Shown: positions 1 to 38,211 of the stretch, in pieces
Layout: the number at the start of each line of letters is the position of its first letter
Numbering within the stretch: position 1 is the first letter of the stretch
Virus record (IMG/VR): IMGVR_UViG_3300045135_000550
Span: 1 to 38,211 of that record
Strand: one strand, 5' to 3'
Source of the DNA: a virus
DNA length: 38,211 nucleotides
Translations under genes and position numbers: made by a program
The notes under the pieces: model-generated
The model's input: the letters and a program-made list of their open reading frames with translations, nothing else
What the model was told of the DNA's origin: nothing
The model's database searches: none

Positions 1-529
1 ACCGAACACCATCTGTTGCGTCTTTATGATAAGTAGACCAATTAGATGTTGAGTCTGTTCTTTTAACTATAATTACTGCGGGAGTAGAGCCTAAATTATG
101 GTTGTGAGTTGTAGTAGAACCATCACCAGTCCATGTCACAACATCAAAGAACTTCTCAGCCTTGCGGAATGTCCATGAGGCTGTAGTTGCTCCGCTTTGT
201 GATTCAGAGCCGCCATAATCTCTACCAGTATTAAAGCCAGTTGACGTAGCACTCCACGGCGAAGTTGTATTTGTATATGTGGGTTCTGTAGTAATGTACT
301 GTAATGCTCCATCACCACGTTCAGTATCGTAAATGTTATGGCCGTTTGCGGTTGATCTGGTTTTAAACCAAACCATCCCGCCTTCGCCATCAAGATCAAT
401 GCCGTTGTCTATTGTAATATTTGAGCCTGTGCCATTATACAAATAAGTCGAGAAGACATCCTCAACCATAAGTCCTGCACCACCTGCATTACCTGCGGCT
501 GCTGTTAGAGCTTTCGCTAGTTTGCTCAT
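1..529 (-). CDS. Tail fibre/appendage protein, truncated by the window edge
   Basis: Reading from an ATG at 529 with a strong AGGAGT ribosome site, an open frame continues to the left edge without a stop (about 176 residues visible). It begins MSKLAKALTAAAGNAGGAG and continues with a Gly/Thr/Ser/Asn-rich, beta-type sequence. This includes GIDLDGEGGMVWFKTRS and a later stretch about predicted value and shape (WTGDGSTTTHNHNLGSTPA) that I associate with DUF7483-like tail appendage proteins of marine phages. It starts 10 bases after the stop of the preceding tail gene, so it is the next gene of the late operon. A shorter frame at 136-399 on the same strand is a shadow of it. The C-terminal, probably receptor-facing, part lies outside the window. 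Confidence 0.75.
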   Translation of the reverse strand, partial: MSKLAKALTAAAGNAGGAGLMVEDVFSTYLYNGTGSNITIDNGIDLDGEGGMVWFKTRSTANGHNIYDTERGDGALQYITTEPTYTNTTSPWSATSTGFNTGRDYGGSESQSGATTASWTFRKAEKFFDVVTWTGDGSTTTHNHNLGSTPAVIIVKRTDSTSNWSTYHKDATDGVR

Positions 530-538
530 GCGTTACTC

Positions 539-1150
539 CTAAACGTAGCTGCCAGTGTATGCACCGTAGAGTGTGCTAGAGACTTTCCAAAAGACCAGTG
601 TGTCCTTAGCAGTCAGCGTAGGAGCGACGTTGCCACCAGAGGTTACCCAAGTCATTGTAGGCCACGTTACTGTGTAACTAGCACCTGCTTCGAGCTGTAG
701 GACAATAGCGTCACCTGAGATTAAAGAGTCTGTGAAGGTCGTGTTAGCCGCTAGAGTCTTGGTCTGTACTGCGCCGTTGGTCGCGTCAAAGGCTGTGCCT
801 GTTAGCGAGTAGACAGTGTCTCGGATGGTCTTGTTGGTAAGAGTTTGCGTGTTGGTAGACGTAGTAGTGTTAGCGTCATAGCCCTGTACAGTTACACCAA
901 TGTCGGTATCTACAACAACATTAGAACCCCCATTCTGAAGCGTTCCAGTAAAGTTAGCAGTAGTATCAGAATATGAAACGTAGCCCCCAGTATCAATAAG
1001 ATACCCAAGGCTTGTCCAAGCCGTAGAGCCATCTCCTGCTTTTATTTTACTGGTATCTGTTTCTAGTCCTAATTCACCTTGAGCCAATGTAGGATTAGCA
1101 GAAGTCCAGTTAGTGGCAGTATCACGCCTAATTTGTATGATGTCAGCCAT
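539..1150 (-). CDS. Tail fibre protein with Mtd-N-like head domain
   Basis: 203 residues. The first 45 residues (MADIIQIRRDTATNW, LAQGELGLETDTSKIKAGDG) match the pattern of the N-terminal domain found on phage fibre and tropism-determinant proteins (Mtd_N type), which anchors a trimeric fibre. The remainder is Thr/Asn/Gly-rich beta sequence, including TNTQTLTNKTI, a motif common in marine phage fibres. Its start overlaps the stop of the 668-residue fibre gene (TAATG), so the two are translationally coupled and probably assemble in the same tail appendage. The exact ligand cannot be inferred. Confidence 0.8.
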   Translation of the reverse strand: MADIIQIRRDTATNWTSANPTLAQGELGLETDTSKIKAGDGSTAWTSLGYLIDTGGYVSYSDTTANFTGTLQNGGSNVVVDTDIGVTVQGYDANTTTSTNTQTLTNKTIRDTVYSLTGTAFDATNGAVQTKTLAANTTFTDSLISGDAIVLQLEAGASYTVTWPTMTWVTSGGNVAPTLTAKDTLVFWKVSSTLYGAYTGSYV

Positions 1151-3156
1151 TAAGCTGTACCTCCATTAATGTTTTGAGCTATGGTGTATACGCTGTTAGC
1201 GAAGCCACCGTCAGGGTTTTTAACTTGTGAAACAATACTAGCTGTTGTATAAGCTAATATTTCTACACTATCATTTAAAACAGCACCAGTAGTTAAAGCA
1301 ATATTAGAGCCTCCAGAGGCTGTAAAGTCAGTTCCTACTAATAATTTAACGCCGTTAAGAAAAACATCTACATAGCCTGCGTCATAAGACGCTGCAAAGT
1401 TTACTTGTCCTGATGTAGCTGTATAAGTTGTTCTAGTGTAAGCAACCTGTGCTATATCATCCCAAGAAGCTTCTGTACCATCTGTTGTTAGATATTTACC
1501 AGAATTCCCTGTTTGAGTAGGTAAAGCATCTACTTCAGCCCAACTAGGGTTTGTGCCGTCAGTAGTCAGAAAATATCCACTATTTCCTGTTTGAGCAGGA
1601 AGAGCATCAACGTCACCAAAAGCAATATTACCTGCACCGTCTGTAAGAAGTGCTTGACCACTTGTGCCGTCAGTTGTAGGAATAGTAAAGGTATTTACAA
1701 AGCTTTGAAGATTACTATCGTAAGCTAATACATCAGTACCAATTGTAAGACCTAAAGAAGCCCTTGCAGTTGCGCCTGTCTCAGCTACCCATGTAGAGCC
1801 ATCACCTACAATAAATACACTATCAGCAGGAGTTAAAGCCGCAATAGCCTCTAGATCAGTATCCCCTGTTTGTAGTGCATTTATCTGTGTTTGAATATTA
1901 GAAGTTACGCCATCAAGATAATTAATCTCTGTTGTAGTTACGGTAGCACCATCTAACAGGTTTAGCTCTGTCGCTGTAGCTGTAACACCTAGTGAGGCTA
2001 TTGCAGTATTACCAGATTCCCCAATCCAATTAGTGCCATTACTAACAATAAATAGCCCATCAGAATGAGTAATTCCTGAAATATCTACAAGAGATTGATC
2101 AGATCCTTGTAGCCCATTAATCTGAGTTTGAAGATTACTGGTCGCACCATCTAGATAATTAATTTCTGCTGTTGTAGCAATAACGCCATCTAGGACATTT
2201 AATTCTGTAGCAGTTGCTGTAACTCCTAAACTTTCTAAAGCTGTAGCAGGTGTCTCAGTTACAAAGTTAGTGCCATTTCCTACTATAAAATTACCGTTAG
2301 TAGGAACAAGGCCTGCTATGTCTGTAAGCTGTGCATCTAACGGCTGCTTAGCATCTAGCTGAGTCTGTACATTGGATGTTACTCCATCTATATAGTTTAA
2401 TTCTGTAGCTGTAGCGGTAATTGCCGTGCCATTAATAGATAAAGTAGAAAAGTTACCTGTAGCAGCAGTGCTAGAACCTATAACAGTATTATCAATTGTG
2501 CCACCATTAATATCAGCAGTATCTGATACAAGACTATCAATGTTGGCAGTCCCATCAATGTATAGGTTTCGCCATTCCTGTGTAACACTTCCTAGATCAT
2601 AAGTATTGTCAGTCTCAGGAATTATAGAACTGTTTATGTCTGCGCCAAAAGCTACTGTATCTGTAGCAGAATCCCCAAACGTAAGATTACCATTAATTAT
2701 TGCATTGCCTGTGACTGCAAGATTTCCTCCTACAGAAAAATCTCCAGTAGTGCTACCAGTATCTGCTGCAAGAGTATCAATATTGGCCGTGCCATCAATG
2801 TATAAATTTTTAAATTCTAATGAGCTTGTTCCTAAATCAATATCATTGTCAGTAACAGGGACAAGCGCACCATCCTGTATTCTGATTTGTTCAATAGCAG
2901 CATCGCCTACAGAGACATAAAAGCCCCATCGATTATTAATGCTGTCTACTTCTATTTTATTGTTAAAGGTTTGATCACCGATAACATATATATTACCGCC
3001 TTGACCATTAGTACCATCGTGTTGATGGCCTGTAGTTCCTGTAGTTGTGTAGACAAAAGCATTTTCTAATTGATTATATTCATTATTAAATAGTGACGAA
3101 GTAATTACATCACCATCTGTAAAAGTGCTTTGTCTTGTGTAAGTAGTCCCTGCCAT
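1150..3156 (-). CDS. Large repetitive tail fibre protein
   Basis: 668 residues, built of internal repeats. Residues about 95-215 hold two copies of a D-x-D-L-G ... NLYIDGTANID unit. Residues about 245-470 hold at least five copies of a TATELNxLDG / TTxEINYLDG unit, alternating with a GNGTNFVTETPATALESLG-like unit. Residues about 500-570 hold two copies of TGNSGxxLTTDGT. Such beta-structured repeats are typical of trimeric fibre shafts. The N-terminus (MAGTTYTRQSTF, FNNEYNQLENAF) resembles the virion-proximal end of marine podovirus fibres. It starts 2 bases after the stop of the upstream tail gene. The repeats make the gene prone to recombination and to assembly error. Confidence 0.85.
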   Translation of the reverse strand: MAGTTYTRQSTFTDGDVITSSLFNNEYNQLENAFVYTTTGTTGHQHDGTNGQGGNIYVIGDQTFNNKIEVDSINNRWGFYVSVGDAAIEQIRIQDGALVPVTDNDIDLGTSSLEFKNLYIDGTANIDTLAADTGSTTGDFSVGGNLAVTGNAIINGNLTFGDSATDTVAFGADINSSIIPETDNTYDLGSVTQEWRNLYIDGTANIDSLVSDTADINGGTIDNTVIGSSTAATGNFSTLSINGTAITATATELNYIDGVTSNVQTQLDAKQPLDAQLTDIAGLVPTNGNFIVGNGTNFVTETPATALESLGVTATATELNVLDGVIATTAEINYLDGATSNLQTQINGLQGSDQSLVDISGITHSDGLFIVSNGTNWIGESGNTAIASLGVTATATELNLLDGATVTTTEINYLDGVTSNIQTQINALQTGDTDLEAIAALTPADSVFIVGDGSTWVAETGATARASLGLTIGTDVLAYDSNLQSFVNTFTIPTTDGTSGQALLTDGAGNIAFGDVDALPAQTGNSGYFLTTDGTNPSWAEVDALPTQTGNSGKYLTTDGTEASWDDIAQVAYTRTTYTATSGQVNFAASYDAGYVDVFLNGVKLLVGTDFTASGGSNIALTTGAVLNDSVEILAYTTASIVSQVKNPDGGFANSVYTIAQNINGGTA

Positions 3157-3158
3157 TA

Positions 3159-4754
3159 CTATCTCCTACCTGCGGGGGTATAATTAATATATAAACCATT
3201 TATTGAGTAAGGCGCTTTGTTATCTTCACTATAAATTCGGAAACTTACTGTATCCCCGCTTCCTTCTATAGCATTTCTAGATGTTGGATCTAAAGACCCT
3301 CCAAATGTAGCGTCACCAAACTCTGATTGCCCAAAAATTGCAGGGTACCTGATACCATAAATTAAATAATCTTCAGGTTGAGGGATAGCTCCATCTTCGT
3401 AGTTATATCGAACACGTAAATAAGGACTGATGGTACCTTCTGGCCCAAAAGATATTTTAGCGTATTTAAGAGTTTTTAAAGTTCCTGCATCCCCAAAGTC
3501 TAAATTAGGTGTTTTGTAATAAGCATTAATAGTTTGTTCTGCACCATCTTGATAAAAGTAATTACCAGTGTCATGCAAATAAATATAACCTAAATTATCA
3601 CCATGATAAGTTTTTTCTTCGCCTGAGTCATCAAACTCAGAACTAATGGCAGGTGCTTGTACGCCTTTTATCTGTGACCACTCAAATCCATTCGCTGTTA
3701 AAGTTCCTACAAGCCCGAACGAAGCATTAATATCAGAACCAGAACCTGTATAAAATAATCTATATTGAGATCTACTACGCAATACTACGCTGCTAATTTT
3801 ATAATCTGAAATGTTTTCTGTTACATTAGCAACTAAAGACTGCACCTGACGAGATACAGATCCTAATTCAACATCTCCAATCCTTGCAGTGGCAGCAACA
3901 AGCCTAAGTCCATCAGGAGCGAGGAATAGAATGTCTCCTGCAATTTCCTGAATACTATAACCGCTGAGGCATCCCACGTTGTTGGTAATTTGGATAACTG
4001 CTGTGTTTGCGGCATCATTAATATTATCTAATCTATGGATTGTGTTTTCACAGAAAATAAACAAAGAACCACGGAAACTTTTTATTCCGGTTATTCTATC
4101 CGCAATAGTTACTGAACCTGATCCTGTTCCTGTAAAACTTCTATCGTCATTTGTTGCACTATAATAAACAGTACTTGGGTCATTAGTTGTATCTACAATA
4201 CAAAGGTGTCTATCTAATAGCTCAACATATTGGCCTGCGGCAGGTGTTGAAATTTCTTCGTATACAAATTTACGATTTGACCCTACGCCGTCAATATGAA
4301 AGTGTGCAACAGCATCAGCGCCTGTAGCTATAGTTAAAGAGCCATAAGAACTATCAGTATGCCCAGTAGGGGCCCTCATGATAACAAACTGAGCTTGGTC
4401 TTGGTTAGGCCTGTCTAGTGTTGTTAAGGCTGCTAAGTCTGCTTCTAGAGATCCATTATGCCCTGTATGTTTATTTATCTGTAACCAACTAGTACCTGTT
4501 TCAGAATAATAAATACTAGTCCCTACACAGACTACAACTCCTAACGCATAAGGAATAACACCATGTACTGTAGAATTATTTTCTGGACGAGTTGTCCCAT
4601 ACGGCGCATAGCCATTTATTCTCCTATAACCTCCATCAGGATGAACCTCAAAGTTTAAAAGCTCTTTAGCCACGCCGGGCTGTTGGAGCATATCAAACTC
4701 GTTTAAGTTGGTGTTTAAGCCACCCTTACACGAAAATCCAAAAGGCTGAGACAT
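3159..4754 (-). CDS. Tail structural protein (P22 gp10-like/tail tubular position)
   Basis: 531 residues, beginning MSQPFGFSCKGGLNTNLNEF. The sequence is rich in beta strands with repeated short blades and aromatic ends, for example YRRINGYAPYG and SFRGSLFIFCENTIHRL. This fits the beta-propeller-like tail protein that follows the adaptor in podoviruses (P22 gp10 or T7 gp12 position). It lies between the adaptor gene and the fibre genes and shares a base with the adaptor stop at 4754. The assignment comes mainly from position and general composition; no catalytic motif is visible. Confidence 0.6.
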   Translation of the reverse strand: MSQPFGFSCKGGLNTNLNEFDMLQQPGVAKELLNFEVHPDGGYRRINGYAPYGTTRPENNSTVHGVIPYALGVVVCVGTSIYYSETGTSWLQINKHTGHNGSLEADLAALTTLDRPNQDQAQFVIMRAPTGHTDSSYGSLTIATGADAVAHFHIDGVGSNRKFVYEEISTPAAGQYVELLDRHLCIVDTTNDPSTVYYSATNDDRSFTGTGSGSVTIADRITGIKSFRGSLFIFCENTIHRLDNINDAANTAVIQITNNVGCLSGYSIQEIAGDILFLAPDGLRLVAATARIGDVELGSVSRQVQSLVANVTENISDYKISSVVLRSRSQYRLFYTGSGSDINASFGLVGTLTANGFEWSQIKGVQAPAISSEFDDSGEEKTYHGDNLGYIYLHDTGNYFYQDGAEQTINAYYKTPNLDFGDAGTLKTLKYAKISFGPEGTISPYLRVRYNYEDGAIPQPEDYLIYGIRYPAIFGQSEFGDATFGGSLDPTSRNAIEGSGDTVSFRIYSEDNKAPYSINGLYINYTPAGRR

Positions 4755-5524
4755 TATACGAACCGTATCCTATCGTCTTTAATATAACTAACAGGAGGAT
4801 CAAGAAGATTTTCTCGCATGCTTCTTAGTCCTTTTTTATAATCGTCCATCGCAAAAGAAGCAGATTGGGGGTTTTCTTTAAACTGCCACATATAGTAACG
4901 AGCTTTAGCAATTACAACATTAGTGTACATATCTGGGAAAACAACTTCGTCGCTATACAAGTTTAATTTAACAGGCTGTCTCCATGCAAAAAACCAAACC
5001 TTGTATTCTTTTTTAGGTATAGGACTCAACCCAAAATTACGACCGTCAGGGCTGCGTATAACTGCATTAGGCTCTCCCCAGTTTTGGGTGTCGGCATCGT
5101 CATTGTTTTCTTGGGTGCGTTTAAAGTCTTTCCAAGTCTCTGTAGATATAAATCGTAGATTTTTATTGACATAGGGAGCAGTTTCTCCTGCTACACCTAC
5201 GGTAGTAATATAAAAGTTTTCCCAATCTATAGCAGCATAATCATCTGCCCAAGAACTACTAGATTCTTTTAGCTCATACCACCGAGTTCCTGCAGTAGTG
5301 TCTACAGAAACATTTCCATACATAGGATCTACCGTTCCACTTTCAGCTACAGCTAGAAAAGGCCACTTAGGTTCTTCAGTAACAATATCAGAATAAGCAC
5401 GGTTAATACAATCCTTAGCATGCTGTTGGATACCAATAGCATTAGTAAAGTTACCTGAGGACATAGGAACTTCATTGAGTTCTCTGAGTAACTCATTTGT
5501 TAACTGAAGAAACGTAGTAGCCAT
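4754..5524 (-). CDS. Head-tail adaptor/tail tubular protein A-like
   Basis: 256 residues. The helical N-terminus (TFLQLTNELLRELNEVPM, KDCINRAYSDIVTEEPKWPF) and the later VVIAKARYYMWQFKENP segment match the pattern of gp4/gp11-type adaptor proteins. These form the ring under the portal of short-tailed phages. The Shine-Dalgarno sequence is weak (GAG before the ATG), so translation may depend on coupling to the tiny gene ending 4 bases upstream. Family assignment rests on sequence style plus location between capsid and tail genes. Confidence 0.6.
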   Translation of the reverse strand: MATTFLQLTNELLRELNEVPMSSGNFTNAIGIQQHAKDCINRAYSDIVTEEPKWPFLAVAESGTVDPMYGNVSVDTTAGTRWYELKESSSSWADDYAAIDWENFYITTVGVAGETAPYVNKNLRFISTETWKDFKRTQENNDDADTQNWGEPNAVIRSPDGRNFGLSPIPKKEYKVWFFAWRQPVKLNLYSDEVVFPDMYTNVVIAKARYYMWQFKENPQSASFAMDDYKKGLRSMRENLLDPPVSYIKDDRIRFV

Positions 5525-5527
5525 TTT

Positions 5528-5680
5528 TTAACACTCGTATGCTTTTGGCATTGCGTCTTTAATAGTTTTACCATATTGGGGCTGTGTTCCTTTAGTACTT
5601 ACAGGGCCACCCATATTCATTTTCTTTTTAGCCATACCACCGTAACTATACTTTTTCTTTTGCTGCTTTGGCATCATCAT
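5528..5680 (-). CDS. Small basic Met/Lys/Gly-rich protein
   Basis: 50 residues from the triple ATG at 5680, chosen because GGAG lies 6-7 bases upstream. The upstream in-frame ATG at 5722 has no ribosome site. The product starts MMMPKQQKKKYSYGGMAKKK and is rich in Lys, Met and Gly, like small proteins often found between capsid and tail genes of marine phages. Function is unknown; a basic virion-associated protein is possible. The start overlaps the end of the 51-residue gene upstream by 35 bases in another frame. Confidence 0.6.
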   Translation of the reverse strand: MMMPKQQKKKYSYGGMAKKKMNMGGPVSTKGTQPQYGKTIKDAMPKAYEC

Positions 5681-5801
5681 TTTTAGCTCCAAATATTTTA
5701 TCCCAATTCGAGGAATATTCATCGTGACTTACTTGGCTTTGTCTAGGCCTTCCGTGTTGAGCTTTACGGGGCTTTAAAACTATTCTTTTATTCTTTTGCA
5801 T
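5646..5801 (-). CDS. Small NWDxIF-motif protein
   Basis: 51-residue frame from ATG 5801 to TAG 5646. It begins MQKNKRIVLKPRKAQHGRPR and contains SNWDKIFG followed by an Ala/Lys/Asp tail. The NWDxIF motif, a basic N-terminus with an RP pair and a polar C-terminus also occur in the 50-residue product at 29403-29555. That shared motif is the main reason to call the frame real. The ATG sits right after the U-tract of the capsid terminator, with no good Shine-Dalgarno sequence close by. Function is unknown. Confidence 0.55.
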   Translation of the reverse strand: MQKNKRIVLKPRKAQHGRPRQSQVSHDEYSSNWDKIFGAKNDDAKAAKEKV

Positions 5802-5802
5802 A

Positions 5803-5833
5803 TAAAAAAGTAGGGGAGTTTTACCTCCCCCAC
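5803..5833 (-). terminator. Intrinsic terminator after the capsid gene
   Basis: In the leftward RNA a 9-bp stem (GTGGGGGAG / CTCCCCTAC, one G-U pair) with loop GTAAAA is followed by TTTTTTAT. It lies 14 bases past the capsid stop. It is a textbook intrinsic terminator. It probably lets capsid and upstream messages stop here while a fraction reads through to the tail genes. Confidence 0.85.
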
Positions 5834-5846
5834 CTCCTAAAGTTTA

Positions 5847-6830
5847 CTAGTCGATAGTGTAGAACGCGCCTACACATGCCTCTGGACGTAGTACTTTAAC
5901 ACCGTGAACATGAAGACCACGAACAATATCACCGAAAGATGATGGGTCGCGGATAACTTCAGTGTTAACGATAGTCTGTGCAGTAGCTACCGCAGACATG
6001 TGACCACACATTACCTGACCAGTAGCTGTAGATGTCGCAGGTACATTGTTAGACTTGTACATGCTGAATCCACGAAGCTTGCCAGAGCTAATCAAACCGT
6101 TGCGGATTGAACCCTGACCTGCGTTGAAGTCTACAGAAAGGAGTTTAGAATCTGTCTGTGACAGCTCCTCGTAGAAATCAGGAGATGCTACGAACCAACG
6201 ACCTTCTTCTGGTACGTTCTGCTCATCGAGGAGACGAGCCATACGAGCCATCAGATCAAGGGGGTCAACTTCAGAAGCTGTACCCAGATCGATTGATGCA
6301 GTAGTCTCACCAATACCGCCAGAACCTACTGCTGCATCTGCACCAAGAATATGGTCAGGAGCAGAAGCTGAGATACCCGCAGCAATCTTAGCGAGAACAT
6401 TTTCATCAAATGCATCCTTTAGTGAGTATGCAGCACTTGAGGCTGCGATTTCACGCCAGTTTACATGAGACATGTTGCTTTCAATATCATCAACGATGAA
6501 CTTGAATGCGTTAGCAGTGTCAACGACAAGAGTAGTCTCTTGGTCAGTGAGCTTTGTCTGCGTTACATCTTGTCCACGCTCATACTGATAAACCTGAATA
6601 GTAGGCTCTTTGATGATACGAACAGAGTCACCGTAAGCAGCAATTTCGCCAGAGTAATCAGTATTAGTGATTGCTTCAGCAACAGATGCTTTACGGAAGA
6701 AGTTTAGAACCTGCTTGCTATAAATGGCAGGGAGGAAAAACGAATTTGTTTGACCCGCTACACTGTTAGCAAAGTTAGCATCGGTATCCGTGCTAGGCTC
6801 AAAAAACTGATCTGATTGGTTATACGCCAT
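5847..6830 (-). CDS. Major capsid protein
   Basis: 327 residues. The acidic, flexible N-terminus (FFEPSTDTDANFANSV) is followed by a segment like the N-arm and E-loop of HK97-fold coats (LPAIYSKQVLNFFRKASVAE). Further on come LMARMARLLDEQNVPEEGRW and a FVASPDFYEEL segment typical of the P22-like/marine podovirus coat group. It follows directly after the scaffold gene, has an AAAGG ribosome site 9 bases before the ATG and precedes a strong terminator. This is the usual arrangement for the most highly expressed late gene. Confidence 0.9.
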   Translation of the reverse strand: MAYNQSDQFFEPSTDTDANFANSVAGQTNSFFLPAIYSKQVLNFFRKASVAEAITNTDYSGEIAAYGDSVRIIKEPTIQVYQYERGQDVTQTKLTDQETTLVVDTANAFKFIVDDIESNMSHVNWREIAASSAAYSLKDAFDENVLAKIAAGISASAPDHILGADAAVGSGGIGETTASIDLGTASEVDPLDLMARMARLLDEQNVPEEGRWFVASPDFYEELSQTDSKLLSVDFNAGQGSIRNGLISSGKLRGFSMYKSNNVPATSTATGQVMCGHMSAVATAQTIVNTEVIRDPSSFGDIVRGLHVHGVKVLRPEACVGAFYTID

Positions 6831-6856
6831 TATTAATTACCTTTAAAAAGACTAAG

Positions 6857-7690
6857 TTATTTAGTTACTCGGCCTTCTGAGATCGCAAGGTTAATTTCCT
6901 TTTCATACTTATCGTATTGATCAACAGACATCCGAGCAATTTCCCGTTCCGTCCAAATCTTAGGTTGTTTAGTATCAATGGTCTTTGTTTTTGTTGAGAC
7001 CATATCTGCTGCACTTCCTTGAGACTTAGGCGCTTTTTTAATTGACTGAGAAATACCATTTTCAATCTTGTACAAATCAATAGCGCGACTAGCTAAACTA
7101 GCATCGTTAGAGTTTTTATAAATCCAGTTCTGTATTTCCTGCGGCTGAGCTTTAGCCCAAGCATGGAAACTTTCATCGCCTCGAATATCTTCAAAGTCTG
7201 GGTGCCTCTCTCGAAGCGCAGTCTCTGCTTCCTTTTTAGCAATATCAGCTTCACGCTGCTTTATAGTTACTAGCTCTTGCCGTATGTCAGAAATCTGCTG
7301 CTCACTTTGCATATGAGCCACAGACTCTACAGTTTCATACAGATCAGGATGTTTCTTTCTAAACTCTTCAAGTTCCTCTATAGACTTAGGAGCTTTATAT
7401 CCCGGAGCAGCGGCTTGTGCTTCTGCTAAGAGTTCTTGCTCTCTTTGTTTAAATTGAGAAACTTTATTGTCATAATGCTTTTTTAGATCATCATAACGCT
7501 TTTTATAATTTGTATCAGAGGCACTTTCTTTTTGAGGGGTCGCTTCTTTTTTAGAAGGAGTAGCCTCTTTAGGTTGCTCAAAAAACAAGGTGTCTGCGCT
7601 AACAAACGGTTTGTCTTCTTGATCATGCCATTCTTTGTTCATGTTATATGGATTCGCCTTAGGCTCCTCTACACTAACTGTCTCAGTCAT
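6857..7690 (-). CDS. Capsid scaffolding protein
   Basis: 277 residues from ATG 7690, which has GGAG 7 bases upstream. An upstream in-frame TTG (7702) is possible but contains the ribosome site itself. The product is highly charged and helical, with a central coiled coil (about residues 60-170, many K/E/Q). It ends in a basic, helical segment (EREIARMSVDQYDKYEKEIN) of the sort that contacts coat protein. Composition and position immediately before the capsid gene support a scaffold that is lost from mature heads. Confidence 0.85.
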   Translation of the reverse strand: MTETVSVEEPKANPYNMNKEWHDQEDKPFVSADTLFFEQPKEATPSKKEATPQKESASDTNYKKRYDDLKKHYDNKVSQFKQREQELLAEAQAAAPGYKAPKSIEELEEFRKKHPDLYETVESVAHMQSEQQISDIRQELVTIKQREADIAKKEAETALRERHPDFEDIRGDESFHAWAKAQPQEIQNWIYKNSNDASLASRAIDLYKIENGISQSIKKAPKSQGSAADMVSTKTKTIDTKQPKIWTEREIARMSVDQYDKYEKEINLAISEGRVTK

Positions 7691-7703
7691 TTTTTTCTCC
7701 AAC

Positions 7704-7784
7704 GGGGCTTGTCATTTTAACAAGGTAGCCGTACCGTCTTTTCTCGTCAGAATGGTAGGGGCTTGTTACTACAAGGTGGCCGTA
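7704..7784 (-). repeat. Duplicated hairpin repeat in the scaffold leader
   Basis: Two copies, 7704-7733 and 7758-7784, 54 bases apart, share GGGGCTTGT, a short loop and ACAAGGT(A/G)GCCGTA on the plus strand. In the leftward RNA each can form a CTTGT/ACAAG stem just ahead of the scaffold ribosome site. The core of the first copy, TAACAAGGTAGCCGTA (7718-7733), is identical to a highly conserved stretch near the 3' end of many bacterial 16S rRNAs. Role unknown; translational control or mRNA stability is possible. Confidence 0.6.
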
Positions 7785-7789
7785 ATTGT

Positions 7790-8647
7790 TTATCCTATAC
7801 TAGGCATACGATTAGTTTCTCTCATCATTTGTTTTATATCTTCTTCTCCTGAAGATACAAGATCAGTGTTACTAGTTGTACGCCTACTCATTAACCCACC
7901 ATCATAAGCACGTTCTGCTTCATCCATCATTGTTTGAAGGTTTTCTGCGCCTATTTGATCAGTGGCTTTTTTGGTCATAACAAACTCACCGTCAGATAAT
8001 CTGGCGGGGATAGAGTCTGATACTCCCGTTCCGGGGCCTTCAACTTCTCCGGCTCCGGAAAACTCAGAAGCAGTCACCAGAACCTTATCAAAGATTTGAT
8101 TCAGTTGTGGATCAGCCTCTAGAGCATTCTGCAAGTAAGACGCTTCTTCACCTTCTAAGGCTTGCGTCATTACATATGTTTTATATTCTTCTACCATTTC
8201 ACCGTCTGGTAGCTGTGAGGCCATTGCCTCTTCCATTTCTTCTGGAGGAATATTGTCGTAAGTATCTTCAGGTACAGCTTCCATTTCAGGAGGAACGAGC
8301 ATAGAACCTCCTTCTGCTTTTTGCATTCTATTTTGAAATAAAGCAGCTAAGCCTTCTTCAGGCTTTTCCATTGGGCCAAACATACTCATAAGTCCACCTT
8401 CGTTTCTGTACTGACGAGCTGTGTTAGCTGCCTTTTTAGGTTGTTTAGAAAACTGTTTGCCTTCTTTAGTGTCTTTTCTTTTCTTTGCGGTTGTAGATGC
8501 GTACTCAGAAGAAGACATAGCCTCTATAGCTTTAGATGGTAGATACCTTTCACCTGTAGCTTCTGAACCTTGAGTAGAAGGCTTACCACTTTTAGTACGC
8601 CACTTCTGCTCTGTCCAGTCCTTTAAAGACTGTTGAGAAGGTTTCAT
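7790..8647 (-). CDS. Virion-associated hypothetical protein (GTGxSDSIPARLSDGEFV family)
   Basis: 285 residues. The N-terminal 85 residues are basic and resemble the DUF5872-like small protein encoded just upstream (LPSKAIEAMSSSEYASTTAKKRK, GKQFSKQPKKAA). The middle is acidic, Met- and Glu-rich. The C-terminal part holds GPGTGVSDSIPARLSDGEF, a motif seen between portal and scaffold in many marine phages. Function is not established. Gene order suggests a head-assembly role, such as a DNA- or portal-associated protein. The start overlaps the preceding stop by a few bases. Confidence 0.7.
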   Translation of the reverse strand: MKPSQQSLKDWTEQKWRTKSGKPSTQGSEATGERYLPSKAIEAMSSSEYASTTAKKRKDTKEGKQFSKQPKKAANTARQYRNEGGLMSMFGPMEKPEEGLAALFQNRMQKAEGGSMLVPPEMEAVPEDTYDNIPPEEMEEAMASQLPDGEMVEEYKTYVMTQALEGEEASYLQNALEADPQLNQIFDKVLVTASEFSGAGEVEGPGTGVSDSIPARLSDGEFVMTKKATDQIGAENLQTMMDEAERAYDGGLMSRRTTSNTDLVSSGEEDIKQMMRETNRMPSIG

Positions 8648-8835
8648 TTGTATCCACCACCTGCTTCTTTATATTGTTTAGCAAGCATTTGAGCTTTTCT
8701 TGCAGACCATTGTCCTGCTCTCCCGCCCTTGTTACCTGCTTTTATTTTTTCAAAAAGTCTTTTACGCATAGTAGGCTTGGTATAGTTACCTGCCTCATTG
8801 ACTGTGCTTTTCTTCTTTGATGTAGTTGTTGACAT
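8644..8835 (-). CDS. Small basic DUF5872-like protein
   Basis: 63 residues, strongly basic. The conserved core runs from KPTMRKRLFEKIKAGNKGG to GQWSARKAQMLAKQYKEAGG. This pattern is shared with small phage and viral proteins of the DUF5872 type. It is coupled to the portal gene through a TAATG overlap. Its charge and place in the packaging/head cluster suggest nucleic-acid contact in the virion. That is inference, as no function is known for the family. Confidence 0.7.
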   Translation of the reverse strand: MSTTTSKKKSTVNEAGNYTKPTMRKRLFEKIKAGNKGGRAGQWSARKAQMLAKQYKEAGGGYK

Positions 8836-10112
8836 TAGACTTCAGGGCCTCCAGTCGCTCCAGAGAACTCACTCTCCCCTGACTGCGGTACAGCTCCGGT
8901 TCCGATGTTGCCGTTACCAGTACCCGTAACTCCAAGGTCTTGGCCTTCTGGAGGTACTCCTGTAGGGCCTCCCATAGCTCCTGATTGTTGACCAGTGGGG
9001 CTAGCTTCCGCATTAGCTGTTTGTCCAGCATTATTTTGCATTCCTATGATTTGAGCCATCAGTGCTGCTTCTTCTGCATTGTTTAAGATCTCATCGGGAT
9101 CTAGCTCAAGAGAATATGCAAGCTCACTAATAAGCTTATCAATCTTAATGAAAGGGGCTACAGCAGGATTCTGAGCAGTCTGTAAGAACATAGTCAGTCG
9201 TTGGCTACGAACTTCTTTCTGCATTAAGCTGTTAGTGCCTGTTGCTTTAACCTCTAAGTCCCCTTGGATGTTTAGCTTTTCATCTAGGAACTGCATGTTC
9301 CATTGAAAGTAAGCTTCTCCAAGAGGCCTTAAAAGAAAATCATCTAGGTTCTTAATGACCGTTTTAATATTCAACGAGGCAGCACCCAATAGCATTGACA
9401 TACCAGAAGCAGTACGAGTCATGCTTTGAACACCAGTTTGACCGTGCGAATAACTAGGAATTCCTGTTTGCTCATCTGCAAGCTGACGGAATCGATCAAA
9501 CATCATCATGTTTTCATTAGATGTATTAGGAAACTTAAGACCATTAATTGCTTGGCCCGGAACACCCGCCTGTCGTCTAAAGACTTTTCCGGGATATATT
9601 TCCATGCTCTGACCACCTACAAGAGCTGACTCATCTACATCAAAGACTAAAGAGCCTGACAAGGCAAGATTATCAATAGCCATTCGTGCGTGACCATTCA
9701 TAATCTTTTGTGAGTCATCCATGTTTTCGGCAACACCAATGCCAAAGAAGCTGTAGGGGTTTCTTTCGTAGGGGAAAGCATGGTAAGGCAGACGGTGAGG
9801 AGTAAATGGATTAACAACAGCCCTAAGCACTAAGCCGTTACAGATCCATGCGTTGATCTGAACTTCGTCAAGATCGTCTACATCTTCTGCTACTTCCATT
9901 CCTACTTCTCGGGCATACTCTGCATCCATTACGCCCCAGTACTCTAAAACTTCAAACTGACCAGACCCATAGTCTTCACCACGCTGATCATCTTTTAATT
10001 CTTGCTCATAGTCTTTAGGTTCGTAGTTTGGCCCCATCTGCAACGCAGTGCGAATAGCATCCTTATCAAAGTAAGGCATACGAGTTAGGCCACGCACCTG
10101 AGACTTGTTCAT
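8835..10112 (-). CDS. Portal protein, C-terminal fragment (after in-frame stop)
   Basis: 425 residues from an internal ATG that has no Shine-Dalgarno sequence. The fragment carries the body of a P22-type portal: FGIGVAENMDDSQKIMNGHA, the DEQTGIPSYSHGQTG segment, helical TRTASGMSMLLGAASLNI and a Gly/Pro-rich tail. It is in the same frame as the fragment at 10134-11009. Only TAA (10134-10136) and seven codons separate the two, and those codons translate as portal-like YVFHRHK. Together they would make a single protein of about 724 residues, a normal portal length for this group. Confidence 0.8.
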   Translation of the reverse strand: MNKSQVRGLTRMPYFDKDAIRTALQMGPNYEPKDYEQELKDDQRGEDYGSGQFEVLEYWGVMDAEYAREVGMEVAEDVDDLDEVQINAWICNGLVLRAVVNPFTPHRLPYHAFPYERNPYSFFGIGVAENMDDSQKIMNGHARMAIDNLALSGSLVFDVDESALVGGQSMEIYPGKVFRRQAGVPGQAINGLKFPNTSNENMMMFDRFRQLADEQTGIPSYSHGQTGVQSMTRTASGMSMLLGAASLNIKTVIKNLDDFLLRPLGEAYFQWNMQFLDEKLNIQGDLEVKATGTNSLMQKEVRSQRLTMFLQTAQNPAVAPFIKIDKLISELAYSLELDPDEILNNAEEAALMAQIIGMQNNAGQTANAEASPTGQQSGAMGGPTGVPPEGQDLGVTGTGNGNIGTGAVPQSGESEFSGATGGPEV

Positions 10113-10133
10113 CTTGTGGCGGTGGAAGACGTA

Positions 10134-11009
10134 TTAACACTCTTCCATATTAGTTGCATTAGGATCAGGAAAGAAATCCCAAATACTTACAAACTCAATC
10201 CGAGGTACTCTAACTTCTTTAGGGTTGTACTCTCGTGTACCGTCTTCGCTTTGTGACCACTTGTTTAAAGTCTTATTAAAGTTAAAAGGCCCTTTAATAA
10301 TTCCAGTGCCAAATAGTGCTTGCTCAAATAAAGCATTACGAAGTTCACTAGATCCATGAGACTCTTCTATCTGATCATGGATTAACTTCTCCATACGCCT
10401 TGCTGCTTCTTGAGCAGGTTTAGTCTGATAGACGTTTGGAATTTGAGCAGGGCCGGGTTTTAGGTTGTCTTTCAAAAAGACATCCATATCTTCGGTCTCG
10501 CCCTTTATGTAGGTGGCACCCGCATTTAAGGTCTTAGCATCACCTGCGTATCCGACATCGTATGGGTCGCTCATTTCAGGCTGCGGGGCCGTACTTGTTT
10601 CAATTCCCGGTAAAGGAGCAGTAGTATCTAGATGAGCATACTCGCTTACTCCTTCTGGGATCTTTGATTCACTAATGCCAATAGGAAGCTTGTTAGAACC
10701 AAAGACTACATCTACTAACTGACCAAATGCGGCCAGTACTTTTGTCTTAGTAACTTTAACGAACACACGAGACTTTTCGCTTTCTCGGAACTTAACATGC
10801 TTAGGGTATAACCCCCTATAATTATGATAGGCATTAATCCATCGAGACTCATCGTAATCACGAGCCTGTTGAGCAGCAGCGTAACGATCAGTAATAATAC
10901 CAACAAACTGATTGTGTAAAGACTCTTCGAGCTTTAGCTCTAGGCCTTCCTCGCCTTCAACATCATTAAAGTAGATGTTGTCTGCTCCGGTTAATGTATT
11001 GTCCTTCAT
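10134..11009 (-). CDS. Portal protein, N-terminal fragment (ends at in-frame TAA)
   Basis: 291 residues. It holds the N-terminal helices (EESLHNQFVGIITDRYAAAQ) and the clip/wing entry of a P22-like portal. This includes GSSELRNALFEQALFGTGII and FVSIWDFFPDPNATNMEEC, a motif that in complete portals runs straight on into the next segment. The frame closes at TAA (10134-10136) in mid-domain, immediately after the conserved FFPDPNA motif. A point change (for example GAA or CAA to TAA), a sequencing error or stop-codon readthrough would each explain it. The portal is essential, so a truly dead gene is unlikely in a viable phage. Confidence 0.8.
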   Translation of the reverse strand: MKDNTLTGADNIYFNDVEGEEGLELKLEESLHNQFVGIITDRYAAAQQARDYDESRWINAYHNYRGLYPKHVKFRESEKSRVFVKVTKTKVLAAFGQLVDVVFGSNKLPIGISESKIPEGVSEYAHLDTTAPLPGIETSTAPQPEMSDPYDVGYAGDAKTLNAGATYIKGETEDMDVFLKDNLKPGPAQIPNVYQTKPAQEAARRMEKLIHDQIEESHGSSELRNALFEQALFGTGIIKGPFNFNKTLNKWSQSEDGTREYNPKEVRVPRIEFVSIWDFFPDPNATNMEEC

Positions 11010-11024
11010 AGAAGTTCCTTGTTT

Positions 11025-12704
11025 TTAATACCCAAACTCTGAGTCTATGGGCGTATAGGCCTGTTCCATATGTAAATGCCTTATACGAGCTAAAGGATCA
11101 TTTATACGAGGCCTAGACATAATTAAATATCTTAAAGCATCATATGCGTGATCAGAAGCATGTGTATCCACATCTTCAGGGTTTGACTTATCTAAGGGAA
11201 TACTTTGAAGTTCGCGTATCAGGTTCGGGCAAGTATTGAATATTTGCAATCGTGGCCTACCGCTTTGCTGAAACTTTAAGTATTCGTGAATCTGTATTTT
11301 TCCGGGTATACGGGACTTGTCTGCTCTTCTTAGCTTGTGTCCCATCTTTAACAGTGCTTCGCCTACTGTTGGCCCTGTAGCTCCTGTCTTAGCCCACGCA
11401 GCCCCGTCAAGAACTCCGGGAACTGCAAAAGGATCTGCTGCTTCCATCTCGGCAATCATATGCCCTAGATCTTCGCCTGTCAGTCCTTTCTTATATAATT
11501 CTCTGTAGACCACTAAAGTACCATCACTAGGATCTACTGCTGCCCAAATGCAAGCACTTTCTGAGGCATAACCGTAGTCAATGCCTTTTATCCTTTCCCA
11601 CCCTATAGGGATCTCAAAAGGAATGGTTACATGCGCAAAAGGATCAAACTCTGTAAAGGCTGCTCCTTCTGCTACATCCCAGTTACCTTCTAGCAACTGT
11701 CTGCGCTGTACTTCTGGTAGGGCCTTAAGCATTTGCTCATAGCGCCCATCTTCAGCTAGATAAGGATTGTCATCTAGCCTAGCAGGGATAAACTTCCTGC
11801 TTAGCCCATCAGAGCCTTCAAAAGGCTCGTTAGGCGGGTTTGGATCAATATACCGTTTCTTTACCCAGTGCGCCCCTGATCCACCGGGGTTAGCAGTACA
11901 ACGCATGTACGTCTCTATTTCTGGGTCTGTAGTACGCAATCGAGATGCTAGGTAATTCCAAGCAAACTCGGTCGGTAGGTGAGTAATCTCATCAAAGCCT
12001 ATCCAAGAATAAGCTTGACCTTGGTAACGGTAGACATCTGCATCTCGCTCCAAGAACCCGAACTCTACTTTAGCCCCACTAGGGAACGTCCAAAGCTTTT
12101 CTACTTCTTTGTACTTAGAGCCGGGGAAAGCCTGTGGGTATAACTCCCTGCTCTTGTCTATAATCTCTCTTAGCTCTGGCATTGACCGTCTGATGATCAA
12201 AGCCCTGTGAGAAGCCCTATGAGCGTATCTGAGAGGATCGATAAGCATAGCATAGGACTTACCACCCCCTGCTGCTCCACCGTACAGTACGTCCGTCTCA
12301 GGGGCTGCTAAGAAGTCCGTCTGAGGGCCGGGATTAGGCCTGAAGATAATGTTGTCATTAGCTTCTTCGCGCAGAGGCTTAGGGACATTCTCAAGAATAT
12401 CATCTGTAATGACTTTATTCTTATTAGCTTTATCGAGCTTTCCTAGAGTTTCTTTAGCGGCATTAAGCTTTTCACGCTCCTGCCGCAGCTTTACTCTTAA
12501 CTTCTCTGCCTTCTTTTCTTTTTCTCGTAAGGCCTTTCGGGCTGCAAGTTTAGCTTTAGTCTCTGAATGGAAGTTGTAGCCTCTTCCTTTAGAACCCTTT
12601 GGCCTCCCAGTTTTCTTTTTTGGAGTACCGTCTTTCTTGAGGACGAAACTTCCGTCTTCATTCGTTAGATAGTTCTCTGGGTGCTTCTGCCAATCTTCTT
12701 GCAT
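11025..12704 (-). CDS. terL: Terminase large subunit
   Basis: 559 residues. The packaging ATPase holds Walker A GGAAGGGKS at about 142-150 and Walker B SWIGFDE with the catalytic pair at about 238-239. A TANPGG coupling motif lies at about 270. The RNase H-like nuclease has GIDYGY (Asp about 376), DGAAW and the C-terminal DHAYDALRYL motif. It cuts concatemers and pumps DNA into heads through the portal encoded downstream. The first 120 residues are an unusual Lys/Arg/Glu-rich extension with an AT-hook-like GRPKGSKGRG at 33-42 and a predicted coiled coil at about 48-95. The start overlaps the preceding gene by 47 bases. Confidence 0.95.
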   Translation of the reverse strand: MQEDWQKHPENYLTNEDGSFVLKKDGTPKKKTGRPKGSKGRGYNFHSETKAKLAARKALREKEKKAEKLRVKLRQEREKLNAAKETLGKLDKANKNKVITDDILENVPKPLREEANDNIIFRPNPGPQTDFLAAPETDVLYGGAAGGGKSYAMLIDPLRYAHRASHRALIIRRSMPELREIIDKSRELYPQAFPGSKYKEVEKLWTFPSGAKVEFGFLERDADVYRYQGQAYSWIGFDEITHLPTEFAWNYLASRLRTTDPEIETYMRCTANPGGSGAHWVKKRYIDPNPPNEPFEGSDGLSRKFIPARLDDNPYLAEDGRYEQMLKALPEVQRRQLLEGNWDVAEGAAFTEFDPFAHVTIPFEIPIGWERIKGIDYGYASESACIWAAVDPSDGTLVVYRELYKKGLTGEDLGHMIAEMEAADPFAVPGVLDGAAWAKTGATGPTVGEALLKMGHKLRRADKSRIPGKIQIHEYLKFQQSGRPRLQIFNTCPNLIRELQSIPLDKSNPEDVDTHASDHAYDALRYLIMSRPRINDPLARIRHLHMEQAYTPIDSEFGY

Positions 12705-12918
12705 CTTTGTCTATTATCTTCTTTAGTCCAACATGACTGAGAGTACGACCAGTAGAGAAGGATAACCACTCTGCCCCATCTCTTAGTGAGAGGGCTTTAG
12801 ATTTTACTAGATCTTTAATGTGTTCTAGTTCTTCCTGCTCTTCTGGTACTGGCTCCAAGTAATGAGGGTCTTTGGAGAGTTTATAGCCAAAAGGTATTGT
12901 GCTGCTAGTTCGCCTCAT
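12658..12918 (-). CDS. Small protein between terminase subunits
   Basis: 86 residues from the ATG at 12918, preceded by AAGG. A longer reading from 12951 lies inside the terminase small-subunit gene and is less likely. The sequence starts MRRTSSTIPFGYKLSKDPHY, followed by an acidic helix and RDGAEWLSFSTGRTLSHVGL, which looks like a helix-turn-helix. Similar small proteins sit next to terminases in marine phages. It may help in DNA recognition during packaging. Function is inferred from position only. It overlaps both terminase genes. Confidence 0.65.
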   Translation of the reverse strand: MRRTSSTIPFGYKLSKDPHYLEPVPEEQEELEHIKDLVKSKALSLRDGAEWLSFSTGRTLSHVGLKKIIDKDARRLAEAPRELSNE

Positions 12919-13285
12919 AAGTAGCCTTAGCGGGTATAATGAATAACCCACCAGTTACATTGTTATTAACTTCTAGCTTATCTTGTTTCCCTAGGCCTGT
13001 GCGGTCTAGAATTGTTTGGGCTGCTTGTAGTCGAATATTAGCCTGAGGAATAGGTGCATCTGAGTGCATTACCTCTACAAGCTTCATTGCGGCTTGAGGT
13101 GCTGATTGTGCTAAGATGTTAGAGGCTAAATCGATTATTTCATGTTTGAGGGATTTGACAACTTGCCAATGACTATTCTCAGCATAACCTGCAAGCTCAG
13201 CGGCTTTCTTAGGATCACCTCCCGTTTCGACTAGTGCGTCCAAGAAACTCTGCTGCTTGATTGTAAGTTCTTTTTTGTTGCTCAT
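12905..13285 (-). CDS. terS: Terminase small subunit-like protein
   Basis: 126 residues. The N-terminal LTIKQQSFLDALVETGGDPKKAAELAGY is characteristic of the DNA-binding helix-turn-helix of small terminases. It is followed by a helical oligomerisation region (SAPQAAMKLVEVMHS, ANIRLQAAQTILDRTGL). It is the first gene of the late operon, in front of the large terminase. Its ATG lies only about 8 bases past the -10 box of a perfect leftward promoter, so the message would be leaderless or nearly so. The next in-frame ATG is far inside the protein (residue 67). Confidence 0.8.
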   Translation of the reverse strand: MSNKKELTIKQQSFLDALVETGGDPKKAAELAGYAENSHWQVVKSLKHEIIDLASNILAQSAPQAAMKLVEVMHSDAPIPQANIRLQAAQTILDRTGLGKQDKLEVNNNVTGGLFIIPAKATYEAN

Positions 13286-13292
13286 GTTAGGT

Positions 13293-13321
13293 ATTATAAC
13301 AACTATTTAACAGTTTGTCAA
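13293..13321 (-). promoter_or_regulatory. Perfect-consensus sigma70 promoter for the late operon
   Basis: On the minus strand, TTGACA (plus-strand TGTCAA at 13316-13321), a 17-base spacer and TATAAT (plus-strand ATTATA at 13293-13298) match the bacterial housekeeping consensus exactly. The expected start of transcription is about 13285-13287, at the terS start codon. A consensus promoter on late genes needs some form of timing control; the inverted repeat covering the -35 box is a candidate operator. Confidence 0.85.
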
Positions 13322-13353
13322 GTACTTTTTGAAACTAATTAATACTTGACAAA
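13314..13353. promoter_or_regulatory. Inverted repeat covering both -35 boxes (candidate operator)
   Basis: TTTGTCAAGTA at 13314-13324 and TACTTGACAAA at 13343-13353 are perfect 11-bp inverted copies separated by 18 bases of AT-rich DNA. Each arm contains the -35 hexamer of one of the two divergent promoters. Part of the symmetry is forced by the two -35 boxes, but AGTA/TACT extends it by four to five base pairs. A dimeric regulator bound here could control both promoters together. Confidence 0.55.
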
Positions 13354-13374
13354 TGGTGAATTTACCTGTATAAT
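13346..13374 (+). promoter_or_regulatory. Perfect-consensus sigma70 promoter for the early region
   Basis: TTGACA at 13346-13351, 17-base spacer, TATAAT at 13369-13374. The predicted start is near 13381-13383, where the RNA would begin with a GACCC/GGGTC stem. It would transcribe about 900 bases of non-coding DNA before the first early gene at 14290. Confidence 0.85.
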
Positions 13375-13382
13375 ACTCTTGA

Positions 13383-13923
13383 GACCCCCCGGGTCACATA
13401 TAGATAATAGTAAGGTAACAGTAAGACCTTTCTTTAAAGATCTTTAAAGATCTCAATCACCCCGCCTAAGTCTTTTAAATACCCGCCCTAACTGCTTTAC
13501 AGTCTTAAACGGACTAGTTACGCACCGAGAGATTCCACCGCCTAGACTTGTTAACACTCTAAAGTCCTCCAAAATGTATGAGCATTAGTATATATACTAG
13601 GGGGACCCCCATGGCCTCCTGCCCCCTCCCTAGTCTTAATAAGACTAGGGAGACTTTAGAGCCTAGACTAAAGTCTAGCCAGTTCTTGGGAGGCCTCTAA
13701 AGACTCAAGAGTCTTTAGAGATCTTTGAGGCCTCAGAGACTCCTAAGCTCGTAGAGCTTCCTCTCAAGTTTACATAGACTCGTAGAGTCTAAAGAGCCTC
13801 TAGAGTAAAACTCTAGAGACCCTTGAAACTAATAGTTTCAAGAACCTACAGCATTAACCTCCTTCCTCCTAAACTCTCTAGAGAGTTTAAAGAAAACTCT
13901 AGAGATCTAAAAAGATCTCTAGA
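13383..13923. repeat. Array of perfect hairpins/palindromes in the control region
   Basis: About eleven short perfect inverted repeats in 540 bp: 13383-13395, 13432-13449, 13626-13652 (13-bp arms), 13663-13678, 13695-13720 (12-bp arms), 13745-13759, 13775-13791, 13798-13818, 13822-13842, 13871-13888 and 13898-13923 (11-bp arms). From 13626 on they are close-packed, and most have loops of 1-4 bases. They reuse words such as CTCTAGAG, AGACTC, AAAGATCT and CTCGTAGAG. The symmetry acts equally on DNA and on RNA from either strand. No run of T follows most of them, so they are not ordinary terminators. The non-coding stretch 13286-14289 holds no credible ORF. Confidence 0.8.
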
Positions 13924-13957
13924 AATCTCCTCGTTTTAGTCCTCCTCCTCGTGCGTC

Positions 13958-14205
13958 TTTCACAACCGCATTATGCTCAGGGAAAGAGCTTGACCAAGAC
14001 CACCGCCGATGCTACTCGCGTTGTTTCACAACCGCATAATGCGCAGGGAAACGGCTTGACAGCTTCCGGCTCAAAATGCTATGCGCCGTGTTTCACAACC
14101 GCATAATGCGCAGGGAAACCGTTGACAGCAGCAACTCGATGGTGTTAGTCACGCCGCTACGCTCGCTCTTTCACAACCGCATAATGCGCAGGGAAAGCAG
14201 TTGAC
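13958..14205 (+). repeat. Four 28-bp repeats, each followed by TTGAC
   Basis: Copies at 13958-13985, 14024-14051, 14091-14118 and 14169-14196. Copies 2-4 are identical; copy 1 differs at two positions. Each starts TTTCACAACC, has CGCATAATGCG as a perfect inner palindrome and ends CAGGGAAA. Four bases after each (three after the third) comes TTGAC (13990, 14056, 14122, 14201), giving spacings of 66, 66 and 79. Weak -10-like hexamers lie 17-18 bases further on, the best being TTTAAT at 14225. The array may be a set of tandem promoters with an operator each, or replication-origin iterons. It directly precedes the first early gene. Confidence 0.8.
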
Positions 14206-14289
14206 GGCAAATCGACCCTGTGCCTTTAATGGAAACCGTCACCGAAACGGCGACACCAAAAATCACATCACATCACAAAGGTACATAAC

Positions 14290-14892
14290 ATGGCTACATA
14301 TAACACTCCTGCAACAGCAATCGCCTCAAGCAAGCAAATTTGGGCAGTCAGCAACAAGTTCACCTCTATGTTCATAGAGGCCAATGAGATTCCTCGGGTC
14401 AAGTGGAAAATTGTGTCTAAGCGTATATTTGCCACCCTGATGCATACAAATCCCGATGGGATTACTCATGGCAAAATCCAAGAGTACTTCGCCGCCACCG
14501 AGCTACCGAAGGTAATCATCGGGCTAGTTAAGGCTGACGGCCTCAAGGATGAGCCTAAAGCTGCTAAAGCAGCCCCCAAGAAGAAAGCACCTGCTAAAGC
14601 AGCACCCAAGGCTAAAGCACCTGCTAAAGCAGCTCCCAAGCCTAAGGCAGCTAAGTTGCACAAGAGCATAGCAGATTATCTGGAGTCAGGCTTAATATCT
14701 CCGAAGGAGGCTCAGCAAATCCAGAAAGAGTTTGAAACTACTGGCAAGCTGCCTTTTCCTAAGGATGAGCCTAAAGCTCAAGGCACAGAGGCTCGACTGA
14801 CCTTCCTCGAAGAGACAGCAGTCTTACAGATGCAGAAGATTGAATCCATCGAAGATGGCCTTGCACAAATCCTCCTCGCTGTCCGAGGCTAA
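14290..14892 (+). CDS. First early gene: histone H1-like Lys/Ala/Pro-rich protein
   Basis: 200 residues. Residues 1-80 form a mixed domain I do not recognise (IWAVSNKFTSMFIEANEIPR, LMHTNPDGITHGKIQEYF). Residues 90-124 are a tract of AKAAPK/KAPAKAAPK repeats like the tails of histone H1 or bacterial H1-like proteins, which bind DNA or RNA without sequence preference. Residues 125-155 (IADYLESGLISPKEAQQIQK) are a short helical hairpin. Residues 165-198 are a likely coiled coil. It has AAAGG 8 bases before the ATG and is first after the repeat array. It may coat phage DNA or perturb the host nucleoid; this is inference. Confidence 0.8.
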   Translation: MATYNTPATAIASSKQIWAVSNKFTSMFIEANEIPRVKWKIVSKRIFATLMHTNPDGITHGKIQEYFAATELPKVIIGLVKADGLKDEPKAAKAAPKKKAPAKAAPKAKAPAKAAPKPKAAKLHKSIADYLESGLISPKEAQQIQKEFETTGKLPFPKDEPKAQGTEARLTFLEETAVLQMQKIESIEDGLAQILLAVRG

Positions 14893-14901
14893 CTGTTAAC
14901 T

Positions 14902-14917
14902 GCCCCCTTCGGGGGGC
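14902..14917 (+). terminator. GC hairpin after the first early gene
   Basis: GCCCCC, loop TTCG, GGGGGC, starting 10 bases after the stop of the H1-like gene. There is no proper T run after it (TTC only). It may be a weak terminator, or an RNA 3'-end stabiliser that lowers expression of the genes that follow. Confidence 0.5.
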
Positions 14918-14935
14918 TTCACTGGAGTTTTAAAT

Positions 14936-15175
14936 ATGAATAATACTACCGCAGTTACACTGCCAGTTTGGGCTATAGAGTTATTAACTGAAGGCCATGA
15001 GCCAGATAGTTTAGAAGATCTAATGACTATTCAAACTTGGATGCATAATTTAATAGATAAGCATACTCATCTTGGTTTCGAGCCTTGGCCTTTTGAAGGC
15101 CCATTCTTCTCAGACTTTAATGATCTTAATGATCAGCCCGGTTTCTGCTGCAAGATTAGATTTAGTCATCCTTAA
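14936..15175 (+). CDS. Hypothetical early protein (79 aa)
   Basis: Acidic, aromatic-rich product with TLPVWAIELLTEGHEPDSLE, then a FEPWPFEGPFFSDFNDLNDQ segment. The ribosome site GGAG lies 9 bases upstream. I do not recognise it. It opens a run of small co-directional genes with short spacers, the usual home of host-takeover proteins in lytic phages. Confidence 0.65.
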   Translation: MNNTTAVTLPVWAIELLTEGHEPDSLEDLMTIQTWMHNLIDKHTHLGFEPWPFEGPFFSDFNDLNDQPGFCCKIRFSHP

Positions 15176-15186
15176 GAGGTTTCAGA

Positions 15187-15360
15187 ATGTTTCAAGTATT
15201 AAAATATAAACTCAACCCGTTCTGGACTTTGGTTTATAAGCAGGATTACTTGGTTAATTCGCCTTACAAGATTACATATACTGGCAAGTTTAAAGTGGGC
15301 ATCAGTCTACCTACCGGAAGACACAGCCACAGTTACTATGTATTTCAAAAAGTTAAATAA
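15187..15360 (+). CDS. Hypothetical small basic protein (57 aa)
   Basis: Frame from ATG 15187 to TAA 15360, with AGAGGT 5-6 bases before the start. Begins MFQVLKYKLNPFWTLVYKQD and contains ITYTGKFKVGISLPTGRHSH. Rich in Lys, Tyr and beta-forming residues, with no membrane segment. No family recognised. It fills an otherwise empty gap in a tightly packed operon, which supports it being real. Confidence 0.6.
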   Translation: MFQVLKYKLNPFWTLVYKQDYLVNSPYKITYTGKFKVGISLPTGRHSHSYYVFQKVK

Positions 15361-15377
15361 ACCAAAAGGAAACGAAA

Positions 15378-15605
15378 ATGTCAGCTCCCAAGTTAAATTT
15401 TAAAATCAAAGAAAATAGCAAAACAGTTTGGGTTGATAATTCTACACTCGACTCAGAGTCTAAAATATCAGCCATAAAGGTATTTCAAATCAAAAAGCAC
15501 TCTATAGTTTCCAAAATTGAAGCAATAGGTAATGCTAGTTTAACTACACTTACTTTTGAGCTAAAGACAGGTGAAGTACAAGAAGTACAGCTATTTGAGA
15601 ATTAA
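15378..15605 (+). CDS. Hypothetical small protein (75 aa)
   Basis: Begins MSAPKLNFKIKENSKTVWVD. Predicted mostly beta, with alternating charged and hydrophobic residues, ending LKTGEVQEVQLFEN. Ribosome site AAAAGGAAA upstream. Unrecognised. A strong hairpin follows its stop at 15625. Confidence 0.6.
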   Translation: MSAPKLNFKIKENSKTVWVDNSTLDSESKISAIKVFQIKKHSIVSKIEAIGNASLTTLTFELKTGEVQEVQLFEN

Positions 15606-15624
15606 ATAATTATATAAACCTTTA

Positions 15625-15651
15625 TAGCCCTTACAGGAAGTGTAAGGGCTA
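15625..15651 (+). terminator. Perfect 11-bp hairpin in an intergenic gap
   Basis: TAGCCCTTACA, loop GGAAG, TGTAAGGGCTA. The 111-base gap 15606-15716 holds this and a GC-rich stretch (AAAGGCCGCCGTCGAG) unlike the AT-rich surroundings. No T run follows, so it may be an RNA processing or stability element rather than a terminator. Confidence 0.5.
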
Positions 15652-15716
15652 GAAAGCTTTAAAGGCCGCCGTCGAGCTGCCGTCACTCACCGACCATCAA
15701 ACCGAGGACAACCAAA

Positions 15717-16064
15717 ATGACATTACCTAAAGATATTTTAACAGATGCGTTAATCGAAGCAGCCAAATCAGCTAGTGAGGCTACAGCAGATCCAATGTAT
15801 ATTACAGATGGCTCGAAAGTTTATACCATCGAAGATGGCCCATGTGGCTTTGGATGGGTCAATATTAGACCTGCTCGAGGCAAGTTTATTACTTATCTTA
15901 AGAAGATCGGCATTGGAACAAGAGATAGCTATTACGGTGGCTATACAGTTTATAGTCAAGCTCGAACACAGTCTATGGCTAAGAACTTTGCATGGGCTTC
16001 AGCATTTGCTGAAGTCTTAAATCAACATGGCATCAAGGCCACAGCGCATCAGAGGATGGATTAG
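15717..16064 (+). CDS. Conserved hypothetical phage protein (115 aa)
   Basis: Contains a distinctive block, GPCGFGWVNIRPARGKFITY followed by LKKIGIGTRDSYYGGY. I associate it with a small phage family of unknown function. A C-terminal helix (SMAKNFAWASAFAEVLNQHG) follows. The aromatic, Gly- and Arg-rich block suggests a folded domain of alpha/beta type. It starts after a GC-rich spacer with an AGGAC-like ribosome site. Confidence 0.7.
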   Translation: MTLPKDILTDALIEAAKSASEATADPMYITDGSKVYTIEDGPCGFGWVNIRPARGKFITYLKKIGIGTRDSYYGGYTVYSQARTQSMAKNFAWASAFAEVLNQHGIKATAHQRMD

Positions 16065-16066
16065 TT

Positions 16067-16189
16067 ATGTATAATGTTTTTGTAGGAGAATATAAAGTAA
16101 CAGACGACCCTGTTCCGTACATCATAGCTACTGTAATAGCTGAGTGGCATCGAAAGTACACAAACGTGGAGATCAGAGAAGTATGTTAA
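16067..16189 (+). CDS. Hypothetical small protein (40 aa)
   Basis: Frame from ATG 16067 to TAA 16189: MYNVFVGEYKVTDDPVPYII, then a helix AEWHRKYTNVEIREV. GAGG lies about 12 bases before the start, in the end of the previous gene. It overlaps the start of the next tiny gene by 7 bases. Unrecognised; kept because it tiles exactly between its neighbours. Confidence 0.45.
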   Translation: MYNVFVGEYKVTDDPVPYIIATVIAEWHRKYTNVEIREVC

Positions 16190-16251
16190 TTCTATCTCTT
16201 TTGTCTGTTGTTATTTTAGTAACTTGGATAATCATAAAGGAATTGGACTAA
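16183..16251 (+). CDS. Tiny membrane peptide (22 aa)
   Basis: Frame from ATG 16183 to TAA 16251, with GGAG 11 bases before the start. Residues 1-18 are almost entirely Leu/Ile/Val/Ser/Trp, one membrane-spanning helix, followed by Lys-Glu-Leu-Asp. Its stop overlaps the next start (TAATG), a sign of translational coupling. It could be a membrane-acting phage peptide or only a leader that couples its neighbours. Confidence 0.4.
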   Translation: MLILSLLSVVILVTWIIIKELD

Positions 16252-16457
16252 TGGCAATTTATAACTTTTCAGCATTAGAAGACGCTACTGGTAAGGTTAT
16301 TAGTGTGGAGGCTGATGATGAAGCTGAAGCCAGACACACTTATTACATGCTACTTGTAGAAAATATGACCGAAGATCAATTGTTTGAAATAGCCTGTAGG
16401 GCTTTAGAAGATTACTTCGGCGAAACATTAATCATTGAAAAACAGGATTTACACTAA
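16251..16457 (+). CDS. Hypothetical acidic protein (68 aa)
   Basis: Starts at ATG 16251 (MAIYNFSALEDATGKVISVE), with AAAGGA about 10 bases upstream; an earlier in-frame TTG at 16224 is not needed. Very acidic (EADDEAEARHTYYML, NMTEDQLFEIACRALEDYFG). Acidic early proteins of this size often mimic DNA or bind host enzymes, but nothing here proves it. Its stop overlaps the next ATG. Confidence 0.65.
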   Translation: MAIYNFSALEDATGKVISVEADDEAEARHTYYMLLVENMTEDQLFEIACRALEDYFGETLIIEKQDLH

Positions 16458-16639
16458 TGGAAATCAGAGTAACAGTACACCACTCTTATGGCCGCAAAAT
16501 TATTAGGCCTGTATGTTCTAATGCTCAGCTATTTACGATCATTAGTAAAAACAAAACATTAACTACAGATGACATTGGCCTGATCAAACGGCTCGGGTAC
16601 ACAGTTAAAGTAGAAAATATGGAGGAGCTTGCAGTATGA
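16457..16639 (+). CDS. Hypothetical protein (60 aa)
   Basis: MEIRVTVHHSYGRKIIRPVC, then a helical TLTTDDIGLIKRLGYTVKVE. Start overlaps the previous stop (TAATG) and its end overlaps the next gene (ATGA). Unrecognised. Confidence 0.65.
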   Translation: MEIRVTVHHSYGRKIIRPVCSNAQLFTIISKNKTLTTDDIGLIKRLGYTVKVENMEELAV

Positions 16640-16935
16640 ATTGTGATGATATTTGGGAAGAGATGATGCTTGCAGTATCTAACTCGCTGTCTGCTGAGCC
16701 TCATCGTAAAATAAAACACTCTTCGGGTGGGGCAGGAGTTATCATTAGAAATGGACAAGTCTTTTCGGAGTACTTGCTTAAAACTAAAAGAGCCTATTCA
16801 ACTGTCAATGGGTGCTACGTTCCTGTCCCTTTGATGTCTGAAGATTACTTTAGAAATAAAGTAGCAGCAGATTACATGCTTAGGGTCTTAGAAAGTCATA
16901 ACATTAAAAGCATAAGAGAGGCATATAGACTATGA
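16636..16935 (+). CDS. Hypothetical protein (99 aa)
   Basis: Begins MNCDDIWEEMMLAVSNSLSA and has a basic middle (PHRKIKHSSGGAGVIIRNGQ) and a helical end (AADYMLRVLESHNIKSIREA). GGAGG precedes the ATG by about 10 bases. Overlaps both neighbours by 4 bases. Family not recognised. Confidence 0.65.
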   Translation: MNCDDIWEEMMLAVSNSLSAEPHRKIKHSSGGAGVIIRNGQVFSEYLLKTKRAYSTVNGCYVPVPLMSEDYFRNKVAADYMLRVLESHNIKSIREAYRL

Positions 16936-17114
16936 ATAACTGGGCTGAAGACAAAGAGTTTGCTTATTTGTTAAACGATTACAACAAGATAGGCTGGTAT
17001 CAGTTTGCAGACAAGATGAATCCGCATGAGCTTAGAGTATATCTAACGCAGCCTGATAACGAATACTGGCAGGACAAGTACATTAGAGGGCTTTTAAGCT
17101 CATGGAAAAAATAA
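16932..17114 (+). CDS. Hypothetical protein (60 aa)
   Basis: MNNWAEDKEFAYLLNDYNKI, then GWYQFADKMNPHELRVYLTQ. Rich in Trp, Tyr, Asp and Asn; probably small and helical. Coupled to the previous gene by an ATGA overlap. Unrecognised. Confidence 0.65.
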   Translation: MNNWAEDKEFAYLLNDYNKIGWYQFADKMNPHELRVYLTQPDNEYWQDKYIRGLLSSWKK

Positions 17115-17254
17115 TAATTACTTTAACAATCTTTATAACCTTAATACTTTCAATTATTGGAGGCTGTAATGCTGCTAACTACGAAAGCTATGAAGATATA
17201 CAAGCGACACAAGATTTATATGGAAAGAGATTTGCCATTGCTTGGGTTCAATAG
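17102..17254 (+). CDS. Possible small lipoprotein (50 aa)
   Basis: Frame from ATG 17102 to TAG 17254. It begins MEKIIITLTIFITLILSIIG directly followed by GCNAANYESYEDIQ. That is a short charged N-terminus, a hydrophobic stretch of about 15 residues and a Gly-Gly-Cys that could serve as a lipobox. It overlaps the end of the preceding gene by 13 bases and the start of the GP88-like gene by 86 bases in another frame, and its ribosome site is weak. An outer-membrane spanin-like or exclusion lipoprotein is conceivable. It may also be chance. Confidence 0.3.
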   Translation: MEKIIITLTIFITLILSIIGGCNAANYESYEDIQATQDLYGKRFAIAWVQ

Positions 17255-17978
17255 CTCTACGAAGATTGCCAAAGGCAAGAAGCTAGACTATAAAACTGGT
17301 GTGCTGTACCTCAAGCCTGCCAACTCAGTAAGTATTAAAACTATCTGCTCTCATGCCAAGAAAGCAGGATGCGATGAGGACTGCCTAGAAGCCTCAGGAA
17401 GGCTTGGTATGCAGAATGGGCAGTTAGCTATGTATCGACGCACCATCGCTCTCCTACGGGATTCTGAGGCCTTTGAGAGGCAGCTAATCGAGGAGATAGA
17501 AAAGAATAAGACTGACAAGTATGCAATCAGGCTAAATGGTACATCAGATCTAGATTGGTCACGAGTTATTAAAGCCCTGCCCGATGTTCAGTTTTATGAC
17601 TACACCAAAAATCTTAAAAGGGTTATGGAGAATGATCTACCTAACTACCACCTCACTTACTCAGCAAGCTTTAATAACTTAAGATGTATTAAAGATACTA
17701 TAAAGGCTATAAAGCTTGGTCTTAATACAGCTATTGCATTTAATACTAAAGAAGCTAAAGGGGAATTTAAGCTCCCTAAAACTATAGAAATTGAGGACAG
17801 CTCTATCCCACTAGTAAGCTTTGATGATACAGATCTTAGGTTTCTTGATGAAGATGGGGCAGTAGGTTCTTTAACTCGAAAGGGTTCTACAAAAGAACAA
17901 AGGGCTTCAGCGTTAGGAAGTCTTAACTTCTTTGCAGACCTTAATTCAATTAACTTATTAAATAATATTATTATATAA
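17169..17978 (+). CDS. GP88-like phage protein
   Basis: 269 residues from ATG 17169, chosen because GGAGG lies 5-6 bases upstream; an upstream TTG at 17157 is rejected. Residues 56-80 carry a Cys cluster, C60-x7-C68-x3-C72, followed by ASGR. This pattern matches my memory of the phage Gene-product-88 family. The middle has GTSDLDW and a segment on abundance of Lys/Asn (DYTKNLKRVM); the C-terminus ends in LLNNIII. Cys clustering suggests metal or redox chemistry. The biochemical role is unknown. Confidence 0.65.
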   Translation: MLLTTKAMKIYKRHKIYMERDLPLLGFNSSTKIAKGKKLDYKTGVLYLKPANSVSIKTICSHAKKAGCDEDCLEASGRLGMQNGQLAMYRRTIALLRDSEAFERQLIEEIEKNKTDKYAIRLNGTSDLDWSRVIKALPDVQFYDYTKNLKRVMENDLPNYHLTYSASFNNLRCIKDTIKAIKLGLNTAIAFNTKEAKGEFKLPKTIEIEDSSIPLVSFDDTDLRFLDEDGAVGSLTRKGSTKEQRASALGSLNFFADLNSINLLNNIII

Positions 17979-17983
17979 TTTAA

Positions 17984-18030
17984 AAGATTTTTAAAGCCTT
18001 TAACGACAGTGAAAGGCTTTAAAAAATCTT
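17984..18030. terminator. Long AT-rich hairpin after the GP88-like gene
   Basis: AGATTTTTAAAGCCTTT pairs with AAAGGCTTTAAAAAATCT around a 10-base loop (about 17 bp with one bulge). In the plus direction AAAAAATC follows the core, while in the minus direction a T run follows. The core stem is 17993-18020. As a rightward terminator it lacks a T tract, so it is more likely an RNA stability or processing element. Confidence 0.5.
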
Positions 18031-18054
18031 TATAAACTATTGGAGACCGCCGAG

Positions 18055-18270
18055 ATGCTAACACGAATTCATGTAAACCAACATAACATTAGAGCTAATG
18101 CTAAAGGAGCTGCTCTACCAGTACTTACTGTAAAGACCTATAAAGAAAACATAAAGTGTAATGAAGTAATAGTAAAAGGAGACAGTAAGATAATTTATAG
18201 TCCTGATAAGCCTCTTAGTTGTGGTGCTAAAGTATGGATTGAGACCGAGGCAGAGGTTATAACAGCCTAG
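18055..18270 (+). CDS. Hypothetical protein (71 aa)
   Basis: Starts at ATG 18055, with GGAG 9 bases upstream; a TTG at 18040 is not needed. Begins MLTRIHVNQHNIRANAKGAA, then beta-rich TVKTYKENIKCNEVIVKG and PLSCGAKVWIETEAEV. It looks like a small beta-barrel-type protein. Unrecognised. Confidence 0.65.
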   Translation: MLTRIHVNQHNIRANAKGAALPVLTVKTYKENIKCNEVIVKGDSKIIYSPDKPLSCGAKVWIETEAEVITA

Positions 18271-18271
18271 T

Positions 18272-18339
18272 GTTCTTCATAACCGAGAAGAACCTCTGTG
18301 AGGCTCAATTTCTCTCTCATGTCTTCATAACCGAGAAGA
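18272..18339 (+). repeat. Two hairpins with an identical ATAACCGA loop
   Basis: GTTCTTC-ATAACCGA-GAAGAAC (18272-18293) and TCTTC-ATAACCGA-GAAGA (18322-18339), 48 bases apart, in the 80-base gap ahead of a small gene. The 16 bases CTTCATAACCGAGAAG are identical in the two. The second ends within the GAGGTGG ribosome site. Also, CAGAGGTT at 18251-18258 can pair with AACCTCTG at 18291-18298, partly excluding the first hairpin. It looks like a protein- or RNA-binding control element in the mRNA. Confidence 0.6.
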
Positions 18340-18350
18340 GGTGGAATAAA

Positions 18351-18554
18351 ATGGCTACATATTACCCAGAAACAGGAAAGTTAGTAGATGAATGGAGCGT
18401 TGAAGATGTACTGCAACAGCGACCCGATCTTACTTGGGAGCAAGCCTTTAAAGTACTTCAAAGTATAGCTGATAACTATGACGCAGAAATTGGCATGAAC
18501 TGGGCAGTAATTGATTGTGCTGCTCAGATACAATATCCAGAGGAGATTAAATAA
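18351..18554 (+). CDS. Hypothetical protein (67 aa)
   Basis: True start at ATG 18351 after GAGGTGG; a longer frame from 18270 runs through the leader hairpins and is rejected. MATYYPETGKLVDEWSVEDV, then QQRPDLTWEQAFKVLQSIAD. Helical, acidic, with a pattern seen in small phage proteins of unknown role. The stop overlaps the next start. Confidence 0.65.
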   Translation: MATYYPETGKLVDEWSVEDVLQQRPDLTWEQAFKVLQSIADNYDAEIGMNWAVIDCAAQIQYPEEIK

Positions 18555-18691
18555 TGAATAAAGACCCAGTGATGATTGATCTAGATAGATATTTAACAAC
18601 TCAAGAAGAAGATTACAGAGACCCTTATGATGTCAAAATGGAACATGATGAGTGGCGAGCTGATAATGAGGATTATGATTATGATGAGTAA
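18554..18691 (+). CDS. Small very acidic protein (45 aa)
   Basis: Frame from ATG 18554 to TAA 18691. MNKDPVMIDLDRYLTTQEED continues with RDPYDVKMEHDEWRADNEDY and a DYDE end. About one third of the residues are Asp or Glu. Its start overlaps the previous stop (TAATG). Such acidity recalls DNA-mimic inhibitors, without further proof. Confidence 0.5.
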   Translation: MNKDPVMIDLDRYLTTQEEDYRDPYDVKMEHDEWRADNEDYDYDE

Positions 18692-18860
18692 AGTAGATAG
18701 AGATACACTAAAAGTTAAAAGAGAAATGAGCGACGAAATAGCAGAGCAAATACGAACTTATCTTTCTAATGGTGGAAAAATTAAAGTAATCCCCAAAGGA
18801 GAGCAGACGTTTGACCCTAAGGTAGTAAAATATAACCGATCTATTTTTGATAAAGGATAA
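18681..18860 (+). CDS. Hypothetical basic protein (59 aa)
   Basis: Starts at ATG 18681 (or 18684), with GAGG about 9 bases before; the longer frame from 18627 lies inside the previous gene. MMSKVDRDTLKVKREMSDEI, then a helix AEQIRTYLSNGGKIKVIPKG. Unrecognised; the stop lies just before the DUF932 gene. Confidence 0.55.
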   Translation: MMSKVDRDTLKVKREMSDEIAEQIRTYLSNGGKIKVIPKGEQTFDPKVVKYNRSIFDKG

Positions 18861-18864
18861 TAAA

Positions 18865-19758
18865 ATGAACAGCATTGTGACTCACCTCAACCCCTTGTTT
18901 TCATATACCTATGGTACAGCAGACTTTGAAGTTTCTAAAAAGCCTATGTTTTTCAAAGAGCTAGGTCATGAAGACAGATTAATCCGAACAAATAAGTACG
19001 CAATTGTTAGGGATGATAACAACAAGCCAGTAGGCTACTGTGGCGACAGATACAAGTTAGTTTCTCACAAAGAAATGATTGATAACCAACGAACTATTAT
19101 TGCTCGAAGTGGGCTAGACATCGAAGGTATTCAAGAAACAATTGTTACTGATGCTACTGGTGCTAAGTGTTACATAACACATGTCTTACCTAAGCATGAG
19201 ATTACTACTCCTGATGGGGATGTAGCGGCTCTTAGCTTTTTAGGTGTTAATAGTTATGACGGAACTTTTGCTTTTATACTATCAGTAGGAGCAAGGCAAT
19301 CAGCGTGTATGAATGGACAAGTATTTACCAGTGGCGCTAGTACAATATACAAAGCTAGGCACAGTAATAGTCTTGACATTAAACATGCCGCTGCCGTTGT
19401 AGGTAACTCAGTAGAAATCTTGGAGAAAGAGCAGCACCTCTGGCATGAATGGTATCACACCGCTATGAATCACGGAGAGGCTACTGAGTTTATTAAAGAG
19501 GTAGCAGGTATGGATAAAGATAAAATTTATCACAGCCTTCATGAGATGCAAAGAAACTCTACTTTTAACTACCTGTTTCTAGCTTGGCATAGGTATTCTA
19601 GGAAGTTAGGTAAAAATAAGTGGGCGTTATACAATGCTCTTACTGACTGGTCTACTCACTCTAATGCAGGAAGAGCCTCTGCTCAGGCTAATATTGCTTC
19701 TATCAGAGCAAAAAGAGCAGACAAAGTACAGAAATTCTTAACTAAATTGGCGGCTTAA
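18865..19758 (+). CDS. DUF932-family phage/plasmid protein
   Basis: 297 residues from ATG 18865 with AAAGGAT upstream; the GTG/ATT-type extension is rejected. The core pattern YAIVRDDNNKPVGYCGDRYK is typical of DUF932 (LGTA-like) proteins of phages and plasmids. So are SFLGVNSYDGTFAF and the SACMNGQVFTSGASTIYKAR block, in which Cys and Asn are conserved. The C-terminus is helical (NKWALYNALTDWSTH). Members are linked with antirestriction or plasmid-maintenance loci, but the activity is unknown. Confidence 0.8.
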   Translation: MNSIVTHLNPLFSYTYGTADFEVSKKPMFFKELGHEDRLIRTNKYAIVRDDNNKPVGYCGDRYKLVSHKEMIDNQRTIIARSGLDIEGIQETIVTDATGAKCYITHVLPKHEITTPDGDVAALSFLGVNSYDGTFAFILSVGARQSACMNGQVFTSGASTIYKARHSNSLDIKHAAAVVGNSVEILEKEQHLWHEWYHTAMNHGEATEFIKEVAGMDKDKIYHSLHEMQRNSTFNYLFLAWHRYSRKLGKNKWALYNALTDWSTHSNAGRASAQANIASIRAKRADKVQKFLTKLAA

Positions 19759-19760
19759 CT

Positions 19761-19997
19761 ATGGATAGAAAGATGTTTTATGACAAAGTACATGATCAGT
19801 TTTGTTATCTTTTTAACTTATGGTCTACAGAAGCTCCTCCTTTCAATGATTTCCTTAGCTATTATGAAAACAAAATAGCTGATGATGCCTTCACGGTAAA
19901 AGAAGCTTCAATGCCTTGGGTGCTTAGAACCTTTAGAGAAATAGAGGATGAGATGCCTGAGGTTTTAGTAAACTATATGCGGTCTAAAAACTTCTAA
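19761..19997 (+). CDS. Hypothetical protein (78 aa)
   Basis: MDRKMFYDKVHDQFCYLFNL, then helical FNDFLSYYENKIADDAFTVK. Entirely helical and aromatic-rich. It starts 2 bases after the DUF932 stop and ends 1 base before the hydrolase gene. Not recognised. Confidence 0.6.
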   Translation: MDRKMFYDKVHDQFCYLFNLWSTEAPPFNDFLSYYENKIADDAFTVKEASMPWVLRTFREIEDEMPEVLVNYMRSKNF

Positions 19998-19998
19998 T

Positions 19999-20397
19999 AT
20001 GTTTACTCAAATAGCGTGTATAGCTATTGCAATTTATTTTGAGGCGAGGTCAGAACCCCTTCGAGGTCAAGTTGCAGTAGCTAATACTATTATAAACAGG
20101 GTGCGTAGCCCTCACTTTCCTGATACACCTTGTGATGTAGTTAAGCAAGGTAGATACTGGGCGGGCCATCCGCTGAGAAATCAGTGCCACTTTTCTTACT
20201 GGTGCGATGGTAAACCAGAAACTATTAACGATGAGAAAGCTTACACTCTAGCTTTGTCTATAGCTGTAAATGCTGAGAGATTATATGATGTGACTCAGGG
20301 GGCAACTTACTATCATAGAGAGGATGTGCAGCCCTATTGGATTGAGAACCTACGAACCCGCCGTCAAATAGGTCGGCACATATTTTACAGAGAGTAA
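19999..20397 (+). CDS. SleB/CwlJ-type cell wall hydrolase
   Basis: 132 residues, essentially one Hydrolase_2 domain. The catalytic Glu is in AIYFEARSEPLRGQVAVANT (E15), followed by NRVRSPHFPDTPCDVVKQ, FSYWCDG and GATYYH motifs. These enzymes cut the glycan backbone of peptidoglycan as lytic transglycosylases. There is no clear signal peptide, although the first 12 residues are hydrophobic. Encoded among early genes, far from the M15 endolysin at 30954-31313. It could act in lysis or in cell-wall entry if packaged. Confidence 0.9.
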   Translation: MFTQIACIAIAIYFEARSEPLRGQVAVANTIINRVRSPHFPDTPCDVVKQGRYWAGHPLRNQCHFSYWCDGKPETINDEKAYTLALSIAVNAERLYDVTQGATYYHREDVQPYWIENLRTRRQIGRHIFYRE

Positions 20398-20401
20398 AAG
20401 A

Positions 20402-20605
20402 ATGAAAAAGTTTATTGTTAGTGAGATAGAGCAGACCGTGCATTACTTTACAGTTGAGGCAAACACACCCCAAGAAGCTCGGGAAACATTCTCAGATATG
20501 TATGAAGAACTTTGGGAGTCTCAAGAACACAAGACACAGCATATTGAAAGTTATGTATACGAGGTCAAAGAGGTGGCAGACAATGAAGCAACATCTATTA
20601 ATTAA
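20402..20605 (+). CDS. Hypothetical protein (67 aa)
   Basis: MKKFIVSEIEQTVHYFTVEA, then a helix TPQEARETFSDMYEELWESQ. An alpha/beta pattern, acidic. Similar beta-strand-plus-helix small proteins are common in phage early regions. Its last 23 bases overlap the next gene. Confidence 0.6.
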   Translation: MKKFIVSEIEQTVHYFTVEANTPQEARETFSDMYEELWESQEHKTQHIESYVYEVKEVADNEATSIN

Positions 20606-20873
20606 AGATCAATTAGTTAATCCCAAGAAAGGTGACACGTTTGTTACTGAGTACTACCTTGAGGGATGGCGTAACTGTGAAATTAATATAGGAAGCAAGT
20701 GGGCAACAATACGTCCTTTGTTCGGCAAAAAGATAATTACTAAGGTGCTTGCTTCCAAATTAAAGAGGGAGCTAGCGGAAATGTATTGGCATTCAGCCTC
20801 AACCGATGCCCATTACAAGGCGGTAGCTGAAGGTAAAAAACGCAAAGGTAATAACTGGGAGAAAAATTATTAG
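20583..20873 (+). CDS. Hypothetical basic protein (96 aa)
   Basis: Starts at ATG 20583 after GAGGTGG; a longer frame from 20454 is a shadow of the previous gene. MKQHLLIKDQLVNPKKGDTF, then YLEGWRNCEINIGSKWATIR and a basic end (AEGKKRKGNNWEKN). The strongly basic C-terminus hints at nucleic-acid binding. A promoter follows directly. Confidence 0.6.
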   Translation: MKQHLLIKDQLVNPKKGDTFVTEYYLEGWRNCEINIGSKWATIRPLFGKKIITKVLASKLKRELAEMYWHSASTDAHYKAVAEGKKRKGNNWEKNY

Positions 20874-20882
20874 CAAAAAGAC

Positions 20883-20912
20883 TTGACAGCCTTTTTAAGG
20901 TAGCAGTATAAT
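20883..20912 (+). promoter_or_regulatory. Strong sigma70 promoter for the replication genes
   Basis: TTGACA at 20883-20888, an 18-base spacer and TATAAT at 20907-20912. Predicted start about 20919, 45 bases before the ssDNA-binding protein gene. It lies in the only gap (20874-20963) of this part of the operon and would start a middle transcript covering ssb, primase-helicase and polymerase. Confidence 0.85.
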
Positions 20913-20963
20913 TCTTAACAAGACACCGCAGTACTAAACTTTAAAACCACTAGAGGAAATATT

Positions 20964-21392
20964 ATGCCAGTATTAGAAGGAACAGCTTATTGGGCTTCAG
21001 TAAAGACCCCTAACACAACCTATGAGCCTACATACTCAGTAAACTTAGTAGTTGATGAAGCTACAGCAGATGACTTTAAGTCTCGTGGGTTTACTGTTAA
21101 GCCTATGGAGGATGGCCCTGCTATTATTATCAAGCGTAAGGTCAATGGCCCCCGAGGTATGGTTCGAGAGGCTCCAAAGCTTTATGATCGCTCTAAGAAC
21201 GAGATCGACTGTCAGGTCGGTAACGGCTCTAAAGTTAAGGTTCAGTTCAAAGAGTGGGAGACAGAGCGGAATGGACAGCAGTTCAAAGGTCTTGACTTCA
21301 TGGCTATGCAGGTTATTGATCTTGTGCAATACTCCGGTCAAGCAGGTGACGAGTTCGATGCTCTTGACGATGATATGGAAGACGAACTATGA
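20964..21392 (+). CDS. ssb: Single-stranded DNA-binding protein (T7 gp2.5-like)
   Basis: 142 residues. The beta-rich OB-fold-like body (LEGTAYWASVKTPNTTYEPT, YSVNLVVDEATADDFKSRGF, KVQFKEWETERNG) ends in a strongly acidic tail, DDDMEDEL. The tail is the hallmark of phage SSBs, which recruit polymerase and helicase through it. It has its own strong promoter, AGAGGAAA ahead of the ATG, and heads the replication module. It protects single strands during replication and recombination. Confidence 0.85.
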   Translation: MPVLEGTAYWASVKTPNTTYEPTYSVNLVVDEATADDFKSRGFTVKPMEDGPAIIIKRKVNGPRGMVREAPKLYDRSKNEIDCQVGNGSKVKVQFKEWETERNGQQFKGLDFMAMQVIDLVQYSGQAGDEFDALDDDMEDEL

Positions 21393-21607
21393 GTGATAAC
21401 CAAAGGCTATACGAATCCAATGGGGTCGAGTACAACATCGACCTTATAGGAGGAGAAGCAGTGAAAGTATTTGATCACTTAAAGCACTTAAGAGATGAAA
21501 TAGAATCACACAACAACAAAATCATGTACTACACTTATGCAGCTAATACACTGCTACATACTTTAGATACATTACTAACCGATGAGGCGGTGCTTGGGGG
21601 CGAATAG
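21389..21607 (+). CDS. Hypothetical protein (72 aa)
   Basis: MSDNQRLYESNGVEYNIDLI, then GEAVKVFDHLKHLRDEIESH and a helix with YYTYAANTLLHTLDTLLTDE. Alpha-helical, with a coiled-coil-like middle. It overlaps the ssb stop by 4 bases. The stop codon is inside a terminator hairpin. It may be a replication accessory protein; unproven. Confidence 0.65.
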   Translation: MSDNQRLYESNGVEYNIDLIGGEAVKVFDHLKHLRDEIESHNNKIMYYTYAANTLLHTLDTLLTDEAVLGGE

Positions 21608-21620
21608 CCCCCTCTTTTTT
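21596..21620 (+). terminator. Intrinsic terminator/attenuator before the primase-helicase gene
   Basis: GGGGGC, loop GAATA, GCCCCC, followed by TCTTTTTT. It contains the stop codon of the preceding gene and ends 12 bases before the primase-helicase ATG. It should let most transcripts end after ssb, giving more SSB than helicase. Ribosomes reaching the stop may open the stem, so attenuation is possible. Confidence 0.85.
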
Positions 21621-21632
21621 GGGAGCAACAAA

Positions 21633-23309
21633 ATGGCATTTGTAAAGACTAAACTTCCATGCCCTCAGTGTGGAGGTAGTGACCCTGTGGGTCTCAATGA
21701 AGACGGCTCAGCATATTGTTTTAGCTGTGCAGAAAGAATACCAAGCTACTATAAGGCTGTGTCTGGTGGCTCAGACAACTACAAGCCTCCTATGAAATCC
21801 GTACCCCCCGTGACAGAACTCAAGACTTACAGGAATAATACCGTGCTAAGTTCAGACGGCGAGTTCAACGCCCTGACAGACCGCAAGATCTCTCTAGAGA
21901 CTGCCAAAAAGTATGGCGTTAAGTCTTCGTTAAACACTAAGGGTGAGGTGGTTTCGCACTCCTACCCTTACTACAACATCAACGAAGTCTCTGGTTACAA
22001 GGTACGCAACACTAAAGACAAGCTGTTTAACTGGAGCGGCAGCTCTCAAGACACTGGGCTTTTCGGTCAGCAGTTATTCAGAGACGGCGGCAAGTACATA
22101 ACGATCACCGAAGGTGAGTGTGATGCAATGTCGGCTTATGAAATGCTAGGGTCGAAGTGGCCTGTAGTCAGCCTTAAGAACGGTGCAGCAGGTGCAGTTA
22201 AAGACATCAAAGAAGCCATAGAGTTTATAGAGAAGTTTGAAAACATAATTATTAGTTTCGATAATGATACTCCCGGTCGAGAGGCAGCAGTCAAAGTGGC
22301 AAGGCTAATATCTCCCGGAAAGGCTAAGATAATTAGTTTCCCAGAGGACATTAAAGATGCTAATGACATGCTCAAGCTCAACAAGCAAAAGGATTATGTC
22401 AACCTTTGGTGGGACGCTAAGACCTACACACCAAGCGGTGTACTCAATGTTGCTGACTTGTATGACGAGTATGTAAATCGTAAGAAGAAAAAGTCTGTTC
22501 CTTATCCTTGGGCGGGGCTAAACAAGAAGCTTCTGGGCATGAGGCAAGGAGAGCTAGTGACACTCACTGGAGGCACAGGACTTGGTAAGTCTAGTGTAAC
22601 TAGGGAGATTGAACACTGGCTGATAAACACAACAGAAGACAAGGTAGGTGTACTGGCCCTCGAAGAAGATTACCTCAGGACTGTTGATGGTATTATGTCT
22701 ATCGAGGCAGATCAAAAGCTTTACATTGACGAAGTTCGTGAGGCTTATTGCCCCATAAAGCGAGATAAAATTTACCATAAACTCTTTAGGAATGGCAGGG
22801 TTTGGGTTCATGCTCACTTCGGTGCTACTGATGTAGATGAGATATTCTCAAAGCTTAGGTTCATGATTGTAGGGTGCGATTGCAAGTGGATTGTAGTAGA
22901 TCATCTACATATGCTGCTCAGTGGCTCGTCAGAAGGTGATGAGAGGCGTGTCCTAGACAACATGATGCACAGACTCCGATGCATTGTAGAAGAGACAGGG
23001 GTAGGAATGATTCTTGTTTCTCACTTGCGTAGGGTTGATGGTAATCAGGGGCATGAGAACGGCATCACTGTTGGCCTTAGCCATCTCCGTGGTTCTCAGA
23101 GTATTGCTCAGCTATCAGACTGTGTACTTGCCTTGGAGCGTAACCAACAATCTGACGATGACGAAGAAGCAAATACAACACATGTAAGGGTGCTTAAGTC
23201 TAGGTACACTGGTGATGTAGGTATGGCTACCCATCTGCTTTTCAACAGAGACACAGGCCGACTTAAAGAAATAGACATCGAGGAAGATGAACTAGGTGAA
23301 GTAATATGA
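21633..23309 (+). CDS. Primase-helicase (T7 gp4-like)
   Basis: 558 residues from ATG 21633 with GGGAG upstream; the longer frame from 21582 passes through the terminator. Residues 10-32 are a zinc ribbon (C10-P-Q-C13, C29-F-S-C32) for template recognition. A TOPRIM primase follows, with ITEGECDAMSA (about 155-165) and IISFDNDTPG (about 205). The RecA-like helicase has Walker A TGGTGLGKSS (about 311-320) and a WIVVDHLHML Walker B region; a SHLRRVDG motif follows. It unwinds DNA and lays primers at the fork together with the polymerase, whose gene overlaps its stop. Confidence 0.95.
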   Translation: MAFVKTKLPCPQCGGSDPVGLNEDGSAYCFSCAERIPSYYKAVSGGSDNYKPPMKSVPPVTELKTYRNNTVLSSDGEFNALTDRKISLETAKKYGVKSSLNTKGEVVSHSYPYYNINEVSGYKVRNTKDKLFNWSGSSQDTGLFGQQLFRDGGKYITITEGECDAMSAYEMLGSKWPVVSLKNGAAGAVKDIKEAIEFIEKFENIIISFDNDTPGREAAVKVARLISPGKAKIISFPEDIKDANDMLKLNKQKDYVNLWWDAKTYTPSGVLNVADLYDEYVNRKKKKSVPYPWAGLNKKLLGMRQGELVTLTGGTGLGKSSVTREIEHWLINTTEDKVGVLALEEDYLRTVDGIMSIEADQKLYIDEVREAYCPIKRDKIYHKLFRNGRVWVHAHFGATDVDEIFSKLRFMIVGCDCKWIVVDHLHMLLSGSSEGDERRVLDNMMHRLRCIVEETGVGMILVSHLRRVDGNQGHENGITVGLSHLRGSQSIAQLSDCVLALERNQQSDDDEEANTTHVRVLKSRYTGDVGMATHLLFNRDTGRLKEIDIEEDELGEVI

Positions 23310-25054
23310 ATAAGAATTTAGTGTTCGATGTAGAGACAGACGGCTTAAAGCCTAAAGAAATATTTTGTATTGTTACACATGATGTAGATACTCAAGTTAC
23401 TCAGGCCTTCGGGCCTGATGAACTAGACAAAGGCTATGAGATTTTAAAGAACGCAGACAAGTTGATTGGACACAACATAGCTAACTATGACATACCTGTT
23501 ATTAAAAACTTAGCGGGTGTAGACCTTACAGGCAAAAGAGTCATAGACACTCTAGTGCTTTCTAGATTGTTTAATCCTACTCGTGCTGAGAATCACAGCC
23601 TAAAGAGTTGGGGATACCGCCTTAACTTTCCTAAGACAGAGTTCGATGAGTTCGATTCTTTCACGCCAGAGATGTTAGAGTATTGTAAGAATGATGTTCT
23701 ATTAAACTATAAAGTCTATGAAGCTCTTCGCAAAGAAGCCAGAGGGTTTTCTATCGACTCTATAAACCTAGAGCATCAAGTAACTGTGCTTCTCAAAGAG
23801 CAAGAAGACTATGGCTTCCTGTTTGATCAACGTCATGCAAGTTTATTGTTAGCTGAGCTGACCGAGAAGGTTGAAGATATTGTTGAAAAAGTTCACAAAG
23901 TATTCAAGCCAAAGAGAATAGAGACCAAGCTTTATCCTAAGCGTCTTAAGGATGGTAGGATAAGTAAGATGGCAGAGACTCTTGAAGGTAAAAAGGTTAG
24001 ACTGTCTTCTGAAGAACATAAAGAAATGATGGACAAAGGTAGCATTACTCTTGTTAAGCTAATACCTTTTAACCTTGGCTCTCGCAAACAAGTAGGTGAA
24101 TACTTAAAAGAATTTGGGTGGAAGCCCAAAAGCTTTACACCTACAGGTCAGCCTATTATTGACGAGGGTACGCTCAACAAGATTAAAGATATACCAGAAG
24201 CTTTATTGATTGCTGAATACTTAATGCTTCAGAAAAGAGTATCTCAAATTAACTCTTGGTTCAAAGAACTGGACGAAGAGGACGGCAGGGTACACGGTTA
24301 TGTAAATCATAACGGTACTATCACAGGCCGCATGACTCACAGGAACCCCAACATGGCTCAAGTGCCAAGCAGTAATGCTCCCTACGGCGAAGCATGCAGA
24401 GCCTGTTGGGTAGTTCCTTCTAAACATAAACTTGTTGGTATTGATGCCAGTGGTCTTGAGCTTAGAATGCTAGCTCATTACTTAGAGGACGAGGACTTTA
24501 CAAATGAAATTCTCCACGGAGACATCCACACAGCTAATCAAACTGCTGCAGGACTTCAATCAAGAAATCAGGCAAAGACATTCATCTATGCACTCATATA
24601 CGGAGCAGGAGATGGGAAGCTTGGGTCAGTGGTTGGAGGAAGTAAAACCGAAGGTAAAAGACTTAGAGAATCTTTCCTCGATAATATACCTGCATTTAGA
24701 TCTCTTGTCCGAAGAGTGGAGAGAGCGTCAGCAAAAGGTTATCTCAAAGGGTTAGACGGACGCAAGATTATTATTAGATCGCAGCACTCAGCACTCAATG
24801 CTTTGTTACAGGGAGCAGGTGCTATTGTAATGAAGCAAGCGTTAGTGTTATTTCACAAGGAAATACAGAAGTATAATGCTAAGATTGTAGGTAACATACA
24901 TGACGAGTGGCAGGTTGAAGTAGCCTCGGAACATGCAGAGCAAGTAGGAAAGCTTGGTGTCGAAGCAATTAAGAAGGCAGGCGATATACTAAACTTAAAA
25001 TGTCCTCTGGACGGAGAGTATCAGATAGGAGATAACTGGAGTGAAACACACTAA
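23306..25054 (+). CDS. Family A DNA polymerase with 3'-5' exonuclease
   Basis: 582 residues. Exonuclease motifs: DVETDGL (D8, E10), HNIANYD (D62) and YCKND (Y126, D130). Polymerase motif A is GIDASGLELRML (about 379-390), motif B RNQAKTFIYALIYGAG (about 421-436) and motif C HDEWQ (about 531-535). The residue equivalent to E. coli Phe762 is Tyr, as in T7 (Tyr526), a trait linked to virulent phages. There is no 5' nuclease domain and no DnaJ-like insertion as reported for HMO-2011. Coupled to the helicase gene by ATGA. Confidence 0.95.
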   Translation: MNKNLVFDVETDGLKPKEIFCIVTHDVDTQVTQAFGPDELDKGYEILKNADKLIGHNIANYDIPVIKNLAGVDLTGKRVIDTLVLSRLFNPTRAENHSLKSWGYRLNFPKTEFDEFDSFTPEMLEYCKNDVLLNYKVYEALRKEARGFSIDSINLEHQVTVLLKEQEDYGFLFDQRHASLLLAELTEKVEDIVEKVHKVFKPKRIETKLYPKRLKDGRISKMAETLEGKKVRLSSEEHKEMMDKGSITLVKLIPFNLGSRKQVGEYLKEFGWKPKSFTPTGQPIIDEGTLNKIKDIPEALLIAEYLMLQKRVSQINSWFKELDEEDGRVHGYVNHNGTITGRMTHRNPNMAQVPSSNAPYGEACRACWVVPSKHKLVGIDASGLELRMLAHYLEDEDFTNEILHGDIHTANQTAAGLQSRNQAKTFIYALIYGAGDGKLGSVVGGSKTEGKRLRESFLDNIPAFRSLVRRVERASAKGYLKGLDGRKIIIRSQHSALNALLQGAGAIVMKQALVLFHKEIQKYNAKIVGNIHDEWQVEVASEHAEQVGKLGVEAIKKAGDILNLKCPLDGEYQIGDNWSETH

Positions 25055-25571
25055 TTATAAGTTTGAAGACGGCGAGTGGTGGTACTATGGCTCCAGTGAT
25101 GGAAGGCGTAGATTAAAGTCTCACCAAAAGAAAAACAAAACTCGAATGTTTGTTGGCTCTAAATATGTGGCTAAGTCAGCGCCTTACCACAAGCCGGGAA
25201 GATATAAGACAACGGCTGATTTAGCTTTTAGTGAGATAGAAGAAAAAATTCCTAACAAGAACGAAGGACATATATATATTATCTCGAACAAGGCTTGGAA
25301 GGGTTGGTACAAGATCGGTAGCGCATTAGATGCTACGGACAGACTAAAGCAGTTCCAAACATCTAGCCCCTTTAGAGACTACAAGCTAGAGTATAAAATA
25401 AAAAGCAAGAACAGAATGTATGTAGAAAAAGAAATACACTCCCGTTTAAAGCAGAAGCATGAAGCTAGGCATGAGTGGTTCAAGATGGACAAAGATAAAG
25501 CTAAACGCTACATAAGAGAGGCGGTTAGTCTAGACAAGAATCGAAAGGAAATCCCGAATGAAAAAACTTAA
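25041..25571 (+). CDS. GIY-YIG/T5orf172-type nuclease-like protein
   Basis: 176 residues from a GTG start with AGGAG upstream, overlapping the polymerase end. The N-terminal 60 residues are basic and aromatic (EDGEWWYYGSSDGRRRLKSH). Residues about 75-155 hold the domain: GHIYIISNKAWKGWYKIGSA, the DRLKQFQTSS arginine-region and a YVEKEIHSRL segment with the metal-binding Glu, then EWFKMD. This layout matches T5orf172/GIY-YIG proteins. It could be a homing-type or DNA-processing endonuclease, fixed between polymerase and exonuclease. Confidence 0.8.
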   Translation: MKHTNYKFEDGEWWYYGSSDGRRRLKSHQKKNKTRMFVGSKYVAKSAPYHKPGRYKTTADLAFSEIEEKIPNKNEGHIYIISNKAWKGWYKIGSALDATDRLKQFQTSSPFRDYKLEYKIKSKNRMYVEKEIHSRLKQKHEARHEWFKMDKDKAKRYIREAVSLDKNRKEIPNEKT

Positions 25572-26415
25572 CACGCTAGTAGAAGATATTTACTCGTCCT
25601 TAGAGCCTCTGTGTGAGGGGACTCCTTACAATTTAACAGACGAAGAAATTGATAACTTTGGAGAAAGTATTAAAGAAGTACTGACCCACTGGGCTAGACC
25701 AAAGAAACGTGACGTAGGGTTTAACCTAAGAATGTCTAACATTGGAAGGCCTCTTAGGCAGATATGGTTTGACAGTAAGTCAACAACTAGCAATGCCCCT
25801 ACGCCTTCGACAATGATTAAGTTTCTTTATGGACATTTGTTAGAAGAAGTATTGTTAATGCTTGTACGAGGATCTGGACACACTGTCACCGACGAGCAAA
25901 AAGAAATAGAAGTTAAAGGCATTAAAGGCCATATGGACTCTAAGATAGATGGTCAGGTAGTAGATATAAAGACTGCTTCCTCTTTTGCTTTTAGGAAGTT
26001 TAAGTATGGAACTCTAGCGGAAGATGATCCGTTTGGTTACTTGGCTCAACTAGCAGGTTACGAAGAAGCAGAAGGCACTGAAGAAGGTGGGTTTCTTGTA
26101 ATCAATAAAGAAACAGGAGAGCTTTGTTTACATGTACCAGAAGAACTAGATAAGCCTAATGCAACTAACAAAATAAAAAATGTGCAGAAAGTTCTTAAAA
26201 GAGCAACACCTCCTGAAGAAAAATGTTATCCTGATGTAGCTGAAGGCACTAAAGGAAACAGAAGGCTACATAAAAATTGTAACTACTGTCCTTATAAGTT
26301 CGAGTGCCACAAAGATGCCAACAATGGAGAAGGGCTTCGAGGATTTAAGTACTCTAAGGGAGTTACTTATTTCACTGAAGTTGTTAAAGAACCTAACGTG
26401 GAGGAAGTGCTATGA
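25558..26415 (+). CDS. PD-(D/E)XK exonuclease (Cas4/RecB-like)
   Basis: 285 residues. The nuclease core has YGHLLEEVLL (E96/E97), IKGHMDSKIDG (D127), VVDIKTASS (D136, K138) and FGYLAQLAGYE (Q164). Four cysteines (C223, C241, C244, C250) match the iron-sulphur cluster spacing of Cas4/AddB-type enzymes. In this place it takes the role of T7 gp6: degrading DNA ends during host DNA breakdown, primer removal and recombination. It overlaps both neighbours slightly (ATGA type at 26412). Confidence 0.85.
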   Translation: MKKLNTLVEDIYSSLEPLCEGTPYNLTDEEIDNFGESIKEVLTHWARPKKRDVGFNLRMSNIGRPLRQIWFDSKSTTSNAPTPSTMIKFLYGHLLEEVLLMLVRGSGHTVTDEQKEIEVKGIKGHMDSKIDGQVVDIKTASSFAFRKFKYGTLAEDDPFGYLAQLAGYEEAEGTEEGGFLVINKETGELCLHVPEELDKPNATNKIKNVQKVLKRATPPEEKCYPDVAEGTKGNRRLHKNCNYCPYKFECHKDANNGEGLRGFKYSKGVTYFTEVVKEPNVEEVL

Positions 26416-26672
26416 ATGGTAAACGAGCCAAAGCACATAGACGATTAGCAGATAAGATAGCACTAGCTTGGTTAAAGAGTTTAGTTAATCAAGAAGAAGC
26501 AGGTTCTTATACTGAAAAGAACTTTAAAACATATATGCCTAAGCAGACTCATATTATGACAGATAATCAGATGACTCTTATGCCTCATTCTTATCGATGG
26601 TTTACTAGGCTTGTTAAAAAGTATGGGCTAGAGCAAGCAGAAGAACGCATCTTAAAAGCAGGGAGTCTATAG
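26412..26672 (+). CDS. Hypothetical basic protein (86 aa)
   Basis: MNGKRAKAHRRLADKIALAW, TEKNFKTYMPKQTHIMTDNQ, then SYRWFTRLVKKYGLEQAEER. Basic, helical. Similar proteins appear between exonuclease and endonuclease genes in marine phages. Probably DNA-related from position, function unknown. Coupled at both ends. Confidence 0.65.
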   Translation: MNGKRAKAHRRLADKIALAWLKSLVNQEEAGSYTEKNFKTYMPKQTHIMTDNQMTLMPHSYRWFTRLVKKYGLEQAEERILKAGSL

Positions 26673-27196
26673 TGACTGACGCCAAGCAGAAAAAAATTAG
26701 AAGTGGCTTACGAAGAAAAAGAGTAAGACGCCCTCAAGAAAAAAATGTACCTGCTACATATGATTCTAACTGGGAGTATGAGCTGCACAATGGGCTTTTA
26801 AAAAACTGGAAGCACCATCAAGCAGAGTTAGTCACTTACACAGTAACTCATACTTATGAGCCTGACTTTGTTAGAAGGGTAAAAGGAAAGACAATCCTGT
26901 TAGAAGCTAAAGGAAGGTTCTGGGATTACTCGGAGTACAATAAATATATATGGATTAATAAAGTTCTTGATGACAACACTGAGCTAGTGTTTCTTTTTGC
27001 TAACCCTGCTGCCCCTATGCCACAGGCTAAGAGAAGAAAAGATGGTACCAAAAGAAGTCATGGTGAGTGGGCATCCGCTAATGGCTTTAGATGGTACAGC
27101 GAGGACTCTCTTCCTAATGAATGGATAGATAGGAAGTACAAGAATAGTGATAAGTTTAAAATAGAATTTTATGATATTAATAAAGAGGTTGAGTAA
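26672..27196 (+). CDS. T7 gp3-like endonuclease I (Holliday junction resolvase)
   Basis: 174 residues from a GTG start, with GGGAG 7 bases upstream, overlapping the previous stop. A PD-(D/E)XK fold: DSNWEYELHN (E35/E37), YEPDF (D65), LLEAKGRFW (E78, K80). These match the T7 catalytic set E20, D55, E65, K67. The C-terminal HGEWASANGFRWYSE with LPNEWID corresponds to the end of T7 endonuclease I. It resolves branched DNA before packaging. The basic N-terminus (RSGLRRKRVRRPQEK) is an extension. Confidence 0.9.
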   Translation: MTDAKQKKIRSGLRRKRVRRPQEKNVPATYDSNWEYELHNGLLKNWKHHQAELVTYTVTHTYEPDFVRRVKGKTILLEAKGRFWDYSEYNKYIWINKVLDDNTELVFLFANPAAPMPQAKRRKDGTKRSHGEWASANGFRWYSEDSLPNEWIDRKYKNSDKFKIEFYDINKEVE

Positions 27197-27516
27197 TGAG
27201 TGTCGATAACATAACACCAGAACAATGGGATTCAATGACAGCTAAGTGGGCAGGTAACCACTCTCAAAAAGCTAATGACCCAGTAAATAATCCTAGTCAT
27301 TATAACACTGGCGGTATAGAGTGTATCGATGCTATGCAAGCAATGTTAAGCACAGAAGAGTTCATTGGTTATCTACGCGGTAACGGACTCAAGTATCGTT
27401 GGAGATTTCGTTACAAGAATGGCATTGAAGATCTTAGAAAAGCAGAATGGTACGAGAACAGATTATTGTCTTTTATAGTAGAAAACGATATTAACATCGC
27501 AGGTGATAACCGATGA
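27196..27516 (+). CDS. DUF3310 protein
   Basis: 106 residues. The C-terminal 75 residues carry the full DUF3310 signature: DPVNNPSHYNTGGIECIDAM, then EFIGYLRGNGLKYRWRF and GIEDLRKAEWYENRLL. DUF3310 is widespread in phages, often beside nucleotide-metabolism genes; its biochemical role is not established. Here it directly precedes the ribonucleotide reductase, with an ATGA overlap. Confidence 0.85.
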   Translation: MSVDNITPEQWDSMTAKWAGNHSQKANDPVNNPSHYNTGGIECIDAMQAMLSTEEFIGYLRGNGLKYRWRFRYKNGIEDLRKAEWYENRLLSFIVENDINIAGDNR

Positions 27517-29399
27517 AAGAAGGTACTCAAGAATATTTAGGTCTTAAGATAGACTATGATAAAGAAAACCTACTGGGTGAGTTTGCATTAAGCACTTTAA
27601 GGGATCGTTATTTTTGGCAAGGAGAAGAGTATGCTCAAGAAGCTTTTGCAAGGGCTGCTATATACGGCGCAACTTATAGGGGGGTCACTGATTTCTCTCT
27701 TGCGCAGCGACTTTACAGTTATGCTAGTAATCTGTGGTTCATGTTTAGCACTCCTATCCTTAGTAACGGAGGAACCAGTAGGGGCTTACCTATCAGTTGC
27801 TTTCTTAATTATGTTTCTGACTCCCGCCACGGTCTATCTTCTCATTATGATGAAAATATATGGCTCGCTAGTGGAGGTGGAGGCATTGGTGGATATTGGG
27901 GTGCTGTTAGGAGTAATGGTGTGGATACTGCTAACGGTAGTAAGTCTACTGGCTCTATCCCTTTCATGCATGTAGTAGATAGTCAGATGCTTGCTTTCAA
28001 TCAAGGAGTGACTAGACGAGGTAGCTATGCTGCCTACATGGATATAAGTCACCCAGAGATTGAAGAGTTCATCGCAATGCGTAAGACCACTGGGGGAGAC
28101 TTAAACCGTAAGTGCCTTAACCTCCACAACGGAGTTAACATTACAGATGCATTTTTGCGGCGGGTAAAGGAAGACGGCGACTGGAGGCTTATTGACCCCA
28201 AGACTAATACGGCAGTTAAGATAGTATCCGCTAGAGATCTTTGGTGGTCTTTAATAACTACAAGGGCAGAAACAGGAGAGCCTTATATAGTTAATATTGA
28301 CCGCTGTAACCAGTACTTACCTGAGTCTCAAAAAGAACTAGGGCTAAAGATTAACCAAAGCAATCTATGCTCTGAGATTACACTACCCACCGACACAGAA
28401 AGAACTGCTGTCTGCTGCTTGTCTAGTGTTAACCTTGAGCGTTACGATGAGTGGGCTGAAGATCCTAACTTTATTAAAGATCTAATTACAATGCTTGATA
28501 ATATCCTTGAGCATTTTATAGGGCATGCTGTTGACGTAGATTCATTGGGTAAAAATAGTTTAAATTTTACCCGTTTCCAGAAACATGTGAGTAAAAAGCA
28601 TAGTGGTTTTACCCGTGCTTCTTTTTCAGCATACAGAGAAAGAGCTGTAGGCTTGGGTGCGATGGGGTTCCATAGCTACCTACAGAGTCATAACATTCCT
28701 TTTGAGGGTATGTACGCTTCCTCCTTCAACTATAAAGCCTTTACAAACATAAAGACTAAAGCTGTAGAGGCCTCTAAAGAACTTGCTGAGCTTCGAGGCG
28801 AAGCACCAGATATGATAGGGACAGGGATGCGCAATTCTCACCTGTTAGCTGTGGCTCCCAATGCTTCTAGCTCTATTATATGTGGTGGTACTAGTCCCTC
28901 AATTGAGCCAGTTAGGGCGAACGTGTTTACCCATAAGACCCTTACAGGAAGTTTTAAGGTTAAGAATAAGTACCTTGATGACTTACTGTTTGAGCTAGAG
29001 CCTAATGCTGAAAAGCGAGAAACCATATGGAAAGATATTGCAGCCCATGAGGGATCAGTTCAGCATCTAGATATTTTAACTGACGAGCAGAAAGAAGTGT
29101 TTAAGACTGCTCCTGAGTTAAATCAGATATGGGTTATAGAGCATGCTGTTATGAGGCAGGATATGATCTGTCAAAGCCAGAGTGTTAACTTATTCTTTGT
29201 GCCTCCCAAGGCTACTGAGCCTCAGGAAACGCACGACGACTACCTACAGTATGTTAACGATGTACACTGGGCAGGAGCCTCGAAGCTTAAGTCGATGTAT
29301 TACTTAAGATCAGAAGCAGCTCGCACAGTAGAGAATGTTAACGTCAAAATACCTAGGATCAACCTATCAGAAACTGAGTGCTTAAGCTGCGAGGGGTAA
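27513..29399 (+). CDS. nrdA: Ribonucleotide reductase class I, alpha subunit
   Basis: 628 residues. Visible motifs: the substrate-site Cys in GLPISCFLNYV, the catalytic NLCSEI (Cys and Glu), partner Cys in AVCCLSSVNL, and loop PNASSSIICGGTSPSIEP. Also seen are the YYLRSEA tyrosines of radical transfer and a C-terminal CLSC redox pair. It reduces ribonucleotides to deoxyribonucleotides together with NrdB. The N-terminal ATP cone (about 90 residues, present in E. coli NrdA) is missing, so dATP inhibition is likely lost. The gap to nrdB holds a tiny gene and a MazG-like gene. Confidence 0.95.
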   Translation: MKEGTQEYLGLKIDYDKENLLGEFALSTLRDRYFWQGEEYAQEAFARAAIYGATYRGVTDFSLAQRLYSYASNLWFMFSTPILSNGGTSRGLPISCFLNYVSDSRHGLSSHYDENIWLASGGGGIGGYWGAVRSNGVDTANGSKSTGSIPFMHVVDSQMLAFNQGVTRRGSYAAYMDISHPEIEEFIAMRKTTGGDLNRKCLNLHNGVNITDAFLRRVKEDGDWRLIDPKTNTAVKIVSARDLWWSLITTRAETGEPYIVNIDRCNQYLPESQKELGLKINQSNLCSEITLPTDTERTAVCCLSSVNLERYDEWAEDPNFIKDLITMLDNILEHFIGHAVDVDSLGKNSLNFTRFQKHVSKKHSGFTRASFSAYRERAVGLGAMGFHSYLQSHNIPFEGMYASSFNYKAFTNIKTKAVEASKELAELRGEAPDMIGTGMRNSHLLAVAPNASSSIICGGTSPSIEPVRANVFTHKTLTGSFKVKNKYLDDLLFELEPNAEKRETIWKDIAAHEGSVQHLDILTDEQKEVFKTAPELNQIWVIEHAVMRQDMICQSQSVNLFFVPPKATEPQETHDDYLQYVNDVHWAGASKLKSMYYLRSEAARTVENVNVKIPRINLSETECLSCEG

Positions 29400-29402
29400 C
29401 AC

Positions 29403-29555
29403 ATGAGCGGTAAAGGTAGCGGGCGCAGGCCCCGACTAGTTGATAAGCAAAAGTTTGAAAACAATTGGGATTTAATATTTAAGAAGGGAAAGAAAGATGC
29501 AACAACTAATAAGTCTAGTAAGCCAGTGGAGCCGCGACAGGAAGATAGTAAGTAA
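29403..29555 (+). CDS. Small NWDxIF-motif protein
   Basis: 50 residues from ATG 29403, with GAGGGG about 7 bases upstream, to TAA 29553-29555. Begins MSGKGSGRRPRLVDKQKFEN and continues NWDLIFKKG with a polar Lys/Ser/Thr tail. The type (basic start, RP, NWDxIF) recurs in marine phages and in this window at 5646-5801. Function unknown. Overlaps the MazG-like gene by 59 bases in another frame. Confidence 0.65.
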   Translation: MSGKGSGRRPRLVDKQKFENNWDLIFKKGKKDATTNKSSKPVEPRQEDSK

Positions 29556-29799
29556 CTCTAGCGCCGTAGTTCAGCTAGGAAAGCTTGTGTCGGAGATCGG
29601 AGAGCTTGCAGACAACGTAGTAAAAGGCCGCTGTGTAAAAGACGATATTGGCGATTGCATTGTTGTCCTGAACACATTAGCCTTAATGAATGACACAACA
29701 TTAGAAGAGTGCCTTGCCCATGCCTATGACGATATTAAAGATCGTAAAGGGTATATGAATGAGCTAGGTGTATTTATTAAAGAAGGGGATACAGCGTGA
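29497..29799 (+). CDS. MazG-like nucleotide pyrophosphohydrolase
   Basis: 100 residues, all helical. The metal-binding motif ExxE in VSEIGELADNVVKG (E33, E36) is followed by KDDIGDCIVVLN (D50, D53), the EExxD arrangement of the MazG/all-alpha NTP-PPase group. Phage members may hydrolyse (d)NTPs or influence host ppGpp. It sits between nrdA and nrdB, consistent with control of the nucleotide pool. GGAAAG lies upstream of the ATG. Confidence 0.85.
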   Translation: MQQLISLVSQWSRDRKIVSNSSAVVQLGKLVSEIGELADNVVKGRCVKDDIGDCIVVLNTLALMNDTTLEECLAHAYDDIKDRKGYMNELGVFIKEGDTA

Positions 29800-30758
29800 G
29801 CTTACTAGCCACTAGAGATTACTACAAACCATTCGATCATCCTTGGATGTTTGATTACTATGTACAGCAGAACCAAATGCATTGGTTCCCTGAAGATGTG
29901 CCGCTACACAATGACGTTAAAGATTGGCAGGACATGAAGCCTCAAGAGAGAAACTTGCTAACCCAGATCTTTAGGCTATTCACACAGTCAGATGTAGATG
30001 TAGGGGCAGGGTATGTAGACCGCTACATGAGGATCTTTAAAAAGCCTGAGGCTCGAATGATGATGGGTTCTTTTGCCAACATGGAATCTATTCATCAACA
30101 TGCTTACAGCCTGCTGCTTGATACAGTAGGTATGCCAGAGCGAGAGTATAAAGCTTTTGCTGAGTACGAGGAGATGGCTGATAAGCACCACTACATCAAT
30201 GATCTTAAGATCTCTAAAACCGACAAAGGTTCTATTGCTAAAAACTTAGCAGTCTATAGCGCCTTTACTGAAGGCTTACAGTTGTTTTCTAGCTTCGTTA
30301 TTCTTTTAAACTTCCCACGCTTTGGTAAGATGAAAGGCATGGGTCAGATAGTAAGCTATAGCATTAAAGATGAGTCGCTCCACGTTGAAGCAATGACAAA
30401 GCTTTTCCGAGAGTTTATTCAGGAGAACAAGGATCTTTGGACAGATGAGTTTAAGGCTGAAATCTATCAAGCCTGTAGAGATATGGTTACGTTAGAACAA
30501 AAGTTCTTAGACTTAGTATTTGAGATGGGTGATATACAAGGCTTAACCCGAGAAGAGATGGGTAAGTATGTAGAGTATATTGCAGACAGGCGTTTACTTC
30601 AGCTAGGGCTAAAGCCTAACTATGAAGTTAAAGAGTGTCCGTTGAACTGGCTAGATGACGTACTAGGAGTAGAGCATCAGAACTTCTTTGAAGGCCGTGC
30701 TACTTCTTATATGAAAGCAGGACTTCGAGGCAAACAGGAGCGAGTTACTTTCTCATGA
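29796..30758 (+). CDS. nrdB: Ribonucleotide reductase class I, beta subunit
   Basis: 320 residues. All ferritin-like metal ligands are present: D66, E97, H100 (ESIHQHAY), E159 (FTEGLQLF), E193 and H196 (KDESLHVEAM). The radical tyrosine of the E-x2-H-x3-Y motif is Y104, so this looks like a tyrosyl-radical, dimetal enzyme. It generates the radical used by NrdA. It overlaps the MazG-like gene by 4 bases. Confidence 0.95.
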   Translation: MSLLATRDYYKPFDHPWMFDYYVQQNQMHWFPEDVPLHNDVKDWQDMKPQERNLLTQIFRLFTQSDVDVGAGYVDRYMRIFKKPEARMMMGSFANMESIHQHAYSLLLDTVGMPEREYKAFAEYEEMADKHHYINDLKISKTDKGSIAKNLAVYSAFTEGLQLFSSFVILLNFPRFGKMKGMGQIVSYSIKDESLHVEAMTKLFREFIQENKDLWTDEFKAEIYQACRDMVTLEQKFLDLVFEMGDIQGLTREEMGKYVEYIADRRLLQLGLKPNYEVKECPLNWLDDVLGVEHQNFFEGRATSYMKAGLRGKQERVTFS

Positions 30759-30973
30759 AAGATGCTAACATCATATCGTTTGCGGTAAAGATGGGGCAGG
30801 ATGGGGGCTTCTTTACAGAAGTCTCCTATCTACCTGTAGAAGACATATCAAAGTGCTTTAGCGGAGAGGATGCTGCGTTAGTGCGTAAGATAGTGACAGA
30901 GATGCAGAAGAACTTCTCTGAACTCCATCACTATCTTGAGCGGGAGATACAGGCTAGTAACTCCATATTGTAG
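30755..30973 (+). CDS. Hypothetical protein (72 aa), last rightward gene
   Basis: MKDANIISFAVKMGQDGGFF, TEVSYLPVEDISKCFSGEDA, then a helix LVRKIVTEMQKNFSELHHYL. Begins with an ATGA overlap to nrdB. Its final 20 bases overlap, tail to tail, the end of the endolysin gene. No terminator is seen at the junction. Unrecognised. Confidence 0.65.
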   Translation: MKDANIISFAVKMGQDGGFFTEVSYLPVEDISKCFSGEDAALVRKIVTEMQKNFSELHHYLEREIQASNSIL

Positions 30974-31313
30974 GGCGCGTGTCTCCATCACAATTATCAA
31001 GGTGGAGATAACGCACCCGTCCTTTCTGCTGCACTCCTATCCCTGTAAACCCTGCCTCTAGAGCGGCCTGTAAGAGCCTGTAAGCCTTCTCCCTAGAGAC
31101 CCTTATGTCCATAGCCCTCCCCTGCTGATGTGGCCCTACGGTCTTCTTTGAAGCTTCTACGGGGTGTTCTGGGCATCGATAAGCACTAGTAACAATGAAG
31201 GGAAACCCTAAAGTCTCCCTGAGCTGTTCGATCTTTAGCATAAACTCCTCATCCATCCCCTGCTTGCCACAATGCTTACAGGCTACTTCAGAGTCTTTAA
31301 AGTACTTATACAT
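30954..31313 (-). CDS. M15 family peptidase (endolysin)
   Basis: 119 residues. Motifs of the zinc D-Ala-D-Ala carboxypeptidase/L-Ala-D-Glu endopeptidase group: SAYRCPEHP, then VGPHQQGRAMDIRV (zinc ligands H62 and D69) and RYLHLD (H104). The N-terminal KYFKDSEVACKHCG pattern is common to phage members. It cleaves peptidoglycan peptides for lysis. It is the last gene of the late operon and shares a base with the stop of the virion protein upstream. No signal peptide, so it needs a holin; none was identified. Confidence 0.9.
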   Translation of the reverse strand: MYKYFKDSEVACKHCGKQGMDEEFMLKIEQLRETLGFPFIVTSAYRCPEHPVEASKKTVGPHQQGRAMDIRVSREKAYRLLQAALEAGFTGIGVQQKGRVRYLHLDNCDGDTRPTIWSY

Positions 31314-34300
31314 TAATCTACAAGCTCCAAGTCATTGACATTGTATACTAGGTCTTCACCTGCCTTTAGCCTCTTGCCTAACTGAAGCTTTCCATGAGTC
31401 TTATAGTATCCCATAAGCATTTCAGCTAAAGCTTCATCTTCTGTCTCAGCTTTTTCCTGAAGGCTAAACCCGTACTTGTTATTAACTTCGTCTAGCTTTT
31501 CTGTGTTAGGGTTATCACGCATCATGCCCTGTAGCTTTTCCTTAGCCTGTAAGGCCATCCTGTGCATAGGAGTCTTGCCGTGGTTGTAAGACAACAGTGC
31601 GTGGTTAAAGGCATTAAACAGCTCTTCGTTATGAGGCTTTCTAAAGTCTCCGAAGCCATTATCATCTACTGGTATTTTGTATTCAGGAGGAATAATGCCT
31701 CTTTCAATACCATCATTGATAAAGGTAACTACCTTCTTTTCATTCAAGCGTTGATTCTTTGGGCCTACGCCTAGCATCTCTCCACCTTTCTCGATTAGGT
31801 ATTTAACACCCTTTTCGATCAGGCCTCCTTCAGCAAACATTTCCCTAACATCTTCTGGATCAAACGCTGCCGCATTAACATTCTTAAACTGATTAGGCTT
31901 AAATAAGATGTAGGAGTAAGCCTCCTCTCCGGGAAGAGAATCTTCACCTACGTTCTTGTACTTAATGCCATCAAAGCCATAAACATTCTCTAGGAGTTCC
32001 CTAAGTTGAATGTTTAAATCAGCCTTTAAGATGTTTCCAAAGAAGTCTTCATTTTCAGGAGCCAACGCACTAGCGTTTGCATCCCTAAAGGAAGGAGCAG
32101 AAAGCTTATCCAAGAAATTGTTAAGACGGCCCATGCCGACATCTTCACCAGTTTCCTTAAAGTGGTTAGTTACTGCCTCGATTAGATCGCTTCGTAACAT
32201 AGGATCGTTAGCAATGTTAAAGGCATCCCAGATTCCTAAGTCTTTTTCTATGACTAAAGGATTCTTTACGTCTATGTAGCCCTTTGACATTGCCAGAGGC
32301 ATGTTGTAGTCAGGGTCTGTATATGTATAGATCTCATCTAGAGTAGTCTCATCCATATACTTTTCAGCAAACTTCCTGACATCATTGTCCATAGCCTTAA
32401 GAAGGATAGCGTTAGCCTGTCCTCTTGTTCCTACATGTGTGCCTAACTCTCTAGGCAGCGCAAAAGCTATGTCATGCTCAAAGTTAAACCCGCTGTAAGT
32501 TCCCCTGTAAACAGGTTCTTTAATTACCGAGTCTTTAGTAAAGGTAGCAGCATCACTAGGATCTTTAATAACCTCTTTGATACCTGAAGACCTTTCTGGC
32601 ATGCGGTCATAGATACGCTCAAACACTACTTTTTGATCAGGTGTCAAAGTATCAATTTCATTAGCTAACGCTTCTTTTATTTGAGACTTAGCCGGAGTGA
32701 TAAAAGACTCAGTAACATCTCTGATTTGCTGAGCCATCTCATCAGCAAGCTCTGCGGCCCCATCAAGATCTCCAGAGTCTTCGAGGAAAGCTATTTCCAT
32801 TTCATACTCGTTCCTGATGTCACCAACCTCAAAGTTGTACTGCTCGTATTCTGATTTAGTCAGTACCTTATCTAGGTTTAAATCCTCATAGAAAGTTTCA
32901 AACTTAGGATAAGACTCAGTAGCAGCCTCCATGTCATCAAGCTCTGGATACTCCATGTCTCTAGCTTTAATATTATCCAGATTGGTTTGGATCATATTAG
33001 TGTCGGCAGAGAAATCAATTCCAGTCTCAGCCTCTAAAGAGTCTTTAAGCTCTTCAGAGCGTTTGAAGTCTAGCCATTCACTCTCGTCATAGCCTCTATT
33101 TATACTAAACTTTTCCCAGTCCTCTCCAAAGCCTTCTACGTTTTGCAGCTCGTCTAAAGACATGTCGTGCTTTTCGCGCAACAAGGCTTTAGTGTTAGTC
33201 TCCAAGTAATCCCTGTACAAAGGATTAGAAGTACTAATGTTAGGGTCTAGGTAAGCGGCCTTATCAGCCTCATCTACAATGTTAGCAGCCGCCTTAGCAG
33301 CATCCGCTTCGCTTACTGTTTTCTTAGAAAAGCTTTGGATTATTTCAGCTAATGCCTTAATGGCTTGACCGCCTCCAGAAAAACCAATACGGTCTTCCTC
33401 GTCTTCCATTATACTTCCTGCTTGCTCACTGTAAGGAAGCCCTGTCATTTTATCTATTCTTTCATCAGGCTCTACAGGCGCGTTAGGAACATTGTATACG
33501 TTGCCTCCCCTAGCCTTTTTAAGCCTAGGATCTTCTTCTTCCTCGGCAGGCTGTACAAGTGGGGTAGCCAACATATCAGCATACTTTGTGTAAAGGTTGT
33601 CTATAATACTCGCAGGAGTTTCACCAGAAGCTAAGGGAGTTTTTTCAATAACTCCCATGAAAGTACGCATAGACTGCTTTTCAGGCATAAACTTACCTGC
33701 TAGCAGTGTGCCAACATTACGCATGCTCAAGCCGCTTTCATTCAATATAATTGCTGTTTGTTCAGCACCTATTGTTTGTCGAGAAGCTTCTACAATTCTG
33801 TAAAGCTCTTGCATGTTTTTGTATCTTTGCTGCTGACGCTTAGTATAAGTATCAACTAGCTCTGAGCCTGTTGCAGCATAGTCAGGAGTAGCGGTAATAA
33901 TATTAGTATTGTTTCTAATATAATCCTTGGTTGCAAACTTTAACTTATCTTCAGGGGCAAACTCAGTAAATCTAACACCTAAAGTCATTGCAGCAAATTC
34001 AGCAGGTAAAGACTTTGTGCGCCCTGTGCTTTTGTTAGGCGTTTCAAAAGCTGCTTCTGCTATGTTTTTTAAACTAGTAATAGTTCCCGGAACAAAAGAC
34101 TCAAGAACATGATACGCAACATTCTCTGTTTTTTCTGCCAAAGACAATCCGGGAGTAAAGATAACTTTACCCTCACTAGTTCTGCCGTTGTCACTCGCCA
34201 TTGCATAAGCTACATCAGTTAAAGCAGAAGACAAAATAGTAGGCTCAACATAAGGCTTTACCAAAGTTCCTATAGCTGAAAGAGAAGCATTAGCAATGTA

Positions 34301-37138
34301 CTCATCTAAATCATCACCACGCAGTCTACCTTCTCTTACTTCTCTATAAGCTGCCATTAAAGGTTCTTTGATAACACTGTAGCTATCCAAAAATTGTGTG
34401 TCAGAATAATAAAGTTTGTCATCCATCCGCATAAACAAACGAGGAGAATCTTTAGACCAAGGAGTCTCAGTCATTACTTTAGCTGCTTCTTTTTCTTCGT
34501 CAGTAAGACCTGCTAGAGAACCTGTTCCATACGATAAAGCCCCCCAACTAGACAAAGTAGTGCTGAACCCTGCAAGCCTTTTGAGGCCTCTTGCCTTAAG
34601 CACATCACTTCCAGAGTTAATTTCACGAGAAGCTTGCTTTATAATCTGACCAGATGTTCTGATAATTTCGGCAGGAAAAGAAACAAAGCTACCAATAGGA
34701 AGGTTCCTTAGAGCTTTAACTCCTTTAGGAACTCTATCGTAATTAGGTAAAGTGTTTTGAGTTATACTAGCTGCTTCTCGCTCTAGCACTTTTATATCTG
34801 CTGTAGGAAAAGCTTTCTTAAGGGTGTCAAGCTCTTGATTAAAGTTAATAATTTTATAAAAATCATCAGTCGCCAAGTAAATATCTTCTACTCTTTTAGA
34901 TACTTTACCAAGCCCATAACCTGCAAGCTTGTCAATAGACTGATCTACAAATGACTCAGCTCCAGTATTTAATAGATCTCTAAATTCGTTTACGGTAGCG
35001 TTAGTGTTTACAATCCCAAGATCTAAGTATTTCTTGTAAGTTTCGTCAAGAACTTCTTGACCTCCGGCTGTTATGCGGTTTGAAAGTACTTTCCACGTAG
35101 CAGCTACATCTCTACCAAAAGGATTAAGTCCATTTGCTAGCCCGAACTGTGCGCCACCTAACACGTTACGCGCATGCGTAGTCATACTAAAGACTGTTTT
35201 AGCTTTTTGAGAAGAACCCTTTAAACTTAAAAAGTTTTTATATCCTCTTGCTAAAAAGCTATTAGAAGAAGGAGTAAGTAAGTTAGACTCTTGCTGTTTA
35301 ATTGCAGTAAGCATTTCAGGTGTAGTATATTTCCCATCTAGCTGAGAATTAGTACCAGAAATTTTTACAAAATTATCAGGGCGAGGTTGGTTGCCGTCAA
35401 ATATATAGTTTCCAGTTTTACCCAACTTATAAAGGTTGTCATAAAATCTATTAGTTTCATAAAGTTTTGAAGCTTTACTGACTGTTAAAAGAATATTATC
35501 AGCAGGACTTTCTATTTCCCCCATAAGCCTACGAATAGGCGCAGGAATATCTTCTCTGCCTTTAAGAATTTCTTTATTGACTTTTCTTACTTTAGTAAAG
35601 TAATCATTAGCTGAAGATTCATCTAATCCTGAAGTTCCTAGTATGTCATCTATTTGATTTTGCGCTTTAGCAACCGCCTCATCCATAGACATGTTAGGAT
35701 TTAACTTTAGATTTTGATCTGTAAGAAACTTTTCTGCGTCTCTTCTAACTTGAGAGGTAGGCACATATCCTGTATCTTCGTACAGACGATAAGACCTTCT
35801 AAGGTATGATCCTGCGTTTTCAGCTATTACTTCTTTAAGACCTAATGGGACGGCTGAGCTATTAACAAGATTCTTAGAAGTTTCATCAATTAACTGACGA
35901 GCATTAAGAACTTCAGCCGCTACTTCATTTGGCAGATCAAACTGATCAGCTATGTCTACAATGTTAGCTTCTTTAGATTGACCACGAGTATATCTAAGAT
36001 CAGTTGTTAATGCTTCTTGTACTTTATCTGCTAACTCATTTGAATTTAGTTCACCCGCTGCGTTATCTAAAGCTATTTGTAGCCTGCGGGCTGTTTGCTC
36101 TGCTTGAGCTACGGTAGCTCGTTGTGCATTTTCAGAATCAAGAAAAGCATTATAAGCCTTAGGTGTGAAGTAACCACGGCTAGTAAAGAACTGCTGCGTA
36201 AATTGTTTAAGCCTACTACTATTTTGCTGTGCTATTTGTGCTGCACCTTCAGGAGACTCTGATAGTTTTATCTCAGGCTCAACTTTTCTAAGCCCTGTAG
36301 TTTCTTTAGCATCTTTAAGATAATCTACAAGAAGCTCACCTTGTTCTTCTTCAGTTAACTCGGTGTAGGGTTTCTTGAAAAGTTTACGGGCTTTCCCTGC
36401 TAGTACCGCAACGCCTCCTATAGCTTCTCCAAATGCTCCTAAAGTAAGTCCTTCCCCTAAAAGCTTTATGCGCTGCTCTAATTCGCTATCATCCTCATCA
36501 GAAGCCATAAACTCTGCAACTTCTTTCATAGCCCCATCAGGAAGATTACCTTGTAAAAAATTAAAAACATTTTCTTTAGGGTCAGCTAAAAGTTGATCTA
36601 CAACTACCCCGCTAGCAAGACCACGAGCAATAGAGGGAAGCTTAGCCAAGGCTTTAGCCCCTGCTAATTCAACCCCACCCGCGACATAAGGAACTACAGA
36701 AGCAACTGTACCTGTTGTAGTTTTAACATCTTCTAGTTTACCTTCTTCGTCAAAGAGCTTGTCTTCGTCCAAAAAAGGAATAGCACCTGCAATAACTCTT
36801 GTAGCAGCATCAAAGCGTTCTTCGATTTTTTTATTGCGAGACTCTCTGGTTTCGTCAGCCAACAAAGGCCCGTCTAAGACTTTAACAGCAGTCTCAGCTA
36901 AAGAGCGTCCTGTGTTACCCATTACCTTGAGGAAGTCAAGGCCAATATCTGAAATACCAGTTTCTTCTACAGCGGGTTCATCTTCCCCCGTAATCTCAAC
37001 TACCGCTTGCTCTTCAACAGGCTCTGGCGCTAATTGACCTTTATCCTGATACTGAGAAAAGATTTCTTCATCAGTATATTCTTCAGGGACTTCATAGATT
37101 TTATACCCATTAGGCAACGTAACAGTACGCTTACTCAT
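31313..37138 (-). CDS. Giant internal virion protein with ART-like C-terminal region
   Basis: 1941 residues. The short N-terminal motif RTVTLPNGYKIYEVPEEYTD is followed by an acidic linker, a hydrophobic helical stretch (about 130-260) and a long helical body with MTTHARNVLGGAQFGLANG (about residue 660). An acidic Lys/Glu/Asp-rich zone lies at 1260-1530. At about 1540-1755, VYRGTYSGFNFE, GTHVGTRGQANA, NPLVIEKDL, GFDGIKYKN and SYILFKPNQFK follow the order of ADP-ribosyltransferase (ART-PolyVal-like) domains. Its size and place match internal virion proteins ejected into the host at infection. Confidence 0.8.
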   Translation of the reverse strand: MSKRTVTLPNGYKIYEVPEEYTDEEIFSQYQDKGQLAPEPVEEQAVVEITGEDEPAVEETGISDIGLDFLKVMGNTGRSLAETAVKVLDGPLLADETRESRNKKIEERFDAATRVIAGAIPFLDEDKLFDEEGKLEDVKTTTGTVASVVPYVAGGVELAGAKALAKLPSIARGLASGVVVDQLLADPKENVFNFLQGNLPDGAMKEVAEFMASDEDDSELEQRIKLLGEGLTLGAFGEAIGGVAVLAGKARKLFKKPYTELTEEEQGELLVDYLKDAKETTGLRKVEPEIKLSESPEGAAQIAQQNSSRLKQFTQQFFTSRGYFTPKAYNAFLDSENAQRATVAQAEQTARRLQIALDNAAGELNSNELADKVQEALTTDLRYTRGQSKEANIVDIADQFDLPNEVAAEVLNARQLIDETSKNLVNSSAVPLGLKEVIAENAGSYLRRSYRLYEDTGYVPTSQVRRDAEKFLTDQNLKLNPNMSMDEAVAKAQNQIDDILGTSGLDESSANDYFTKVRKVNKEILKGREDIPAPIRRLMGEIESPADNILLTVSKASKLYETNRFYDNLYKLGKTGNYIFDGNQPRPDNFVKISGTNSQLDGKYTTPEMLTAIKQQESNLLTPSSNSFLARGYKNFLSLKGSSQKAKTVFSMTTHARNVLGGAQFGLANGLNPFGRDVAATWKVLSNRITAGGQEVLDETYKKYLDLGIVNTNATVNEFRDLLNTGAESFVDQSIDKLAGYGLGKVSKRVEDIYLATDDFYKIINFNQELDTLKKAFPTADIKVLEREAASITQNTLPNYDRVPKGVKALRNLPIGSFVSFPAEIIRTSGQIIKQASREINSGSDVLKARGLKRLAGFSTTLSSWGALSYGTGSLAGLTDEEKEAAKVMTETPWSKDSPRLFMRMDDKLYYSDTQFLDSYSVIKEPLMAAYREVREGRLRGDDLDEYIANASLSAIGTLVKPYVEPTILSSALTDVAYAMASDNGRTSEGKVIFTPGLSLAEKTENVAYHVLESFVPGTITSLKNIAEAAFETPNKSTGRTKSLPAEFAAMTLGVRFTEFAPEDKLKFATKDYIRNNTNIITATPDYAATGSELVDTYTKRQQQRYKNMQELYRIVEASRQTIGAEQTAIILNESGLSMRNVGTLLAGKFMPEKQSMRTFMGVIEKTPLASGETPASIIDNLYTKYADMLATPLVQPAEEEEDPRLKKARGGNVYNVPNAPVEPDERIDKMTGLPYSEQAGSIMEDEEDRIGFSGGGQAIKALAEIIQSFSKKTVSEADAAKAAANIVDEADKAAYLDPNISTSNPLYRDYLETNTKALLREKHDMSLDELQNVEGFGEDWEKFSINRGYDESEWLDFKRSEELKDSLEAETGIDFSADTNMIQTNLDNIKARDMEYPELDDMEAATESYPKFETFYEDLNLDKVLTKSEYEQYNFEVGDIRNEYEMEIAFLEDSGDLDGAAELADEMAQQIRDVTESFITPAKSQIKEALANEIDTLTPDQKVVFERIYDRMPERSSGIKEVIKDPSDAATFTKDSVIKEPVYRGTYSGFNFEHDIAFALPRELGTHVGTRGQANAILLKAMDNDVRKFAEKYMDETTLDEIYTYTDPDYNMPLAMSKGYIDVKNPLVIEKDLGIWDAFNIANDPMLRSDLIEAVTNHFKETGEDVGMGRLNNFLDKLSAPSFRDANASALAPENEDFFGNILKADLNIQLRELLENVYGFDGIKYKNVGEDSLPGEEAYSYILFKPNQFKNVNAAAFDPEDVREMFAEGGLIEKGVKYLIEKGGEMLGVGPKNQRLNEKKVVTFINDGIERGIIPPEYKIPVDDNGFGDFRKPHNEELFNAFNHALLSYNHGKTPMHRMALQAKEKLQGMMRDNPNTEKLDEVNNKYGFSLQEKAETEDEALAEMLMGYYKTHGKLQLGKRLKAGEDLVYNVNDLELVD

Positions 37139-37147
37139 TCTATAATC

Positions 37148-38211
37148 CTATTGTGGGGGTGTAAATACTTCGCCATTTGTGGGGAGTCGCCCAAAATCAG
37201 AAACAATTGCTGCTCGTTGGTTCATAGACACTAAGGTTTCTACCAATTGGCCTAACATAATATTTCTTTTTTCAGGGTCTTCTTCGAGTCCCGCGAGCAA
37301 AGACTTAATATCTATAGCTTCACTTAAAAATATATCTAGTGCTGATTTATACACATCATCTCTAAACTGATCTTTAAGGTTTAAATCATCTACAGCATAC
37401 TGATTATATATTTCAGCTATAGCAACATATTCATTTATGTCAAGAGGATCAGTAATATTAATATCTAGCTGATCTTTAACTGCCCCCACAAAATCTGAGT
37501 AGGCATCAGTAGTCAGGGCTGCTCTTGCATCTTTTGCAAAATCAAAAGAGTCTTTAGCTGCTTTGACTGCTGCGGCATTTAATTCTTCATTTGTTTTATC
37601 AGCTAATCTTTCATTAGAAGTAGAAACTGACTCAGTAGAAGATCCTGTATTTCTGTTAGTCTTTTTAGTAGTAGTAACAGTAACAATATTAGAACCAACA
37701 CCTTTAACATCTACTTTTGTTTCTACAAGGAACTTTTCGTCATCATCAGCGTCAGGAACAACAAGCTTTGCAAAGTCATAAGAGCCTACAACATCTTTAG
37801 TTTTTTCATAACGCTTTTCAAACTGATTCATTTGTTCTAGGTTAGCCGCCATATCACTATTTCGTATAGCCGCTAAAGCCTCACGATCAAACTCATCCTT
37901 AGTTTTGTCTTTAAACATGCGCTGTGCGCCCTGTGACAAAGCACCAAACACATTAGTAGGACGAGCTTTCCTTGCATTAAGATTAAGCATAGCCTCGAAG
38001 TCTTCTTCGTCTACTACCCTTTCTGCATAGGTCAAACCTTCGCGGTGAGCCTCTGCTCGTTGCTCAGCAAACTTACGAGCCTCTTTAGAAATAACTTCGT
38101 TGTAGGCTCCTGCCTCTCCTACCTGCTCAAATGGCACTACCTCACGCGCACGTTGCTCAAAAGGATCTCTATAGGTCTTAAAGAAATAATCTTCAGCAGA
38201 AAGACCAGAAG
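37148..38211 (-). CDS. Internal virion protein, N-terminus beyond the window
   Basis: The frame is open from the right edge to the stop at 37148 (about 354 residues visible). A GTG at 38137 has been read as a start, but the codons before it (AEDYFFKTYRDPFEQ) are clearly coding. Almost fully helical and charged, rich in Ala, Glu, Asp and Lys, with coiled-coil stretches (KEARKFAEQRAEAHREGLTY). A middle-sized helical protein just upstream of the giant protein matches an internal virion/ejection protein. It starts the visible right part of the late operon. Confidence 0.65.
   Translation of the reverse strand, partial: SGLSAEDYFFKTYRDPFEQRAREVVPFEQVGEAGAYNEVISKEARKFAEQRAEAHREGLTYAERVVDEEDFEAMLNLNARKARPTNVFGALSQGAQRMFKDKTKDEFDREALAAIRNSDMAANLEQMNQFEKRYEKTKDVVGSYDFAKLVVPDADDDEKFLVETKVDVKGVGSNIVTVTTTKKTNRNTGSSTESVSTSNERLADKTNEELNAAAVKAAKDSFDFAKDARAALTTDAYSDFVGAVKDQLDINITDPLDINEYVAIAEIYNQYAVDDLNLKDQFRDDVYKSALDIFLSEAIDIKSLLAGLEEDPEKRNIMLGQLVETLVSMNQRAAIVSDFGRLPTNGEVFTPPQ

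Follow-up and report, generated by a model that had tools for sequence, protein, structure and literature searches.

A non-coding leader crowded with perfect hairpins raises the question of whether such structures act in RNA, in DNA or not at all. The leader in question lies at positions 13383-13923 of a 38,211-base IMG/VR virus record, which was analysed over its whole length and is referred to here as the window. The source is an HMO-2011-type podovirus that belongs to an uncultured marine phage group. The best GenBank relatives of its TerL are the Pelagibacter phages HTVC115P, HTVC103P and HTVC104P (66-67%), followed by Roseobacter and Puniceispirillum phages of the HMO-2011 type. An initial annotation of the locus had counted about eleven hairpins and had considered a structured ncRNA or long leader, a recombination or packaging site and cruciform-type origin DNA.

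The hairpin array and its conserved surroundings

Leftward genes are late genes including the terminase, rightward genes from 14290 onwards are early and replication genes, and the interval that separates the terminase small subunit gene (12905-13285) from 14290 has no predicted gene. Two perfect sigma-70-type promoters diverge in this interval, one reading leftwards (13321-13293) and one rightwards (13346-13374), and the turn in gene direction coincides with a turn of the GC skew near 14-15 kb. Both GC and AT skew switch sign near ~14000, close to the leader, and again near ~31000, together with gene direction. The leader transcript from ~13381 is predicted, and statements on RNA from this region are predictions likewise. 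The elements of the locus are as follows; inverted repeats are given without a strand.

12905-13285, minus strand: terminase small subunit gene (PHROG match to this subunit, E 2e-6), adjacent to the core motif in almost every contig that bears the motif
13293-13321, minus strand: perfect sigma-70-type promoter (TTGACA-17-TATAAT, with TG) for the terminase/late side, 12/12, pattern match only
13346-13374, plus strand: perfect sigma-70-type promoter of the leader (TTGACA-17-TATAAT), 12/12, pattern match only
13383-13395, plus strand: stem-loop GACCC-CCC-GGGTC at the 5' end of the predicted transcript; most leaders keep its position, and G-U pairs are common
13431-13450: hairpin, arm 10, loop 0 (inverted-repeat search)
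13491-13501, plus strand: directional word ACTGCTTTACA (boxA-like), from strand bias across 233 leaders
13546-13623, plus strand: core, consisting of ACTTGTTAACA, ~18 nt, TGTAT, 5 free bases, TTAGTATATATA, a G/C run and GGCCTCCTGCC (motif-found contigs)
13586-13599: palindrome TAGTATATATACTA inside the core (inverted-repeat search)
13626-13652: hairpin, arm 13, loop 1 (inverted-repeat search)
13663-13678: hairpin, arm 7, loop 2; the loop is AA in the window and TT in L006-L010
13695-13720: hairpin, arm 12, loop 2 (inverted-repeat search)
13745-13759: hairpin, arm 6, loop 3 (AAGCTC-GTA-GAGCTT), read from the sequence
13765-13774, plus strand: second directional conserved word CAAGTTTACA (element 2), aligned in 40 leaders
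13775-13791: hairpin, arm 7, loop 3 (inverted-repeat search)
13798-13818: hairpin, arm 9, loop 3 (inverted-repeat search)
13822-13842: hairpin, arm 10, loop 1 (inverted-repeat search)
13870-13889: palindrome, arm 10, loop 0 (inverted-repeat search)
13898-13923: hairpin, arm 11, loop 4 (inverted-repeat search)
14201-14230, plus strand: promoter-like TTGACG-18-TTTAAT directly 5' of the partner gene, read from the sequence
14290-14892, plus strand: partner gene orf1 (200 aa), the first gene past the array, from family alignment and co-occurrence with hairpin-rich leaders

Perfect inverted repeats were counted without overlap, with arms of at least 7 and loops of at most 8. By this count, 13383-13923 holds 10, compared with a mean of 0.58 (maximum 3 in 300) in its dinucleotide shuffles; outside the array, no 541-base tile of the window exceeds 2. 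Eight perfect repeats with arms of at least 9 were found in the 38 kb, seven of them within 13383-13923. The sole other one (15625-15651, arm 11, loop 5) is located between two early genes. The dense battery described by the initial annotation is confirmed by these counts, which reach about twelve when the 5-bp stem at 13383-13395 and the 6-bp stem at 13745-13759 are included. The reuse of the words CTCTAGAG, AGACTC and AAAGATCT and the richness in CTAG are equally real, and the described position holds as well, with a promoter matching at 12/12 before the non-coding leader and early genes after it. An assembly artefact, which had been considered, can be dismissed, as the hairpins recur in close relatives sampled in several other metagenomes. 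The folding z-scores of the region are -7.3 for the plus strand and -6.9 for the minus strand.

Relatives were collected by a terminase scan and a scan for the conserved core motif, which yielded about 200 loci. In nearly all contigs that bear the core motif and are long enough, it sits a few hundred nucleotides from the TerS start and points the same way; the leader is therefore regarded as a conserved non-coding region specific to this lineage. The constant features of the leader are the 5' stem-loop just past the promoter, the core and directional words of the form CT[AG][GC]TT[TAG]ACA, a class found 191 times on the plus and 2 times on the minus strand of 233 leaders and 7 times in 830 kb outside leaders. 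The stem that had been expected at the very 5' end of the RNA (13383-13395) is conserved in position, often contains G-U pairs and is more stable as plus-strand RNA (p 0.004). Together with the hairpin at 13586-13599, it belongs to a 5' region that is conserved separately. The isolates HTVC104P, HTVC115P and HTVC033P carry short versions of the leader without the array. In HTVC115P (L203), a terminator-like inverted repeat and, after it, seven T lie at ~4709-4738, between the leader start and the core.

Several other readings of the leader were examined. The core was rejected as a second sigma-70 promoter: a -35-like TTRACA stands 17-18 nt before TGTAT, but a -10 consensus is lacking, and second copies of the word come without TGTAT. 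In the putative tiny conserved ORF ATGTATnnnnnTTAG, five bases vary freely in content but not in length. The directional word has no excess of pairing partners of its own inside the leader, and RNAalifold returned only a weak helix for the 5' domain of 92 leaders, from a noisy alignment. Intrinsic terminators were discarded, since the array hairpins lack T tracts on the plus strand; no tRNA or known RNA was detected in the region; and N4-type hairpin promoters are a possible reading, for which the 1941-aa protein gave no RNA polymerase match.

Downstream of the array lie four tandem copies of TTTCACAACCGCATAATGCGCAGGGAAA (13958-13985, 14024-14051, 14091-14118 and 14169-14196; spacing 66, 67 and 78), each with a TTGAC a few bases downstream and flanked by bases that vary pairwise (C...G or G...C). 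Six copies are present in L013 and none in L016, and the repeats look like a putative duplicated promoter-proximal operator. The string ATGCGCAGG at 14181-14189, within the tandem repeat, also occurs in the conserved stretch right after boxA in the rrn leaders L333, L338, L350 and L355, and this sharing with some alphaproteobacterial rrn leaders may be due to chance. The promoter-like sequence at 14201-14230, absent from the output of the sigma-70 consensus scan, has a counterpart in L041 and L038 (TTGACAG...TYTAATGGAA).

Evolution of stems and loops

Compensatory change, which had been put forward at the outset as a test of the stems, is frequent in the array. Kept orthologous hairpins show 120 compensatory Watson-Crick pairs, 60 of them transversions, versus 81 one-sided changes (counts collapsed by local sequence and not by branch, from overlapping sequence pairs that are not fully independent). 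The one-sided changes of this enlarged set comprise 16 G-U, 22 A-C and 43 others. Further sets gave G-U to A-C ratios of 25:39 (all pairs), 8:16 (kept hairpins) and 12:24 (outgroup-defined), and a small second set gave 8 to 5; these ratios may shift somewhat given that leaders hold more C than G. For this reason, the claim is limited to the absence of a G-U excess and does not extend to a preference for the other strand. The SAR11 16S rRNA, used as a control with comparable code and arms of at least 6, showed 35 G-U, 10 A-C, 11 other and 88 double changes, a result that depends on the cut-off, as arms of at least 5 gave 58 to 71 through dilution by short chance hairpins.

Of the 61 multi-base loop changes between close relatives, 12 replaced the loop by its exact reverse complement, against a null mean of 3.1 and a maximum of 10 in 1000; this excess is clear yet small in number and comes from pairwise events that are not fully independent. 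Examples are the flip from AA to TT in the pair L014/L050 (99.6% identical) and from TTT to AAA in L100/L157 (99.8% identical), and in L076/L374 and L100/L201 the loop inverts along with a change in the stem. Beyond a length of 4, loops become sharply less common. The substitution rate in outgroup-defined stems is 0.010, with 0.073 in the adjacent spacer and 0.147 in loops; a looser version of the estimate gave 0.029, 0.078 and 0.176, respectively. This outgroup-based estimate replaced an initial one that was biased by the choice of hairpins. Since the stem rate lies far below those of spacer and loop, stems must be constrained beyond mere repair of pairing.

The absent G-U excess and the loop inversions point to hairpins that are both formed and repaired in DNA by template switching. 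Marks of template switching in DNA replication have been described for hairpins in RNA genes (Monttinen and Loytynoja, 2022; PMC8794818). The array shares with these its perfect stems, one-step compensatory changes, loop inversion and the combination of inversion with stem change. Unlike the RNA-gene cases, in which such marks are rare, those of the array are frequent and confined to a single phage leader zone beside the partner gene. Both signatures of the process, a compensatory excess that includes transversions and exact loop inversion, are present in the array. Because the changes fit template switching at the DNA level, the covariation of the array is not evidence for an RNA fold. Of the structured ncRNA or long leader that had been proposed, the non-coding leader and its 5' stem stand, but an ncRNA is not established for the array, in which the G-U excess of an RNA helix is missing and loops invert; cruciform-type DNA fits the array better.

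Distribution of the array and its link to orf1

The number of hairpins per leader is bimodal: among 233 distinct leaders, 121 have 0-1, 17 have 2-3 and 95 have 4-12. Hairpins with arms of at least 8 cluster within 1.5 kb of the terminase start, and late genes have almost none. Poor leaders are not merely short, because the non-coding length is alike in rich and poor leaders (725 and 772 nt), with hairpin densities of 5.0 versus 0.25 per 500 nt. The rich state requires 17 changes on the TerS tree, sisters with near-identical terminases differ in hairpin state (for instance L038 and L042), and rich and poor sisters seem to swap the block from the core onwards. In L080, the first early gene is packed with perfect short hairpins about every 25 nt, ~640-1060 nt past the TerS start, such as CGAATCCAAAGGATTCG, and at least one of these in-gene hairpins has been maintained through a compensatory substitution that replaces an amino acid in comparison with L102.

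The link between the array and orf1 was absent from the earlier sequence-only reading. A first screen took the gene families of the first 5 kb that occur in 8 or more genomes and compared rich with poor phages. It revealed the orf1 family, which 44 of 48 rich genomes carry, as do 3 of 35 poor ones (Fisher 3e-15). The association was retested because it had emerged from a screen of gene families. A profile of the N-terminal domain detected orf1 in 78/83 rich versus 16/90 poor leaders (Fisher 1.7e-26), the exceptions being the 16 poor phages with the gene and five rich ones without it. Greedy matching at a TerS identity of at least 75% gave 31 rich/poor pairs, of which 24 differ in orf1 as expected and 1 in the reverse direction; the six closest pairs (94-98% TerS identity) all agree with the expected direction. 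A gene-ascertained sample, which partly overlaps the earlier one (38 of 58 leaders are new), showed at least 2 hairpins in the 700 nt upstream of orf1 in 55 of 56 distinct loci, with a mean of 4.9 upstream of the gene versus 0.14 at 1.2-1.9 kb past its start. All of these loci have a TerS relative nearby, and the core motif as written is present in only 6. The dose relation is steep, orf1 being present in 58/58 leaders with at least 6 hairpins and 11/66 with none, and the linkage persists across very divergent orf1 sequences. The array and orf1 co-occur beyond shared ancestry. Two orf1-family copies were seen in L080 (3268-3531 and 4323-4835) and in L188 (2995-3258 and 3649-4167), one copy consisting only of the N-terminal domain (87 aa).

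Outside the close clade of the window protein, members of the orf1 family are only 17-49% identical to it. The family alignment reveals an N-terminal domain of ~85 residues with conserved KQ, THGxxQxxF and P, followed by a linker rich in Lys, Pro and Ala; most members also have a coiled coil at the C-terminus. In the AlphaFold2 model, the N-terminal domain is helical and confidently predicted (pLDDT 91-95, residues 11-70), the linker is disordered and helices lie at the end. No Pfam family at cut-off, no PHROG transposase match and no fold match at E <=0.001 in the PDB or the viral library were obtained; the best fold-search score, VIA Z 5.0 (TrmJ), is given no interpretation, and nucleic-acid binding finds no supporting fold match. 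A helix-turn-helix-like pair at residues 60-79 is our own putative reading of the model.

A proposed hairpin-plus-protein module and its alternatives

We infer that the array and orf1 constitute one hairpin-plus-protein module of the early leader. The best overall explanation, to which we assign a probability of about one half, is a two-part module in which the orf1 protein would act on the hairpins in the control of the early region or at an origin. The hairpins would form in DNA and be copied by template switching, and the orf1 protein, with its predicted helical domain, basic linker and coiled coil, would bind them as an oligomer, probably as extruded or single-stranded DNA. The bound protein would set the state of the divergent promoter and early region, either by controlling early transcription, including that of orf1 itself, or by marking a replication origin. 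Selection by the protein would hold stems nearly invariant inside each clade, leaving loops to drift and flip, and would explain the near-absence of stems where the gene is absent. Early control is favoured as the probable process over replication start and packaging, because orf1 lies directly behind the array and the promoter-like sequence. This two-part module is the simplest account of the bimodality, the stem constraint, the free loops, the absent G-U excess and the gene linkage. More tentative, at somewhat below even odds, is the fuller proposal that hairpin shape and not sequence is read on DNA by the module's own oligomeric protein, with non-identical hairpins renewed by template switching and the whole present or absent as a unit.

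A possible but rather unlikely alternative is a structured leader or ncRNA, in which the transcript from ~13381 would fold into the hairpins and the RNA fold would be selected, for example as a leader that orf1 reads in its own regulation, as a means of stabilising an early mRNA or as a large ornate RNA. The directional conserved words and the 5' stem, with its G-U pairs and plus-strand preference, look like RNA signals and speak against a module of DNA only; the strong plus-strand z-score and the slightly better plus-strand folding in 13 of 16 rich leaders also agree with an RNA fold. The two strands nevertheless fold almost equally well, array hairpins are if anything more stable as minus-strand RNA (maybe a composition effect), loops flip freely, the G-U to A-C ratio is below 1 in four analyses against 3.5 in the 16S control, and no Rfam match at gathering score was found in 12900-15400. 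It is improbable that the array is a functionless mutational by-product, with palindromes made by template switching in a zone that is often single-stranded (R-loop or origin) and orf1 riding in the same cassette. Such a by-product is hard to reconcile with a hairpin count that is bimodal and not gradual, with poor leaders of the same length and place that are almost hairpin-free, with stems that evolve ~7 times slower than the adjacent spacer and with an orf1 link kept over very divergent sequences, even though the template-switch signatures (as in PMC8794818), the spill of hairpins into the first early gene of L080 and the cassette-like exchange near the core would all suit it. Since the array and orf1 are adjacent and the block is seemingly exchanged from the core, their association may be partly linkage in one cassette. 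Cassette exchange near the core could produce joint gain and loss mechanically, but leaves the lasting pairing over large divergence unexplained.

Antitermination of the rrn type, in which boxA-type words would recruit NusB/S10 and hairpins would keep Rho off untranslated RNA, is very improbable. The words CT[AG][GC]TT[TAG]ACA, almost strictly in one orientation, agree at their fixed positions with the alphaproteobacterial rrn boxA GCTCTTTGACA and with the boxA consensus GCTCTTTRACA, and L069 has TGTGTGG at boxC distance. Position 5, however, is T in the rrn boxA sites seen and G or C in the phage words, SAR11 rrn leaders lack such a word, and the reading accounts for the words and not for the array or orf1. 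The boxA resemblance is a possible clue to the leader scaffold, as distinct from the array.

The proposed module can be compared with known systems. Baculovirus homologous regions are arrays of palindromes (hr) bound by IE-1, and they resemble the array in joining palindromes with an early protein. This is a works-like comparison with no claim of sequence relation, and hr palindromes share one sequence whereas the array hairpins each differ. REP/BIME palindromes are clustered hairpins linked to RAYT transposases and are likewise tied to one gene, but the array hairpins are not copies of one element (286 distinct 5' arms, with the commonest 6-mer in 34), and orf1 has no transposase-family match. 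The rrn boxA/boxC antitermination leaders share with the phage leader its place behind a promoter and its directional boxA-like words; they differ at boxA position 5 and have no counterpart of the array and orf1. GOLLD and ROOL, large ornate RNAs, are stem-rich non-coding regions of several hundred nucleotides, some of them in phages (PMC12286853). The array likewise spans several hundred stem-rich nucleotides but differs in having neither an Rfam match nor RNA-type covariation. No copy of the array-type leader or of orf1 was detectable in GenBank phage records, and no description of a module of hairpin array and gene was found in the literature, which suggests that the hairpin-plus-protein module is previously undescribed.

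The leader zone is a natural test bed for template switching, as loop flips and one-step compensatory changes are common and can be tracked between near-identical phages. It also carries a warning: a leader may covary strongly without any RNA structure behind it. If the module is true, a widespread marine phage group uses structure in place of sequence for signalling in cis, and the reader of that signal would be the first gene past the early leader.
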